A stretch of DNA of 57,844 nucleotides from Rhodothermus sp. GTDB taxonomy: Bacteria > Bacteroidota > Rhodothermia > Rhodothermales > Rhodothermaceae. Positions within the stretch are counted from its first letter, which is position 1, and each line of letters starts with the position of its first letter. Positions 1 to 57,844 of this stretch are shown here, piece after piece. Location: contig JAUZRN010000053.1 in assembly GCA_030950375.1 (NCBI GenBank), positions 1 through 57,844 on the forward strand. Direction: 5' to 3'. A program made the translations under genes and the position numbers. Under the pieces are notes generated by a model. The model was not told the DNA's origin. It made no database searches and was given only the letters and a program-made list of their open reading frames with translations.

Positions 1-1
1 C

Positions 2-280
2 TACGAAGGGCCCAACTTTCTGGCGATTCACCCTGATGAATGTATCGACTGTAATGCCTGCGTGCCTACCTGTCCGGTTGAGGCCATCTATCCGGACGAC
101 GAGGTGCCAGAGGAGTGGCAACACTACATTGAATGGAATCGATACCTGGCCGTGCAGTGGCAGGCGCAGGGCTTCAACATCCTCCAGAAAAAAGAGCCAC
201 TGCCCGATGCTGAAAAATGGCGTAACCGGCCCAAGTCGGAAAAGGATCTTCTGACCTGGGACGTATCGGAGGTGTCGTAA
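2..280 (+). CDS. ferredoxin, C-terminal part (5' truncated by window edge)
   Basis: The open frame enters from the left edge and ends in TAA at 278-280. It carries the cluster motif [12 protein letters not shown] (Cys spacing CxxCxxCxxxCP, codons about 41-76), which binds a 4Fe-4S cluster in bacterial 4Fe/7Fe ferredoxins. After it comes a charged tail of roughly 60 residues, typical of 7Fe-type (FdxA-like) ferredoxins. The first cluster motif would lie outside the window, so 7Fe versus 2x4Fe cannot be settled. The protein should be a cytoplasmic electron carrier. The next gene starts two bases after the stop, so the two are probably cotranscribed. Confidence 0.85.
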
Positions 281-281
281 G

Positions 282-779
282 ATGTCTGGCTGGTATCTGT
301 TTTCCGTCTGGCTGCATATCCTGGCGGCCACGATCTGGATCGGTTCCATGATTTTTCTGGGAGTGGTTGTGGTGCCGTTGCTGCGTCGTCCGGAGTTTGG
401 GTCGGTACGGACGGCCATGCTCTATCAACTTGGCCTGCGCTTTCGATGGATGGGCTGGGCAGTATTGCTCCTGCTGGTCGTAACGGGCATTGTCAACATC
501 GGTTATCGGGGATATGATTGGGCCGACTTCTGGTCCGGAAGGCTCTGGCAGGGACCGTGGGGCCGCACGCTGGCCTGGAAACTGGTGCTGGTGCTGCTTG
601 TGATGGGCATCAGCGCGGTCCACGACTTTTACCTGGGACCGCGTACCATGCAATTGCTGGAGCGCAGCGAGGCCTCGGCCGAGCACCTGCGGCGCATGGC
701 CAGCTATCTGGGACGCCTGATGACGTTGCTATCGCTGGCCATCCTGGCGCTGGCCGTGTTGCTGGTGCGTGGTGGATAA
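282..779 (+). CDS. CopD-like integral membrane protein (165 aa)
   Basis: Four hydrophobic segments can be seen, near residues 5-30, 58-75, 100-115 and 143-162. The start has the pattern of the CopD/DUF2269-type copper-resistance domain: a His in the first helix (WLHILAATIWIGSM), a Trp-Ile-Gly turn and a second conserved His-Asp near residue 114. The family is an inner-membrane protein linked to copper or haem handling; the exact role here is not known. ATG at 282 follows the ferredoxin stop by one base, implying coupling. The gene sits in a run of metal- and redox-flavoured genes. Confidence 0.7.
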   Translation: MSGWYLFSVWLHILAATIWIGSMIFLGVVVVPLLRRPEFGSVRTAMLYQLGLRFRWMGWAVLLLLVVTGIVNIGYRGYDWADFWSGRLWQGPWGRTLAWKLVLVLLVMGISAVHDFYLGPRTMQLLERSEASAEHLRRMASYLGRLMTLLSLAILALAVLLVRGG

Positions 780-804
780 CGGGCAAACAAAACGGAAAGA
801 AACA

Positions 805-1167
805 ATGGAACCCTTCATTTTGAAAGCTACCGAATGGGTACAGTGCAACCGTCATCGGTTACGTCCGGTGTTGCTGACGCAGAATGAGCGTCTGAAGGTG
901 CAGCTTGTGTGCTTTGAACCTGGACAGCAACTACCAGTGCATACGCCGGATGTGGATCTGGTGCTGACCGTGCTGGAAGGTCACGGGGTGGTCATTGCGG
1001 GAGAAAAAGAAGGGGTGGTTGGACCAGGATCGGTGGTTTTTGTCCCTGCCAATGTTGCCCGGAGTATCCGGGCCCATACGCGCCTGGTAGCGCTGGCAGT
1101 GGTTGCGCCACCCACGGTTGCCGACTCCGAGGAGATAGCAGCAGCGCTGGCTGGAGAATCGGACTAA
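805..1167 (+). CDS. small single-domain cupin protein (120 aa)
   Basis: A single cupin barrel: the first motif is approximated by PVHTPDVDLVLTVLEGHG and the second by GPGSVVFVPANVARSIRAH, with glycines and prolines in the right places but few metal-ligand histidines. The frame opens upstream at 769, but ATG 805 is preferred because it follows a purine-rich GGAAAGAAA and begins the conserved fold. It lies 25 bases after the CopD-like gene and may share its transcript. Function is unassigned; small cupins bind metals or small ligands. Confidence 0.7.
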   Translation: MEPFILKATEWVQCNRHRLRPVLLTQNERLKVQLVCFEPGQQLPVHTPDVDLVLTVLEGHGVVIAGEKEGVVGPGSVVFVPANVARSIRAHTRLVALAVVAPPTVADSEEIAAALAGESD

Positions 1168-1428
1168 ATCGTTTATTGTAGAATTACGATGAAAGATTCG
1201 TCTCAAATAGATTGATGAACCGCTGACGGCGGGCAACGGCCTTCAGGGATCTGTGGACTGGCGCTGACCATGGAGTCGGCAGAAAGAAGCGCAGCGCTGA
1301 ATCTGTGGTAACAAACTATGGCTTCAAGCAAGGCATTATGGTGCTGGTTTTCGGGCATAGTCTGGTTCGTTGTTACGGGGGGCCGTAAAGCCCCGTGAGT
1401 ATCTGTTCCACTTGGTCGGGGAGGTCCG

Positions 1429-2511
1429 ATGAAATGGCGCTTTCCACTGCTGGCGCTTGGTATGGTGGCACTGCTTGCGGGGCTGGCCGCCGGCCTGGAG
1501 CGGCTGGGGTGGCAGCTCGGCGTACGGGACACATGGGCGCTCCGACACGGGCCGCTTATGGTAGCTGGTTTCTTCGGGACGCTGATCAGCCTGGAGCGGG
1601 CGGTCGCGCTGGGGCGACGCAATGCCTGTGTGGTACCGGCATTTTTCGGTGGAGGCGCGTTGCTGACGTTGGTCGGCTGTCGGTTGGCCGGAATGGTTCT
1701 GATGACCCTGGGAAGCCTGGGACTGGTGGGTATCTTTGCCGTGGCGTTACGTCTGCAGTGGAGTTCATTCCTGCTGGTGATGGCGGCTGGAGCCGTAGCA
1801 CTACTGATCGGAAGTGCGGTCTGGTTGTTTGGCCAGCCGGTACCTGTGGTGGTGCTCTGGTGGATGGCGTTTCTGGTGCTGACGATTGCCGGTGAGCGTT
1901 TTGAACTCAGCCGCATGCTGCTGCACGGGGCTCGGGTTGCGCGCCAGTTTCTGGGCATTGTCGGGTTGCTCGGGCTGGGGCTTCTGCTGACGTTCGTTCG
2001 GGCATCGTGGGCCTGGCACGTGACAGGGGGCGCACTGATTTTGCTGGCGTTCTGGCTGCTACGCTACGATGTCGCCCGACACACAGTGGGCCAAGCGGGC
2101 CTGACGCGTTTTATCGCCTGGTGTCTGCTGCTGGGATACGGCTGGCTGATGGTAGGGGGACTGGTGATGCTTGTTCAGGGCCGGCTGGTAGCCGGGCCGT
2201 GGTACGACGCCGCGCTGCACGCAGTGCTGGTGGGCTTTGTTTTCAGCATGGTTTTTGGGCATGCCCCCATCATTTTCCCTTCGGTGCTGGGCGTGCCGGT
2301 GGCCTATCGGCCATTCTTTTACGGACATCTGGCGTTGCTGCATGTGGCGCTGGCAGGGCGAATTGCCGGGGATGTAGTTGGGCTGGAGCCACTCCGCCGG
2401 TGGGGCGGCCTGCTCAATGCAGTTGCCATTCTCCTGTTTCTGGCTGTGACGGTGGTGACGACCCGGGTGGAGCAGCGACGCCTGCGTATGCAAACCTTTG
2501 AGGAAGCATAA
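1429..2511 (+). CDS. NnrS-like / haem-copper-oxidase-like polytopic membrane protein (360 aa)
   Basis: About 11-12 hydrophobic segments span the whole protein. Two histidine-bearing motifs stand out: RHGPLMVAGFFGTLISLER (residues about 39-57) and HAVLVGFVFSMVFGHAPIIF (about 264-283). They resemble the His-helix signatures of NnrS and of oxidase subunit I-like proteins that bind haem. The start is supported by a strong Shine-Dalgarno sequence (GGGGAGGT) just upstream. The stop overlaps the next ATG by one base (TAATG), so the two genes are coupled. I infer a haem- or NO-related membrane function; no family name can be fixed from sequence alone. Confidence 0.6.
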   Translation: MKWRFPLLALGMVALLAGLAAGLERLGWQLGVRDTWALRHGPLMVAGFFGTLISLERAVALGRRNACVVPAFFGGGALLTLVGCRLAGMVLMTLGSLGLVGIFAVALRLQWSSFLLVMAAGAVALLIGSAVWLFGQPVPVVVLWWMAFLVLTIAGERFELSRMLLHGARVARQFLGIVGLLGLGLLLTFVRASWAWHVTGGALILLAFWLLRYDVARHTVGQAGLTRFIAWCLLLGYGWLMVGGLVMLVQGRLVAGPWYDAALHAVLVGFVFSMVFGHAPIIFPSVLGVPVAYRPFFYGHLALLHVALAGRIAGDVVGLEPLRRWGGLLNAVAILLFLAVTVVTTRVEQRRLRMQTFEEA

Positions 2512-2930
2512 TGCCTGATCTGGCGCGGTGGTACATCAGGACGGCGTTGGTATATCTGGCGTTGGCCCTGCTGCTGGGGGTGGTGCTCGTATGGCCTGCT
2601 GAAGGTGGCGCACTATTCTGGCAGGGGTTGCTCTGGCCGGCATGGATGCATCTGCTGACGGTAGGCTGGCTGACGCAGCTCATTTTTGGGGTGGCCTTCT
2701 GGCTGTTTCCACGACATTCACGGACGCATCCCTACGGCAAGCAGGTCCTGGCCTATGTGGCCTATCCGCTGCTCAATGCAGGTATGCTGCTGCGGTTGGT
2801 GGCCGAGCCGGCCGTTGCCTGGACGGCCGCACCGCTTTGGCGAGGATTGCTTGTGCTGTCGGCGCTGCTGCAATGGGCAGCCGGTGTCCTGATGGCCGGT
2901 TACCTGTGGACCCGGGTCAAACGTCGTTAA
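2511..2930 (+). CDS. short haem-copper-oxidase subunit I-like membrane protein (139 aa)
   Basis: Four hydrophobic segments. The motif WMHLLTVGWLTQLIFGVAFW followed by LFPRHSRTHP (residues about 44-75) looks like the first His-containing helix pair of cbb3-type oxidase subunit I, but the protein is only about a quarter of that length. It starts inside the stop codon of the gene before it and is followed four bases later by a similar short protein. It could be a free-standing haem-binding module; it is not a truncated oxidase, because its ends coincide with clean coupled starts and stops. Confidence 0.55.
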   Translation: MPDLARWYIRTALVYLALALLLGVVLVWPAEGGALFWQGLLWPAWMHLLTVGWLTQLIFGVAFWLFPRHSRTHPYGKQVLAYVAYPLLNAGMLLRLVAEPAVAWTAAPLWRGLLVLSALLQWAAGVLMAGYLWTRVKRR

Positions 2931-2934
2931 GGGA

Positions 2935-3339
2935 ATGCCGTCTGCAAGCTACTGGCTGATTCGCCTGTCGCTCGTGCACCTGCTGCTGGGCTTTACGGCC
3001 GGAGCCTGGCTGCTGGTACACAAGGCCGGCTGGCTGCCGGCTCTGCCTGGCCTGCTGGCAGTACACGTTGAGCTGGTGCTGCTGGGTTTCATGGTGCTGT
3101 TTGCTGTCTCTGTGGCCTGGTGGATGCTGCCCCGCGCTGGTGGCAAGCGTCCGCCGGATCGTGAGGCCTGGATAGCCGGCGCACTCCTGGCGGCTGGCGT
3201 GTGGCTGGTAGGGCTCGGAGCGCTGGGTGCTGCACGGGCATTGCAGGTGACTGGTCGCTTGCTTGAGCTGATCGCCATTGTGACCTGGGCACGATTGCTC
3301 TGGCCGCGCATTCTGGTTGCCAACCGACGATCCATGTGA
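2935..3339 (+). CDS. short oxidase-like membrane protein, related to its upstream neighbour (134 aa)
   Basis: Four hydrophobic segments with the same layout as the preceding gene: an N-terminal helix with His (SLVHLLLGFTAG), then AVHVELVLLGFMVLFAVSVA and WWMLPR at the place where the neighbour has its MHLLTVGW...FPRHS motif. The shared plan suggests an old duplication or a two-subunit membrane complex. ATG 2935 follows TTAAGGGA, a weak ribosome-binding site. It is the last gene of this run; I see no terminator after it. Confidence 0.55.
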   Translation: MPSASYWLIRLSLVHLLLGFTAGAWLLVHKAGWLPALPGLLAVHVELVLLGFMVLFAVSVAWWMLPRAGGKRPPDREAWIAGALLAAGVWLVGLGALGAARALQVTGRLLELIAIVTWARLLWPRILVANRRSM

Positions 3340-3620
3340 GCCGGGATGATGGCACCTGTCTCATCGCCCTGGACGGACGACAGATAGACCACGTCGTGGT
3401 GCCATCCGGTACCACCGGTCCGTTTCATGAGGTCGGTCTTGCTTTTGCTGCCCGTGCGTTGTGTTTTTTGAGGCGCATGATTTCAAGTGGTGCGTGTCGA
3501 AAGAATGGCCCGGCCAGCACGCGGACCAGGGCGGCGCGTCGGGTACTGCCGCCGGTATGGAATCCGCGAGTGATGGGCGGCGTTGTAGGCTCAGCACCTT
3601 TTTGCCGATGCCTGTAGAGT

Positions 3621-4274
3621 ATGGCAGGACTTGTTACGGCGGTGGTCATCAACTACCAGACGCCTGAGTTGCTGGAGGTGGCGGTTCGCTCCTTCCGGCA
3701 GTACTATCCGGACGTCTCGCTGCTGATCATGGATAACGGCTCACGGGATCATTCCCGACAGGTTATTGAACAGTTGCTGGCCGAAGGGAAAGGAAACGTA
3801 CAGGCGTGCTGGCTCCCCGAAAACCTTTATCACGGTCCGGCGATGCACCGGGCTATGGCGATGGTTTCGACGCCTTACGTGTACTTCTTCGACAGCGATA
3901 CGGAAACGCGGCGGGGGGGCTTTCTGGAGCCTATGGTTGCAGCACTGGAGGCTGATCCTCTGGCCTACGGAGCCGGTCGCATCGTCGAGGTCGATCGGCG
4001 TCGAGGATTTCGGAAGTCGGGCGGAATGCCGGTGCTGGCCACGCCGTATATGCTACTGCGGCGCACTTTTTATTTCCGGCTGCCGCCATTCATTCATCAT
4101 GGCCTGCCTACAATTCAGAACTTTCGGGCAGCCGAACAGCTTGGCTATCGACTGATTTCATTTCCTATCGAAACGTATGTGCACCACCTGGGGCGCGGTA
4201 CGGCCGGGCGCTACGGCTACGGTCTGGGTTGGCGCAGCCGCCTGGAATACCTGCTGTACCGGCTGGGACTTTAA
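3621..4274 (+). CDS. family 2 glycosyltransferase (217 aa)
   Basis: Short GT-A type glycosyltransferase. The N-terminus has the GT2 opening (VTAVVINYQTPELLEVAVRS, residues 5-24), followed by LIMDNGSRDHS (about 35-45) for nucleotide-sugar binding and the metal-binding acid cluster FFDSDTETRR (about 90-99). It has no membrane segments, so it is probably a soluble enzyme adding sugar to a surface polymer or lipid. Acceptor and donor are not predictable. It stands alone; the 281-base gap upstream shows no recognisable gene. Confidence 0.8.
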   Translation: MAGLVTAVVINYQTPELLEVAVRSFRQYYPDVSLLIMDNGSRDHSRQVIEQLLAEGKGNVQACWLPENLYHGPAMHRAMAMVSTPYVYFFDSDTETRRGGFLEPMVAALEADPLAYGAGRIVEVDRRRGFRKSGGMPVLATPYMLLRRTFYFRLPPFIHHGLPTIQNFRAAEQLGYRLISFPIETYVHHLGRGTAGRYGYGLGWRSRLEYLLYRLGL

Positions 4275-4620
4275 GACTGATCTGCCATTGCTCAAGTACT
4301 TCGGCACGTCCTTGCGCGATGACGGTGGCTGTTGAGCACCTGGCAAACTGCTTTTACGATTCCGTGATGAATTCACTCCAGATGCTTATGGCGCGCACGC
4401 GGGATACGTCCGGCCTGGCCAAGGTTTCTGCATGGCAATACCTCTACGTAACCCAGCAGATGTCGGAGTAGCTGATTCCCTGCAACCCCGGGCGTCACAG
4501 AACAAAGCCATCTCAGGGAGGCTTATGGTCAGGATGCCGAATTGGACGGGGCGTCCTTTCCGCCGAGCGGGACGTGCTACCGTTTGCGTATGTAAGGGTT
4601 GATTGTGGAATGAAAATAAC
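4275..4620. other. intergenic stretch with no supported gene
   Basis: It lies between the glycosyltransferase stop and the tRNA terminator. Only short chance frames occur, the longest plausible being a 35-codon frame starting near 4363 without a ribosome-binding site. No repeat or RNA structure was recognised. Confidence 0.5.
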
Positions 4621-4646
4621 AAAGCCGCCCTCGCGGGTGCGGCTTT
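4621..4646 (-). terminator. Rho-independent terminator after tRNA-Pro
   Basis: Perfect 8-bp stem AAAGCCGC/GCGGCTTT (4621-4628 with 4639-4646) and a GC-rich loop. On the minus strand it is followed by a T-rich run (GTTATTTTC). It sits four bases beyond the 3' end of the tRNA. Confidence 0.8.
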
Positions 4647-4650
4647 ATAG

Positions 4651-4724
<74 letters not shown>

Positions 4725-4736
4725 AATTGCGAAGGC

Positions 4737-4744
4737 CAAATATA
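4737..4744 (-). promoter_or_regulatory. Bacteroidota-type -7 element for tRNA-Pro
   Basis: The minus strand reads TATATTTG, an exact match to the Bacteroidota consensus TAnnTTTG. It ends about 12 bases before the tRNA 5' end. No clear -33 TTG lies at the usual distance. Confidence 0.45.
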
Positions 4745-4803
4745 CACTGAAAACGGTTGGAGTTCCAGTTCTACGCACGCAGCTGGTGGGAGTTCAAGGT
4801 TAA

Positions 4804-6705
4804 TTAATTGCTGTCGCTCCCGAATTCTGAATACATGGCTGCAATCAGGTCTGCGTAGTGCGTTTCGATCTGACGGCGTCGGGGTTTCAGTGTGGGAGTG
4901 AGCAGCCCGTTTTCGATGGTAAATGGCTCGTGGAGTAATCGGAAAGCCCGGATGCGTTCGTGTGCCGGCGCGTGGCGGTTATAGCGACGCAGGCTTTGCT
5001 CGAACAGCGCCTGAATATCGGGATGATTGAGCAGGGCTTCGTCGGTTTCAACTTGCAGGTCATGTGCTTGTGCGTACTGGCGCAGGACCTCAAAGTCGGG
5101 CACAATCAGCGCAGTTAGAAATTCTCGACCCTCTCCGATGACGACGATCTGATCGATCCAGGGCTCCCGGCTGAGTTGTTCTTCGATGGGACCTGGATAA
5201 ATGTTTTTGCCGCCCCGGGAGACGATCATATGCTTGATGCGGTCGGTAATGACCAGATAGCCCTGATCAAAACGACCTACGTCGCCTGTGTGGAACCAGC
5301 CTTCGGCATCGAATACTTCCCGGGTGGCTTCTTCGTTATTCCAGTAGCCCTTCATTACATTGGGGCCTTTGACGAGGATTTCGCCTTCTTCTGTGGTCAG
5401 ATCGCTGGGATAGTCGTCGCCAGAGAGCTGGCCAATGATCTTGCCGTCCGTCAAGCGTTGAATGGCGATTGTAACGCCCGGGATTACCCAGCCTACGGTT
5501 CCAAAGCGGGGGCGATCCATGGGATTGACAGCCAGTACGGGAGCCGTTTCCGTCAGCCCGTAGCCTTCGATGATCGTAAGGCCAATGGCCTGGAAAAATT
5601 CGCCGATATGCTTGGGCAGGGCAGCTCCGCCTGAAACGGCAAAACGTACGCGGCCGCCCAGGCGATCGTGTAGTTTCTGAAAAACCAGGCGGTGGGCGAT
5701 CCGGTGTTGCATTTGCAGGAGCGGGCTGGGTTTATGGCCTGCCTGGCGGCATGCGGCCATTTGGCGGCCTACGGAAACGGCCCAGTGGAAGATTTTGCGT
5801 CGGAGCGGCGAACTCTTTTCGACGGATTTGTGGATGGCATTGTAAACGCGCTCGAAGAGGCGAGGTACCGAAATCATCACGGTAGGCCGTACTTCGAGCA
5901 GATTCTGGCTCAGGGCTTCGATGCTTTCAGCGTAGGAGATGCGGGCGCCGCAGGCCAGTACGGCGGTATAGCCGGCTGTTCGTTCGAACGAATGACACAG
6001 CGGCAGAAACGATATATGATGATCCTGGGGGCCAAAGTCTACGCGATGCAGGGACGCGAGCACATTGGCGCAGAAGTTACGATGGGTGAGCATGACGCCT
6101 TTGGGGAGGCCGGTGGTGCCACTGGTATAGATGAGCGCGCTCAGATCGTCAGGTTGTACCTGTTTGGCCAGCTTCGACAGTTCGGCCGCGTGTTCGGTCC
6201 AGTAGGCAGCGCCTTCGGCCAGCACGTCGTCCCAGGCCCGCACGTAGGAGGGGTGGTCCTTACGCATGGTGCTCAACGTGATGATTTCCTGCAGCTCCGG
6301 ACAGTCGTCAAAGATGGCTTCGGCTTTGCGGAGCTGTACGGCTGAAGAGACCACCAGCACGCGGGCTCCGGCATCCTTTACGATATAGCCTACCTGTGAA
6401 GCAGGGAGAGAGGTGTAAAGGGCTACATTGACGCCACCCAGAATCTGCGTGGCCAGATCGGTAATCACCCATTCCGGACGGTTTTCCGATAGGATGGCCA
6501 CGCGGTCACCTGGTCGTACGCCCTGTTTGTACAGATAACCGGCCAGCGCATGGACGTGCTGTTCCAGTTCCTCCCAGGTGATGTCGACCCAGGTTTTCGT
6601 GCGCTTGTCCTTATAGCGCAGCACCGGGCGTTGCTGGCCGCGGAAATGATCCCACAGTCGGTAAAAGAGCTGTGGGATCGTTTCAAAAGCTACGAGGGCG
6701 GGCAT
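4804..6705 (-). CDS. long-chain fatty-acid-CoA ligase (FadD15 type, 633 aa)
   Basis: An AMP-forming enzyme that activates long-chain fatty acids to acyl-CoA. Motifs in order: the phosphate-binding loop YTSGTTGLPKGV (residues 193-204), GYGLTETAP (381-389), the ATP-ribose motif FHTGDVG (471-477) and GGKNIYP (498-504). A length near 600-640 is normal for the bacterial FadD15/FACL branch, which lacks a membrane anchor and associates with the inner leaflet. It is a single gene; its start codon lies 59 bases from the pyrD stop on the same strand, so transcription from pyrD is possible. Confidence 0.92.
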   Translation of the reverse strand: MPALVAFETIPQLFYRLWDHFRGQQRPVLRYKDKRTKTWVDITWEELEQHVHALAGYLYKQGVRPGDRVAILSENRPEWVITDLATQILGGVNVALYTSLPASQVGYIVKDAGARVLVVSSAVQLRKAEAIFDDCPELQEIITLSTMRKDHPSYVRAWDDVLAEGAAYWTEHAAELSKLAKQVQPDDLSALIYTSGTTGLPKGVMLTHRNFCANVLASLHRVDFGPQDHHISFLPLCHSFERTAGYTAVLACGARISYAESIEALSQNLLEVRPTVMISVPRLFERVYNAIHKSVEKSSPLRRKIFHWAVSVGRQMAACRQAGHKPSPLLQMQHRIAHRLVFQKLHDRLGGRVRFAVSGGAALPKHIGEFFQAIGLTIIEGYGLTETAPVLAVNPMDRPRFGTVGWVIPGVTIAIQRLTDGKIIGQLSGDDYPSDLTTEEGEILVKGPNVMKGYWNNEEATREVFDAEGWFHTGDVGRFDQGYLVITDRIKHMIVSRGGKNIYPGPIEEQLSREPWIDQIVVIGEGREFLTALIVPDFEVLRQYAQAHDLQVETDEALLNHPDIQALFEQSLRRYNRHAPAHERIRAFRLLHEPFTIENGLLTPTLKPRRRQIETHYADLIAAMYSEFGSDSN

Positions 6706-6763
6706 AGCGCTTGGGTTTTAGTGCGTGTTTACAAACTTACAGGTTAGCGAGTGTAAAAACAAT

Positions 6764-7858
6764 TCAGGCGTCGATGCCGACGGCCGCTTGAACGGAGTCA
6801 AAGCCATCCTGTTCAAGGAGCCGTACGAGGTGCTGCTTGATGCGGCGTACAAGGCCGGGGCCTTCGTAGACAAGACCGGTGTAGAGCTGAACCAGGGAAG
6901 CACCGGCGCGAATGCGTGCATAGGCTTCTTCGGCCGAATCGATCCCTCCCACGCTGATCAGAGGCAGTTGTCCGTCGGTGAGGCGATACAGGTAAAAGAG
7001 CAGGCAGCGAGCCCGCGTGGCCAGCGGACGCCCACTCAGCCCGCCCGGGCCAATGCGTGTCAGCACGTTCGGATCGGTGCGCAAATCCGCGCGGTCGGGA
7101 GCCGTATTGGTCGCCACAAAACCAGCGATGCCATGTGTGCGGGCAATGGCGACGATTTCTTCGAGCCGGCTGTCAAAGACAGTGCGGTTGGAAGGTGGGG
7201 GGGACAGCTTGAGCAGTATGGGGACCGACAGGTTCAGCGTCCGCCGTACGGCAAAGATGGCCTGCAGCAGCGTGTCGAGCGCTTTCGGGTCCTCAAAGGT
7301 TTTGCCTTCAGCCGTGTTGGGACAGGAGATATTTAGCGTCACATAGTCGGCCAGCGGTGCCAGACGTTGAAAGCTTTCGCAGAAGTCGGCGATAGCAGCT
7401 TCGCCACAAATGCCGGGATCATGGGTTTTGGCCAGATTAATGCCCAGGGGCCGCCGGCGGTGAAGACGTTGCAGGCGTTGCGCTACACGTTCAGCCCCTT
7501 CATTGTTCAGCCCCATGCGATTGATTAAAGCGCGGTCTGCAGGTAATCGAAACAGCCGAGGGCGTGGATTTCCCGCGCAGGGGCGGGCACTGACCGACCC
7601 TACCTCCGTAAATCCGAAGCCAAAGGCTTCCCAGAGGCGTACCAGACGACCATTTTTATCCAGACCGGCTGCCAGTCCTACCGGATTCGGAAAGGTAAGT
7701 GTCCAGCAGGACACCGTTAATGCGGGATGTTCGTACGTGAAGAAGGGAGATAGCAGCCCGGAGGCCATTGGCTGAACCAGACGAGCCACACCCAGTGTCA
7801 GCCGGTGGGCACGCTCAGCTTCCAGGGAAAACAGTAGCGGACGGAACAAGCGATACAT
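6764..7858 (-). CDS. pyrD: dihydroorotate dehydrogenase, class 2 (quinone type, 364 aa)
   Basis: Oxidises dihydroorotate to orotate with FMN, passing electrons to quinone, in pyrimidine synthesis at the inner membrane. The N-terminal helical extension (LLFSLEAERAHRLTLG, residues 8-23), LAAGLDKNG (62-70), NRMGLNNEG (113-121) and the FMN-phosphate motif VGGIDS mark class 2. The catalytic-base position, Ser in the E. coli enzyme (NISSPNT), is Cys179 here (NISCPNT), as in class 1 enzymes. The gene is divergent from the PhzF-like gene. Confidence 0.95.
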   Translation of the reverse strand: MYRLFRPLLFSLEAERAHRLTLGVARLVQPMASGLLSPFFTYEHPALTVSCWTLTFPNPVGLAAGLDKNGRLVRLWEAFGFGFTEVGSVSARPCAGNPRPRLFRLPADRALINRMGLNNEGAERVAQRLQRLHRRRPLGINLAKTHDPGICGEAAIADFCESFQRLAPLADYVTLNISCPNTAEGKTFEDPKALDTLLQAIFAVRRTLNLSVPILLKLSPPPSNRTVFDSRLEEIVAIARTHGIAGFVATNTAPDRADLRTDPNVLTRIGPGGLSGRPLATRARCLLFYLYRLTDGQLPLISVGGIDSAEEAYARIRAGASLVQLYTGLVYEGPGLVRRIKQHLVRLLEQDGFDSVQAAVGIDA

Positions 7859-7969
7859 GGCAAACGTGGGCAGAGATCAGCCTTCAAAAACCGAAAACGC
7901 GTGCAGGATCCCCGAAGCTGGATAAACGCGCTTTTTGCGTATTTTTTCGTTTACATTCCATAATAACCT

Positions 7970-8770
7970 ATGAAGTTACCCCTTTTTCTGGTTGACGCGT
8001 TTGCTGAACGACCTTTCACGGGTAATCCGGCCGCGGTATGCTTGCTGGACCGCCCGCGCTCGGAAAGCTGGATGCAGGCGGTGGCGGCCGAAATGAACTG
8101 GTCTGAGACAGCCTTTTTATTGCCGAAAGGTGAAGGGTTCGCCCTTCGATGGTTTACACCCGTTCAGGAAGTTGAACTTTGCGGTCATGCGACGCTGGCC
8201 AGCGCGCATGTGCTGTGGGAGATTGAATGTCTGGAGCCTGACGAACCAGCGGTCTTTTTCACGAAAAGTGGACGCCTGAAGGCCTGGAAAACAAAGGATG
8301 GTACGATCTGGATGGACTTTCCGGCCGAGCCACCTGTGGCCTGTGAGCCGCCTCTTGCGTTGCTCCAGGGGTTACAATCGGTGCCCATTCGGTATGTGGG
8401 ACGCAACCGGATGGATTACCTGGTGTTGCTGGACCGAGAAGCTACTGTGCGCAGGTTAAAACCCGACCTGGAGCGTCTGCAGCAATTGGATATGCGGGGG
8501 TTGATCGTGACAGCACCGGCCGAAGAGGTATCGGCCGACTTCGTCTCTCGCTTTTTTGCCCCACGCGTGGGAGTGCCCGAAGATCCGGTTACCGGTTCGG
8601 CGCATTGTTGCCTGGGTCCGTTCTGGGCCGAGCGGTTAGGACGTACGCGTCTGTGCGGATTTCAGGTGTCGCCACGGGGTGGCCGCATTGAAGTGGAGGC
8701 GCGTGGGAGTCGGGTGCATCTGGGTGGCCGTGCTGTTACGGTGCTGCAGGGCAAGCTGCGGGCGGGGTAG
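7970..8770 (+). CDS. PhzF-family isomerase/epimerase-like protein (266 aa)
   Basis: Two-lobed DapF-like fold. The start VDAFAERPFTGNPAAVC (residues 8-24), the catalytic Glu46 in NWSETAF, ELCGHATLASAH (69-80) and EDPVTGSAH (204-212) are the family signatures. No phenazine genes are nearby, so it is likely one of the many PhzF homologues of unknown substrate (YddE-like). It ends one base before the convergent stop of the large exported protein. Confidence 0.9.
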   Translation: MKLPLFLVDAFAERPFTGNPAAVCLLDRPRSESWMQAVAAEMNWSETAFLLPKGEGFALRWFTPVQEVELCGHATLASAHVLWEIECLEPDEPAVFFTKSGRLKAWKTKDGTIWMDFPAEPPVACEPPLALLQGLQSVPIRYVGRNRMDYLVLLDREATVRRLKPDLERLQQLDMRGLIVTAPAEEVSADFVSRFFAPRVGVPEDPVTGSAHCCLGPFWAERLGRTRLCGFQVSPRGGRIEVEARGSRVHLGGRAVTVLQGKLRAG

Positions 8771-8771
8771 G

Positions 8772-11700
8772 TTACCACCCTGGCACGAGCTGGGCACCCA
8801 GATGCCATCCTTTGTAGGGGCGCTGGAATGGATAAACGTAGAACAATTCCAGCACCATAGCCCCCAGAATGTTGAAGCGCGTCGAGATGCCCGTGCTGAA
8901 AACCGGCACGCGGTCCCCTGTGTCGCGCTTGAACTCCAACTTGGGCAGGTCGCCTTTCGACCAGGCAACTCCTGCATCGGCGAAGAAGGATAGCTCAGTA
9001 GGCAGATAGGGGAAGTTGAACAGCCCGAAACGTTCGGTGCCGAACAGCGGAATGCGTAGCTCTGCGCTGGCTACTGCAACGTGTGTGCCCACCAGTCGTG
9101 CTACTTCAGCACAGAGGTTACTGTCGGCAGTGGAAGGGGTGCATTCGTCCGGTTCCAGCGAATAGAAGCTGTAGCCGCGCACAAATGTCAGCGTACTACC
9201 ATATCCCAGGTATTCCTGGGCGAAAGAAAGCCGGTCCGTTCTCTGGGGTTGCGCGCCATAGTTGCCCACGTGGGTCAGGCGTACGGCGAAGGTGAGCGGA
9301 CGGAAGAAGAAGTACTTTCGACCGTCAATCAGCACCTGCACAAAGCGTTCGGTGCCCACCAGCGGGGCTACCTGGAGCCGATAGCGTGTGCCACGTACCG
9401 GTGAGGTGAAGCCAAAGAATGAAAAGTCGCCCACAAAAGCCCCGGAAGCCTGGAAAAAGTAGATAGGAGCTGGTGCTGGAAGGTTCTGGGTGGCACGCCG
9501 GTAGCCGGCTCCGTAGAGATAGTAAATTTCGGCGTCGTAATCGAAGCCATAGCGCTGGAAGCCCAGTGTTAGTTCAATACGCTGGGTGGTGTTGAGGGGA
9601 TAGTATCCCAGGAGGGAGGCCTCATTGATATAGATTCGCTGCAGCAGTTGGATGTAGCAGGGTACCTGTAGTCCCGTAGCTGGGTCCTGACAGACTGGGT
9701 CCAGATAGGCATAGCCGAACAGAAGAGGAATATGGCTGGCCATCAGGCCGTAGTTCAGCCGGCCTCCCTGATTGATATAGACCACCTGACCGCCAATGTC
9801 TTTAAAGGTACCATTGGCCTGTGCCACAATGGCCAGTTGCTGATCGCCCAGCATATCGCTGAAGAAGAAAGCCACCCCACCGGCTATCAGGGTCCCGAAT
9901 GGACCGCCTACCGTGGCTCCAAACGTCGGGGGCGCGATATAGTCAAGCTGGAGGCGCCGGCGATAGGGTTGCGGTCGCAGCGCCAACTCGTCTGGTAGGC
10001 CGGTCAGCGGATCGTTCAGGTAGCTGCTGACCAGTCCCTGCGTGGGGGGTTGCAGGGGGGGCAGCACACCAGCCGAAGCGATGCCGACGTCGGTGCCAGG
10101 CTCGACCAGCTCACCCTCCAGTTCCTTGGGTTCCAGGGAGAAGACCAGATATTTGTTATCGGTAAAGACGGAAAACATCATGCGGCCGTTCTGGGCGGCC
10201 ACGCTCATGGCGGGTGAGATACTCGTGATGCCGCTGACGCCGGTTTGCAACTTCGTGAGGCGATAGACGGCGCCCGTGTTCAGGTCCATTCGGTAGATGT
10301 CTTTGAAGCCATCGTGATTGGAAATGAAATACAGGCTGCGGCCGTCGGGTGAAAACTGTGGGTTAATCTGTTGTCCGTGCCGGAAGGGGCGAAGCACCCG
10401 TACGTTGCCGGTTTCCAGGTCCAGCAGGGCTAGCCGCTCGTGTCCGTAGCGCAGGATTTCGAAGTCGGTGCCGTCCGGCCCACGATCCGACACGAAAGCA
10501 AGGGTGCGGCCGTCGGGAGACCAGGCCGGTTGTAGATCGGCATAGCGGTCATCGGTGAGCTTCCGGACTTGGTTCGTTTCCAGGTCCAGCAGATACAGAT
10601 CGCTGATGCCACCGGAAAGTCCCGAAAAGGCGATGGTTCGGCCGTCGGGGGACCAGGCCAGGTTATGAATGGCGCCAATGCCTTCGACCGCGATGCGCCG
10701 CTCCAGCTTGCCTTTGCGTAGGTTCCAGATAGCGATTTCGTTATTGCCGCGTGCGAACGTGATAAAGGCAAAGCGCTGGCCATCCGGCGACCAGGAGCCC
10801 GAGGAATTGATGAAGCGGATGGCATCGAAGTGAGGATCACTGGCGCTGCTGCTCAGGCGACGAAGCACACGGCCTGTTTCAGCATCGGCGACAAACAGGT
10901 CGATCGTAAACAGATCGCGTTCCGAGAGAAACGCTACGTAGCGTCCGTCCGGACTGAGCGCGGGGGCCAGGTTGATTTCGCCCGCGTCGATGTCGGGAGC
11001 CAGTACTTTACGGCCCGCTTTTTCAGGTGGCGTGCGGCCTTCCAGCAGGGGGAGGTAGGTGTTTTTGATAGCCTGGATCCATTCGCGCGAGAGAGAGTCG
11101 GGCGTGATCCCCAGCGTGATGGCAATCGCCGTATCGACCCCCACGATGCCTCCCAGTTTGTACAGCTCCGTAACGGCCTGGTCACCGTATTTGCCCCCAA
11201 TGTAGGCCAGGTAGGCCTGTCCGTAGCGGTAGGGGAAATAGCGCAGGTTACGAGTGAGCTGCTGAATGGTGGGGAGATCGTCCCGCAGTGCCGCATCGCG
11301 CAACCACATGGCGGTATGCGGATCGTGGCGGCCCACCGACAGGTATTCGGCCATTCCCTCCACCAGCCACAGTGGCAGCAAGGCCAGATTAAAGCGACTC
11401 AGGCTGTCGGAGCGGTTCAGGGCAATGTCGTACTGGAAAGAGTGGACCAGCTCGTGGCCAAGTACGTGGTCGTTTTCTCGATAGATGCCCGTAAAGGGCA
11501 TGATCACCCGTTCTTTGATGGCTTCGGTTACCCCGCCGGTCCCCTCGCCGATTGCGCCGCTAATGGCATTGGTCTGATGAAAATCGGCGTCGTCTGCATA
11601 AAAGAGAATGGGCTTACGCTCGCCGAACTCATGCAGAAATGTACGGCTATGGCGCTGATACCAGCGTTCGGCCATTCGGGCCGCATCCCGCACCACAATT

Positions 11701-11861
11701 TCTTCCTCCGGGTAATAATAAATCTCAAAGTGCGGCGTGCGCAGCACGTGCCAGTTAAAGGATTCGTACTGCACCTTATTGCGGCCGAAATATTGAGCCC
11801 AGGCAGAAAGACTCCAGCCCGTTAGCAGGAGTAGCAGGCCGGCGGTTCGACAGGCACGCAT
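8772..11861 (-). CDS. exported HExxH peptidase / TolB-like propeller / outer-membrane barrel fusion (1029 aa)
   Basis: A signal peptide (residues 1-22, cleavage after WA) is followed by three parts. Residues about 30-290 form a peptidase-MA-like domain with zinc motif HELVH (136-140) and a downstream acidic ligand Glu168 in LVEGMAEY. Residues about 290-600 hold at least five PD40 propeller repeats, each with SPDGR/SPDGQ followed by an aromatic strand. Residues about 650-1029 are rich in alternating aromatic strands and Gly turns and end in a terminal Trp, like a BamA/D15-type barrel. I infer an outer-membrane protein displaying a metallopeptidase and propeller; related three-part proteins are annotated in Bacteroidota only as WD40-like. 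It stands alone on its strand. Confidence 0.8.
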   Translation of the reverse strand: MRACRTAGLLLLLTGWSLSAWAQYFGRNKVQYESFNWHVLRTPHFEIYYYPEEEIVVRDAARMAERWYQRHSRTFLHEFGERKPILFYADDADFHQTNAISGAIGEGTGGVTEAIKERVIMPFTGIYRENDHVLGHELVHSFQYDIALNRSDSLSRFNLALLPLWLVEGMAEYLSVGRHDPHTAMWLRDAALRDDLPTIQQLTRNLRYFPYRYGQAYLAYIGGKYGDQAVTELYKLGGIVGVDTAIAITLGITPDSLSREWIQAIKNTYLPLLEGRTPPEKAGRKVLAPDIDAGEINLAPALSPDGRYVAFLSERDLFTIDLFVADAETGRVLRRLSSSASDPHFDAIRFINSSGSWSPDGQRFAFITFARGNNEIAIWNLRKGKLERRIAVEGIGAIHNLAWSPDGRTIAFSGLSGGISDLYLLDLETNQVRKLTDDRYADLQPAWSPDGRTLAFVSDRGPDGTDFEILRYGHERLALLDLETGNVRVLRPFRHGQQINPQFSPDGRSLYFISNHDGFKDIYRMDLNTGAVYRLTKLQTGVSGITSISPAMSVAAQNGRMMFSVFTDNKYLVFSLEPKELEGELVEPGTDVGIASAGVLPPLQPPTQGLVSSYLNDPLTGLPDELALRPQPYRRRLQLDYIAPPTFGATVGGPFGTLIAGGVAFFFSDMLGDQQLAIVAQANGTFKDIGGQVVYINQGGRLNYGLMASHIPLLFGYAYLDPVCQDPATGLQVPCYIQLLQRIYINEASLLGYYPLNTTQRIELTLGFQRYGFDYDAEIYYLYGAGYRRATQNLPAPAPIYFFQASGAFVGDFSFFGFTSPVRGTRYRLQVAPLVGTERFVQVLIDGRKYFFFRPLTFAVRLTHVGNYGAQPQRTDRLSFAQEYLGYGSTLTFVRGYSFYSLEPDECTPSTADSNLCAEVARLVGTHVAVASAELRIPLFGTERFGLFNFPYLPTELSFFADAGVAWSKGDLPKLEFKRDTGDRVPVFSTGISTRFNILGAMVLELFYVYPFQRPYKGWHLGAQLVPGW

Positions 11862-12112
11862 GATCCTTCTCTGGTCTTGGCGGGATACGAATTAAGCGGT
11901 GAAGCTCGCGCATGCTTCTTCTGTCCAAACGAAGGAGCATGCATTCGGTTCTGCAAGACTCCATTGTATTTTTACATACAACAAAAGGCACGCCATGATG
12001 GTAGTTCGGGCCGGGGTGCAGGTGCTGTCGCTTGCGTTGAACAATCTCCTGTTGCAGGGATGGAACAGGCATGGTGGGCAGACCTTGAAAGGATGAATTA
12101 ATCCCGGGCATC

Positions 12113-13960
12113 ATGGGAGACTATCGGGTTCGGGCAAAGATTTTTGTCAGCACCATCGGGTTGCTGCTGGGGTTGCTGCTGTTGCGGTTGGCCCAGATGC
12201 AGCTCTGGCAGAATGAGCTGTATGTGGGGGAGTCGCGCAGCAATGCGGTGCGCGAACAGCGTGTGATGCCAGCTCGCGGTGCGATCTATGATCGCAACGG
12301 TGTGCTACTGGTCGACAATGCCCCGGCCTATTCGCTCCTTATTACGCCTCGCTACTTTGATCCGCGCAATATCCCGTTGCTTGCCCGGTTGCTGGAAGTG
12401 CCCGACTCGGTCGTGGCCAACCGCCTGGCACAGGCGCGTGCCTGGAGCGCTTATCGACCCAGCCGGGTGTTTACCAATCTGCCGTTTGAGACTTTCAGCC
12501 GGGTTGTTGAAAACCTGTACCGTCTGCCCGGTGTCCAGTATGAAATTGACCAGCGCCGTCGCTATCACACGCCGGCACGTGCCGCGCATGCGCTGGGGTA
12601 TGTGCGGGAGATTACGCGCGCGGAGCTGGAGCAGCTTCGGGAGGCGGGCTATACCCTGGGCGATCGCATTGGTAAGGCCGGTCTGGAGAAGTTCTACGAA
12701 ACGGCGCTGCGTGGGGTGCCGGGACGCGCCTTTAAACTGGTCAACATCCATGGCCAGGAAATCAAACCTTACCGCGACGGCGCTGAAGATGTGCCTCCCC
12801 TCAGTGGTTATGATCTGCATCTTGGACTGGATTATCGCGTACAGGCGTTGGCCGAATCGCTTTTTGTAGGCAAGCGCGGGGCGGCCGTAGCTCTTGATCC
12901 GAATAATGGTGAGATTATTGCTCTGGTGAGCATGCCGGACTTCGATCCGGAGTTGCTCTCAGGCTCCATTAACCCGGAAACCTGGCGATATCTAACCACA
13001 AGTCCAGAAAAGCCTTTGTTTAACCGGGCGACAATGAGCGGAGTCCCGCCGGGTTCGACCTGGAAGCCGTTCATGGCGCTGGTCGGGTTACAGGAGGGGG
13101 TCATTACGGCACGCAGCACGATTTACTGTCCGGGCGGTTACCTGCTGGGCAACCGGCTTTTCCGTTGTCATGGAGGCGCGCACGGATCACTCGACGTGCG
13201 CGAGGCGATCCGACTTTCCTGCAACACCTTTTTCTTCACGGTCATGATGCGTCTCGACGTGAACACGCTCCATCGCTGGGCTAACCGCTTTGGATTTGGC
13301 CGCGTGATTCCTATGGATATTGCCGAACAGCATCCGGGACTGATTCCCGACTCGTCCTACTACGATCGTCGCTATCCGAATGGCTGGACAGCCGGCTACA
13401 CGATCAACCTGGGCATCGGACAGGGCGACATGACCGTTACGCCCATGCAGCTGGCGCGCTACGTGGCAGCTATCGCCAACGGTGGCACGCTATATCCCCC
13501 GCACCTGGTGCGCGAACTGGTGCATCCAGAAACCGGCGAGGTGTTAAAGCCGCAGCTTCCCCCACCCGAGCGCATCCCTATCCGGCCAGCATATTTTCAA
13601 GTAGTGCGTGAGGGGATGCGGCGGGTGATGGAAGAGGGTACAGCCCGGTGGGTGCGGATTCCGGGTATTCCCAGCGGAGGCAAAACCGGTACGGCCCAGG
13701 CGCCCGGCGGACGGAAGGATCATTCACTCTTTATCATGTTTGCCCCCTATGACACCCCCCGGATTGCCATTGCGGTGCTGGTAGAAAATGCTGGCTTCGG
13801 AGCTACGGTGGCTGCACCGATCGCCAGCCTGATGGCCGAACTGTACCTGACCGGTAAGGTGGCGACAACACCGCAGCGTCGCTACATGCTTGAGCACGTG
13901 TTGCGCCAGCGAAGTCAAGCCCTGGAGGAGGCTGCTATCACACAGGCTTCCGTGCAATAG
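12113..13960 (+). CDS. mrdA: penicillin-binding protein 2, peptidoglycan transpeptidase (615 aa)
   Basis: Class B PBP that cross-links lateral-wall peptidoglycan with RodA. One N-terminal membrane anchor (residues about 8-28), the PBP dimerisation region with RGAIYDRNG (about 55-63), then the transpeptidase domain: active-site Ser315 in PPGSTWKP, the SCN motif in RLSCNTFFF (about 370) and KTGTAQ near 525. Length fits the family. It is the first gene of a same-strand series and RodA starts four bases after its stop, the classic mrdA-rodA pair. mreBCD is not in the window. Confidence 0.95.
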   Translation: MGDYRVRAKIFVSTIGLLLGLLLLRLAQMQLWQNELYVGESRSNAVREQRVMPARGAIYDRNGVLLVDNAPAYSLLITPRYFDPRNIPLLARLLEVPDSVVANRLAQARAWSAYRPSRVFTNLPFETFSRVVENLYRLPGVQYEIDQRRRYHTPARAAHALGYVREITRAELEQLREAGYTLGDRIGKAGLEKFYETALRGVPGRAFKLVNIHGQEIKPYRDGAEDVPPLSGYDLHLGLDYRVQALAESLFVGKRGAAVALDPNNGEIIALVSMPDFDPELLSGSINPETWRYLTTSPEKPLFNRATMSGVPPGSTWKPFMALVGLQEGVITARSTIYCPGGYLLGNRLFRCHGGAHGSLDVREAIRLSCNTFFFTVMMRLDVNTLHRWANRFGFGRVIPMDIAEQHPGLIPDSSYYDRRYPNGWTAGYTINLGIGQGDMTVTPMQLARYVAAIANGGTLYPPHLVRELVHPETGEVLKPQLPPPERIPIRPAYFQVVREGMRRVMEEGTARWVRIPGIPSGGKTGTAQAPGGRKDHSLFIMFAPYDTPRIAIAVLVENAGFGATVAAPIASLMAELYLTGKVATTPQRRYMLEHVLRQRSQALEEAAITQASVQ

Positions 13961-13964
13961 CGCC

Positions 13965-15221
13965 ATGTGGCCCTTTGCCCGCAAACCGGATTTTTGGCTA
14001 ATGCTGCTCTGGGCCTTGCTGGTAGCAGCAGGATTGGTAGCGCTTTACAGTACGACGCATGGCCCGGCTGCTGCATTTCTGCCCCAGAGTGTTCGGGACA
14101 ATTTCGTACGGCAGCTGCTCTGGGCCAGCCTGTCGCTGATGACGTTAGGAGTCGTACTGCTCCTGCCTGTTCGCTTTTTTCAGAACATGGCTTATCTGAT
14201 TTACGGGATCACCGTAATGCTGCTGCTGCTTACCCTGGCGGTCGGGCGTGAAATTCATGGTGCCAAAGCCTGGCTTTACGTAGGTCCTATCGGCTTTCAG
14301 ACCTCCGAGCTGGCCAAAGTGGGCACCGTACTCGCGGTAGCACGCCTGCTTTCTGTCCGCCAGGCTCGTATCGACACGGTACGCTATGCAATGGGTGCGG
14401 TGGCACTTATTCTGGTGCCGGCCACCATTATCATCTTGCAGAACGACATGGGATCGGCGCTGGTCTTTCTGGCGCTGGTGCCAGTGATGCTCTTCTGGAG
14501 TGGGCTGCCGGTAGCGACGGTGCTATTGGTGATCTCGCCCGCTGTGGCCGGCTACCTGACGCTTGTGTACTGGCCCGCGGCCGTCGCCTTGGCTGTACTT
14601 TTCACCCTGGGCCTTTACTGGCACACCCGCGAAGCCTACATGGGAGCGCTTGCCGCGCTGTTTACCGGTGGGACAGTGGCAGCTGCACCTTTGGCGCTGA
14701 CCTATGTGCTCAAGCCCTATCAACTTGCCCGTGTGCTTTCGTTCACGAATCCCGAGGCCGAAGTCTATCGCCAGACGTACGGTTTTCATCTGGTGCAGTC
14801 GAAAGCAGCTATCGGATCGGGCGGCCTGTTTGGCAAAGGCTTTATGCAGGGCACGCAGACACAGGGGGCCTATGTGCCGGAGCAGTCTACAGACTTCATC
14901 TTTAGTGTGATCGGAGAGGAATTTGGCTTTGTAGGGGCTGCGCTGGTGCTTGTACTCTTCGGACTACTCCTGGTGCGGCTCATCCAACTGGGTACAGAAT
15001 GCCGCCATCCGTTCGGGCTTATGGTAGCGGCCGGCGTGGCCGGCGTGATCCTGACGCATGTGTTTGTAAACATTGGTATGGCTACGGGGATGCTTCCGGT
15101 GATCGGCATTCCGTTACCTTTTCTGTCTTATGGGGGCTCGTCGCTTCTGGCCAATACGCTGATGCTGGCTGTGGTGCTCAACCTGCACATGCGCCGCGAC
15201 GACTTTTCAATCTTTGTCTGA
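13965..15221 (+). CDS. rodA: rod-shape-determining SEDS glycosyltransferase (418 aa)
   Basis: Polymerises lipid II glycan strands; partner of PBP2. About ten membrane segments and the SEDS signatures: GAKAWLYVGPIGFQTSELAK near residues 94-113, LQNDMGSAL near 160, STDFIFSVIGEEFGF near 308 and the C-terminal PLPFLSYGGSSLLAN. An in-frame start exists 75 bases upstream inside mrdA, but ATG 13965 gives the usual N-terminus and a four-base intergenic gap. Confidence 0.95.
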   Translation: MWPFARKPDFWLMLLWALLVAAGLVALYSTTHGPAAAFLPQSVRDNFVRQLLWASLSLMTLGVVLLLPVRFFQNMAYLIYGITVMLLLLTLAVGREIHGAKAWLYVGPIGFQTSELAKVGTVLAVARLLSVRQARIDTVRYAMGAVALILVPATIIILQNDMGSALVFLALVPVMLFWSGLPVATVLLVISPAVAGYLTLVYWPAAVALAVLFTLGLYWHTREAYMGALAALFTGGTVAAAPLALTYVLKPYQLARVLSFTNPEAEVYRQTYGFHLVQSKAAIGSGGLFGKGFMQGTQTQGAYVPEQSTDFIFSVIGEEFGFVGAALVLVLFGLLLVRLIQLGTECRHPFGLMVAAGVAGVILTHVFVNIGMATGMLPVIGIPLPFLSYGGSSLLANTLMLAVVLNLHMRRDDFSIFV

Positions 15222-15286
15222 ACACACAGGGGCGCTTTTTTTGTAGATTCGCGCCGGGGGCTGTCGAGCAAAACCGTTTAGCGATA

Positions 15287-16981
15287 ATGAAAGCGTATAT
15301 CCAGGAGGCGCTCCGGCAGGTGCTGCACACGATCCATGGCGTGCCAGCGGATTTTCAGCCGGAGCTGGAAAAACCCAACAATCCCGCACATGGCGATCTG
15401 GCCACGAACGCAGCCATGCAACTGGCGCGCTACCTGAAACGACCGCCGCGCCAGATTGCTGAAGAAATTGCCGAACGTTTACGGGCCCTTCCGCTTGATC
15501 CACGGCGCGTGGCTTCGGTCGAAGTGGCCGGGCCCGGCTTTCTGAATTTCCGCCTGGCGCCGGATTACCTGGCACAGGCGCTGGCCGATATTCTGGCCGC
15601 CGGCGAGCGCTACGGCCGCAGCGACCTGGGACAGGGCCAGCGCGCTATGGTCGAGTACGTCAGTGCCAATCCTACCGGCCCTCTGACCGTGGGGCATGGG
15701 CGCAATGCGGTGCTGGGCGACACGATCGCAAACCTGCTCGACTGGATCGGCTATCGCGTCACGCGTGAGTATTACTACAACGATGCGGGCCGTCAGATGC
15801 GTGTGCTGGGCGCATCAGTACGGGCTCGCTATCTGGCGCTTGTCGATCCCACGCTTCCCACGAAAAAGATTCAGACAGCCGACAATACCTGGGTAGAAGT
15901 GCCCGAGCCATTTCCTGAAGACGGGTACCTGGGCGACTATATCATCGACATCGCCCGCATGCTCTATGAGCAGCACGGCGACACCCTCCGCGACGTGGAA
16001 GACCTTACGCCTTTTAAAGAGGCAGCCGAAAAAGTCATCTTCGATGACATTCGACGTACACTTGCCCGACTGGGCATCCACATGGATAGTTTCTTTAACG
16101 AGCACACGCTCTACGAAAACGGCAAGATCTGGGAAGTCGTCGAGGCACTCCGGGCAAAAGGGTACGTCTACGAAAAAGATGGCGCGGTCTGGTTCCGCAC
16201 AAGTGTGCTGGGCAAAGATCAGGACACCGTGTTGGTCAAGCGCACGGGAGAGCCTACCTATCGGCTGCCCGACATCGCCTATCATATCACGAAGTTTGAG
16301 CGGGGCTTTGAGCGTATCGTAGACATCTTCGGGGCTGACCACATCGCGACCTATCCGGATGTGCTGCGGGCGCTTGAGGTGCTTGGCTACGACGCGAACA
16401 AAGTCGATGTAGTGATCTATCAGTTTGTGACGCTGGTGCGGGGAGGGGAACCTGTCAAAATGTCCACACGCCGCGCTACATACGTAACCCTCGACGAGTT
16501 GATAGAGGAGGTAGGAGCAGATGTTACGCGCTTTTTCTTCCTGATGCGCTCGCCTAACACGCATCTGGAATTCGATCTGGATCTGGCCCGTGAAGCCAGT
16601 GAAAAAAACCCGGTTTTCTATCTGCAGTATGCGCACGCGCGTATTTGCTCAATCATGCGCAAGGCGGATGAGGTAGGACTGAAGGAAAGCCCGAATCCGG
16701 AGCTGACGTTGCTTCAGCACGAAGCGGAAACAGCGCTGATCAAGGAGCTGATGCGTTTTCCGGAAGTCATTCGGGAAGCGGCGCGGACCTATGAACCCCA
16801 CCGGGTGGCCAACTATCTGCGTGAGGTAGCAGTGGCCTTTACCAGGTTTTACGAGCACTGTCGCATCATCGGAGAGTCCGAAGCGCTGGCGCAGGCTCGG
16901 CTGGCACTGGCGCGGGCAACCCGGCTGGTGCTATCCAACGGGCTGCGCGTGCTGGGCATTTCAGCACCGGAACGCATGTAG
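15287..16981 (+). CDS. argS: arginyl-tRNA synthetase (564 aa)
   Basis: Charges tRNA-Arg. The N-terminal additional domain (PNNPAHGDLATNAAMQLAR, residues about 26-44), the class I HIGH-like motif SANPTGPLTVGHGRN (about 124-138), the KMS-like motif in EPVKMSTRRA (about 389-398) and the C-terminal DALR anticodon-binding domain are all present. Longer in-frame starts upstream would run into rodA; ATG 15287 matches the family length. The tRNA anticodon domain is intact. Confidence 0.96.
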   Translation: MKAYIQEALRQVLHTIHGVPADFQPELEKPNNPAHGDLATNAAMQLARYLKRPPRQIAEEIAERLRALPLDPRRVASVEVAGPGFLNFRLAPDYLAQALADILAAGERYGRSDLGQGQRAMVEYVSANPTGPLTVGHGRNAVLGDTIANLLDWIGYRVTREYYYNDAGRQMRVLGASVRARYLALVDPTLPTKKIQTADNTWVEVPEPFPEDGYLGDYIIDIARMLYEQHGDTLRDVEDLTPFKEAAEKVIFDDIRRTLARLGIHMDSFFNEHTLYENGKIWEVVEALRAKGYVYEKDGAVWFRTSVLGKDQDTVLVKRTGEPTYRLPDIAYHITKFERGFERIVDIFGADHIATYPDVLRALEVLGYDANKVDVVIYQFVTLVRGGEPVKMSTRRATYVTLDELIEEVGADVTRFFFLMRSPNTHLEFDLDLAREASEKNPVFYLQYAHARICSIMRKADEVGLKESPNPELTLLQHEAETALIKELMRFPEVIREAARTYEPHRVANYLREVAVAFTRFYEHCRIIGESEALAQARLALARATRLVLSNGLRVLGISAPERM

Positions 16982-16983
16982 TC

Positions 16984-17841
16984 ATGGCGACGAAATACAC
17001 GGTGGCCTTTCAGGGAGAACCAGGTGCCTTCAGCGAAGAAGCGATTCTGGCCTACTTCGGAGAAACGCAGGCCGAGCCTGTGCCGCTGCCCAGCTTTGAA
17101 CAGGTTTTTGAGGCGCTTGAGGGCGGGCAGGTGGATCGGGCAATGATTCCAATTGAAAACTCGCTATTCGGTAGCGTACACGTAAACTACGATCTGCTGC
17201 GCACGCACAGCGTGCGGATTGTGGGAGAGCTGGAACTGCGCATTCGGCATCACCTGCTGGGATTGCCCGGTAGTCGCATCGATCAGATCCGTCAGGTCTA
17301 TTCACATCCGCAGGCGCTCGGTCAGTGCCAGACCTACCTGCGCACGCATCTGCACCGGGCCGAGGCTGTTCCGGCTTACGACACGGCTGGAGCCGCACGA
17401 ATGGTAGCCGCCATGGGCGATCCGGGGATTGCTGCTATCGCCGGTATGCGTGCCGCTGTCAAGTACGGGCTTGAGGTGCTGGCTGCTGGTATCGAAAGCC
17501 ATCCGCAAAACTACACCCGCTTTCTGATCCTGGCTCGTCCCGATGTGCAACCGTCTGAAGGGCCACCGGGAACGATGAAAACTTCGATTGTGTTTGCTCT
17601 GCGCGAGAACGTTCCCGGTGCTCTTTTCAAAAGTCTGGCCGTGTTTGCACTACGCGATCTGGATCTGTACAAGATCGAAAGTCGTCCACTCGTAGGAGTG
17701 CCGGGCAGCTATCTGTTTTATCTGGATGTGGCTGGTGCCATCCACGACCAGGCCGTGCAGCGCGCGCTGGATCACCTGGCCGAGGTGGCCGCTTTTGTGC
17801 GGGTACTGGGCTCCTATCCAAAAGGGGCACGCATCGACTGA
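16984..17841 (+). CDS. pheA: prephenate dehydratase (285 aa)
   Basis: Converts prephenate to phenylpyruvate for phenylalanine synthesis. Starts with VAFQGEPGAFSEEA (residues 7-20), has the catalytic TxF-like region in YTRFLILAR (about 178-186) and a C-terminal ACT domain with the Phe-binding ESRP motif (KIESRPLVG, near 236), so it is likely feedback-inhibited by phenylalanine. There is no chorismate mutase domain: it is the monofunctional form. It begins two bases after argS. Confidence 0.95.
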   Translation: MATKYTVAFQGEPGAFSEEAILAYFGETQAEPVPLPSFEQVFEALEGGQVDRAMIPIENSLFGSVHVNYDLLRTHSVRIVGELELRIRHHLLGLPGSRIDQIRQVYSHPQALGQCQTYLRTHLHRAEAVPAYDTAGAARMVAAMGDPGIAAIAGMRAAVKYGLEVLAAGIESHPQNYTRFLILARPDVQPSEGPPGTMKTSIVFALRENVPGALFKSLAVFALRDLDLYKIESRPLVGVPGSYLFYLDVAGAIHDQAVQRALDHLAEVAAFVRVLGSYPKGARID

Positions 17842-17852
17842 ACCAGAGGGAT

Positions 17853-18734
17853 GTGGCGCTGACCTATAGCATACGGGAAGGATTGGCCGGACTACGTCGG
17901 GCCCGCTTTGCCACCGTGGCGGCAATCAGCGCCATGACGGTGGCACTTGTACTGATCGGCGTGTTTGCCGCCGTGGGATATCATGCCCATCAGGTGACCG
18001 ACTGGTTACGGCAGCGGGTAGGCGAAATTGAGATTTTTCTGGAGGACGATGTCGACGACAGTATCGCCCGGGCGCTATATGCCCGCGTGCAGGCTATCCC
18101 CGGTGTAGCAGCCGCCCGTTACATCTCGCGTGAAGAAGCCCGACAGATTTTTCTGGAGGAGTTTGGTCAGGAGGGCGAAGTGTTCTTAGACGAGCCCTTT
18201 TTGCCTGCGTCGATTCGCGTGCGTTTCGAGCCGACAATGGCCGCGCCCGACACGCTGGCCCGTCTGGTCGAATGGCTTGCCACCTGGAATCATGTCGATG
18301 AAGTCGTCTTTAATCAACCGCTGCTGATCAAAGTCCAGCAGAATCTGCGCCTGATCACTCTGGTCGGACTGGCCCTGGGGCTACTGGTAGTGCTCGCGGC
18401 TGTTTTTCTGGTGGCCAATACGATTCGCCTGACAGTCTATGCCCGGCGACTGTTGATCCGCACCATGAAGCTGGTAGGAGCCACCGACAGCTTTATTCGT
18501 CAGCCGTTCGTGATCGAAGGAATGGCCCAGGGGCTTATTGCGGGACTGCTGGCGGCCAGCATTGTCGCGCTGGGTTACCAGGTGGGAGCTGGCTATCTGC
18601 CTCAGCTTGCGGATCATCAAGACCTGTTCTTGCCGGGATTGCTGGCGGGAATTGTGCTGACCGGTATCCTGCTGGGGTGGTTCGGAGCTACCTGGGCCGC
18701 TCGCCGCTTTATCCGTCGTGTTCCATTACACTGA
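17853..18734 (+). CDS. ftsX: cell-division ABC transporter permease FtsX (293 aa)
   Basis: Inner-membrane partner of FtsE that regulates septal peptidoglycan hydrolases. One N-terminal helix (about 22-45), a large periplasmic loop with EIEIFLEDDVDD and YISREEARQIF, then three helices in the C-terminal FtsX domain containing VANTIRLTVYARR and MKLVGATDSFIRQPFVIEG. The start is GTG 17853 preceded by AGAGGG; the ATG at 17851 is out of frame. ftsE is not adjacent. Confidence 0.93.
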   Translation: MALTYSIREGLAGLRRARFATVAAISAMTVALVLIGVFAAVGYHAHQVTDWLRQRVGEIEIFLEDDVDDSIARALYARVQAIPGVAAARYISREEARQIFLEEFGQEGEVFLDEPFLPASIRVRFEPTMAAPDTLARLVEWLATWNHVDEVVFNQPLLIKVQQNLRLITLVGLALGLLVVLAAVFLVANTIRLTVYARRLLIRTMKLVGATDSFIRQPFVIEGMAQGLIAGLLAASIVALGYQVGAGYLPQLADHQDLFLPGLLAGIVLTGILLGWFGATWAARRFIRRVPLH

Positions 18735-18829
18735 AACGTTGCGCGTAGATGATCGAAGGGCTGCTCGTTGTGAGCGCGGCCCGTATGGACTATCTTGTTG
18801 AAGAATAAAAGACTATCGAGGCAGGTAAC

Positions 18830-19723
18830 ATGTGGAAAGCGCTGCCGGGACAAGCCGGGCTGCTGGGACTGTTGTTGGGATGGATGGCCTGCCAGCAATC
18901 GCCGGGCGTGGGACAAACAGAAGAAGGGACGTTAATGCCCGGAGCTGTTGAGGTAACCGATACGCTGTGGCGTGGCGTTCTGCTGGCCGGCCGAACACTG
19001 GTGTTAGAAGGGCTGAGCGGCCCGGTGTTGCTGCAGGGAACTGAAGGAGACGTAGCGCGCCTGCGGTTTGTTCGAGCAGGACGCGGTGCCGATGTGGCGG
19101 CTGCTCGTAAAGCACTTCGCCAGATCCAGATACGAGAAGAAGGTACGGCCAGCACTTTTCGGTACCATTTCCAGGCGCGTCGCTCAGCGCTGGCCCGGGT
19201 GCAGGTAGAAGGAACGGTGCCCCGAACCAGTCGGCTGTTGCTTATGCGCACCGGGGGAGCCGTTTGGTTGGAAGGTATTGAAGGGCCTATCCGAATTCAC
19301 CTGGTGGCTGGTGAAGTGCATGTGCGAGAAGCAGCCGACAGCCTGGAAATCCGCCTGCAGAATGGATCGGTGTCAACGCATTTTCGACGCTTGCCCATTG
19401 ATGCCGTGGTAACAATTCAGACGGAAAACGGCGACCTGTGGCTCACCCTACCCCGGGAGGCCGATGCACAGGTTCAGGCCGAGACGGCAGCCGGATCGGT
19501 GCGTATCGAAGACTTAACGTTTGGTAAACGTCGGCTACAACCCCGGGGAGCAGCCGGCGCCCGTTTTGATGGACAACTCGGACAGGGACGAGCCCGCATT
19601 ACGCTTCGTACGGCCCACGGCGACATCGTGCTGCGTAGCGGCGGACCAAACGGCCTGAAACTGCCTGATCAGATGCGTCCGCTCCCGCCAGATACGGTAT
19701 TTCAGGAACCGGGTGCACCGTAG
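18830..19723 (+). CDS. putative lipoprotein with DUF4097-like beta-helix (297 aa)
   Basis: The N-terminus has a signal segment ending in a lipobox-like LGWMAC (Cys22), so a lipid-anchored exported protein is likely. The body consists of repeated short strand patterns (e.g. GGAVWLEGIEGPIRIHLVAG, AVVTIQTENGDLWLTL, ARITLRTAHGDIVLRSG), the hallmark of DUF4097/adhesin-like beta-helical proteins. The function of these is unknown. Its last 22 bases overlap the end of the convergent hemolysin III gene. Confidence 0.7.
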   Translation: MWKALPGQAGLLGLLLGWMACQQSPGVGQTEEGTLMPGAVEVTDTLWRGVLLAGRTLVLEGLSGPVLLQGTEGDVARLRFVRAGRGADVAAARKALRQIQIREEGTASTFRYHFQARRSALARVQVEGTVPRTSRLLLMRTGGAVWLEGIEGPIRIHLVAGEVHVREAADSLEIRLQNGSVSTHFRRLPIDAVVTIQTENGDLWLTLPREADAQVQAETAAGSVRIEDLTFGKRRLQPRGAAGARFDGQLGQGRARITLRTAHGDIVLRSGGPNGLKLPDQMRPLPPDTVFQEPGAP

Positions 19724-20367
19724 CGCAGCACGGCCACATAATGAAAGGCACTGCCGGCCAGCACGAATAGATGCCAGATCGCATGGTGAAAAGGCAGGCG
19801 CTCCCAGCGGTAGAACACTACACCGGCCGTGTAAAGCAGGCCTCCGGCTACTATGAGCACCAATGCGCCTGCTGGCAGATGCTGCCATAGTACCGGAAGC
19901 ATCAGCACGGCCAGCCAGCCCGTGGCGACGTAGAGAGCCGTGGATAGTCGGGGGAAACGACCGGTGAAAAGAAGTTCGAACACCATGCCAGACAGCGCCA
20001 CGGTCCATATCACACCGAGCAACAGGGGCCGCCAGGGAGATGGTACATAAGCCACCAGAAATGGTGTATAGGTGCCCGCGATGAGCAGGTAAATCGCCAC
20101 ATGATCGACTACCTGTAAACGCCGCTTCCACGTGGGCCACTGGATGCTGTGGTAGAGCGTAGAGGCCAGATAAAGCACAATCAGACTACCCCCGAAAATG
20201 AAACAGGCCACCCGCTGCGCAGCGGTTCCACTGCCGCCTGCACGCCAGAGCCAGCCCGTGCCTATCAGACTGAACAGCACGCCGAGACCGTGGGTCAGCG
20301 CATTGGCACGTTCTTCCATGTGTGCCTGATCGGATTTCTGGAGAAAAACGGGACGTTTAAGGCGCAT
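19702..20367 (-). CDS. hemolysin III / PAQR-family membrane protein (221 aa)
   Basis: Seven-helix integral membrane protein of the YqfA/hemolysin III family. The metal-site motifs are present: ALTHGLGVLFS (residues about 23-33), ASTLYHSIQW (about 68-77), DHVAIYLLIAGTYTPFL (about 87-103) and the C-terminal HHAIWHLFVLAGSAFHY. A second in-frame Met at residue 17 (MEERANALTHG) may be the true start. The family is linked to membrane homeostasis; haemolysis is not implied. Confidence 0.88.
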   Translation of the reverse strand: MRLKRPVFLQKSDQAHMEERANALTHGLGVLFSLIGTGWLWRAGGSGTAAQRVACFIFGGSLIVLYLASTLYHSIQWPTWKRRLQVVDHVAIYLLIAGTYTPFLVAYVPSPWRPLLLGVIWTVALSGMVFELLFTGRFPRLSTALYVATGWLAVLMLPVLWQHLPAGALVLIVAGGLLYTAGVVFYRWERLPFHHAIWHLFVLAGSAFHYVAVLRYGAPGS

Positions 20368-20587
20368 CCTTTACCACCAGGATAGTGCTCGGCGCGTGCC
20401 TGTAATGGCTCATAACAACCTGCATGGGCACGTTGCTACTCTTATGGTCACCAGCTCAGGTCTTTCCAGGATATCGCCATCTGGAAGCATCAAAAAGAAA
20501 AGTAAGAGAAAGTGAACTTTTTACAGAGCTATCCGTTTGGATCTCAAAAGTACACAACAACCACACGCAAATCCAGGAGCGTACATC

Positions 20588-21016
20588 GTGGCACAGGCAA
20601 AAGCAGGCGACCACGTCAAAGTCCATTATACCGGTCGCCTTCAGGACGGTACCATTTTCGACTCGTCGCGGGATCGCGAGCCGCTCGAATTCACGCTGGG
20701 GGATGGTGAAGTCATTCCCGGCTTCGAACAGGCGGTTATGGGCATGGAGCCCGGCGAGACCAAGACAGTAACCATTAGCGCTGAAGAGGCCTACGGCCCC
20801 CGACGCGACGACCTGCTCATTGAGGTCGGCCGAGATCAGGTAGCACCGGGACTGGAGCTGGCTGTCGGACAGCAGTTGCAACTGCGGTTGCAGGACGGAC
20901 GCATTATTCCGGTTACCGTAGCCGCCTTGAGCGAAGAGACCGTAACGATCGATGCCAACCATCCGCTGGCTGGCGAAGATCTAACCTTTGAAATCGAACT
21001 GGTTGCCATCGGCTGA
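20588..21016 (+). CDS. SlyD-like FKBP-type peptidyl-prolyl isomerase (142 aa)
   Basis: Cytoplasmic folding helper with prolyl isomerase and chaperone activity. The FKBP half-domain VKVHYTGRLQDGTIFDSS, the GDGEVIPGFEQAV loop and an inserted flap domain (ISAEEAYGPRRDDLLIEV onward) match SlyD. It lacks the His-rich metal-binding tail of E. coli SlyD. The frame opens at 20537, but GTG 20588 is the better start: AGGAG lies eight bases before it and the domain starts immediately after. Confidence 0.92.
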   Translation: MAQAKAGDHVKVHYTGRLQDGTIFDSSRDREPLEFTLGDGEVIPGFEQAVMGMEPGETKTVTISAEEAYGPRRDDLLIEVGRDQVAPGLELAVGQQLQLRLQDGRIIPVTVAALSEETVTIDANHPLAGEDLTFEIELVAIG

Positions 21017-21040
21017 GCAACCTGTGGCAGCCGACCTGAC

Positions 21041-21072
21041 AAACCGCCCCGGTCACGGGGCGGTTTGTTGTT
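21041..21072 (+). terminator. Rho-independent terminator of the SlyD-like gene
   Basis: Perfect 10-bp stem AAACCGCCCC/GGGGCGGTTT (21041-21050 with 21057-21066), six-base loop, then GTTGTTG. It is 24 bases after the stop codon. The A-rich left side lets it act in both directions. Confidence 0.85.
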
Positions 21073-21237
21073 GAGACCGGGGGCTGCGGGCGGTATCGTC
21101 GCGCCCGATAGCGTTGCTGAAACAGGCGACCCTGTACATACAGGGCGTGGCGGCTCGGTTGCGGCGAGTACTCCGGAAGTGGGGAGTTTTTCATCAACGG
21201 GTAGGGTATCCTCTCTCCCGTGAGTGCTCTGGATCAT

Positions 21238-22371
21238 CTACGGCTTGCGGATATGCGCTGGCACACAATAACGCATAATCAAGGGCCCTTCATATCGTTG
21301 AAGATAGTCAATGATGGTATAGACACAACCCCGGGCGTCTACGGCTAATCCTGTGTAAGCAGGCGGATCGAGCCGATATTTGTAAAGCGTACGGGTGTGC
21401 AGGTTGACGATGTGGAGCTCCCATCCACCGAGCCACCTTTTCGGATTGCTCGCCTGGTGCCCATTGTAGAGGGCAAGAACAAGCGACGGAAGGCCGTTGC
21501 CACTGAGGAGCGCCATTGTCCGGTAGGCATAGCGGGTATCAGGGCGTGTAGCTCGTGCCGGCTGGCCCTCGATCGAACGCACCTCAAAGACGGGATCGAA
21601 TCCATCGGCCCCACGCAGCGTCCAGATCTGCCGGCCATCCAGACGGTAGACTTCCCAAAAATCCGTATAGAAATAAGCCGTAATAGCCCATTGCGTCACA
21701 GGGTCGTATCGAACCCAGCGCTGATAGGCATGCTGGCGTACGGCCAGCGGCAGGCGGGAAGAGCCCGGGGGATCGTCTCCCAGCGTTCGAAGCAACCGTC
21801 CGCTGGGCCAGTGAAGGAGGGCCAGACGGCCGGATGGTAGAAAACCGCTGGCTACCAGAAGCGTGTCGTTTACCCAGGCCAGGTCGAACAAATCAAACGC
21901 TGTCTGAAAGGTTACCTGCTCGCTGAATACTGGAGCATCACCGTAACTCAAGGGCGATAACTTCAGAAAAAGCAAGCGGCGCTGCCGCCGGTCCCATACC
22001 CAGATGCCCTCCGGACGTGAAGGATCCGAAAGCAAAGCCCAGAGGCTACTGATTTCCAGCGGGCCTTCCCCTGCGCTTCCTACACTGGCTACATAGCGGC
22101 CCGTAGGAAGATGGATAATGTGAAGCGGAGGGTGTAACGATCCGTCCCCTACGATTAAATATTCCTGCCAGACCAATAGCTTGGAAGGTCGGCCTAACGC
22201 TTCACCCTCAAAGAAGATCTCGCCCTTTAACGTATCCAGCGGTTCCGCTGTAGGCGTACCCGCCGATAAGGCAGAGGGAACGGGCTGGGAGGGAGATAGA
22301 CGCAACCAGTACACACCGATCCCCACCAGCCCAATCCCCAGGACAAAAAGCATCCACCTGCTCGGCTTCAT
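21238..22371 (-). CDS. membrane-anchored 6-bladed beta-propeller protein (377 aa)
   Basis: An uncleaved-looking N-terminal anchor (PSRWMLFVLGIGLVGIGVYW) is followed by repeats typical of the Bacteroidota TolB-like/6-bladed propeller family: PSKLLVWQEYLIVGDG, HIIHLPTGRYVASVGSAGEG, SRPEGIWVWDRRQRRLLFLK, GRQIWTLRGADG and a final GLAVDARGCVYTI. The frame is open to 22395; Met at 22371 puts the Lys-Pro-Ser-Arg charge cluster just before the helix and is preferred. Function is unknown. In Bacteroides such genes often neighbour very small exported peptides, and one is found just upstream here. Confidence 0.75.
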   Translation of the reverse strand: MKPSRWMLFVLGIGLVGIGVYWLRLSPSQPVPSALSAGTPTAEPLDTLKGEIFFEGEALGRPSKLLVWQEYLIVGDGSLHPPLHIIHLPTGRYVASVGSAGEGPLEISSLWALLSDPSRPEGIWVWDRRQRRLLFLKLSPLSYGDAPVFSEQVTFQTAFDLFDLAWVNDTLLVASGFLPSGRLALLHWPSGRLLRTLGDDPPGSSRLPLAVRQHAYQRWVRYDPVTQWAITAYFYTDFWEVYRLDGRQIWTLRGADGFDPVFEVRSIEGQPARATRPDTRYAYRTMALLSGNGLPSLVLALYNGHQASNPKRWLGGWELHIVNLHTRTLYKYRLDPPAYTGLAVDARGCVYTIIDYLQRYEGPLIMRYCVPAHIRKP

Positions 22372-22504
22372 AGACTGAACGTACGCGCTATTCAATGATA
22401 ATAATGGGTGAACAAGGTCCCGGTACGTATTCTTTGTTTTCGTAATTCTTCCCTTTCAACCCGCAGACAGCGTTTTCATAGGGACAGCAGGAGCCATCCC
22501 CACA

Positions 22505-22603
22505 CTACGCTTCTTGAATGACGGTTGCCTGTTCTGGGGATCCCGAAGGGGTTACGCTGAGCGGTAGTACTGAGAGGGTGAACAATAGCAGCAGCCTTTT
22601 CAT
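22505..22603 (-). CDS. tiny exported peptide (32 aa), probable
   Basis: A 32-codon frame from ATG (22601-22603) to TAG (22505-22507). It starts Met-Lys-Arg, then a hydrophobic core LLLLFTLSVLPLSV and a polar tail ending VIQEA: a signal-peptide plan with a short mature part. A perfect GGAGGT lies five bases before the ATG, the best ribosome-binding site in this region. It is on the same strand as, and about 130 bases upstream of, the propeller gene. It has no homologue that I recognise. The alternative is a leader or a decayed lipoprotein start. Confidence 0.5.
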   Translation of the reverse strand: MKRLLLLFTLSVLPLSVTPSGSPEQATVIQEA

Positions 22604-23140
22604 AACGCACCTCCATGCTGATTGGCGTTCGCACCCGATGGGTTAGAGATCGATCGTCGGGGGTGCGGGCCAGGCGATCGATCCCGGGACTTAATTAACA
22701 CACACACACAGTCAAGTGCTTGCTGCATCCAGAGATAGCGATCATTCAGGGAAGTATGGCATGTTTTTTGCAAAGTTATGGAAGAATGGATGAAGCCCTT
22801 CCGACCGGGGATGCGCTGCTTCACGTGGTAGGGGCGTTGTGTGTTGGAGAGCAGCCATGATCTCGGGTGCTATAGGAACTGGATAATAGGAAGGCCTTTC
22901 GGATCGGTCTTGTTGGGAAAGAGCGGCGGCGCGTCTGCAGTCCAGCTACGCAGCCTTTCATTGTCTCGGAAGGAGGGGGATTGATGGTCAGAACGCCTGC
23001 AGCGGTCGAGTGGCGTGTTTTCCTGAAGCGTATTTTTGCTCTATTTTAAAAGGTCACCCAGATGGCGCGCTGCTGATCGGCCGGTCAGCTCGGGCGGCCT
23101 TTCCACAGAGCAGTTGCTTGCAACCGATAGTACAAGACGT
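22604..23140. other. long intergenic region with simple repeat and inverted repeat
   Basis: It separates the tiny peptide gene from the antiporter gene. It holds a 9-bp inverted repeat GATCGATCG/CGATCGATC (22648-22656 and 22675-22683) and a (CA)6 tract at 22699-22710. The open frames here lack ribosome-binding sites and any family pattern. The divergent promoters of both neighbours must lie within it. Confidence 0.6.
22699..22710. repeat. (CA)6 dinucleotide repeat
   Basis: Six CA units, preceded by TTAATTAA and followed by GTCAAG. Read on the minus strand it is TTGAC-(TG)6-TTAATTAA, i.e. a repeat lying between two promoter-like hexamers. Confidence 0.9.
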
Positions 23141-25696
23141 ATGGAGTCTATCGTACTGGGCATCGTCGCCGTGCTGGTGCTGGGCGTAGGCGCTCAGTGG
23201 CTGGCCTGGCGTTTCCGGCTTCCCTCGATTCTATTGCTGCTTACGTTCGGGTTTGTAGCCGGACCTGTTACCGGGCTATTGCCGCCCGATGCCTTGCAGG
23301 GCGACTGGGTGTTTGCGTTTGTTTCGTTGTCGATCGGTATTATCCTGTTTGAGGGGGGATTGAACCTGCGGCTGTCGGAATTGCGCGAGGTGGGAAAGGC
23401 CGTCCGCAACCTGATCACCGTGGGGGTGCTGGTCACCTGGGTACTGGCCGGGTTGGCGGCTTACTACATTGTGGGGCTCAACCCGAGTCTGTCGGTACTG
23501 GTGGGGGCCATTCTGACGGTGACCGGTCCTACTGTGGTCATTCCGTTGTTGCGTCATGTGCGGCCGTCGGGACGCATAGGGGCCGTGGCGAAGTGGGAAG
23601 GTATTACGGTTGACCCAGTAGGTGCCATTCTGGCCGTGTTTGTATTGGAAACCATCCTGCTACTGGAGACGGCCCCGGGGCTTACGGAAAACCTGGGGAC
23701 GGCTGTGTGGCATGCGGTTGAAGGTTTATTGCTGACGGTTACGATCAGCGTGGGGATCAGTGTACTCGGGGCTGCGCTGTTAATTCTATTGCTCTACCGG
23801 CGTTTGATCCCTGACTATCTGCAGAGCCCGATAGCCCTGATGGTAGTGGTGGCGACGTTTGCGCTGTCGAACGTGTTGCAGGAGGAGTCGGGATTGCTGG
23901 AGGTGACGCTGCTGGGTATCATCCTGGCAAACCAGCGCTACGTGCCGGTACGTCGCATTACGGAGTTCAAAGAGGACCTGCAGGTCCTTTTGATCTCCAG
24001 CCTGTTCATTGTGCTGAGCGCCCGCTTGGATATTGAAACACTGCGCTTTATTGAGGAAGAGGCACTGCTGTTTCTGGTTGCGCTGGTGCTGGTGGTACGT
24101 CCGGTAGCCGTATGGATTTCGACGCTGGGTACGAAGCTGAACTGGCGCGAGAAAATATTCCTATCCTGGCTGGCACCACGGGGAATTGTGGCGGCAGCCG
24201 TGGCGTCGCTGTTTGCTTTTCGCATGGAGACGCTTTACCCGACGCAGGCACAGGCTATGGTACCGCTTGTCTTTCTGGTGATTGTAGGGACTGTAGCCCT
24301 CTACGGATTGACTGTCGCCCCCCTGGCTCGTTTTCTGAAACTGGCCGATCCCAATCCGCAGGGCGTGCTGATTCTGGGAGCGCATCTCTGGGCACGGCGT
24401 CTGGCAATGCTGTTGCGTGATCTGGGATTCAGGGTATTGCTGATCGACTCGAATGCAGACAACATTGCCCGGGCACGACGTGCGCGTCTGTCGGCCGTTC
24501 GGGTCAATGCCCTGTCTGAGGCCGTACTGGACGAGCTGGACCTGAGCGGTATTGGCTATTTTCTGGCGTTGACCCCGAATGACGAGGTGAACGCGCTGGC
24601 TGCCTTACACTTCGCCGAGATTTTCGACAGCACCTCTGTCTTTCAGCTGACTACCCGTACCGAAGGCAGCGAGCAGGATCTTCCCGCGCACCTGCGGGGA
24701 CGGCCGCTTTTTGGCCGGAAGGTAACCTACTCAATCCTTACTGAACGCTTCAATCAAGGGGGGGAGCTCCGCGTAGTCGAACTGTCGGAGGAGATGCCTT
24801 ATGAAGCCTTACTGGAAGCATACGAAGGGGATTTGATCCTGCTTTTTGTGGTGCGGGGTAGTGAGTTGTTGATCCACGCCGAGGAAGGACAATTGACGCC
24901 GCAACCGGGCGACAAGGTGGTCGTGTTTCTGCCGCCGCGGGCGCGCGAGAAGGAAGAAGTGGAGGCGATTGCATTTGAGCAGCTGGTCACCCGGTCCTTC
25001 GTACGTGACCTGGATGACTGCGCTCCTTTCGAGGAGCTGGTAGAGGATGTCTCGGCACAGATGGCGCAGCGACTACCTGTGACGGCGGTGCGTTTACGGC
25101 AGGGATTTCTCGACGGTGCCCGCTATGGTCTGATGCCCATCACGCACGGCGTGGCGCTGGCACACCTGCGCGTACCCGAGATTGAGGAGCCAGAGCTCAT
25201 GCTGGTGCGTTGCCGCCAGGGAGTTCGGATCGCCGTAGATAGCGAGTCCGTGGAGTCGCCGGCAGCTTCAGGCCACTCGGAGACCGTCTATGCCATCCTG
25301 TTTCTGGTCAGCCCGGAAGAAGATCCAGGTAAGCACCTGCGCACGCTCGCTTACCTGGCCTCGCGCATCGATGAACCGGACTTTCTGGACCGCTGGCGTC
25401 ATGCATCCGACGAACTGGAGTTGAAAGCGACGCTGCTGGACCCCGAGCACTTCCTGATGCTGACGCTGCGCCCTGACGACGAGTCGGCCACATGGATCGG
25501 ACACGACGTCGGTGAGCTGGACTTGCCGGTCTCCTGCCAGGTAGCTCTGGTGCAGCGCCAGCAAAAACGCTTTGCCCCGGGCCCCTACACACGCCTGCAG
25601 GAAGGCGATCGGTTGATAATCATCGGGGAAGCTTCGGGTATTCGCGCGCTGCGCCAGCGCTTCCCATCAGCCTGGCCGACTGTTGCGTCGGTGTAG
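23141..25696 (+). CDS. CPA-type cation/proton antiporter with RCK (TrkA-N/C) domains (851 aa)
   Basis: Residues about 1-410 form a 12-13-helix Na+/H+ exchanger domain with GFVAGPVTGLLPP, ISLSIGIILFEGGLNLRL-like and VTGPTVVIPLLRHVRP patterns and the late SWLAPRGIVAAAVASLF motif of the NhaP/CPA1 group. After it comes an NAD-binding RCK_N domain (LILGAHLWARRLAMLL, then IDSN at the second strand; about 408-540), a TrkA_C-like domain near 570-640 and a further 200 residues of unclear fold. Probable role: K+ or Na+ export regulated by nucleotide. ATG 23141 is chosen over upstream 23036 because it directly begins the first helix. Confidence 0.88.
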   Translation: MESIVLGIVAVLVLGVGAQWLAWRFRLPSILLLLTFGFVAGPVTGLLPPDALQGDWVFAFVSLSIGIILFEGGLNLRLSELREVGKAVRNLITVGVLVTWVLAGLAAYYIVGLNPSLSVLVGAILTVTGPTVVIPLLRHVRPSGRIGAVAKWEGITVDPVGAILAVFVLETILLLETAPGLTENLGTAVWHAVEGLLLTVTISVGISVLGAALLILLLYRRLIPDYLQSPIALMVVVATFALSNVLQEESGLLEVTLLGIILANQRYVPVRRITEFKEDLQVLLISSLFIVLSARLDIETLRFIEEEALLFLVALVLVVRPVAVWISTLGTKLNWREKIFLSWLAPRGIVAAAVASLFAFRMETLYPTQAQAMVPLVFLVIVGTVALYGLTVAPLARFLKLADPNPQGVLILGAHLWARRLAMLLRDLGFRVLLIDSNADNIARARRARLSAVRVNALSEAVLDELDLSGIGYFLALTPNDEVNALAALHFAEIFDSTSVFQLTTRTEGSEQDLPAHLRGRPLFGRKVTYSILTERFNQGGELRVVELSEEMPYEALLEAYEGDLILLFVVRGSELLIHAEEGQLTPQPGDKVVVFLPPRAREKEEVEAIAFEQLVTRSFVRDLDDCAPFEELVEDVSAQMAQRLPVTAVRLRQGFLDGARYGLMPITHGVALAHLRVPEIEEPELMLVRCRQGVRIAVDSESVESPAASGHSETVYAILFLVSPEEDPGKHLRTLAYLASRIDEPDFLDRWRHASDELELKATLLDPEHFLMLTLRPDDESATWIGHDVGELDLPVSCQVALVQRQQKRFAPGPYTRLQEGDRLIIIGEASGIRALRQRFPSAWPTVASV

Positions 25697-25717
25697 GGGT
25701 ATAGCGGACGCGGAGTG

Positions 25718-28042
25718 CTACGGAACCGTTGCTGAAAGGCGCGCGCGTAGCCGGTGGGCTGCCTCGACCATGTGGCGGAGGGCGGGCTCCGCTTCTTCCC
25801 AGCGCCGTGTCTTAAGGCCACAATCGGGATTGACCCAGAGGCGTTCGGCCGGAATCACCGCAAGGGCGCGTTCCAGCAGTGCCTCGATTTCTTCTACCGA
25901 AGGCACCCGAGGTGAATGGATGTCGTAAACGCCGGGGCCGACCGCATTCGGATACTGAAAACGGCGGAAGGCTTCCAGCAATGACATGCCCGATCGGGCC
26001 GCTTCGATAGAGATTACATCAGCATCGAGGGCGACGATGGCCTCCAGGATGTCCTCAAAATCGGCATAGCACATGTGGGTATGGATCTGCGTCTCGTCGC
26101 GTACGACGCTGGCCGTCAGGCGGAAGCATTCGACCGCCCAGTCCAGATAGGCCGGCCAATCACGGCGGCGTAGCGGTAGTCCTTCGCGCAGGGCTGGCTC
26201 GTCGATCTGGATGATAGCGATGCCGGCGGCTTCAAGGTCGGCCACTTCGTCGCGGAGCGCCAGCGCAAGCTGGCGACAGGTGTCGGCTCGGGGCTGATCG
26301 TCGCGCACGAACGACCACTGCAGGATGGTTACCGGACCGGTCAGAATGCCTTTGACCGGACGCGAGGTGCAACGCTGGGCATACGTGATCCACCGAACGG
26401 TCATGGGACCGCGCCGCGCCACATCGCCGTACAGGATGGGCGGACGCACGCAGCGGGTACCGTAGCTCTGTACCCAGCCGTTGCGGGTAACCAGAAAGCC
26501 CTGAAGCTGCTCAGCAAAATATTCGACCATGTCGGTGCGCTCGGGCTCACCGTGTACAAGTACGTCCAGCCCGATGGCTTCCTGACGGGCAATCGTTTCG
26601 GCAATGGTGGCTTCCAGAAACTGCTCATAGGCTTTACGAGAGAGGGCGCCCCGGCGCAGAGCCGCCCGTTTTTTGCGTAGCGTGTCGGTCTGCGGAAATG
26701 AACCAATCGTCGTGGTAGGTAGCAGCGGCAGGTTCAGCCGCTCCTGCTGCAGCGCATACCGTTCGGCAAAGGGACGCTTTCGACGCGCCATATCAGGCGA
26801 AAGGTGCGCGAGGCGCTGGCGCACAGCCGGGTCGATACGGCGTGGTGAGGTCAACCGCTCGGACCGGGCTTTGCGAGCAGCTTCGAGTCGATCGCGTACG
26901 ACTGACTCACCTTCGTTGACGAGACGCTTCAGCGTCGCCAGCTCTTCCAGCTTCTGACGCGCGAAGGCTAACCAGGGACGGATCTCCGGGTCGAGATTCG
27001 TTTCAGTTGCCAGATCAATTGGTACATGCAGGAGTGAGCACGAGGGGGCGATCCAGACCCGTTCCTGTCCAAGTGCGTCGATGGCTCTTCGTAGTACAGA
27101 AGCAGCTGCCTCGAGATCGGCGCGCCAGACATTGCGGCCATCAATGAGGCCCAGGGATAATATGCAGTCTTCAGGGAAATGTGCCAGGGCTGGCTCGAGC
27201 TGCTCGGGAGCCCGCACCAGGTCGAGGTGTATGGCGGCTACCGGCAGCTTGAGTGTCGGCAATAAGTTCTCTTCCAGGCTACCAAAGTATGTGGTCAGTA
27301 CCAGCGCTGGGTGCTCAGGCCGGCTCAGTGCAGTGTAGGCCTGCTGATAGGCCCGGTGTACTGTAGGCGGTAGATCAAGCACCAGACACGGCTCATCCAT
27401 CTGTACGTAGCGGGCACCGGCCACCTTCAGCCGACGCAACACCTCGGCATAGACGGGCAGCAGACGGTCGAGCAGACTCAGTGGATCAAAGTGGTCTGTC
27501 GCCGGCTTACCCAGCAGCAAAAACGAAACCGGTCCCAGCAGCACCGGTCGCGTTTCTATGCCCAAGGTTTTGGCCTCCAGGTATTCATCAATGGGTTTGG
27601 TCGTGGCGAGCCGGAAAGTCTGCTCGGGGTGGAATTCGGGCACGAGGTAGTGGTAGTTCGTATCGAACCACTTGGTCATCTCCAGGGGGGGCACGCCGGC
27701 CCTCTCCAGACCATGGGCTTCCAGATCCTTTTCCTGAACGCCCCGGGCCATTGCAAAGTACGTCGTCAGGTCAACGACTTCGCCCTGCCAGCCGAAGCGT
27801 TCGGGTACGGCCCCCACGAGTGCAATCGTATCGAGCACGTGGTCATAGAGCGAAAAGTCGTTTGATGGAATCTGGTCCAGTCCAGCTTCCTGTTGCCACT
27901 GCCAGTGGCGTGCACGTAGCTGTCGGGCTGTTGCCAGCAGTTCGTCTTCCGAGATGCGGCCAGCCCAGTATCCTTCGACGGCCCACTTCAATTCGCGGTT
28001 AGGTCCGATGCGGGGAAAACCCAGATTGGTTGCCTGGATCAT
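25718..28042 (-). CDS. metE: cobalamin-independent methionine synthase (774 aa)
   Basis: Transfers a methyl group from methyltetrahydrofolate triglutamate to homocysteine without B12. It has the usual two barrels: N-terminal TNLGFPRIGPNRELKWAVE (residues 4-22) and a C-terminal catalytic barrel with Zn ligands His656 and Cys658 (HTHMCYADF), Glu about 680 and Cys741 (NPDCGLKTR). It is complete. The ATG has no strong ribosome-binding site. It lies 73 bases after nrdB on the same strand, with no terminator or second riboswitch in the gap, so it is probably the third gene of the B12-controlled operon. Confidence 0.96.
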   Translation of the reverse strand: MIQATNLGFPRIGPNRELKWAVEGYWAGRISEDELLATARQLRARHWQWQQEAGLDQIPSNDFSLYDHVLDTIALVGAVPERFGWQGEVVDLTTYFAMARGVQEKDLEAHGLERAGVPPLEMTKWFDTNYHYLVPEFHPEQTFRLATTKPIDEYLEAKTLGIETRPVLLGPVSFLLLGKPATDHFDPLSLLDRLLPVYAEVLRRLKVAGARYVQMDEPCLVLDLPPTVHRAYQQAYTALSRPEHPALVLTTYFGSLEENLLPTLKLPVAAIHLDLVRAPEQLEPALAHFPEDCILSLGLIDGRNVWRADLEAAASVLRRAIDALGQERVWIAPSCSLLHVPIDLATETNLDPEIRPWLAFARQKLEELATLKRLVNEGESVVRDRLEAARKARSERLTSPRRIDPAVRQRLAHLSPDMARRKRPFAERYALQQERLNLPLLPTTTIGSFPQTDTLRKKRAALRRGALSRKAYEQFLEATIAETIARQEAIGLDVLVHGEPERTDMVEYFAEQLQGFLVTRNGWVQSYGTRCVRPPILYGDVARRGPMTVRWITYAQRCTSRPVKGILTGPVTILQWSFVRDDQPRADTCRQLALALRDEVADLEAAGIAIIQIDEPALREGLPLRRRDWPAYLDWAVECFRLTASVVRDETQIHTHMCYADFEDILEAIVALDADVISIEAARSGMSLLEAFRRFQYPNAVGPGVYDIHSPRVPSVEEIEALLERALAVIPAERLWVNPDCGLKTRRWEEAEPALRHMVEAAHRLRARLSATVP

Positions 28043-28115
28043 GGTCGCTGGATAGTTTCAATGAAATGTTACGAAGGTTGGTGTTGGTGTATTGTACCGC
28101 CTTCTTGCTTTGCTA

Positions 28116-29156
28116 TCATTCATCCCACGACAGGGCAGCGGCCTGCTGGTATTCGGTAACCCGTGTTTCAAAAAAGTTCTTCTCTTTCAACAGGTCGATC
28201 GTCTCGCTCATCCAGGGGAACGGATTTTTCGAGCCGTAGCGGGCCTTCAGGCCAATGCGTTCCAGGCGTCGGTCGGCGATGTACTGCACATATTCTCGGA
28301 ACATGGAGGCCGTCAGGCCCAGTACGCCGCGTGGCAAGCAATCGTGGGCGTAGGCCACTTCCAGTTCGACCGCCTCTTCAATAAGCTGCTGCACTTCACG
28401 TTGAAAGTCGGGGGTCCTCAGCTCGGGATTCTCCGCCTTGATGCCGTTGATCAGGTCAATGCCAAAGTTCAGGTGGATCGTCTCGTCGCGCAGGATATAC
28501 TGGAATTGCTCCCCGATGCCGGTCATCTTGTTCTGGCGATGGAAGGAGAGGATCATGGCAAAGCCGCTGTAGAAGAAGATCCCCTCCATGATCACATAGT
28601 AGCCGATCAGGTTTTTCAGGAAGGCCCGGCCGCCTTCGACGGTGGCTGTGGTGAAATCGGGCCGCAGCACCTCGCGCGTCAGCTCCATTTCGAATTCGTC
28701 CTTACGGGCCACGGCCGGGATCTCGCGGTACATGTTGAACACTTCACCTTCGTCGAGCCCGAGGCTTTCAACGATGTACAGGAAGGCGTGGGTGTGGATA
28801 GCTTCTTCGAAGGCCTGACGCAGTAGATACTGGCGGCACTCCGGATTGGTAACATGACGGAAGATGGCCAGCACGATGTTGTTGCCCACCAGACTTTCAG
28901 CCGTGGCGAAAAAGCCCAGGTTACGCAGGATGACCAGGCGTTCGTCGTCGGTCAGTTTGTTGGAGCGCCACAGCTCGATGTCGCGGGCCATGGGGATTTC
29001 ACTGGGCATCCAGTGATTCTTACATCCGTTGAGATAATGCTCCCAGGCCCAGGCATACTTGATGGGCATGAGCTGGTTGACGTCCACCTCGTGGCAGTTA
29101 ATCAGGCGTTTGTCTTCGACGCGGATACGGCGCGATCCAAAGGCAGGAAGTTCCAT
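28116..29156 (-). CDS. nrdB: class Ic ribonucleotide reductase, small (R2) subunit (346 aa)
   Basis: Holds the metal cofactor that starts radical chemistry for deoxynucleotide synthesis. Carboxylate/His ligands read from sequence: Glu87 (FFATAES), Glu118 and His121 (EEAIHTHAF), Glu191 (IMEGIFF), Glu225 and His228 (RDETIHLN). The position four after His121, Tyr122 in E. coli, is Phe125, and the first ligand is Glu where E. coli has Asp84. Both are the marks of the chlamydial Mn(IV)/Fe class Ic enzyme, and the wider sequence is strongly chlamydia-like. It lies 54 bases after nrdA. Confidence 0.95.
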
Positions 29157-29210
29157 CGTGGCGTTTCTGGGTTTGTGGGTGAACCGGAAGAAAACCAGGT
29201 CAAACAGGGA

Positions 29211-31991
29211 TTACTGACAGGCTTCGCAGCTTTCATCGTCCGGCGAGCAGGCAGGGCCGTCGCGGCGGACAACGATGTCGCTCGAAGGCGATCGACTTTT
29301 CATCCAGCGGGGTTGAATGCCACGTCGGTTGATGTCGAGCGTGGATTTTTCGATCTGCGTGGCCGCCAGCGCCCGCAGGTAATAGGTGGTTTTCAGGCCG
29401 AGTTGCCATGCCAGCTGGTACATTTCGCTGAGCTTGCGGCCGCTGGGCTCGGCCAGGTATAGATTCAGCGACTGGCTCTGGTCGATCCATTTCTGGCGCC
29501 GGGCGGCGCATTCAATGAGCCAGCGTGGATTGATTTCGAAGGCCGTGCGGTAGCGTTCTTTGAGCTCGGATGGGACGCGGTCGATTTCCTGTACCGAACC
29601 ATCGTAGTATTTCAGGTCGTCCAGCATCTCTTCGTCCCAGAGGCCACGCGCTTTGAGATCGCGTACCAGATAGGCATTGATCTGCGTAAACTCGCCGGAG
29701 AGATTGCTTTTGACGTAGAGATTTTTGTAGGTGGGTTCGATCGAAGGACTGACACCACAGATATTGGCGATGGTGGCGGTGGGGGCTATGGCCAGGACGT
29801 TCGCGTTGCGCATGCCCTGGCGGCGGATCTTTTCGCGCAGTGCATTCCAGTTGAGTCGGGCCGTACGGGGGACCGGGATCGGCTCGCCGCGTTCGGCTTC
29901 GAGCAGATCGAGCGTGTCGAGCGGTAGCAGGCCACGATCCCATTTGGAGCCTCTGAAGGTCGAGTACGCCCCGCGCTCGGCTGCCAGGTCAGAGGAAGCT
30001 TCATAGGCGCAATAGGCAATGAATTCCATGAGTTCGTCGGCCAGCTCCACGGCTGCTTCGCTGGCATAGGAGAGTCCCCGGCGGTAAAGCACATCCTGAA
30101 AGCCCATCAGACCCAGCCCGATCGGTCGGTGGCGCAGATTGGCGGTGCGCGCTTCCGGGATCAGGTAGAAGTTGAGGTCGATCACATTGTCGAGCATGCG
30201 GACGGCCGTGCGGATCGTTTCGCGCAGCTTTTCCCGATCCAGTTCGCCCTGCTCGTTTACATGCGCCACCAGGTTGATGGAGCCCAGATTGCAGACGGCT
30301 ACTTCTTCGGGCGAGGTATTCAGGGTGATTTCGGTGCAGAGATTCGACGAGTGAACGACGCCTACGTGGTCCTGAGGCGATCGGATATTGCAGGGATCTT
30401 TGAAGGTGAGCCAGGGATGGCCGGTTTCAAAGAGCATGGAAAGCATTTTGCGCCAGAGGGCGAGGGCATCGACCCGACGCCAGTTGCGGATGCGTCCGGC
30501 TTCGGCCTCGCGTTCGTAGTGCTCGTAGCGTTCGCGGAAGGCGCGGCCGTAGAGGTCGTGCAGGTCGGGTACTTCGTCCGGAGAGAAGAGGGTCCAGTGT
30601 TTGCGCTGGCGCACGCGTTGCAGGAACAGGTCAGGGATCCAGCAGGCCGTATTCATGTCGTGCGTGCGGCGACGCTCGTCGCCCGTGTTGCGGCGCAGTT
30701 CCAGAAACTCTTCAATGTCCAGGTGCCACACTTCCAGATAGGCACATACGGCGCCTTTGCGTTTGCCGCCCTGGTTGACGGCAACGGCCGTATCGTTGAC
30801 GATTTTCAGGAAGGGGATGACGCCCTGGCTGCGGCCGTTAGTGCCCCGGATATGGGCACCCAGGGCGCGGACGGGTGTCCAGTCGTTGCCCAGGCCACCG
30901 GCCCATTTCGAGAGCAGTGCGTTATCTCGAATGGCTTTGAAGATGGCGCCCAGGTCGTCCTGCACGGTGGTCAGGTAGCAGGAGGAGAGCTGCGGGTGCG
31001 GCGTGCCTGCATTGAAAAGCGTAGGGGTGGAATTCATGAAGCGGAAGCTGGAAAGTAGCTCGTAAAACTGGATCGCCCGGTGGGTGGGATCGCTTTCGTT
31101 GAGGGCCAGTCCCATGGCCACGCGCATCCAGAGGTACTGGGGCAGTTCGAGACGGCGGCCATCGGGGTCGTGCAGCAGGTATCGATCGTAGAGCGTCTGC
31201 AGTCCAAGGTAGGTAAACCGGCGGTCGCGTTCAGGTCGGAGGGCCTGAGCCAGGCGTTCGAGGTCGAAGGTGTGGAGCAGACGCTCGTCGAGTCGTTCCA
31301 GGCGCACGCCGTGCATCAGATAGGCGTAAAAGCCGGTGCGGCAGGCTTCGGCCTGTTCATCGGGGGGTACCGGGCGTCCGAACACTTCCCGGTAGAGGGC
31401 ATCCAGCAGGAGGCGGGCGGCCACAAACGTGTAGTTGGGTTCCCGTTCAATGTGGGTACGAGCTGCCAGGATCAGTGCCCGGTCCAGCTCATCTTCGGAG
31501 ATGCCTGGATAGACCGTGCGCAACAGCTCTTCCTGAATGCCGTCCGGGTCGACGTCCTCCAGTTCGGCACAGGCCGCTTCGATGCGGGTGCGGAGGGCCT
31601 CATGTGGGAAAGGGGCCTCGGTGCCGTCAGCGCGGCGGTAGGTGAGTTGCTGGCGGCGGCGTGCTTCGGCCCGGGCTTCCCGGTAGAGAATGTAGCGGCG
31701 GGCAACGGCGTAGCGTCCGGCCCGCATGAGCGTGCGCTCCACTTCGTCCTGGATTGCTTCCACGGATACTTCCGGGCGGTGCTGGCACCAGCGTACAACA
31801 GCGCCCGTGAGCGCTTCAATCTCTTCGGCCAGTTCAGCGGTGAGCGGCGTATCGGTTGACAGGTCATATGTGGCGCGGAAGGCTTTTTCAAGGGCGCGCC
31901 GGATGCGGTCGGCATCGAACGGTACGCGTCGGCCATCGCGTTTGATGACCGTGGGTAGCATGTCGGTCGTGAACATCTGCAGGGTGGCCAT
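29211..31991 (-). CDS. nrdA: class I ribonucleotide reductase, large (R1) subunit (926 aa)
   Basis: Reduces ribonucleoside diphosphates with NrdB. An ATP-cone begins at residue about 12 ([20 protein letters not shown]), and a second cone-like region (about 115-205) may be present, as in chlamydial enzymes. The catalytic domain has [21 protein letters not shown] with the thiyl Cys, VCNLGSINL, the YYLRAL tyrosine dyad, and a C-terminal ESCEACQ redox pair that is reduced by thioredoxin-like proteins. The frame is open to 32108, but ATG 31991 follows GAGGGACC and begins the cone; upstream codons belong to the riboswitch leader. Confidence 0.95.
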
Positions 31992-32133
31992 GGTGGTCCC
32001 TCGGGTTTGGTGAAACATCCGGAGTCGAGGTCCCCCGCGGCCAGAAGGTGGAGAAGGGCAGCAGCAGCCGATGCGAACAGCGACGCGGGTCGCCTGAAAG
32101 GTCAGCACCTGAACGCAACAGCCACTTGCAGCC

Positions 32134-32194
32134 GATCACCACCCTGTGACGCGCAGGGTGTGCCGGATCACCCGACAGGGCGCCGGCCGTGATC
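32134..32194 (-). promoter_or_regulatory. putative expression platform of the cobalamin riboswitch
   Basis: On the minus strand GATCAC (32194-32189), directly 3' of the aptamer, can pair with either of two downstream GTGATC copies (32171-32166 or 32139-32134). Between the latter two is a perfect 7-bp hairpin CACCCTG/CAGGGTG (32140-32160). The two pairings exclude each other. No U-run follows, so simple intrinsic termination is not obvious; the nrdA ATG is about 140 bases further on. Confidence 0.5.
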
Positions 32195-32195
32195 G

Positions 32196-32322
32196 CACTT
32201 CCAGGCGGGCATTCGGGCTTTTACCGTTGCGCGACAGCGCCGGAATTCCACCGGCTTCCCCCGTGACGCCGATCCCAAATCGGACCGGCCGCCGTGCCAC
32301 GACAGCACAGCCCCGGAAGTGG
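32196..32322 (-). promoter_or_regulatory. cobalamin (B12) riboswitch aptamer upstream of nrdA
   Basis: The minus strand contains the diagnostic RF00174-type core: GGGGGAAGCCGGTGGAATTC, then CCGGCGCTGTCGCGCAACGG, then TAAAAGCCCGAATGCCCGCC (B12 box). The ends close in a perfect 7-bp P1, CACTTCC (32321-32315) with GGAAGTG (32202-32196). The stretch between GCAACGGTAA and the B12 box is very short, so the peripheral P7-P12 arms look largely absent: a compact variant. Binding of B12 is expected to lower expression of the nrdA-nrdB-metE transcript. Confidence 0.9.
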
Positions 32323-32339
32323 CAGGGCCTGTGGCGGCA

Positions 32340-32368
32340 AGTATAGCATGCCTGATCCGCGAGGACAA
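32340..32368 (-). promoter_or_regulatory. sigma70-like promoter of the nrdA-nrdB-metE transcript
   Basis: The minus strand reads TTGTCC (32368-32363), a 17-base spacer and TATACT (32345-32340); the downstream bases make TATACTTG, also close to the Bacteroidota TAnnTTTG. Transcription should start near 32333, about ten bases before the riboswitch P1. Confidence 0.7.
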
Positions 32369-32396
32369 GGGGTGTGGAAAAAATCTGGATATTATT

Positions 32397-32472
32397 TCCG
32401 TTATTCGTCATCAACAAAGGCAATTTCTACAGATTGTGTGTGGGATGTTAAAGTCTGGTATCCGTTATTCGT
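32397..32472. repeat. 12-bp direct repeat pair upstream of the nrd promoter
   Basis: TCCGTTATTCGT occurs at 32397-32408 and again, identically, at 32461-32472. The 64-base spacing is about six helical turns, which would put both copies on one face of the DNA. TCTGG precedes each copy. They are candidate operators for the nrd promoter or for the divergent YceI operon. Confidence 0.6.
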
Positions 32473-32625
32473 GATTATGTAGGCATCTCCCCGACAGGGT
32501 GTTGAGAAAACGCCGGGCAGCGGGTAGCAGCTCCTGCTTACAGTTGCGGTCAGGCTTTGCTCTCATGCTGCAGGCGGTCGATCTCGTTGCTTAAAGGTGC
32601 ACCCCAGAGGCATTGGAGGGGAACT

Positions 32626-33246
32626 ATGATGAGCAGACCACGGGGCGGCTGGAGGCAAACGTTGGGACTGGTGCTGGTGGGCGGGGTGTTGGGGATGAGC
32701 GTCAGCTCGGTCCGTGCGCAGGCTGTTACGCTGGCTTTCCAGCCCAAAGAAAGCACTTTCGAAGTGCGAGGCACCTCGACCCTGCATGACTGGACCTGCA
32801 AAGTAACGGACTGGCAGGGAACGGTCGCGCTGCGGCAGGCAGACGAGCTGGCCTCGCTACAGGCAGCGGAGGTCGTGGTGTCAGTAGGGGCGATCGCATG
32901 CGGAAACGGCACCATGGACCGCAAGATGCGGAAAGCCCTGAAGGCTAAAGCGCATCCGGAGATCCGGTTTGAGCTGGAGCGAATCGACGCTGTCGCAGCA
33001 GGAGCGGAAGGATACTGGTTGCAGGTGCAGGGGCGGTTGACGGTTGCAGGGGCGACACAGCCAGTGCAGATGCGGGTGCTGGCGCAACCGGAAAACGGAG
33101 GATGGCGCTTTCAGGGCGTGCAGCCCCTTTCGATGAAGGCGTTCGGCATCAAGCCGCCTACGGCTATGCTGGGCGCACTCCGGACGGGCGACAGGGTGGT
33201 CGTGCATTTTGATGTGATAGCGCGCCCGAGATCTGATTCACCGTAA
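32626..33246 (+). CDS. secreted YceI-family lipid-binding protein 1 (206 aa)
   Basis: An N-terminal signal peptide ends near VRAQA (residue about 33). The YceI lipocalin-like barrel follows, with STFEVRGTSTLHDWTCKVTD, MRKALKAKAHPEIRFELERI and the closing PLSMKAFGIKPPTAMLGALR; the family binds polyisoprenoid or other amphiphilic molecules in the periplasm. The frame opens at 32557, but ATG 32626 has GGAGGG five bases upstream. A second YceI gene follows in 16 bases. Confidence 0.88.
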   Translation: MMSRPRGGWRQTLGLVLVGGVLGMSVSSVRAQAVTLAFQPKESTFEVRGTSTLHDWTCKVTDWQGTVALRQADELASLQAAEVVVSVGAIACGNGTMDRKMRKALKAKAHPEIRFELERIDAVAAGAEGYWLQVQGRLTVAGATQPVQMRVLAQPENGGWRFQGVQPLSMKAFGIKPPTAMLGALRTGDRVVVHFDVIARPRSDSP

Positions 33247-33262
33247 GCCTGGCAGGGATACG

Positions 33263-33871
33263 ATGGGCATGATCGGTCTGTGGCGTGCCATGCTGCTGAT
33301 GTTGAGCGTTCAGCCGGCGTCCTGTTACGTGCTCAATCCGGCCAAGAGCCAGGTGTGGATTGAAGGACGCGCGACCCTGAAGCGCTTTAGCTGTAGGGCC
33401 ACGCAGGTGGAGGGGCACGGTGTGGTTGAAGCCGGAGGAGCTATGCAGGCACAACTTGTTGTAGCGGTGCAGGCTTTTGACTGCGGGGAGCCATCCATGA
33501 ACCGGGACCTGCAGCAAGCGCTCCAGGCCGATCGCTTTCCGGCGATCCGGTTCGTGCTGGGGAAGGTGGCCGTGCTGGAAGCACCAACAGTCGACTCGGT
33601 CCGGCTGGACGTAACCGGGGCCCTGACGATTGCCGGGGTAACGCGTACGGTACGTTTTGTCGCAAGCGGTCAGTTGCTGGTGGCCGGGCGCGTACGTCTG
33701 ACAGGTTTGCTTCCCCTGAAACTGACCGACTTCAAGGTAAAGCCGCCCACCGCGCTGTTTGGATTGGTCCGGGTATACGATCAGATCACGGTGCACTTTG
33801 ACCTGGTTGTGCAGCCCGTGGCATGGCCGCTATGCGTGGTGACTATGGTGGACTCACTTAATCCCCCCTGA
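33263..33871 (+). CDS. secreted YceI-family lipid-binding protein 2 (202 aa)
   Basis: A paralogue of its neighbour: short signal segment ending near PASC/YVL, then PAKSQVWIEGRATLKRFSCR, DLQQALQADRFPAIRFVLGK and PLKLTDFKVKPPTALFGLVR align motif for motif with the first copy, but the two have diverged well beyond a recent duplication. It has its own starting Met cluster (MGMIGLWRAM). Together with the following porin gene it forms a three-gene unit. Confidence 0.85.
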   Translation: MGMIGLWRAMLLMLSVQPASCYVLNPAKSQVWIEGRATLKRFSCRATQVEGHGVVEAGGAMQAQLVVAVQAFDCGEPSMNRDLQQALQADRFPAIRFVLGKVAVLEAPTVDSVRLDVTGALTIAGVTRTVRFVASGQLLVAGRVRLTGLLPLKLTDFKVKPPTALFGLVRVYDQITVHFDLVVQPVAWPLCVVTMVDSLNPP

Positions 33872-33899
33872 ACACCCAACCAAACCGGAGGAAACAGCC

Positions 33900-35180
33900 A
33901 TGCGTACACGATTAACCAGGAGCATCCTGGCGCTGCTTGCGCTGCTACTTTGGAGCACGCCGGCTGCAGGCCAGGAGCAGGAAAAGCCAGAAAACGAAGG
34001 GCCGGTGGTGCACGGCTTTATCCGGCCTGACTGGATTATCCAGAATGTGGATGATCCGTTCCGAGATGACCTGCGGATCTACCACTTTCTGACACGGACG
34101 CGCATTTACCTGAAAGGCACCTATGAGGGCGTGCGGTATCGGGTCGAGTTGGGGCTGACGGGTCCGGAAGCCGAAATTCCAGTCTCGCGTGTAGGTTTCT
34201 GGGGGATGCCCCAGATCCTGCAGGACTTTTATGCGGATGTGCCCTTCCCGGGTACGAAGAACGTCTATGTGCGACTGGGCCAGTTCAAGGTGCCGGCGGG
34301 GGCCGAAGGGTTGACCTATTCGGCCTACTTGCCCTTTGTGGAGCGGTCGATCGTGCAGCAGTTCGTAGGACTGCTGCGGGACTACGGCGTCGCGCTGCAT
34401 GCCTATCCTGGCGAGAACCTCTCGCTGGCCCTGGCGGTGCAGACCGGTCTGGGACGGAGCATCCCCAATCGGTATCTGCCCGAGGTATTTGGCTTCCCGT
34501 TCGTAACGGCGCGCCTGCAGTTTGGGCCAAATCAGGGGCACGACCTGTTCCGACTGAAGCCCATGCCCTCTAATGAAGCGTTGGAGGTCCGGCTGGGGGC
34601 CAATGTCTCCTACTATAAAGACGTGCTGGCCGGGCATTCGACAGCCCTGCGCGTCTGGAATAAGGAGAAGCCCGTGCTGCTGCAAAGTGGCTGGAACCCC
34701 TATATTGATCAGCGGGAAGCCGGCCGTTTGAAAGCCGGCACGCTGCTCATCGGTGGTGGTGACATCGGGCTGGGCTATCCGACCGCGCAGGGGGCTCTCT
34801 GGCTGGAAGGACAGATCACCTATGGACAGTATGAGAACGATTTTGGAAAGGTAGCTGTGACGGCCGTTCGTGCCCAGGCTACCTACGCAATGGAGACCGT
34901 AACCTTTGGTCTGCGCTATGCACTGGTGCAGCTCGATGAACTGGGCGGCGATGCCGTAGGTAGCGATCCAATCCACGAAGTGACGCCCGTGCTGACCTAC
35001 CGGCTGCAGAAGAATGTCCGGATCATTCTGGACGGCAGTTTTCTGTTGGACGTGCCAGTGGCTGTGGAAGAGGGCATGGGGGTATATGTGTTGACGGACC
35101 ACCCCGAGGAGATCGGTATGGAGACGATTAAGCGGCAGAACGTGCTCAATCTACGCGCGGCCGTACAGGTCAACTTCTGA
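33900..35180 (+). CDS. outer-membrane porin-like barrel protein (426 aa)
   Basis: A signal peptide ends at AAGQ (residue about 25). The rest is a barrel of alternating strands with VHGFIRPDWIIQN, RTRIYLKGTYEGVRYRVELG and VYVRLGQFKVPAGAEGLTYS, features of phosphate-selective porin O/P-type and DUF-like porins, and it ends in the aromatic residue of LRAAVQVNF, expected for Bam recognition. GGAGGAAAC precedes the ATG. It probably lets a small solute through the outer membrane; the YceI genes upstream may handle a related ligand. Confidence 0.78.
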   Translation: MRTRLTRSILALLALLLWSTPAAGQEQEKPENEGPVVHGFIRPDWIIQNVDDPFRDDLRIYHFLTRTRIYLKGTYEGVRYRVELGLTGPEAEIPVSRVGFWGMPQILQDFYADVPFPGTKNVYVRLGQFKVPAGAEGLTYSAYLPFVERSIVQQFVGLLRDYGVALHAYPGENLSLALAVQTGLGRSIPNRYLPEVFGFPFVTARLQFGPNQGHDLFRLKPMPSNEALEVRLGANVSYYKDVLAGHSTALRVWNKEKPVLLQSGWNPYIDQREAGRLKAGTLLIGGGDIGLGYPTAQGALWLEGQITYGQYENDFGKVAVTAVRAQATYAMETVTFGLRYALVQLDELGGDAVGSDPIHEVTPVLTYRLQKNVRIILDGSFLLDVPVAVEEGMGVYVLTDHPEEIGMETIKRQNVLNLRAAVQVNF

Positions 35181-35193
35181 AGTCAGGAGGTAT

Positions 35194-35226
35194 GCCGGGG
35201 GCTCCGAAAGGGGTCCCCGGTTTTTT
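35194..35226 (+). terminator. Rho-independent terminator after the porin
   Basis: An 11-bp stem closed by a GAAA tetraloop (35195-35220; outer arms CCGGGG/CCCCGG, two G-T wobbles inside), immediately followed by TTTTTT. It lies 14 bases after the stop. Confidence 0.92.
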
Positions 35227-35248
35227 CATGGTCGGGTAACATGAAGAA

Positions 35249-35280
35249 CCCCGGCGATTTCGGGGGGGTAATCGCCGGGG
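35249..35280. repeat. perfect 11-bp inverted repeat
   Basis: CCCCGGCGATT (35249-35259) and AATCGCCGGGG (35270-35280) with a ten-base G-rich loop. There is no T-run on either side, so it is not a standard terminator; it sits between the porin terminator and the convergent porQ gene. Confidence 0.8.
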
Positions 35281-35431
35281 CAGGAAGCACGTCCCGGAGG
35301 TGAGGCGCAGGGGCCACAATAAAGCATTTCGGTGGATTCGTCAAGACATTGGGCTTACTGGCGTAGCATAAACGCGCCGACTTTTCCCATTGCTACAGGA
35401 CAGAAGCCGCAGCATGTATGGGCGATCTGGA

Positions 35432-36397
35432 TTATAGTCGTGTCTGGACGGTTAAGTAATGCAGTAGGCCCAGCGAGGACCAGGAGCTGAAGGCATAGTC
35501 AAAGTGCAGGCCGGCCATGCGGAGGCCGAAACCAGCGTTGAATCCGGCCAGATCCAGGCGAGGCCGTATCTTGAGCATTTCATGGCGGCGGTAGCTGTAG
35601 CCGAAGCGTAGCTGAAACGATCGGCTGGCGCCCAGCTCAGCGCCGAAGTTCAGGTAATAGAACAGGCGGCCGAGCCAGGTCTGGTTTTCGGGATACCGGC
35701 CAAAGCGAAGCAGGTCGTAAACCGTGACCGTAAATTGCAGCGGGAGGTAGCGCAATCGTTTACGCAAGGCCAGGCGCATGTCGAACGGCAGACGATCGGG
35801 GGTCGTGCCCAGGGACTGGAGGGTGACTCCCAGATAGTGCAGGCTGCCCGCAAGGGTCAGCAGCTGCATGGGGAGCTCATAACGGAGGCCAGCATCCAGC
35901 GCGAAAGCTGTGGCCCGCCGGTCGGCCAGAGCAGTATGAATCAGGTGGAAGCTGGCACCGTAATGAAAAGAAGGATCCCGGCTACGTCCCAGGCCCACGG
36001 TCAGGGCCAGATCGACCGGGCGAAAGGTCCCTTTCCGGTTGCCTTCCAGATCGGCTTCATTGAGGACGCCCCAATCCAGAAAACGCAGCGCCAGTCCAAA
36101 GGTACCGAGGCCTTCTCGATGCCAGGCCGAAGCAATCAGGCCGGCTCGGATATCACCTACGTGGTTCAAATAAGCTATTTGCAGATGGCGATGTTGCTCT
36201 GGCTGGAGTGAGGCCGGGTTTAACAGGAACAACGCCACGTCATCATCGGACACAGCTGCTGGCGTTTCGCCCAGTGCTGCTATGCGCGCCGAGAATGGCA
36301 GGCGCAGAAACGCAAAACCACCCAGCGGCGCCTCCTGTGCCCGGACCGATGGGCTCAAGAAGAGTAAGAGCGCCGGCAGGAATCGCCACGTCTTCAT
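35432..36397 (-). CDS. porQ: PorQ-like type IX secretion protein (321 aa)
   Basis: A signal peptide (1-20, cleavage near VRAQE), then the family's opening GGFAFLRLPFSARIAALGET with DDDVALFLLNPASL, followed by a barrel of the PorV/PorQ type ending in an aromatic-rich strand. PorQ-type outer-membrane proteins are conserved with the type IX secretion system of Bacteroidota. The gene is single and convergent with the porin; no other por genes are in the window. Confidence 0.8.
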   Translation of the reverse strand: MKTWRFLPALLLFLSPSVRAQEAPLGGFAFLRLPFSARIAALGETPAAVSDDDVALFLLNPASLQPEQHRHLQIAYLNHVGDIRAGLIASAWHREGLGTFGLALRFLDWGVLNEADLEGNRKGTFRPVDLALTVGLGRSRDPSFHYGASFHLIHTALADRRATAFALDAGLRYELPMQLLTLAGSLHYLGVTLQSLGTTPDRLPFDMRLALRKRLRYLPLQFTVTVYDLLRFGRYPENQTWLGRLFYYLNFGAELGASRSFQLRFGYSYRRHEMLKIRPRLDLAGFNAGFGLRMAGLHFDYAFSSWSSLGLLHYLTVQTRL

Positions 36398-36655
36398 CAG
36401 CGCGTTTGCTTGCCTGGGATGTCCGAACGTTACAGCTGTAACAATCAGCGAATAATCCTGCCGGGCTTAGTGAGGTCTGTACTTTCCTCAAATATAGCGT
36501 AGCGGGTGTTTAAAAGCGAGTCCCCGTGATATCTCCAGAAGTGCCTCAAAATATGCGCCAAAGATGCCATCGCGCATGAGAGGAAGCTGCTATGGCTTGC
36601 GATTATAAATGTCTAATCTCCAATTGAAACCTGTTGTACCAGCTATTTGCATTCC

Positions 36656-36934
36656 ATGCGTCGGGGTCAGGTTGTCGGATTGTTGCTCGGATTACATCTT
36701 GGGGGGGTAACCGGGCTTGTGATGTTTTTAAGCTGGTGGGCAGGTACCAATCTGGCGGCGGTCGATAGCTTGCTGGTGGCCATCTGGACGCTTCCCCTGA
36801 CGCTTTTCATGGCCTGGTTTATCGGGGGCGACCTGTTGCAGCTCATGACGCGTCGTCCTTTGCTTCGGCCGGTTCTGACGCAGCTCCTGTGGCTGGTACT
36901 GTTGCTGCTGATGTGGGCTGTGGTGCCTGGCTGA
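36656..36934 (+). CDS. small hydrophobic membrane protein (92 aa)
   Basis: Three strongly hydrophobic segments (about 5-27, 36-56 and 70-90) with few charged residues between them and no family motif that I recognise. ATG 36656 is preferred to the TTG nine bases upstream. It precedes the kinase gene by 94 bases on the same strand but need not be linked to it. Confidence 0.55.
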   Translation: MRRGQVVGLLLGLHLGGVTGLVMFLSWWAGTNLAAVDSLLVAIWTLPLTLFMAWFIGGDLLQLMTRRPLLRPVLTQLLWLVLLLLMWAVVPG

Positions 36935-37028
36935 TGCGGAAGCGCTTCTTTTTCTTCTTATCGTTGATCTTGCGCGGCCGATCGCGTATGCTTACAGCAG
37001 AAGATCTGACGGTGCCATCCGGCCAGTC

Positions 37029-38525
37029 ATGTTACTGCTGGGCTTTGATGTAGGCAGTTCGTTTATCAAAGGGGCGCTGGTTGAGGCGGCAACCGGTCGT
37101 GTACTGACGTCGGTAACGGTTCCAGAGCAGGAGTTAGCGATTCAATCGCTGCGTCCCGGTTGGGCCGAACAGGATCCGGAGCTGTGGTGGCAGTGTGTAC
37201 AACAGGCTGTGGCAGCGCTGCGGCGGCATTATCCGTTCGATCCTGAAGCGATTGGCGGTATTGGCATCGCCTACCAGATGCACGGTCTGGTGCTCATCGA
37301 TCGGCGGGGACGTGTGCTGCGTCCAGCCATCATCTGGTGTGACAGCCGGGCTGTTTCGGTCGGGGAACGGGCCTTTCAGGAACTGGGACCGGAGCACTGC
37401 CTGCGCCGTCTGCTCAACAGTCCGGGCAACTTCACAGCTGCCAGACTTCGCTGGGTGCGCGAAAATGAGCCTGAAATCTATCGCCAGGCCTACAAGTGGC
37501 TGCTCCCGGGCGATTATATAGCTTTTCGCATGACCGGAGAGCCCACTACCACTGTCTCTGGGCTTTCTGAAGGGATTTTCTGGGATTTTTTAGAAGAAAA
37601 ACCGGCTTACTGGCTGCTGGAGCATTTAGAAATTGACCCGGTGCTGATGCCGCGCCTGGTGCCGATCTTTGGAGGGCAGGGCGAGCTAACCCGGGAAGCG
37701 GCCGAAGCGTTGGGGCTTCAGCCTGGCACGCCCGTCACCTACCGGGCGGGTGATCAGCCAAACAACGCTTTCTCACTGGGGGTGCTGCATCCGGGTGAGG
37801 TGGCCACGACAGCTGGTACGTCGGGGGTCATTTATGCCGTGGACGACACGCCACGCTACGATCCGCAGACGCGCGTCAATACGTTTGTGCATGTCAACCA
37901 CACCCTTCAGCAACGACGCTATGGCATACTGCTATGCCTGAACGGTACGGGCGCGCTCTATCGCTGGCTTCGGCAGGAGGTGCTGGGCGATACGATAAGC
38001 TATGAGGCAATGAATAAGCAGGCAGCCGTAGCCCCGATTGGTTCCGACGGAGTGCGCGTGTTGCCTTTCGGTAACGGGGCCGAACGTATGCTACGAAATC
38101 AAAACCTCGGTGCTTCGGTGCATGGTCTCGACTTCAATCGTCACGGTCGTGCACATCTACTACGGGCGGCCAAAGAGGGTATTGTCTTCGCGCTGGCTTA
38201 CGGACTGGAGGTGATTCGGGGCATGGGACTGACTATTGAGACAGTGCGCGCCGGTCGCACCAGCCTGTTTTTGAGTCCCCTTTTCGGTCGGATTTACGCG
38301 ACTGTCAATCGTACGGTCGTGGAGTTGTACGATACGGATGGAGCGGCTGGCGCCGCGCGGGGAGCTGGGGTCGGCCGCGGCGTGTATCCTGCGCCCGAGG
38401 CGGCTTTCCAGGGCGTACGACCGGTGGCTACGATTGAGCCTGAGCCGACCTGGCAGGCTGCTTATAGGGAAGCCTACCAGCACTGGTGTGAAATCCTCAC
38501 CAATCAACTTCAAGCCGAGGCATGA
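37029..38525 (+). CDS. FGGY-family sugar kinase, xylulokinase type (498 aa)
   Basis: Phosphorylates a ketopentose (probably D-xylulose) with ATP. The N-terminal phosphate loop LLGFDVGSSFIKGALV (residues 3-18), the substrate motif IAYQMHGLVLID with Asp in IIWCDSRA (about 81-106), and AGDQPNNAFSLGVLHPG with ATTAGTSG (about 240-265) fit the Bacteroidota xylulokinase branch. The stop TGA overlaps the ATG of the isomerase gene (ATGA), so the pair is translationally coupled and should act on one sugar. Confidence 0.85.
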   Translation: MLLLGFDVGSSFIKGALVEAATGRVLTSVTVPEQELAIQSLRPGWAEQDPELWWQCVQQAVAALRRHYPFDPEAIGGIGIAYQMHGLVLIDRRGRVLRPAIIWCDSRAVSVGERAFQELGPEHCLRRLLNSPGNFTAARLRWVRENEPEIYRQAYKWLLPGDYIAFRMTGEPTTTVSGLSEGIFWDFLEEKPAYWLLEHLEIDPVLMPRLVPIFGGQGELTREAAEALGLQPGTPVTYRAGDQPNNAFSLGVLHPGEVATTAGTSGVIYAVDDTPRYDPQTRVNTFVHVNHTLQQRRYGILLCLNGTGALYRWLRQEVLGDTISYEAMNKQAAVAPIGSDGVRVLPFGNGAERMLRNQNLGASVHGLDFNRHGRAHLLRAAKEGIVFALAYGLEVIRGMGLTIETVRAGRTSLFLSPLFGRIYATVNRTVVELYDTDGAAGAARGAGVGRGVYPAPEAAFQGVRPVATIEPEPTWQAAYREAYQHWCEILTNQLQAEA

Positions 38526-39673
38526 GCATGACAAACGCGCAGACCTACCATAGCCTCTGCCGCTGGACGTTCCATGCCGGCAAGGGGGGCTTCGTCCCGG
38601 CCAACATGCGGCCGGCCTGGGCAGCCGATCGTTTCAGCACAGTCGATTTTGTTTATCTGGTTAAAGAAAAGATTGCGCCACGCCTGCCCGACACCGTCTC
38701 ACTGGGCATTGAACTGCACTACGATAACGAAATTAACGAGCAAAATGCCGAGGCGGTCGCGAGAGCGTTGACCGATACAGGGCTGTATCTGGCAATGATT
38801 ACGCCGGGGGCTCATATCCACTTTGCCTACGGAGGAATTTGTTCGCTCGATCCGAAGGAGCGTGCGGCTGCTGAAGAACTGGGACGGCGCACAGTGGAGC
38901 TGGCCTATGGTCCCCTGCGTGTCGCCTGGCATCCGGATCCTGAAAAAGCGCCCACACTGGTAATCTGGAATGGTTCGTTCGGCTACGATCTGGCCACGGT
39001 AGGGGTGCGGCAGATGTATCGCAACCTGAAGGAAAGCCTGGCGCGACTCTGCCGGTTCGAACAGGAAAAAGGCGGGGCGTTGTACATCGGTATTGAGCCC
39101 AAGCCGAATGAAGGGCATCCGGCCATGCTGTTGCCGACGGTGGCCAGTGCACTGCTTCTCTGGCGCCAGCTTGCTGATGAGTATGGCATCGACCCCTCAA
39201 AAAAAGGGGTCAACATGGAAATCGGGCATTCGGAGATGATCGGACTCGACGTTGTGTACGACGTGGTGGAGCAGCTTGAGGCGCAGGCGATGGTACACTT
39301 CCATCTGAACAGCCAGGGCTATAACGATGGCATTATTCTGGGCGGTCCGGGTCGCTACGACATCGATCACGGCACGCGCGTTAACGGCATGAACATCGCA
39401 CTGGCCGGATTGCTCGAGCAGGATGGCTATAACCGATGGTTCGGACACGATATGCAGCCCCGTCCCTACGACAATGAGGACCAGGCGATTGATCGGGTGG
39501 TGCGCAGCATCCTGAGCTGGGAAGCCTGCCGCCACGCTGCCCAGACGCTCGACGTGGCGGAGTTGCTGGATCTGCTGAGCCGGCGGGAAACGGCCCAAGC
39601 TGAGGACCTGATGCGGGCAGCGCTTGTGGAAGCGCAACGCCGGTTCGATGCGCTTTATCGAAAAGCAGGTTAA
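38522..39673 (+). CDS. xylose-isomerase-like TIM-barrel sugar isomerase (383 aa)
   Basis: Isomerase-type barrel with IEPKPNEGHP (Glu192), NMEIGHSEM (Glu233, His236) and VHFHLNSQG (257-265). In true xylose isomerases the last motif reads HIDLNGQ and its Asp is a metal ligand; here that place is His261, and only one Asp (269) remains of the DxD that follows. A Glu/Glu/His/Asp site recalls L-rhamnose isomerase and epimerase relatives. The partner kinase suggests a pentose, but the substrate is open. An alternative start is ATG 38528. Confidence 0.75.
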   Translation: MSMTNAQTYHSLCRWTFHAGKGGFVPANMRPAWAADRFSTVDFVYLVKEKIAPRLPDTVSLGIELHYDNEINEQNAEAVARALTDTGLYLAMITPGAHIHFAYGGICSLDPKERAAAEELGRRTVELAYGPLRVAWHPDPEKAPTLVIWNGSFGYDLATVGVRQMYRNLKESLARLCRFEQEKGGALYIGIEPKPNEGHPAMLLPTVASALLLWRQLADEYGIDPSKKGVNMEIGHSEMIGLDVVYDVVEQLEAQAMVHFHLNSQGYNDGIILGGPGRYDIDHGTRVNGMNIALAGLLEQDGYNRWFGHDMQPRPYDNEDQAIDRVVRSILSWEACRHAAQTLDVAELLDLLSRRETAQAEDLMRAALVEAQRRFDALYRKAG

Positions 39674-40032
39674 AGCCCCGTATCCATGATGCGGCGTTGC
39701 AATCTGCCCCGAAACTGAAGCCAGTCACTATACGGGAGCCGACATTAGAGAGACGCTTTACTTCGGGTAGGACGTTGGCGTGCAGGAAATGGTCGAGCTG
39801 TTTTTAGCAGCGTCTGTCCGCTTGATTTGGTGATGCGTCAGGTCCGGCTTCGCAGATTCAATTGATGTCGTCCACCGTTTTCCGTAGTTACGTCACATTC
39901 TAAAGATGCGTGCCGTGGTCCGTTTTATTCAGCGACTTGATAAGCGCCTTGAGGACTTCGTGACCAGACCTTAGAAATGGTCGGTGTGACCTTATTGTCA
40001 CAGGGTGCTTTTGCAAGAGGTTTCGGCATATG
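39674..40032. other. intergenic region without a supported gene
   Basis: It lies between convergent genes. It holds only short frames, among them a 22-codon one at 39906-39974 that has no ribosome-binding site. No terminator hairpin with a T-run is evident, and no repeat was recognised. Confidence 0.5.
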
Positions 40033-41751
40033 TCAGCATGGCAGCACTTTCAGGACGAGCAGTGTGACGTCGTCGTCTCTGTTGGCCGGGTGGCCGGTGA
40101 ACTGTTCGATGGCCTGTTGCACAGCTTTTACGATAGCCTGGGCTGGTCGGTGACGGTGAGTCTGCAGGCAGGTCAGGAGTCGATCTTCACCGAAGGGTTC
40201 ATCGTTGGGGCCTATTGCTTCGGTGACGCCGTCTGTAAAGAGCACGAGAACATCGCCTGGGGCAAGCGACAGTTGTTCAGTTTTGTAGCAGGCGTTGGGA
40301 AGGACGCCCAGGAGTAAGTCGCTGTGGCTGAGGCGCTCTGCTTCGCCGGAAGCGCGTAGCAGAATTGGAGGAATATGACCAGCATTCACGTAGGTGAGCT
40401 GACCGGTGGAAGGGGTGTAGCGTGCCTGGAAGAAGGTGATGAAGCGGTCAGGTTCGGTGTTTTCGCAGATGACTCGGTTAATCTGGGCCGTGCTCTGTTC
40501 CAGGGTGTTTTCGAGTGGCACAAGCACGTGCAGGCAGGCCTGCAGGTTCGCCATGAGCAAGGCGGCAGCCATGCCTTTACCGGCCACGTCGGCAATGGCC
40601 AGGCGCAGGCTGCCGTCAGGTTCACAGAGCGCATCATAGTAGTCCCCGCCGACTTCCTGACTGGATAAGGCGGAGGCGGCCAATTCTACCCCCGGCGCTT
40701 CAGGTAAGCGTTGCGGTAACAGACGTTGTTGGATCTGGCGGGCCCGTTGCAGCTCACGCTCCAGCTGTTGGTGTTCAATCTGGGCTTCGATCAGGAACGT
40801 GTTGCGAATGGCCGAAGCAGCCAGCGTACCGAGGGCGTAGAGGAACTCGATTTCAGCAGGGCCGTAAGGCACGCCGTTGATGCGCTGGCCCAAGCCCAGC
40901 ACAGCCTGTGTGACTCCCTGTTGTCGGATGGGCAGTACCAGGTGGAGCTGAAAGGCCCGCAGCCAGTCCCAATCGGCTGTAGCTTCGTTCAGTAGTAGGG
41001 GCTGTTCGAGCTGACCGAGCTGTTCGATGCGTCGGCGAGGCAGCGTAGAAGGCAAGCCACGGCTGGCAAGCACTTCAAAGGTGGCGGTGCCATCGGCGGT
41101 TTCGACGCGTACCAGCAGTAGATAGCGGTTGATCAGGAGATGGCCCATCAGAGCCAGTGAAAGCAAGTGCGCCAGTTGGCTACGGTCGATGGTTGCATTG
41201 AACTCCTGGGCCAGTTCGAACAGCGTGTCGAGTTGCTGCAGACGCAGATCCAGGTCCCGATTGGCCTGTTGTAGCTCTTCGATGAGCAGGGCATTGTGCA
41301 GGGCGGCTGCCGAGAGCGTGGCCAGTGCCTGCACAAACTCCAGTTCACGTCTGGCGAAGGGTTGGCCGGTGGCTTTGCGGCCCAGCGCGAGTAGACCCAG
41401 TAGTCGATGTCGAAACATCAGGGGCACTGCCAGCCATAGGCCGTGGGTGCGGAGTGCTTCGGGGACGTCGGCATTGTGGAGCACCTGATCTGAAGAGGGC
41501 AGGGGTAACTCCAGAATCGTATCAGGTTTCAGATCCATCGGGCCCCGCACATCGGCCACCCGAAAACGTTGCATCAGTGGATCGAACAGCAGCACGGCAC
41601 CCCGGGTAACCAGCAGCTTACTCAAGGTTGAGAGCAGCAGGTTACGGATGACGGCTGCACGGTCGTCTGAAGTACTCAGCAGCCGGCTGGCTTCGTACAG
41701 GGCCCGCAGGTCAAAGCGGTCGGTAGCCCTGACCGTCGATTGATCGTTCAT
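40033..41751 (-). CDS. GAF-domain SpoIIE/PP2C-type serine phosphatase (572 aa)
   Basis: Signal-transduction phosphatase of the RsbU type. Two GAF-like sensor domains (about 10-160 and 175-320) are followed by a short coiled linker (about 320-345, rich in Glu/Gln/Arg) and the PP2C_SIG domain with GGDYYDAL and IADVAGKGMAAALLM (about 370-405), FTDGVTEAIG and a closing RDDDVTLLVL. The Asp residues of these motifs bind the Mn ions. It probably dephosphorylates an anti-sigma antagonist; none is in the window. Its ATG overlaps the stop of the upstream phosphodiesterase gene by four bases. Confidence 0.92.
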   Translation of the reverse strand: MNDQSTVRATDRFDLRALYEASRLLSTSDDRAAVIRNLLLSTLSKLLVTRGAVLLFDPLMQRFRVADVRGPMDLKPDTILELPLPSSDQVLHNADVPEALRTHGLWLAVPLMFRHRLLGLLALGRKATGQPFARRELEFVQALATLSAAALHNALLIEELQQANRDLDLRLQQLDTLFELAQEFNATIDRSQLAHLLSLALMGHLLINRYLLLVRVETADGTATFEVLASRGLPSTLPRRRIEQLGQLEQPLLLNEATADWDWLRAFQLHLVLPIRQQGVTQAVLGLGQRINGVPYGPAEIEFLYALGTLAASAIRNTFLIEAQIEHQQLERELQRARQIQQRLLPQRLPEAPGVELAASALSSQEVGGDYYDALCEPDGSLRLAIADVAGKGMAAALLMANLQACLHVLVPLENTLEQSTAQINRVICENTEPDRFITFFQARYTPSTGQLTYVNAGHIPPILLRASGEAERLSHSDLLLGVLPNACYKTEQLSLAPGDVLVLFTDGVTEAIGPNDEPFGEDRLLTCLQTHRHRPAQAIVKAVQQAIEQFTGHPANRDDDVTLLVLKVLPC

Positions 41752-42260
41752 GGTGTGGAAGCTGCCGGGATTTCATCCAGGTGTATAACCTCGGCCTGGC
41801 GGGGGCGGCCTGCTTTCAGATGGAGGCGCACGCAGGTTTTAACCCGGTGTAACCCTTCGCGTCCGGCCGCCCCCGGATTCACGTACAGCATCCCGTTCAG
41901 GGAAGCGACCCGCTCAATGCGGAGGATGTGACTGTGACCACAGACGAATATATCCGGCTGTTGCTGGCGCAACCGGGCGGCAATGCCAGGCGCCCATCGG
42001 CCCGGACGGCCGCCGATGTGTGTCATCCAAATGCGTACGCCTTCCAGCGTCAGCCAGAGATCTGCTGGAAGCCGTTGACGGAGCTCGGGACCATCGACGT
42101 TGCCGTAGACGGCATGCACAGGTGCCAGGGTCTCAAGGTGTTTGAGCACCTCGAGCGATCCCACATCGCCGGCATGCAGAATCAGATCGACGTCGGCGAA
42201 AGCTTCGGGCAGGGCCGGGTGCCAGAAGCCATGCGTGTCGGAAAGAATCCCCAGAATCAT
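41748..42260 (-). CDS. YfcE/MJ0936-type metallophosphodiesterase (170 aa)
   Basis: Small calcineurin-like phosphoesterase. Metal-binding motifs in order: GILSDTHGFW (residues 3-12), LHAGDVGS (about 29-36), YGNVDGPE (about 53-60) and CGHSHILRIE (about 112-121). Such enzymes hydrolyse phosphodiester bonds in small substrates; the natural one is usually unknown. It is translated just before, and coupled to, the SpoIIE-type phosphatase gene. Confidence 0.9.
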   Translation of the reverse strand: MILGILSDTHGFWHPALPEAFADVDLILHAGDVGSLEVLKHLETLAPVHAVYGNVDGPELRQRLPADLWLTLEGVRIWMTHIGGRPGRWAPGIAARLRQQQPDIFVCGHSHILRIERVASLNGMLYVNPGAAGREGLHRVKTCVRLHLKAGRPRQAEVIHLDEIPAASTP

Positions 42261-42353
42261 CGCGCTGCCCGATGGTACACGTCTCGCTGACTGGCAGAGA
42301 AGATACGGTGCGCGTGGTTTGCATCAAAGGCACGGGGGAAACAGGCCAGAGGT

Positions 42354-43346
42354 TCAGCGGAGCGTCAGACGCAGGCCGGCCTGCATCCGTGGCGCTTTTT
42401 CTTCAGCTTCAGAAGACCAGAATAGTAGCGGTAACCCCACGAAGGGAGATAGTTGATAGGAAGGCCGGTTATATTCCAGACCACCCTGTGCCCAGATGAT
42501 GCCCCCGTTATAGGTGCGTTCCCATGCAGCGGCTTCCTCGGTACCGCGCTTGCCAGCTCCCTCGGTAACGGTCCGCGTCTCTCGCGCTGATTCCATCAGG
42601 TTGTAGTAACGAGCAGTGCCGGTCAGACCTATAAAAATGTTGCTGCGGGCCGGGTTGAGCAGCAGTGCATAGCTCGTCAACAGGTGCAATTCCCATCCGA
42701 AGACCTGCTGGTAGGTGATTTCGAAGCGGGGAGGGGGGTCGGCAGGGGTCAATGCGGCATTTGGAGGGATCTGGGTTTCTTCCAGCGGGGTCCAGCGTTC
42801 GTAGCCAGTGCGAACGCGGCGCAGTCCGACGGCGTAGTTGGCGACTACAAAGGGAGACAGGAGCGATGAGGTGAGCAGGGCCACGTCGATCTGCGGAAAA
42901 CCCAGGGTGCCATCTGCAGCCGGATCGACGGCCAGGCGAAAGGCATAGCTATCGCTTTCCGAAGCCTGATAGAACTTGAGCAGGATCCAGTCAACGGTCA
43001 GCGTGCGGCCGGTGGTGCCACCGCTGGCGTTGAGGACAACGCCCAGGTCGAGCTGGTCACTCAGCGCATAACTCAGGTGAAAGCGCAGGCCTACCGGAAG
43101 GCCAAACAGGCCACTGCTGGCCGGACCGCTTTCCTGATTGAGCGTGCGGGCACAGCAGAACAGTTCGGTGCCTACCGCATACCCATCGAAGAAGCTGCGA
43201 TGGGCGGTTTCGCTCTGATAAAGTCCGTCGTTGAGCTGAGCAGGCACCTGCGCCCTGCTTGATGGGCCCAGACCACTGCCCAGCAGCAATAACGCGCTGC
43301 CCGTGCAAGCAATCCGCCGCAGCGTCCGGAAACCTGCGCCTCGCAT
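42354..43346 (-). CDS. exported outer-membrane protein of unknown function (330 aa)
   Basis: A signal peptide (ACTGSALLLLGSGLGPSSRAQ) is followed by barrel-like strands (GLPVGLRFHLSYALSDQLDL, VVANYAVGLRRVRTGYERW, YNLMESARETRTV) and a final charged-aromatic strand ending LRLTLR. The frame is open further upstream to 43433, but the ATG at 43346 gives a normal signal peptide and leaves the hairpin at 43374-43400 in the 5' region. Nothing in it names a substrate. Confidence 0.65.
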   Translation of the reverse strand: MRGAGFRTLRRIACTGSALLLLGSGLGPSSRAQVPAQLNDGLYQSETAHRSFFDGYAVGTELFCCARTLNQESGPASSGLFGLPVGLRFHLSYALSDQLDLGVVLNASGGTTGRTLTVDWILLKFYQASESDSYAFRLAVDPAADGTLGFPQIDVALLTSSLLSPFVVANYAVGLRRVRTGYERWTPLEETQIPPNAALTPADPPPRFEITYQQVFGWELHLLTSYALLLNPARSNIFIGLTGTARYYNLMESARETRTVTEGAGKRGTEEAAAWERTYNGGIIWAQGGLEYNRPSYQLSPFVGLPLLFWSSEAEEKAPRMQAGLRLTLR

Positions 43347-43373
43347 GGTGGGGGAATAATGGATGAAAGCGAT

Positions 43374-43403
43374 AAAGGTACGGGATCGGACCGTACCTTT
43401 TCT
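43374..43403. terminator. bidirectional hairpin terminator
   Basis: Perfect 10-bp stem AAAGGTACGG/CCGTACCTTT (43374-43383 with 43391-43400), seven-base loop, T-rich on the plus side (TTTTCTT) and weakly T-rich on the minus. It lies 47 bases after the stop of the hydrolase gene and just upstream of the next minus-strand gene. Confidence 0.75.
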
Positions 43404-43446
43404 TAAATCTACAAACTTACAAATAATTTGCAAAAAGTCCAGCCCC

Positions 43447-44130
43447 TTAAAGCGTCAGGCTTTCGCCTGGCTGAAGGACCTGTACCTTGAACCCTTCTTG
43501 CTCCAGGCGTTGGCGGCATTGTTCAATGTCGATCTGGATGGGGGGAAAAGTGTTGTAGTGGATTGGAATGATCAGGCCTGGTTTGAGCATTTTGGCTGCT
43601 CGGACAGCGCCTTCGACGCCCATCGTGAAGAGATCGCCTACCGGCATGAGCGCCACATCTATCTGGTAATCTTCGCCATACCAGGCCATTTCAGCAAAGG
43701 GGCAGGTATCGCCCAGGTCATAGATTACCTTACCTTCGATTTCGAGGAGGTAACCGTTCGGGTTGCCTCCATAGGTGCCGTCCGGAAAAGATGACGAATG
43801 GCGGGCGTAGGTCTGCGTGACACGTCCCCAGGGAAATTGCCAGGAGCCGCCGGTGTTCATGGGATGTACGTTATTGTGCCCGTGCTGCTGGGCATACTGG
43901 GTGATCTCAAAGTTGGCGATCAGCAGTGCGTTGGTGCGGCGAGCGATGGATAACGTGTCGCCCCAGTGGTCACCGTGAGCATGCGTGAGCAGAATCACAT
44001 CGGGGTGCAACTGGTCGGCCGTAACAACTCCCTGCGTGTGCGGGTTGCCCGTAATGAAGGGGTCAAAGAGCAGCGTGGTGCCGTTTGTCTCAATCTGGAA
44101 GGCCGAATGTCCGAAGTAGGTGAGCTTCAT
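43447..44130 (-). CDS. UPF0173-family metal-dependent hydrolase (227 aa)
   Basis: Metallo-beta-lactamase fold. Motifs: ITYFGHSAFQIE-like start (LTYFGHSAFQIETNG), the HxHxDH ligand cluster LLTHAHGDHWGD (residues about 49-60), YDLGDTCPF (about 137-145) and the last ligand in LIIPIHYNTFP (about 190-200). Length equals the UPF0173/YtkL family. Substrate unknown. It stands alone between a divergent-free gap and the terminator downstream. Confidence 0.93.
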   Translation of the reverse strand: MKLTYFGHSAFQIETNGTTLLFDPFITGNPHTQGVVTADQLHPDVILLTHAHGDHWGDTLSIARRTNALLIANFEITQYAQQHGHNNVHPMNTGGSWQFPWGRVTQTYARHSSSFPDGTYGGNPNGYLLEIEGKVIYDLGDTCPFAEMAWYGEDYQIDVALMPVGDLFTMGVEGAVRAAKMLKPGLIIPIHYNTFPPIQIDIEQCRQRLEQEGFKVQVLQPGESLTL

Positions 44131-44273
44131 GGCGATCCTTCTGGTTGGGTTGATGCCCAGAATGTCTTCCTTTTAATAAACAAGCGACTCATATTTTTTG
44201 CCAGCCCGAAGGTCCGGGCGGCTTGTTACAATCCGGCTACGAGGGATAACGCATGGCGAGCCTGTCCAATGGG

Positions 44274-46265
44274 CTACGAGCGGGCTACGCGGTAGAGCCA
44301 GTATACAAAGCTGAGGAAAACGAGTACGCCCAACACGTGAGCTACGGGCGCGAAGCTATCCGGCACCAGGCGCAGCACGTCGGTACTCTGGGCCAGTGCA
44401 AATGGAATGGCCAGCAAAATGCCTATGAGTGCTTCACCGGTGATCAAACCGGAGGCGAACAGCAGGCCTCGCGATGATTCCTCTCGCCCTCCCAGCGCCC
44501 GGCCGGCTGCATACGACACGAGTCCGCCCACAAAGATCGGCACCGATAGCTCCAGCGGCAGGTAAATGCCCACGGCCACAGCCAGCACTGGCATTCGGAA
44601 GCTGCTGCCTCGGGCTTTAAGTACCTGGTCGGCCACGATGATGGCGACGGCGATCAGCGCACCGATGCCAATGATGGTCCAGTCCAGGCTGCGAGCAAAG
44701 ACGCCTTCTGCCACCGATTGCATGAGGCTGGCCTGGGGAGCGGCCAGCATCTGGGATGGGTCCATACCAGGACGTGGAAAGACACCACCCAAACCGTAGG
44801 CATTGAACAGCAATTCCAGCACGGGTGCCAATACGAGCGCACCGGTCAGCACGCCCACCATCTGCATGATCTGTTGCTTGTAGGGGGTGGCCCCCACCAG
44901 GTGGCCGGTTTTAAGGTCCTGCATATTGTCGCCGGCGATGGCGGCCGCGCAGCATACGACTGCTCCGATCAAGATGGCTGTAGCGGCCGCGGCTGTGGCG
45001 CGTTCGGCATTTACCTGAAAGTCGATCTGACCACCCAGCAGCACCAGTAGCAGCAGCGAAGCGGTCAAGATCGTGGCGATCGTCACGCCGGAGATGGGGT
45101 TGTTTGAAGAGCCTACCAGACCCGCCATGTAGCCGGCTACCGACGCAAACAGAAAACCAGCGACGAGCGCAAACAGGACCCCGAAGGCTATGGTGGTCAC
45201 GTAGGTGCCGTCCGAAGCCCCCAGGTGTGGCTGATCGATCACGTGCAGAAAGACGAACACCAGCGGTAAAGCCATGGCCAGCGTACCGGCCAGTACGAAG
45301 TGGATAGGGGTGTCACGCTCAGTACGCGGGATGGCTACCTGGTGGCCCTGTCGAGCTTCGCGGACGGCCTGCCAGGAGGCCCGCACGCCATCACGGATCG
45401 GACGTATGAGCGACAGCAACGCCCACAGGCCGCCGACCGCCATAGCGCCTACGCCCAGGTAGCGAATCTTGGTACTCCAGATCTGCAGCGCTGCTGCATA
45501 GCCTTCGGTCCCTTCGGGCAGTCCGTGCAGTGCCGTGTAGATAGGAATACCGAAAAGCCATGAGATCAGGCCACCGGCGAAGACGAGCGTTGCGATGCGC
45601 AGGCCAACGATATAGCCCACACCCAATAGTGCCACGCCCAGCTCGCTACCAAAGCCGAACAGAGCCCGCCCTATCTGCACGGCGCCGTCCACGGTCCCTG
45701 CCAGCACCCGAAAGCCCGTCTGGGCCAGCTTGACCAGGCCGCCTGCAACGGCGGCCATGGCAATATAGCGTACGCCCCGGCCGCCTTCGTCCCCCGCAAT
45801 GAGCACCTCGGCGGTGGCGATCCCTTCGGGAAAGCGAAGCCGCCCTTCGATGATGAGTGCCCGGCGCAGTGGAATCGTAAACAGTACCCCCAACACGCCA
45901 CCGGCTGCCGCCACGGCCAGCGTGTCGAGATAGGGAAAGCCACGCCAGTAGCCCAATAGAATCAGCGCAGGCAGCGTAAAGATCACGCCGGCTGCCAGCG
46001 ACTCGCCGGCCGAAGCGGCCGTCTGCACGATGTTGTTTTCCAGGATATTCGTGCGACGAAACAGCCGCAGCACGCCCATCGAGATGACGGCGGCTGGAAT
46101 GGAAGCCGATACGGTCATGCCTACCTTGAGTCCCAGGTAGGCATTGGCCGCCGCCAGTACGGCCGCCAGCACTACGCCTAGGATCAGCGCTTTAACGGTA
46201 ATTTCCGATAGCGACTGTTCAGGCGGAATGTACGGACCGGTCGAAACAGAAACGGGACGTTCCAT
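44274..46265 (-). CDS. OPT-family oligopeptide/metal-chelate transporter (663 aa)
   Basis: About 16 membrane helices. N-terminal EITVKALILGVVLAAVLAAA, NAYLGLKVGMTVSASIPAAV (residues about 43-62), NNIVQTAASAGESLAAGVIF and the late AIAGDNMQDLKTGHLVGATPY motif are typical of the OPT superfamily (YSL/EspB-like bacterial group). The family moves small peptides or metal chelates with protons. It begins four bases after the secreted LamG protein gene, so the two are cotranscribed. Confidence 0.93.
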   Translation of the reverse strand: MERPVSVSTGPYIPPEQSLSEITVKALILGVVLAAVLAAANAYLGLKVGMTVSASIPAAVISMGVLRLFRRTNILENNIVQTAASAGESLAAGVIFTLPALILLGYWRGFPYLDTLAVAAAGGVLGVLFTIPLRRALIIEGRLRFPEGIATAEVLIAGDEGGRGVRYIAMAAVAGGLVKLAQTGFRVLAGTVDGAVQIGRALFGFGSELGVALLGVGYIVGLRIATLVFAGGLISWLFGIPIYTALHGLPEGTEGYAAALQIWSTKIRYLGVGAMAVGGLWALLSLIRPIRDGVRASWQAVREARQGHQVAIPRTERDTPIHFVLAGTLAMALPLVFVFLHVIDQPHLGASDGTYVTTIAFGVLFALVAGFLFASVAGYMAGLVGSSNNPISGVTIATILTASLLLLVLLGGQIDFQVNAERATAAAATAILIGAVVCCAAAIAGDNMQDLKTGHLVGATPYKQQIMQMVGVLTGALVLAPVLELLFNAYGLGGVFPRPGMDPSQMLAAPQASLMQSVAEGVFARSLDWTIIGIGALIAVAIIVADQVLKARGSSFRMPVLAVAVGIYLPLELSVPIFVGGLVSYAAGRALGGREESSRGLLFASGLITGEALIGILLAIPFALAQSTDVLRLVPDSFAPVAHVLGVLVFLSFVYWLYRVARS

Positions 46266-46269
46266 ACGC

Positions 46270-47913
46270 CTAACGGATCAGCATCATTTTATGGGTCTGC
46301 ACGCCTTCGGGCGTTTTCAGACGTAAAAAATACGTACCGCTGGGTAAATCTGCAGCGTCGAAGGTAAGCGTGTATTGCCCGGCAGCCTGCACCGCGTCGA
46401 TCAGCACGCGTACTTCGTGGCCCGAAAGGTCCCAGATGGACAGACGAACAGGCATTGAGGTATGCAACTCGTACTGAATAGTGGTGCGGCCCTGGAATGG
46501 ATTCGGAAAGTTGCCCAGCAGCAGCGCGCGGCCCATCTGGACAGGCGCCAGCCCCAGCTTGAATACAGCGGAAGGATAGGGCACGTTGCCTTCAAGCACC
46601 TGTTGAATGCGATAGTAAAGCACGGGTACTGCTGGCGGCGACGGATCCTGGAATGTGTAGGGAAGCCCTTCGCAACGAGCTGGCAAGCGGGCAATAACCG
46701 TAAAATCACGGCCATCGGTAGAACGCTCGACCAGAAACGCGCGGGTCTGGCGGTCGGTGCAGGTCCAGTTTAGCAGGACGTGCCCATCGTCGGCGCGTAG
46801 CACCCTCAGATGTTGCAAGGGTTCAAAGAAAAAGAGGTCGGCCCGGCGACGTTGTAGCCCTTGAGGTAAATGCGGTAAGGCGGTTTCAAAATCCAATCGA
46901 AATCCGTCGGTCGGTGGATCGGCTCGCCGAAAGCGGCGGCGAATCTGTGCAGGTGACCAGGCATGACGATCCAGCACAAGAACGTCCAGATAGCCTTCGA
47001 AGCCCGTAGGTGTGGTTGGGGTAGCAGGTCGACCACCGAGGACCAGCGCACGTGGGGGATCGACCGGCGTGCGCGCTGTTGAAAAGAGCGAATCGACAGC
47101 CCAGGCGTTGAGGTAGAGCCGGCTCCACCCCGAGGAAGGATCGTGCGTGAGCGTTACATGGTGCCAGCTGCCGTCGGCAATCGGGCGTGGGGTGATCAGG
47201 GCCTGATGTTGGCCGGGACGTCCCCGGTAGACCCGTAGAAAGCCGGCTTCGTCCAGTACAAGTTCCAGGGGGTAACTCTGCTGTTCGTCGCCGCTCCAGG
47301 TGGAAAGTACCACCGCCTTGCGGGTGGTGCTTTTAAGCCAGAAGGCCAGCGTGAACGGATGCTGTAGATCCAGCCAGCGCCGCAACGTATCGGTTAGGGG
47401 GAGCGTCCAGGTACTGTGCTGCACGGCCAGCACATGATTCCGGGGGTTTTCCAGGTCGGCCGGTTGTACGAGGAGTGGCAGACGGTACATCCGCGTTGTG
47501 TGTGAAGGCGTAGAGGGAGCAGCGGCGTTGGCTGATTGGAGGGGAGCAAGTTGCCAGAATACTACTCCTGGATTTCCCGGCGTTACCTCAATGCAAAGTA
47601 CCAGCGGGTCGGTAAGCGGACGGGCAGGTTGTAGCGCAAAGCGACCGGCTGCCAGCGTGTCGATCCGAAGCGCCATTGGAGGGCGGCCGGAACGCAGGGC
47701 CCAGGCGCGATGTACCGACCAGTCCGGTGGTACTGCCAACAACACCCCGTAGAAGGGGACCTCGCCTTGCCAGCGAGCAAACAGGTTGGCCGGCTGTTCG
47801 GCCAGCAGACGTTTGCCGCTCCAGAGCGTCTGCAATTGCGCCCGCACGGTGCCCGCCTGCAGGCAGAATACCAACCATGCGGTCTGCATCAAAACACGCA
47901 CCCGCCTCTTCAT
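46270..47913 (-). CDS. secreted LamG-like protein with type IX secretion C-terminal domain (547 aa)
   Basis: The signal peptide ends near VRAQL (residue about 26). A LamG/concanavalin-like lectin domain follows (about 155-345: PFTLAFWLKS, GSWHHVTLTHD, SRLYLNAWAVDSL), then a fibronectin-like stretch with LVERSTDGRDFTVIAR. The last 80 residues are a type A sorting domain: LGNFPNPFQGRTTIQYEL, RLSIWDLSGHEVRVL, GQYTLTFDAADLPSGTYFLR and a final KMMLIR. It should be exported and attached at the surface by the type IX system. Ligand unknown; the OPT gene shares its transcript. Confidence 0.87.
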   Translation of the reverse strand: MKRRVRVLMQTAWLVFCLQAGTVRAQLQTLWSGKRLLAEQPANLFARWQGEVPFYGVLLAVPPDWSVHRAWALRSGRPPMALRIDTLAAGRFALQPARPLTDPLVLCIEVTPGNPGVVFWQLAPLQSANAAAPSTPSHTTRMYRLPLLVQPADLENPRNHVLAVQHSTWTLPLTDTLRRWLDLQHPFTLAFWLKSTTRKAVVLSTWSGDEQQSYPLELVLDEAGFLRVYRGRPGQHQALITPRPIADGSWHHVTLTHDPSSGWSRLYLNAWAVDSLFSTARTPVDPPRALVLGGRPATPTTPTGFEGYLDVLVLDRHAWSPAQIRRRFRRADPPTDGFRLDFETALPHLPQGLQRRRADLFFFEPLQHLRVLRADDGHVLLNWTCTDRQTRAFLVERSTDGRDFTVIARLPARCEGLPYTFQDPSPPAVPVLYYRIQQVLEGNVPYPSAVFKLGLAPVQMGRALLLGNFPNPFQGRTTIQYELHTSMPVRLSIWDLSGHEVRVLIDAVQAAGQYTLTFDAADLPSGTYFLRLKTPEGVQTHKMMLIR

Positions 47914-48043
47914 GGAAGCACGCCGACGGAGCGGCGGTCTGGTAGCAGATACGTTACCCGTTGGAAAAGATAGGCGTGGACCCTTCTGCTGTCAAATAGG
48001 GTTGACAGCCAGGACGTGACCAACCATCCGGCTCCATTTTGTC

Positions 48044-49171
48044 ATGCCTCGACGTTTACGTATCGGTTTGTTGACAGGCGGCGGCGATTGCCCGGGCATC
48101 AACGCCGTTATTCGGGCGGTCACCAAAAGTCTGATCCTGCAGGCAAACGCCGAAGTCATCGGTTTTGAAGATGGCTATGAAGGACTGATCGAGGGACGGT
48201 TTCGGCCACTTGAGTTTCAAGACGTCAGTGGCATTCTGACACGAGGGGGGACGATTCTTGGTACGAGTAATCGGGCCAATCCTTTCCGCTATTATCGCCG
48301 GGCGGAAGCGGATGTATCCGCTGAGGTGATCGCGCTATATCGGGAACTGGAGCTGGATGGCATTGTGGCCATTGGGGGCGATGGCACCATGAGCATTGCC
48401 CATGGCCTTTCGGAGCGAGGTCTGCGCTTCATCGGCGTGCCCAAAACGATCGACAACGATATCTGGGGTACGGAGCGTACCTTTGGTTTCGATACGGCTG
48501 TGCATATTGCTGCAGCGGCTATCGACCGACTGCACACGACAGCGCAGAGCCATCACCGCGTGATGATCTGCGAGACGATGGGACGCTATGCGGGCTGGAT
48601 TGCACTCTATGCAGGTGTAGCAGCGGGTGCGGACGTAATCCTGATCCCGGAGCTGCCTTTCGACATAGAGATAGTAGCCGAAGTCTGTCGTGAGCGAGAA
48701 AGTGACGGCCGCCGCTTCACGATCATTGTGGTGGCCGAAGGCGCACGCCCTGAGGGCGGGACGTTCCATGTGCGGGAACACGTGCCCGAAAGCCCTGACC
48801 CGATCCGGCTGGGGGGGATCGGCTACGAGCTGGAGCGCCAGCTTCGGGGGCGACTACGCAGTGAAGTGCGCACCACCGTGCTGGGCCATGTGCAACGAGG
48901 AGGTACGCCTACGGCCTACGACCGCAATCTGGCTTCGGCTTTTGGCGCCTATGCAGCCGCTCTGGTACAGGCTGAACGATACGGATGCATGGTGGCGCTC
49001 CGCGAAGGCCGGCTGACGGTCGTGTCGCTGGCCGAGGTGGCCGGACGTACCCGCACTGTGCCGCTTGACGCCCCTATGGTGGGCGCTGCGCTGGCCGTGG
49101 GTACCTCGCTGGGGGTTCGAACGCTGGCCTCGCCGTTGAGGGGTACCCAGCCAACAACACCGCTGGCCTGA
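48044..49171 (+). CDS. pfkA: 6-phosphofructokinase (375 aa)
   Basis: Phosphorylates fructose 6-phosphate in glycolysis. The phosphate-donor loop TGGGDCPGINAVIRAV (residues 11-26), AIGGDGTMSIA (109-119), PKTIDNDIWG with catalytic Asp137 (133-142) and METMGR-like CETMGRYAG (176-184) are clear. The two donor-choosing sites read Gly114 (ATP-like) and Lys134 (seen in PPi enzymes and in ATP-using actinobacterial enzymes); Gly at the first site makes ATP more likely. It is longer than the E. coli type (320). Confidence 0.93.
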   Translation: MPRRLRIGLLTGGGDCPGINAVIRAVTKSLILQANAEVIGFEDGYEGLIEGRFRPLEFQDVSGILTRGGTILGTSNRANPFRYYRRAEADVSAEVIALYRELELDGIVAIGGDGTMSIAHGLSERGLRFIGVPKTIDNDIWGTERTFGFDTAVHIAAAAIDRLHTTAQSHHRVMICETMGRYAGWIALYAGVAAGADVILIPELPFDIEIVAEVCRERESDGRRFTIIVVAEGARPEGGTFHVREHVPESPDPIRLGGIGYELERQLRGRLRSEVRTTVLGHVQRGGTPTAYDRNLASAFGAYAAALVQAERYGCMVALREGRLTVVSLAEVAGRTRTVPLDAPMVGAALAVGTSLGVRTLASPLRGTQPTTPLA

Positions 49172-49202
49172 CCGAGCAACCTTGACAAGCAGACGTTGCA
49201 CC

Positions 49203-50123
49203 ATGAAAGTCTATCTGACCGGAGCGACCGGGTTTGTCGGACGCTACGTGCTGCAGGCGCTACGAGCCGCGGGCCATCAGGTGCGCTGTCTGGTGCGGCG
49301 GCCCGATCAGAACCTTCCTCTGGAAGGCCCGGGGATAGAAAAAGTCGCCGGCGACCTGCTCCAACCTGAGACGTTCGCTGGCACGCTCGAGGGCTGTGAG
49401 GCCGTCGTGCATCTGGTAGGGATCATTGCCGAAAAGCCCCGGCAGGGTATCACGTTTGACGCCGTACACCGTCGCGGGACGCTCCACATTGTAGAAGCGG
49501 CCCGGCAGGCTGGCATTGAGCGCTTTATCCACATGAGCGCCAACGGCGCCCGCCCTGATGGCACGACAGCCTATCAGACCAGCAAGTGGGCCGCTGAAGC
49601 AATTGTACAACAGGCTGGTTTTTCGCACTGGACCATCTTTCGACCGTCGATCATCTTCGGTGACCCCCGAGGGGCCCCCCTGGAATTTGTTTCTCAGCTG
49701 GCCCGGCAGCTGGTCCGTCCCTTTCCGGTTCTTCCTGTATTCGGAGATGGACAGTATCGTTTGCAGCCAGTAGCCGTCGAAGTGGTGGCTGCCGCCTTTA
49801 CGCAAGCACTGACGAAAGCCGAAGCGCGGGGACAGATCTACTGCGTGGCTGGTCCGATCGCGCTTACCTACAATGAAATTCTGGACATAATCGCGCGCGC
49901 ACTCTATGGCCGAACCAAACCGAAACTGCATTTACCGCTTACCCCAGTACGCCTGCTGGTCGGTACCCTGGGACGCCTCGGGTTGCTGCCTATCACGCCA
50001 GCGCAACTGGCCATGCTGATTGAGGGTAACACGTGTGATCCGTCCGCATTATATCGGGACTTCGACGTACCGGAAGTGGCTTTTACGCCGGAGACGATCG
50101 CTTACGTGCGCCACCTCTCCTGA
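49203..50123 (+). CDS. NAD(P)-binding epimerase-like protein, NDUFA9/YfcH-like (306 aa)
   Basis: Atypical short-chain dehydrogenase. The Rossmann loop VYLTGATGFVGRYVLQAL is at residues 3-20; next come HLVGIIAEKP and the reduced active site where YQTSKWAAE replaces YxxxK, as in complex I NDUFA9-like and nucleoside-diphosphate-sugar epimerases. The start at 49203 is preferred over 49182 because the Rossmann strand then begins at residue 3. Role unknown; often linked to quinone or lipid redox. The gap to pfkA is 31 bases, so one transcript is likely. Confidence 0.85.
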   Translation: MKVYLTGATGFVGRYVLQALRAAGHQVRCLVRRPDQNLPLEGPGIEKVAGDLLQPETFAGTLEGCEAVVHLVGIIAEKPRQGITFDAVHRRGTLHIVEAARQAGIERFIHMSANGARPDGTTAYQTSKWAAEAIVQQAGFSHWTIFRPSIIFGDPRGAPLEFVSQLARQLVRPFPVLPVFGDGQYRLQPVAVEVVAAAFTQALTKAEARGQIYCVAGPIALTYNEILDIIARALYGRTKPKLHLPLTPVRLLVGTLGRLGLLPITPAQLAMLIEGNTCDPSALYRDFDVPEVAFTPETIAYVRHLS

Positions 50124-50484
50124 AGCCAGGACGGTACGGTCCGTAGATCAATCCGGCCAGGCCTGCACGGGCAGCGCGAAAGATAAGCAATGAGCTTTCG
50201 TCCGTTGTGAGGCGATTCTGCTGGCGGTCATGTTCGCCAGGGCACCTCTTTTCGTGAGAATGTGTGGGGCAAAGGCATGGCCAACGCAAGGGTATCAGGT
50301 CGAACGCCAAAACAACTACGGCAACGCTTACCTGGAAGGCGCAACGTCAACGGGCTCAGTTAGCTCGAGAAGATCCAGTGGAGTCGTGAGGCGGCGTGTT
50401 GAACAACGCGCGTGGTACGATGGTCCTTTGTATCTTGAGGCCGATTGTGCAAACGCGCTGTGCGACAAACACCCCTGAGGCAAA
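50124..50484. other. intergenic region upstream of the deoxynucleoside kinase
   Basis: Several open frames cross it, none with a family pattern or ribosome-binding site. TATCTTGA at 50431-50438 resembles the Bacteroidota -7 element TAnnTTTG with one difference, but no -33 TTG lies at the right distance. No hairpin with a T-run was seen after the epimerase gene. Confidence 0.45.
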
Positions 50485-51138
50485 ATGGCTGAACGCGTGG
50501 GTGCTTCCCGCAAAAAGCATATAGCGATTGCTGGCAATATTGGAGCCGGAAAAAGCTCACTGACCCGGGTGTTGAGCGAATACTTTCAATGGAAAGCTGT
50601 CTATGAGCGCGTTGATGACAATCCGTATCTATCCGACTTTTACAACGACATGCGCCGCTGGTCTTTTAATCTCCAGATTTTTTTCCTGTCCAGTCGCTTT
50701 CGTCAGCAGCGCCAGATCGAGGCATTGCCTCATTCCGTCGTGCAGGATCGGTCGATTTATGAAGATGCCGAGATCTTTGCTCGCAACCTGTATGAGATGG
50801 GGCTGATGTCACAGCGTGACTACGAAAACTATGTGGCCCTCTTTGAGATCATGACGTCGTTTTTGAAGCCCCCGCATCTATTAATTTACCTGCGGGCTTC
50901 GGTTCCTACACTGGTGCGGCACATCCAGGCACGCGGGCGACCATACGAAACGGCCATTCGGATCGAATACCTGGAGCGGCTCAACCGACACTACGAAGAC
51001 TGGATCGCCCGTTATGATCTGGGACCCAAGATGATCATCGACGTAGATGAGCTGGATTTTGTGAACTCCGAGGAAGATCGACGCGAGGTAATCCGGCGTG
51101 TAGAAAGCCGTTTGTTCGGACTGTTCCCTGATGAGTAA
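50485..51138 (+). CDS. deoxynucleoside kinase (217 aa)
   Basis: Salvages deoxynucleosides by phosphorylation. The P-loop IAGNIGAGKSSL (residues 13-24), YERVDDNPYLSDFY (34-47), the DRS motif in VQDRSIYEDAEIFA (about 86-99) and a lid region with RGRPYE match the dGK/dAK family of Gram-positive bacteria and Bacteroidota. Which base it prefers cannot be read. The eight-base overlap with the following gene implies translational coupling. Confidence 0.93.
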   Translation: MAERVGASRKKHIAIAGNIGAGKSSLTRVLSEYFQWKAVYERVDDNPYLSDFYNDMRRWSFNLQIFFLSSRFRQQRQIEALPHSVVQDRSIYEDAEIFARNLYEMGLMSQRDYENYVALFEIMTSFLKPPHLLIYLRASVPTLVRHIQARGRPYETAIRIEYLERLNRHYEDWIARYDLGPKMIIDVDELDFVNSEEDRREVIRRVESRLFGLFPDE

Positions 51139-53056
51139 GTGGTTGTCATGGATCGGGCTGGCGCTGATGGTGTTGCCGGCTATGGCGCAGGCACCGGCAG
51201 ATACGACCAACGGACGGTTGCCCGTGGGGTTTGGATGGACGCGCTGGGGAACCGTCCTGAGCGATACGCTGCCGGCACGTCAGGCGCTGCTGCACGTGAC
51301 GGATCTGCTGAGTCGCCAGGCGGGTACCTTTACCTATGCCTTCCGGCTATTGGGGTGGCCTGAGGGGTGGAGCCCGAACGGCCTGCCACCTCATCTGATC
51401 GGCCTGCGCCTGGACGGACGCCCTTTCAACGATCCTGTCACCGCTCGTCCGGTCTATGAACTCCTGCCGCTTTTTTTTCTGAGGCCTATCCGCACAGGGC
51501 CTGCCATTGATCATGCACCGATGGCTGTTTATGCAACCTTACGTCCTTACGGCACACTGCGTCCACTGACTGAGCTGCGCTATCGTACAGGGGGAGATGG
51601 CCTGCAGAGCATCATGGCCCTTCATGTGCAGAACCGAAGCCTGTCGTTTCGAGGACGACCGGGCCTGTTGCAGTTGCTTTTCGGCTACGGCGGTCATGCC
51701 ATGGAGGGCGCCTATCCGGGAAGCCGTCTGCGACGAGGACGCCAGGTGGTGGCACGGCTACGTTATCAGCAGTACGAATGGGCCCTGGAAGTGATGAACC
51801 TGCACAATCGCATCCAGGTAGGGGCACACGGTGGCGTGTTGCCTCATCCAGGAGGGCCATTTGAAACCATTTATGAACCTTTCGGGGCCTCGGTCCGCTA
51901 TCCGACAGCCCGACGCCAGACTATCCGCAATGATCTGACGCTGACGCTACGCTTGTATACCGGTCTGTCCGAAACACCACTGACGATCTCAGGCTACTGG
52001 ACAGCCCAGACCTTTCGCTACCGCAATCCCGAACTGGATACGCTTGTCGCAAAGACAAACCGCTACGGCTTCTATCTGGAACAATCTCTGAGCGGTATTC
52101 TCTGGCGGTTGGAAGGGGCATGGGATCACCTGCGTCAGACCAACGCCTGGGCTGATACCGTGGCTACGGGACAGGCACGTGCACGCATCCGGCTGCTGGC
52201 TACCGACACGTTGTACTGGCGTACCTGGCACCTCGGCCTGAGCGGCCAGTTGTTCTGGCAGGAAGGACGGGGAGGGACGGACGCAACGCTGACGCTGGCC
52301 CGGTCGAAAGGACGCTTGCGACCTGTATTGCAGCTGGGCATGCATCATCCCGAAATTCCCTGGGTGTTTCAGACCGGCTGGGGGAAACTCCTGCAGCCGT
52401 GTACGAAATGCCGAGGAGGACGCATCGTACGACTACGACTTGGCCTTCAGGGAGCGGCCGGCGCTTTGACCGGAACGCTTGAAGGATTCGCTACCCGCTT
52501 GGAGGCAGTGCCCGATCTCTACGTCGTTGGGGCAAGCGATACGGTACAGGTGCAAACGCCCGCCGCAGCAGTCGTGCAGGGAGGGCTAACGTTCAGTATG
52601 GACTGGCGCCATACGGTCCGACGCGGCCTCTATGCCGGCGTGCAAGCAACGGCGTTTCAGACCTACAATGTAGACGCCTCGATGCTGCATCGCCGAATAG
52701 CCAGGGCACTGCCCGATCTACTGCTACAGACCCGCGTAGGGGTGCGGTTGCTTCTGTTTCAGGAACTGCATACAGACCTGTATCTACTGGGACGTTACTG
52801 GACGGCTTTTCAGAGTCGCATACTCCATGCGCCTACCGGGTTGCTTGCACTCCCTGAATCTAATGCGCGCCGTTTTGGGCCAGCAGGTACGCTGGACCTC
52901 TATATGGAAGCGACACTGCGCACGGCCAAGCTGTTTCTTGTCTGGGAAAACATCACCAGTGGCACTGCGCTGCAGCCTGGTGTGTTGCTGGTACCTGTCT
53001 ATCCGCTGCCAGCTCGCCGCTTACGCTTTGGCGTCTACTGGCCTATATGGGACTGA
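51131..53056 (+). CDS. exported outer-membrane barrel protein, TonB-receptor-like, function unknown (641 aa)
   Basis: A signal peptide ends at PAMAQA (residue about 22). The next 100 residues have plug-like features (LIGLRLDGRPFNDPVTA, PVYELLPLFFLRPI), and the remainder is a long series of amphipathic barrel strands ending with RLRFGVYWPIWD. No TonB box was found, and the sequence is only loosely like TonB-dependent receptors. It starts inside the stop region of the kinase gene, with TGATGAGTAAG bridging the two. Confidence 0.65.
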   Translation: MSKWLSWIGLALMVLPAMAQAPADTTNGRLPVGFGWTRWGTVLSDTLPARQALLHVTDLLSRQAGTFTYAFRLLGWPEGWSPNGLPPHLIGLRLDGRPFNDPVTARPVYELLPLFFLRPIRTGPAIDHAPMAVYATLRPYGTLRPLTELRYRTGGDGLQSIMALHVQNRSLSFRGRPGLLQLLFGYGGHAMEGAYPGSRLRRGRQVVARLRYQQYEWALEVMNLHNRIQVGAHGGVLPHPGGPFETIYEPFGASVRYPTARRQTIRNDLTLTLRLYTGLSETPLTISGYWTAQTFRYRNPELDTLVAKTNRYGFYLEQSLSGILWRLEGAWDHLRQTNAWADTVATGQARARIRLLATDTLYWRTWHLGLSGQLFWQEGRGGTDATLTLARSKGRLRPVLQLGMHHPEIPWVFQTGWGKLLQPCTKCRGGRIVRLRLGLQGAAGALTGTLEGFATRLEAVPDLYVVGASDTVQVQTPAAAVVQGGLTFSMDWRHTVRRGLYAGVQATAFQTYNVDASMLHRRIARALPDLLLQTRVGVRLLLFQELHTDLYLLGRYWTAFQSRILHAPTGLLALPESNARRFGPAGTLDLYMEATLRTAKLFLVWENITSGTALQPGVLLVPVYPLPARRLRFGVYWPIWD

Positions 53057-53934
53057 TCTGTTAAGGATCCCGTAGATGGATGGAGCTCTTCAAGCGCAAA
53101 ACAGGCGCAACGAATCTCCTGCGCTTTCTGGAGCGACGATAACGTTGCAAGGACAATTTGGATTGTTTGGGGAAGTTTTTTGAAACGGTGGCTGTTTCTA
53201 CAGGTGCGGGCTGGCTGTGGGATGAGGCTGTGCGACATGGTCTCGGTCTGGTGGTTGTTACAGCAGGCAAACAAAGGACGCTCCATGGCGACGCCAGCTT
53301 CCACGTAGTCATTAGGCTTCAACATGGCTGTTTAGCAAGGCGCTCAACCTTTTGCAAACAGCTGTTTCAACCAGCAGTCGGGTGCCAGCCCTGGACATCA
53401 CCGGTCTGCCAGGTACAGGTGCCTGAGATTTGTCTATGGCTGACGTTCTGGCCAGGGTCGGTGTGCCGGAGCGATCCAATATGCTCTGCTTTTAAGGGGG
53501 AGCTGTCCGAAGGGCTGAGGGGGCTCTACGCGACAGGTGATCGGCACCTGGGATCGTGGCAATGATGTTCAGGGCAGGGGCCTCCGCTGGTCCTTTCCCG
53601 ACAGGATAAACTCAATAAGATCCCGTCTCGGTCTTGACGGAGCTATGCTGCCATTGGCGTCCTCCCAGCATCAGGCCTGCGCCGGCGACAGACATTCAAT
53701 GTATATGGCGTAATTGCAGCAATCTGAAAGATTCCCCTTTGAGCGGAGGCTGTCCCAAGGCGTGCTGTTGTCCTGGTGGTGCTGGCGCAGAAGATGAGCA
53801 CCAGGCGTCACGTAGTCCGCCGCTTCTTGCAACGATTTTATGGAAAGCGCAGGCCGGTTTGTATTGAAGTTTCGTGGACGTATAGAGAAGCCACACAAAC
53901 TTCACAATACACCGGCACCTTTGGAGGGATAAGA
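53057..53934. other. 900-base region without a convincing gene
   Basis: Many short frames on both strands, the longest plausible being 135 codons, but none has a ribosome-binding site, family motif or continuous codon bias. It looks like a decayed locus or a long regulatory/structural spacer. No transposase motif, terminal inverted repeat or RNA cloverleaf was recognised. Confidence 0.55.
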
Positions 53935-53941
53935 TTGTTAA

Positions 53942-53958
53942 TTTAGACAACGTCTAAA
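53942..53958. promoter_or_regulatory. 17-bp palindrome upstream of the orphan gene
   Basis: TTTAGAC-AAC-GTCTAAA is a 7-bp perfect inverted repeat with a three-base centre, the form of a dimeric repressor operator. It lies 19 bases before the next ATG, just before TATAAC at 53965-53970, and so covers the likely promoter. Confidence 0.6.
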
Positions 53959-53977
53959 AAAAGATATAACGGGTGGG

Positions 53978-54271
53978 ATGTACGGAAAGCTGCAGGCATT
54001 CTGGAAGGCTGCGCCGGAGGGATTTACTTTTCATCTGGTGCCTGGACGTGGACACTACAAGTACTTTCTGGAAGGTAAGGGATGTCGGCTGGGCGTGCTT
54101 TTTGAGGACACGTTGAATGTGTATTATGAGTGGCTGGCGGAGGATGGGGAGCCGGTGCTGTATGGACCGGAGTTGCGTTATCGCTGGATGTCCAAGCGGG
54201 AGCTGGCGCAGTTGATTCTGGAGGGGGGGTGGGAAGTGACCGAAGCACGTCCAGACGTTGTTCCGCTTTGA
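53978..54271 (+). CDS. orphan protein of unknown function (97 aa)
   Basis: A compact, probably soluble protein, rich in Tyr, Trp and Gly (FHLVPGRGHYKYFLEGKG, NVYYEWLAEDGEPVLYGPEL, RYRWMSKRELAQLILEGGWE). No family is recognised, and no membrane segment or signal peptide is seen. The high frequency of GGG-rich codons resembles its neighbours. It ends exactly where the smc stop begins on the opposite strand. The start follows TATAAC by seven bases, so the message may be leaderless. Confidence 0.6.
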   Translation: MYGKLQAFWKAAPEGFTFHLVPGRGHYKYFLEGKGCRLGVLFEDTLNVYYEWLAEDGEPVLYGPELRYRWMSKRELAQLILEGGWEVTEARPDVVPL

Positions 54272-57200
54272 TCAGCGTTCAGCCAGTTCGGCAGCTTCTT
54301 CCAGGCGAACGCTGACCAGCGTCGAGACGCCCGGCTCCTGCATGGTGACGCCGTAGAGGCGGTCTGACAGTTCCATGGTGCGCAGGTTGTGGGTAATCAA
54401 GATGAACTGAGTGTTTTCAGAGAAGCTGCGCAATAGCCGCATGAACCGTTCGACGTTGGCCTCGTCCAATGGGGCATCCACCTCGTCGAGGATGCAGAAC
54501 GGGCTGGGTTTGGTCAGGTAAAGGGCAAAGAGCAGGGCAATGGCTGTCAGGGCTTTTTCGCCACCGGAGAGCTGGGCCAGTGTGCTGGGACGTTTGCCGC
54601 GTGGACGGGCCAGAATTTCGATAGGGGATTCCAGGGGGTTGTTCGGATCGGTCAGTTGCAAATCGGCCTGCGCATCGCCCCCGAAGAGCTCCCGGAACAA
54701 TTCTTGAAAATTGCGGCGAATTGTTTCGAAGGTTTCCAGGAAGCGGCTGGCGGCGGTCTGATTGATTTCGTGGATGGTGGTCTCCAGGGTGGTTTCGGCC
54801 GATTCCAGATCCTGCTGCTGACGCAGGAGAAAGTCCAGCCGTTCTTTCTCCTGCTGATACTGTTCAAGGGCCAGCTCGTTGACCGTGCCTAACCCGCTCA
54901 GGCGGCGGCGAAGCGTTTCGACCTGTTCGCGAGCGGCCTGCACGTCGAAGTTGGCCGGTGGTTCGGGTAAGCGAGCCAGATCGGTAACGTCCAGATGCTC
55001 ACGGGCGTGCTCGGCCAGACCGGTCAGACGTGTGCGCGTTTCGGCCAGCTGTACCTGGTACTGACGTTCCTGCTGTTGTTCCTGTTCGTAGGCGCGGCGG
55101 AGATCCCGAAGCTGGCGCTCGGTACGTTCAAAAGCTGTGCGGAGTGCAACGAGCTGCTGACGGAGTCGCTGCACTTCGGCCTCGACGGGAGGTAGTTCGG
55201 CAGCTCGGGCCCTCCGTTCTTCTTCGACAGCCCGGCGCCGCTGCTGATCCTGTTGGAGGCGTGTTTCCAGCGTTTGAAGCTGGCGGGTACGTTCCTGCTG
55301 CCGCCGATCGATCCCTTCCAGCCGTTGACGAAGCTGCTGTTGCTCACGTTGCAGGTTCTCCAGATGGTTGCGCGATTCGGCCGCCTGCAATTGCACCTGG
55401 TGCAGGCTTTCCATCGCCTGCTGGTAGGCCGCTTCCGCCTGCTGCAGGATGGTTTCAGCCTGTTGCAGGACGGCCTGCCGGTCGGCCACTGTCTGTTCGG
55501 TTGCTACCAGCTTTTGCTGAAGCGCCTGTAGCTCGGCCTCAAGCGCTTCGCGTTCGCTGTTGAGTTGTTGGCGACGTGCTTCCAGGCTTTGAAAACGCTG
55601 GCGCAGCGTTTCACGCGTGGCTTCCTGACGGGTGGTCTGCTGCTCGAGCGCGCGTAGTTGTTGTTCGGCTTCGCGAAGTGCCCGTTGCTGTTGATCGAGG
55701 GGAAGTGCCTGTAGTTGCTGCGTTAGCGTCTTGCGGGCTTTGCGAAGTCGAGCGATCGAAGCTTCCAGGGTGTGCATTTTGGTCTGGAGGGTAGCCAGGC
55801 GTTCGCGGCGGTCGAGTCGGCCACTGAGGGGGGAACGAGAGGCTTTTGCACTGCCTCCGTGCCACCAGCTCCGGCTATCGATCCATTCGCCCTGTGGCGT
55901 AAAGAAGCGGGCCGGTGCTGATGTGCTCTGTGCCAGACGGCGGGCCGTCTCCAGATCGTCGACCAGGTAGGCATTGTAGAGTAGCCATACAGCCAACGGT
56001 TGCAGGTCAGGATGTGCCAGCCGCACATGATCAAGCAAAGGACGGGCACCGGGAACTTCGAGCAAGGCAGGTGGATCAGGTAGGCCTTCCAGCACAATGA
56101 AGGTCGCACGGCCTTTTTCTGCGTCGCGCAGTAGCTGGAGTGCCTGTTGCGCTTCGGCGGGAGTGGCTACGACAATCCAGGTAGCCCGCTCGCCGAGGGC
56201 GGCGTCAAGGGCTGGTTGTAGTTCGGGCGTGATGCCGAGCAGATCGGCGACTGTCTGGAGCGGGGCGTCTGTCCAGCCTGAAGTACGTGCCAGGAAAGGG
56301 ACTGCTTCCGGAAAGTCTTCGTAGGCCGTCAGTAGCTGTTCCAGCAGTCGGGCTTCAGCGCGTACGGCTTCCAGAAGGCGTTCCTGTCCGTGGAGCTCTT
56401 CATCGCAGGTTGCGATTTGCTGGCGCAGCTCCTGTTGGCGGGCTTCCAGTTGCTCCAGTTGTTGTCGTAGTTGCTCGCAGGCTTGTCGGGCATTTTCTCG
56501 GCGGCGTAGCGTCTGGGCCTGCTCTGTTTCCAGTTGTGCGAGTTGCGCCTGCAGGGCTTCTTGTTCAGCGGCGAGTCGCTGCTGTTCCTGGGCCAGCAGT
56601 TCGCGTCGGTTGCGCTGGCGGTCAAGTTGCCGGTGGGCTTCGTGAATCGCCTGCTCGGCCTGTTGCAGTTGGTAGCGGACATCCTGGACGCGCTGGCGAT
56701 GTTGGTGGAGCTCCTGTTGGGCTGTGGCCCGTGCCGCTTGGGCCTGGCGCAGTGCGGCTTCCACCTGCTTATGCTCAGCGGAGGCTTTCTGGAGGGCTTG
56801 CTCGGTGGCCTTCAGGGTCTGTTGCAGGCGTTGCGTCTGGCGTGCGGCCTCCTCCGACTCGCGCTGGAGGCGTTCCTGCTCCCGTCGGGCAGACTGCAGG
56901 CGTTCGTCCAGCAGACGGCTTTCACTTTCGAGGGTTTGTAGCCGCTGCTGGAGGGTGCGTAGCCGTTCCCGAGCGGTCTCCAGCGCGGCTTCGGTCTGCG
57001 TGATCTGCTGTTGTAGGGCAGACTGTTCGGCCTCGAGGGCTTCGTAGCGGCGGCGAGCTTCACGCAGGCGCGTTTGTACCGCTTGCAGCAGGGATTCGAG
57101 CCCTTCGGCCTGTTCGCGGAGTCGGTCGTAGTCGTAGCGCAGGAGCCTCTGTTCCAGCGACTGAAGTTCGTCGCGGTAACGGCGGTAGCGTTCGGCACGG

Positions 57201-57829
57201 CTGGCCTGACGCTTGAGGGAATCGACCTGGCGTTGGACTTCCTCGATCAAATCGCGTAGACGGATCAGGTCGTTGCGTGTGGCGTCGAGCTTGCGGAGTG
57301 TCTGGGTGCGTCGAAGTTTGTAGCGAGTGATGCCGGCCGCTTCTTCGAAGAGATGGCGTCGATCCTGGGCATTATCTGAGAGGATATCTTCGATCATTTT
57401 CAGTTCGATGACCGAGTAGGCGCCGGCACCCATGCCCGTGTCCATGAACAGCTCCTGGATGTCGCGCAGCCGACAGGGGGTACCGTTGAGCAGGTACTCG
57501 GACTCGCCGGAGCGGTAGAGGCGGCGTCCAATGGTTACTTCGCTGAAGTGCAGGGGAAGAATGCCCTGGGTGTTTTCGATGGTCAGCAGCACTTCGGCCA
57601 TCCCGACGGGCCGGCGGCGGGCTGTGCCGTTGAAGATCACATGCTCCATGCGTTCGGAGCGGAGCACGCGGGCGCGCTGCTCACCGATGACCCATCGGAC
57701 CGCATCAACCAGGTTCGACTTGCCGCAACCGTTGGGTCCGACGATAGCCGTAATGCCCTCGTCGAAGTGTAGGACCGTCCGGTCGGCAAAACTCTTGAAT
57801 CCCTGCAGTTCAAGCTTACTCAGATACAT
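54272..57829 (-). CDS. smc: SMC chromosome segregation ATPase (1185 aa)
   Basis: Condensin core of the chromosome. The N-terminal head has Walker A VGPNGCGKSNLVDAVRWV (residues 30-47); long coiled coils (about 165-500 and 680-1030, very rich in Gln, Glu, Arg and Leu) flank a hinge domain (about 510-650, with ADLLGITPELQPALDAALGE); and the C-terminal head has signature LSGGEKALTAIALLFALYL and Walker B FCILDEVDAPLDEANVERF. The gene is complete; AAGGGGA lies about seven bases before the ATG. Partner ScpA/ScpB genes are not in view. Confidence 0.97.
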   Translation of the reverse strand: MYLSKLELQGFKSFADRTVLHFDEGITAIVGPNGCGKSNLVDAVRWVIGEQRARVLRSERMEHVIFNGTARRRPVGMAEVLLTIENTQGILPLHFSEVTIGRRLYRSGESEYLLNGTPCRLRDIQELFMDTGMGAGAYSVIELKMIEDILSDNAQDRRHLFEEAAGITRYKLRRTQTLRKLDATRNDLIRLRDLIEEVQRQVDSLKRQASRAERYRRYRDELQSLEQRLLRYDYDRLREQAEGLESLLQAVQTRLREARRRYEALEAEQSALQQQITQTEAALETARERLRTLQQRLQTLESESRLLDERLQSARREQERLQRESEEAARQTQRLQQTLKATEQALQKASAEHKQVEAALRQAQAARATAQQELHQHRQRVQDVRYQLQQAEQAIHEAHRQLDRQRNRRELLAQEQQRLAAEQEALQAQLAQLETEQAQTLRRRENARQACEQLRQQLEQLEARQQELRQQIATCDEELHGQERLLEAVRAEARLLEQLLTAYEDFPEAVPFLARTSGWTDAPLQTVADLLGITPELQPALDAALGERATWIVVATPAEAQQALQLLRDAEKGRATFIVLEGLPDPPALLEVPGARPLLDHVRLAHPDLQPLAVWLLYNAYLVDDLETARRLAQSTSAPARFFTPQGEWIDSRSWWHGGSAKASRSPLSGRLDRRERLATLQTKMHTLEASIARLRKARKTLTQQLQALPLDQQQRALREAEQQLRALEQQTTRQEATRETLRQRFQSLEARRQQLNSEREALEAELQALQQKLVATEQTVADRQAVLQQAETILQQAEAAYQQAMESLHQVQLQAAESRNHLENLQREQQQLRQRLEGIDRRQQERTRQLQTLETRLQQDQQRRRAVEEERRARAAELPPVEAEVQRLRQQLVALRTAFERTERQLRDLRRAYEQEQQQERQYQVQLAETRTRLTGLAEHAREHLDVTDLARLPEPPANFDVQAAREQVETLRRRLSGLGTVNELALEQYQQEKERLDFLLRQQQDLESAETTLETTIHEINQTAASRFLETFETIRRNFQELFRELFGGDAQADLQLTDPNNPLESPIEILARPRGKRPSTLAQLSGGEKALTAIALLFALYLTKPSPFCILDEVDAPLDEANVERFMRLLRSFSENTQFILITHNLRTMELSDRLYGVTMQEPGVSTLVSVRLEEAAELAER

Positions 57830-57844
57830 GGCCGTCCCCTTCGT

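What the first reader, a model, noticed from the sequence alone, without database searches (positions are those of the whole stretch)
8772..11861. Peptidase, propeller and outer-membrane barrel in one polypeptide
The HELVH motif with Glu168, five SPDGR-type repeats and a terminal barrel lie in one signal-peptide protein. This would anchor a zinc peptidase and a binding propeller on one barrel. The orientation (surface or periplasm) and the target are unknown.
Basis: partly seen in the sequence, partly recalled or inferred. Interest (0 to 1): 0.5.

Follow-up and report, generated by a model that had tools for sequence, protein, structure and literature searches.

The report
Metallopeptidase anchored by outer-membrane barrel
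A Rhodothermus protein joins a zinc-peptidase domain and a six-bladed propeller to a BamA-type outer-membrane barrel in one chain; such proteins are widespread and uncharacterised, and one branch of the family keeps the same build but has lost the peptidase active site.

Summary
Window 8772-11861 (minus strand) encodes a 1029-aa protein: apparent signal peptide, gluzincin-type peptidase domain (H136-E137-x-x-H140, E168), six-bladed TolB-like propeller, 16-strand Omp85/BamA-type barrel with the VRGY lid motif. AlphaFold on 45 homologs gives pLDDT 86.6, pTM 0.83. Fold matches are TolB (Z 25.9) for the propeller, BamA (Z 24.1) for the barrel, and gluzincins (M30 lugdulysin, collagenases, M1) for the peptidase domain. 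It is not unique: 99 of 99 Rhodothermales genomes and 117 of 198 Bacteroidota genomes have relatives. Propeller-plus-Omp85 proteins were described in 2014 as 'WD40-Omp85'; I found no print mention of the peptidase domain. New here: 103 of 113 homologs keep both histidines, both glutamates and a predicted catalytic tyrosine (Y211); 10 of 113 lack the intact site and that tyrosine, and form one clade of same-architecture pseudopeptidases. Most likely it is a periplasm-facing, outer-membrane-anchored envelope protease, comparable in layout to PlpD and in role perhaps to BepA. Orientation, activity and substrate are inferred.

The parts
8772..11861 (-). whole gene, 1029 aa, single chain: signal peptide - gluzincin domain - TolB-like propeller - Omp85 barrel
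11796..11861 (-). residues 1-22, apparent type I signal peptide (AWA|Q)
   Evidence: sequence reading; pLDDT below 50 for 1-22
11013..11795 (-). residues 23-283, gluzincin-type peptidase domain
11442..11456 (-). HELVH, residues 136-140: two predicted zinc histidines and catalytic Glu137, on helix 127-148
11358..11360 (-). Glu168 of the ExxA motif EGMA, predicted third zinc ligand, on helix 164-176
11229..11231 (-). Tyr211, predicted catalytic tyrosine; present in 103 of 103 homologs with an intact site, absent in 10 of 10 without
10131..11012 (-). residues 284-577, six-bladed TolB-like propeller with five PD40/SPDG repeats
9951..10130 (-). residues 578-637, linker, poorly conserved
8775..9950 (-). 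residues 638-1029, 16-strand Omp85/BamA-type barrel
9171..9182 (-). VRGY, residues 894-897, Omp85 hallmark in the long loop 869-926 between strands 11 and 12
8970..8984 (-). F960-x-D962-x-G964, strand 13 motif; F960 and D962 invariant in 45 of 45
12113..13960 (+). divergent neighbour: class B PBP2-type transpeptidase, adjacent in 53 of 56 Rhodothermales genomes that have both genes

Best explanation
It is an outer-membrane-anchored, periplasm-facing zinc metallopeptidase for envelope proteins. Shown by sequence and prediction: one chain with a gluzincin domain, a TolB-like six-bladed propeller and a 16-strand Omp85-type barrel. Inferred: Sec export, insertion of the barrel by BAM, the N-terminal domains staying in the periplasm under the barrel as in PlpD, the propeller capturing protein or peptide substrates, and the gluzincin cutting them. 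The probable job is quality control or processing of proteins in the outer-membrane/cell-wall space, comparable in role to BepA. The target is unknown; in Rhodothermales the gene is paired with cell-wall synthesis genes.
For: Model pLDDT 86.6, pTM 0.83. Barrel: BamA and Sam50 chains, best 8xnb_A Z 24.1, 308 residues, model 639-1029; by sequence profile the barrel matched only four distinct PDB sequences, all BamA, best E 1.6e-7. Propeller: TolB Z 25.9. Peptidase domain modelled alone: M30 lugdulysin Z 16.4 (238 residues, rmsd 6.5), collagenase 7wss Z 16.3 (229 residues, rmsd 3.5), then M1/LTA4H about 13. E137 to Y211 is 74 residues; lugdulysin's mutated pair E242/Y315 (title of 7bb9) is 73 apart, and the profile alignment puts Y211 on a Tyr of 7wss. 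103 of 113 homologs keep H136/E137/H140/E168 and all 103 keep Y211. The peptidase domain is the most conserved part: 62% mean identity to the query against 56% propeller and 46% barrel. A Salinibacter plasmid copy keeps peptidase plus propeller and has no barrel, so the barrel behaves as a removable anchor. Topology: in the predicted 16 strands the long loops fall on the odd turns (by eye), which puts both barrel ends in the periplasm; PlpD's N-terminal enzyme domain was shown to be periplasmic (PMC11116518, passages read). Cell-wall link: beside PBP2 in 53 of 56 genomes; in two loci of family f20 it directly follows a class A PBP.
Against: No experiment, no metal or substrate evidence, no ligand distances. 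Orientation rests on topology and analogy. The PBP pairing may be inherited order: no PBP was found among the flanking genes scanned beside the type-1 genes of L166, L167, L168, L055 and L057 (one or two flanking genes each). The pseudopeptidase clade (10 of 113) shows that the architecture can be kept without catalysis, so proteolysis may not be the whole function. Pfam's Peptidase_MA_2 does not match the query itself. The best Foldseek E for the peptidase domain is only 8.2e-4.
Confidence: 0.55

Rival explanations
1. The barrel is a working Omp85 machine (insertase or translocase) and propeller plus peptidase are its fused accessory subunits: a BamA-BamB-like fusion with a built-in proofreading protease that removes stalled substrates.
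For: Omp85 hallmark [VILM]RG[FYW] in 94 of 103 active-site-intact and 10 of 10 pseudopeptidase members, F-x-D motif in 101 of 103 and 10 of 10; BamA is the best barrel match; Heinz and Lithgow proposed a BamA-BamB-like role for WD40-Omp85 (PMC4104836, section read); the pseudopeptidase clade keeps the architecture without the active site.
Against: No POTRA domain listed; the barrel is the less conserved part; a barrel-less homolog exists; [quoted passage not shown]
Confidence: 0.25
2. Surface protease: the N-terminal domains are exported through or beside the barrel (type Vd-like) and act on outside proteins for nutrition or attack.
For: The fold matches include collagenases and lugdulysin, secreted enzymes by recall; type Vd export was once proposed for PlpD (passages).
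Against: PlpD's domain is periplasmic; a folded six-bladed propeller and a peptidase domain are large for a 16-strand barrel; presence in 99 of 99 sampled Rhodothermales genomes and pairing with PBP genes suit a housekeeping role.
Confidence: 0.15
3. Binding scaffold: the peptidase fold serves as a protein-binding domain and catalysis is dispensable, as in the pseudopeptidase clade.
For: 10 of 113 homologs lack the intact site and form one clade with SH-aLRT 100; in 8 of these 10 genomes the barrel-profile scan found no second full-length member.
Against: In this protein and 102 others all catalytic residues including Y211 are kept, which argues for selection on catalysis here.
Confidence: 0.05

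Closest known systems
WD40-Omp85 subfamily (Heinz and Lithgow 2014, PMC4104836)
   Same: N-terminal TolB-like propeller, Omp85 barrel, no POTRA
   Different: the section read names no peptidase domain for it; whether its members carry one could not be checked, as the supplementary tables were not available
PlpD / patatin-Omp85 (PMC11116518, passages read)
   Same: enzyme domain N-terminal to an Omp85 barrel; its measured periplasmic topology is the best guide to orientation
   Different: patatin lipase and a POTRA domain instead of gluzincin and propeller; PlpD dimerises
'Metallo' Omp85 subfamily (PMC4104836)
   Same: Omp85 barrel with a metal-enzyme domain
   Different: defined by PF00149, which Pfam names Metallophos, a phosphoesterase family by recall, not a peptidase; no PF00149 match listed for this protein
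M30 lugdulysin, M9 collagenases, M1 aminopeptidases
   Same: gluzincin fold; for 7wss also HExxH, downstream Glu and Tyr in register; for lugdulysin a similarly spaced Glu/Tyr pair
   Different: 9-17% identity in the structural alignments; not barrel-anchored (recall)
TolB
   Same: propeller fold and repeats
   Different: TIGR02800 143 bits against cut-off 343; different partner domains
BepA / YcaL / LoiP (M48), from PMC13067283 passages
   Same: zinc metalloproteases acting on outer-membrane proteins: the role proposed here
   Different: separate proteins, YcaL and LoiP being lipoproteins; no barrel or propeller by recall

Membership tests
Omp85/TpsB superfamily | 16-strand barrel related to BamA/FhaC | tested here: met
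   Omp85 38.0 bits over cut-off 24; BamA Z 24.1; 16 strands counted by eye, taking 786-794 as part of a hairpin loop
Omp85/TpsB superfamily | VRGF/Y lid motif and F-x-D strand motif (hallmarks recalled) | tested here: met
   VRGY 894-897, FADAG 960-964 (one search gives F960, D962, G964); family counts
Omp85/TpsB superfamily | POTRA domain(s), usual but not universal | tested here: not met
   no POTRA family listed for the query or among the 25 commonest families of 45 homologs; the 2014 paper accepts members without POTRA
WD40-Omp85 subfamily | TolB-like propeller N-terminal to an Omp85 barrel | tested here: met
WD40-Omp85 subfamily | clusters with the published member sequences | not testable with these tools
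   member lists are in supplementary tables that were not available
Gluzincin metallopeptidases (clan MA) | HExxH plus Glu in a downstream ExxA motif | tested here: met
   H136/E137/H140/E168, A171; the ExxA criterion is given in PMC6414381 (passages)
Gluzincin metallopeptidases (clan MA) | fold | tested here: met
   49 of the 50 rows shown are M30, M9 or M1-type peptidases, Z 12.6-16.4; the other is a TFIID complex chain, Z 12.8; the best Foldseek E is only 8.2e-4
Gluzincin metallopeptidases (clan MA) | bound zinc and proteolysis | not testable with these tools
   needs protein
Pfam Peptidase_MA_2 (PF13485) | score over 32.4 bits | tested here: not met
   query not listed up to E 1; 20 of 45 homologs match at E 0.1 or better; two paralogs pass the cut-off
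Pfam BSP (PF04450) | score over 23.8 bits | tested here: not met
   16.9 bits, although a relative is annotated 'basic secretory protein-like protein'
TolB (Tol-Pal) | TIGR02800 equivalog cut-off 343 bits | tested here: not met
   143 bits
Type Vd / PlpD | patatin domain and POTRA | tested here: not met
   neither listed

The most novel reading that the evidence does not exclude
A single-chain outer-membrane machine in which a BamA-type barrel carries its own substrate-binding propeller and proofreading zinc protease, with a sister clade in which the protease has become a pseudoenzyme and only the scaffold or assembly role is left: a covalent merger of BamA, a TolB/BamB-like propeller and a BepA-like protease, outside the known BAM set.
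Probability: 0.2. Interest if true: 0.8.

Novelty: new variant of a known kind. Interest (0 to 1): 0.5.

Why it matters
Two uncharacterised Omp85 branches, 'WD40-like' and 'metalloprotease', are still cited as open (PMC11116518). The published 'metalloprotease' one rests on PF00149, which Pfam calls Metallophos, so proteins like this one may be the genuine metallopeptidase-Omp85s. A natural series of active enzymes, a barrel-less enzyme and same-build pseudoenzymes gives a direct handle on what enzyme, propeller and barrel each do, and on whether Omp85 barrels serve as plain anchors or as working machines.

Tried and rejected
Rejected: chance HExxH (45 of 45 conserved); a TolB ortholog; a non-Omp85 porin-type barrel (the barrel profile matches only BamA in the PDB). 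A look-alike paper, on the F. psychrophilum elastase FP0506 (PMC6414381, outline and passages), concerns a 296-aa lipoprotein; 'barrel' and 'propeller' do not occur in its text. The 2025 Bacteroidota BAM structures (PMC12611786, PMC12578637; passages) show no such subunit in the passages read: BamI has a propeller but is a separate subunit of the mainly extracellular complex, and 'peptidase' does not occur in either text. Some VIA rows begin at model residues 31-103 while covering the barrel, which could mean that the model packs the peptidase at the barrel's periplasmic mouth; no coordinates were available, so this is not used. Literature searches for a peptidase-propeller-Omp85 protein; no listed title or abstract start described one (open-licence papers only). 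A conserved neighbour beside the pseudopeptidase gene in 5 of 6 loci looks like a metallo-beta-lactamase-fold hydrolase by reading; it gave no functional lead. The N-terminally cut loci L079-L108 were not used to judge active sites where the N-terminus was missing; full-length stretches were fetched instead for many of them.

Limits: homologs were collected by similarity to this protein or its barrel, so 103 of 113 is not a census. The 113 come from 148 reading frames that matched both profiles, after dropping incomplete peptidase domains and frames with identical last 300 residues; the separately added query row (104 of 114 printed there) is the window's own L001 again and is left out. In one search several of the ten pseudopeptidase rows keep a single Glu at one of the four positions, so 'lost the site' means that none keeps either histidine. 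The tree is a quick search of 92 rows with midpoint root. The adjacency count used coordinates typed.

Full report
What is there. The minus-strand gene 8772-11861 encodes 1029 aa. It stands alone: a convergent gene ends 1 bp away at 8770 (PhzF-like by reading), and a PBP2-type gene starts divergently at 12113 (Transpeptidase and PBP_dimer domains), followed by a rodA-like gene (reading only).

Three domains. Pfam finds five PD40 repeats (113.7 bits) and Omp85 (38.0 bits), both over their cut-offs, and only weak peptidase hits (BSP 16.9 bits, under its cut-off of 23.8). Homologs fill the gap: Peptidase_MA_2 matches 20 of 45 at E 0.1 or better and passes its cut-off in two paralogs of the same genome, which also pass for PD40 and Omp85. 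AlphaFold with 45 sequences gives mean pLDDT 86.6 and pTM 0.83. The VIA alignment gives TolB for about residues 281-584 (Z up to 25.9), with the designed propeller Pizza6 (six-bladed by recall) at Z 22.6 over 246 residues, and BamA for 639-1029 (8xnb_A Z 24.1, 308 residues, rmsd 3.8). The peptidase domain modelled alone (pLDDT 82.7, pTM 0.83) matches M30 lugdulysin (Z 16.4, rmsd 6.5), Vibrio-type collagenase 7wss (Z 16.3, 229 residues, rmsd 3.5), clostridial collagenases (about 13-15) and M1/LTA4H enzymes (about 13); Foldseek alone is modest (best E 8.2e-4).

Active site. H136, E137, H140, E168 and Y211 are invariant in 45 of 45. H136/H140 sit on helix 127-148 and E168 on helix 164-176. The E137-Y211 spacing of 74 compares with 73 for E242/Y315 of lugdulysin, the pair mutated in 7bb9 (title), and Y211 aligns with a tyrosine of 7wss in the profile alignment. 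In clostridial collagenase G a second-His-to-Glu spacing of 28, as here, and a similarly placed Tyr are recalled, not looked up.

A pseudopeptidase clade. A scan of 99 Bacteroidota genomes with the barrel profile (69 of 99 hit at E 1e-5) brought up ten 1092-1204-aa proteins (L109-L118) that match the peptidase-domain profile (E 1.8e-28 to 1.5e-40) and the barrel profile (E 3.4e-25 to 6.4e-37) but have no HExxH. Over all collected homologs, 103 of 113 distinct proteins keep H136/E137/H140/E168 and all 103 keep Y211; the ten keep neither histidine and none has Y211. They form one side of a branch with SH-aLRT 100 in a quick 92-row tree. In 8 of the 10 genomes the barrel scan shows no other full-length member, only partial hits in frames of about 800 aa or nothing; two genomes (G130, G156) also hold an active type-1 protein. 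Pfam barely sees these proteins: of seven scanned, PD40 was found in three and a weak Peptidase_MA_2 in one.

Family shape. The tree has this protein's clade (type 1), two paralog clades (own genome C2 and C19) and the pseudopeptidase clade. The own genome also has two more distant HExxH-PD40 proteins, at C11 and C16, for which Pfam listed no Omp85 domain. Matches at E 1e-20 or better occur in 99 of 99 relatives and at E 1e-40 or better in 117 of 198 phylum genomes. Full-length type-1 proteins also occur in MAGs labelled Gemmatimonadetes, Eisenbacteria, Bacteroidales and Saprospiraceae. Conservation falls from peptidase (62%) to propeller (56%) to barrel (46%). A Salinibacter ruber plasmid gene, the single hit among 72,556 plasmid records, encodes the peptidase and propeller at 54% identity without a barrel; the next gene is not a barrel.

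Neighbourhood. Of 60 Rhodothermales genomes, 56 have both a type-1 gene and a PBP2 match; in 53 the two lie within 853 bp. Exceptions: G027 and G040 (different contigs) and G043 (354 kb apart). G008, G022 and G032 have no type-1 gene, and G010 no PBP2 match at E 1e-60. In two f20 loci the gene directly follows a class A PBP on the same strand. This is a lead to cell-wall growth, not proof.

Orientation. Taking 786-794 as part of a hairpin loop, the model has 16 strands with the VRGY loop (869-926) between strands 11 and 12, as in BamA (recalled). By eye the odd turns add up to about 122 residues and the even turns to about 40, as expected if the odd ones are extracellular; the domains ahead of strand 1 are then periplasmic. 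PlpD, the best-studied enzyme-Omp85 fusion known to me, has its enzyme in the periplasm (PMC11116518, passages).

Prior knowledge. Heinz and Lithgow (PMC4104836; section 10 read) defined WD40-Omp85, likened it to a BamA-BamB fusion, and defined a 'Metallo' subfamily by PF00149, which Pfam names Metallophos. The PlpD paper lists both as not well characterised. Nine searches listed no paper described as being about a peptidase-propeller-Omp85 protein; preprints and most subscription papers were not covered.

Verdict. The anatomy is near certain (about 0.95), an intact and probably active gluzincin site likely (about 0.85), periplasmic orientation likely (about 0.75), and a role in envelope protein quality control or processing a reasoned guess (about 0.4). 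It is a new variant of a known kind. The pseudopeptidase clade and the barrel-less form make the roles of enzyme, propeller and barrel separately testable.

Noticed in passing
L109-L118: Ten Bacteroidota proteins with the same three-domain build and no intact active site: a single pseudopeptidase clade.
   Followed up: partly
L078:2914-4815 (NZ_CP030365.1, Salinibacter ruber plasmid pSR116): Barrel-less 633-aa homolog with intact HELVH and EGMAEY; the next gene reads as a serine carboxypeptidase-like protein (GGPGS, GESYG).
   Followed up: partly
own genome C11:110483-111874 and C16:8767-10443 (L011, L012): Two distant HExxH plus PD40 paralogs of 981 and 969 aa with no Omp85 match in Pfam; their C-terminal parts were not classified.
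   Followed up: no
L049:2801-9043: Two family members in tandem on one contig, the second cut by the contig end.
   Followed up: no
L164, L165: Type-1 gene directly after a class A penicillin-binding protein on the same strand in family f20.
   Followed up: partly
L169, L170, L171, L172, L174: A metallo-beta-lactamase-fold hydrolase (by reading) lies close to the pseudopeptidase gene in 5 of 6 loci examined.
   Followed up: no
window 4386-4778 minus: ORF of 130 aa covering tRNA-Pro(cgg) at 4650-4724; probably spurious.
   Followed up: yes
PMC4104836, PF00149: The 'metalloprotease' Omp85 subfamily of 2014 rests on a family that Pfam names Metallophos; the label 'metalloprotease' was repeated in 2024 (PMC11116518).
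   Followed up: partly

Follow-up and report, generated by a model that had tools for sequence, protein, structure and literature searches.

How might a compact cobalamin aptamer in the leader of a ribonucleotide reductase gene of Rhodothermus sp. control the genes behind it? The window, the whole 57,844-nt stretch of DNA that was analysed, carries this aptamer on its minus strand, as it does every window feature described below. The answer we consider probable is that the element is a compact AdoCbl-II riboswitch that turns off nrdA-nrdB-metE with B12, acting through its P13 hairpin and a second hairpin that masks the ribosome site.

Aptamer class and gene setting

The aptamer extends from P1 to P1 over 32196-32321, with P1 formed by 32321-32312 and 32205-32196 and re-paired in L021. 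Its core (32279-32199) matches the covariance model of AdoCbl-II (RF01689) at 47.4 bits, against a gathering cut-off of 36.5 bits, and fills all 81 of the 81 model positions; it is the sole RF01689 match in a genome-wide search. The RF00174 model also matches, at 32304-32187, with 39.6 bits. The P7-P12 arms and the extended class I B12-box region are absent, and the aptamer closes directly after P6. This bears out the preliminary description, which had called the aptamer compact and short of most of its P7-P12 arms. Sequence places the aptamer in AdoCbl-II (class II), and its logic follows that of cobalamin riboswitches already known. Across the order Rhodothermales, 29 of 30 matches are compact aptamers, the exception being L029, and 27 order relatives were tabulated automatically for comparison of the riboswitch module. 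The loci inspected in the wider phylum include no further compact aptamers, matches outside the order being class I. The genome's only other cobalamin riboswitch (L002; G000:C31:26847-27098, minus strand) is a class I element matching RF00174 at 94.6 bits; it has P7-P12 arms, unlike the aptamer of the nrdA leader, and precedes a putative TonB-dependent receptor gene.

Downstream of the riboswitch and on the same strand lie nrdA, encoding class I ribonucleotide reductase (RNR) alpha (29211-31991, ATG at 31991; NF005544, 1454.9 bits; TIGR02506, 734.6 bits), then nrdB, encoding the beta subunit (28116-29156; NF005550, 630.8 bits), then metE, encoding B12-independent methionine synthase (25718-28042; TIGR01371, 1107 bits). 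Related loci place the window's genome in Rhodothermus. The riboswitch sits ~200 nt upstream of nrdA in all seven Rhodothermus genomes, each of which also encodes the B12-dependent NrdJ and MetH, and the three genes also occur together in one named relative (L033). B12 commonly represses B12-independent isozymes, and the position of such isozymes behind a B12 sensor fits this logic. Other B12 riboswitches stand before B12-independent class I nrd or metE genes in genomes that likewise have NrdJ and MetH, whereas Rhodothermus has both isozymes in one colinear cluster behind a single riboswitch. A promoter-like site, TTGTCC-17-TATACT (32340-32368; 9 of 12 matches, with 0.2 expected in shuffles), keeps its TATACT in six of the seven Rhodothermus genomes and suggests a transcription start near 32333.

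Several further observations concern the reductase genes. An N-terminal extension of NrdA from GTG 32108 was rejected because different genomes carry different indels between this codon and the ATG, and the frame is lost. Class I NrdA (29211-31991) barely passes the NrdJ model TIGR02504 (406.4 against a cut-off of 399.95, compared with 734.6 for TIGR02506), a possible source of wrong annotation. The R2 encoded at 28116-29156 we take to resemble the Chlamydia-type R2c, and its radical site may carry Phe. An RNR large-subunit gene at G000:C50:2614-5607 forms a 1371-aa frame in which an in-frame insert splits the family match, and the large-subunit genes in L022 and L027 carry in-frame inserts that begin like inteins.

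A closing helix and the P13 junction

GATCAC (32194-32189) lies directly 3' of P1, followed by two GTGATC copies, near (32171-32166) and distal (32139-32134), which flank a 7-bp hairpin and are each complementary to GATCAC at 6/6 positions. The preliminary description had recorded this arrangement, which is indeed present, and had read it as the likely switch, with GATCAC alternating between the two copies around the hairpin. The window does hold both perfect partners, but the near copy is found only in the window's own genome (one of seven Rhodothermus), and the best near 6-mer in the others pairs with only 4-5 of the 6 positions of GATCAC. Forcing the near pairing yields -28.8 instead of -38.0 kcal/mol, 9.2 kcal/mol worse, and this pairing would break a variable hairpin whose stem covaries. 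Competition between the copies is rejected on conservation and energy and, as a reading of this leader, is highly improbable. Comparison of the copies in relatives, which the preliminary description had proposed as a check, separates them: in the genus alignment GATCAC and its distal partner do not vary in any of the 7/7 Rhodothermus genomes, and they covary beyond the genus, whereas the near copy fails conservation, the outcome that the preliminary description had named as refuting its switch. The 7-bp hairpin and the distal GTGATC also exceed chance expectation; the near GTGATC does not. By these comparisons the near GTGATC is a chance copy that would play no part, and it shows why repeats seen in one genome need checking in relatives.

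GATCAC and the distal GTGATC belong to a helix contiguous with P1, composed of a 5' strand CGATCAC (32189-32195), invariant in all seven genomes of the genus, and a 3' strand GTGATCG (32133-32139), whose GTGATC is likewise conserved in 7/7. Both strands covary in the order, where the variants include GATCAC/GTGGTC, GACCAC/GTGGTC, GATCGT/ATGATC and others; the third position holds most of this helix's variation. Taken together with P13, five of eight pairs show compensatory change among 14 distinct rows, with a covariation of 0.488 compared with 0.255 when shuffled; none of 500 shuffles scored as high, and sliding the registers of the two helices gave at most 0.125. The stems were selected by pairing ability, which makes the 100% pairing of P13 partly a product of construction, but not the compensatory changes. 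On this covariation, GATCAC and the distal GTGATC form a helix stacked on P1 that closes a three-way junction, a structural clamp and not a switch.

Two hairpins lie inside the junction, one variable and the other the 7-bp hairpin. The variable hairpin (32162-32187) pairs GCCGG (32187-32183) with CCGGC (32166-32162) and carries the near GTGATC in its tip; its stem is kept by compensation, as CCAGC/GCTGG in L016 and CCCGC/GCGGG in L021, and its tip differs in sequence and length within the genus. The second hairpin (32140-32160) is a perfect 7-bp stem, CACCCTG/CAGGGTG, around the loop CGCGTCA. Its CGCG (32153-32150) is complementary to the CGCG (32233-32230) of the L5 loop UCGCG (32230-32234), and both are conserved in the tabulated relatives, the L5 CGCG being invariant in all 27. 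Because the loop is complementary to L5, the 7-bp hairpin is identified as P13 and its loop as L13, an assignment that the preliminary description missed, together with P13's downstream partner. The complementarity predicts an L5-L13 kissing loop of the usual cobalamin-riboswitch type, known from other members of this group (PMC10653944; PMC10907184).

The same plan recurs through the order: P1, the closing helix, a hairpin unrelated in sequence, and then one whose loop is CGCG[TC] (27 tabulated). P13 with a CGCGY loop is recovered in 15 of 16 representatives, with a mean of 0.69 and a maximum of 4 in shuffles. In class I relatives L5 is UCCCG, and in L094 it is matched by a downstream CGGGA, so the changed middle L5/L13 pair is compensated at lineage level. 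Comparison with relatives shows the aptamer, the closing helix, the variable hairpin, P13 and the L5/L13 match.

The module shares with AdoCbl-II riboswitches (RF01689) such as env8HyCbl the compact four-way-junction aptamer lacking P7-P12, the L5-L13 kissing loop (predicted here) and the location of P13 after P1. It differs in placing P13 within a three-way junction together with a variable hairpin, in a closing helix contiguous with P1, in an L13 free of a ribosome site and in an L5/L13 match of CGCG/CGCG. A simple P13 hairpin whose loop contains the ribosome site is enough in env8 (PMC10907184), and the Rhodothermus output could likewise come from direct docking alone, the downstream module being mainly structural and P13 having no alternative partner. 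This is improbable: L13/P13 here contains no Shine-Dalgarno, and the ~140 nt between the two call for a relay; moreover, relatives also have segments complementary to P13 at their regulatory hairpin. Class II cobalamin riboswitches have so far provided few known examples of expression platforms.

P13 and a predicted ribosome-site hairpin

Downstream of the P13 module and ahead of nrdA, a long central hairpin (approximately 32057-32133), predicted in all seven Rhodothermus genomes, leads to a predicted masking hairpin (31985-32044) that pairs the Shine-Dalgarno CGAGG (32003-31999) with CCUCG (32030-32026) and covers the AUG at 31991. Ribosome-site masking, one of the outputs the preliminary description had listed, gains support from this hairpin and is the likely output. 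The 5' arm of the hairpin is overlapped by a P13-complementary segment, CCACCUUCUGGCCGCGGGG (32033-32051), with which nearly all of P13 (32158-32139) can pair across 32051-32033 with one mismatch and one bulge. The full duplex reaches -31.4 kcal/mol, compared with -24.1 ± 2.7 kcal/mol for shuffles, and the best downstream place for the full P13 is identical in every genome tested. The significance of this match is modest, with 5-8 of 500 shuffles as good in four genomes sharing the sequence (~1-2%) and 42 of 500 in L021 (8%). The 3' strand of P13 together with L13, taken alone, matches the downstream Rhodothermus leader no better than shuffles do, and the P13/CCACCUUCUGGCCGCGGGG pairing yields no covariation within Rhodothermus, where both arms barely vary.

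At 37 °C, folds forced into the anti-P13 pairing differ from the best fold by 0-2 kcal/mol, as a switch needs. They open or shift the pairing around the AUG in L004, L005, L006, L008 and L021; predicted apo folds often retain some of the CCUCG/CGAGG masking helix, which in L001 stays intact beside a short anti-P13 pairing. All energies refer to 37 °C or to an extrapolation to 65 °C; neither the kissing loop nor co-transcriptional folding enters into them. The expectation of the preliminary description that the switch lies just downstream of the aptamer is supported, with P13 and CCACCUUCUGGCCGCGGGG as the favoured elements, and competition for P13 is likelier, being better supported than competition between the GTGATC copies.

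We infer that the ligand stabilises P13, that P13 and its downstream partner are mutually exclusive and that the output acts at translation. Bound B12 would strengthen the L5-L13 kissing loop and hence P13; with P13 locked, CCACCUUCUGGCCGCGGGG would be free and the hairpin would hide the nrdA Shine-Dalgarno and AUG, and the masked ribosome site would keep the B12-independent isozymes off. With no ligand, P13 would open and pair lengthwise with CCACCUUCUGGCCGCGGGG, a pairing that would disrupt the masking hairpin at its base, so that translation could start.

An intrinsic terminator was rejected as the output in Rhodothermus: 31900-32600 holds no terminator-like site, in line with the preliminary description, which had seen no U-run after the hairpin region, and none was found in the leaders of the genus. 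Its absence would also suit Rho-dependent control, in which the C-rich, partly unpaired GCUGCUGCUGCCCUUCUCCACCUUCUGG would serve as a Rho entry site in the B12-bound state and P13 would pair with it in the absence of B12, allowing transcription to continue. GCUGCUGCUGCCCUUCUCCACCUUCUGG is pyrimidine-rich, conserved in Rhodothermus and the part that the anti-P13 pairing would cover. The predicted masking hairpin beside the AUG is, however, a simpler output, and the sister family has intrinsic terminators at the corresponding place; Rho-dependent control is accordingly unlikely, though less so than direct docking.

The sister family and known expression platforms

In the sister family of Rhodothermales (f12), 9 of 20 leaders satisfy a rule for intrinsic terminators, a stem plus five or more T, at 80 to 154 nt after the module; some further leaders show a comparable hairpin whose T-run is weaker. 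The 5' arm of this downstream hairpin, GCCUUCGUGACGCGU, is complementary to L13 and the 3' side of P13. Such a partner is found in 12 of the 20 at 0-42 of 200 shuffles, nine of these at no more than 5 of 200; the match in the remaining sequences is not above shuffles.

Mutations in the P. megaterium metE riboswitch have shown an antiterminator logic running from P13 to a downstream arm (PMC10653944). There, as proposed here, P13 gives up its own stem when no ligand is bound, and its 3' side pairs with the 5' arm of a hairpin further downstream. The terminators of the sister family fit this scheme. The P. megaterium element differs in its class I aptamer and intrinsic terminator, whereas in Rhodothermus the downstream hairpin is predicted to mask the ribosome site and can pair with almost the whole of P13.

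At several sister loci (e.g., L013, L017, L018, L023 and L025), the terminator is enclosed by a helix whose 3' strand stops just short of the start codon, by a few bases. The pairs GUGCUCC/GGAGCAC, GUGCCUU/AAGGCAC and GCGCUUCG/CGAAGCGC seem to covary. Through this enclosing helix the sister family may combine termination with ribosome-site masking.

In L018, L111 (G064:C8:15500-20000) and L113, an AdoCbl-II riboswitch stands before the gene of an RNR large subunit that is class II-like (NrdJ/Z). The sister-family large subunit has a GVTTYR motif and a Cys-rich C-terminus, and the L018 riboswitch before it has an intrinsic terminator. A search with one R2 query found no R2 in G064, G063, G072 or G051. 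A B12 riboswitch may therefore control a B12-dependent RNR in the sister family, where R2 was not found.

Tentatively, and with somewhat less confidence than doubt, we propose that a single P13 junction module serves two outputs in Rhodothermales, intrinsic termination and ribosome-site masking, each through a segment that would compete with L5 and the P13 stem for L13/P13, and that sister-family control of the class II-like RNR (no R2 found) would place a B12-dependent enzyme under B12 control. A covarying P13 junction is shared by two families within the order; some leaders have a terminator, others a predicted masked ribosome site, and such natural pairs suit tests, in thermophiles, of the transcriptional-to-translational rewiring of one aptamer and P13. 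Within the open-licence literature searched, we found no paper on this element in Rhodothermus or Salinibacter, nor a description of a P1-contiguous P13 three-way junction or of an output change between families. At the sister locus L025, a short ATP-cone-like frame with 49% to NrdA residues 15-96 lies after position 1830, downstream of the riboswitch and immediately ahead of metE.
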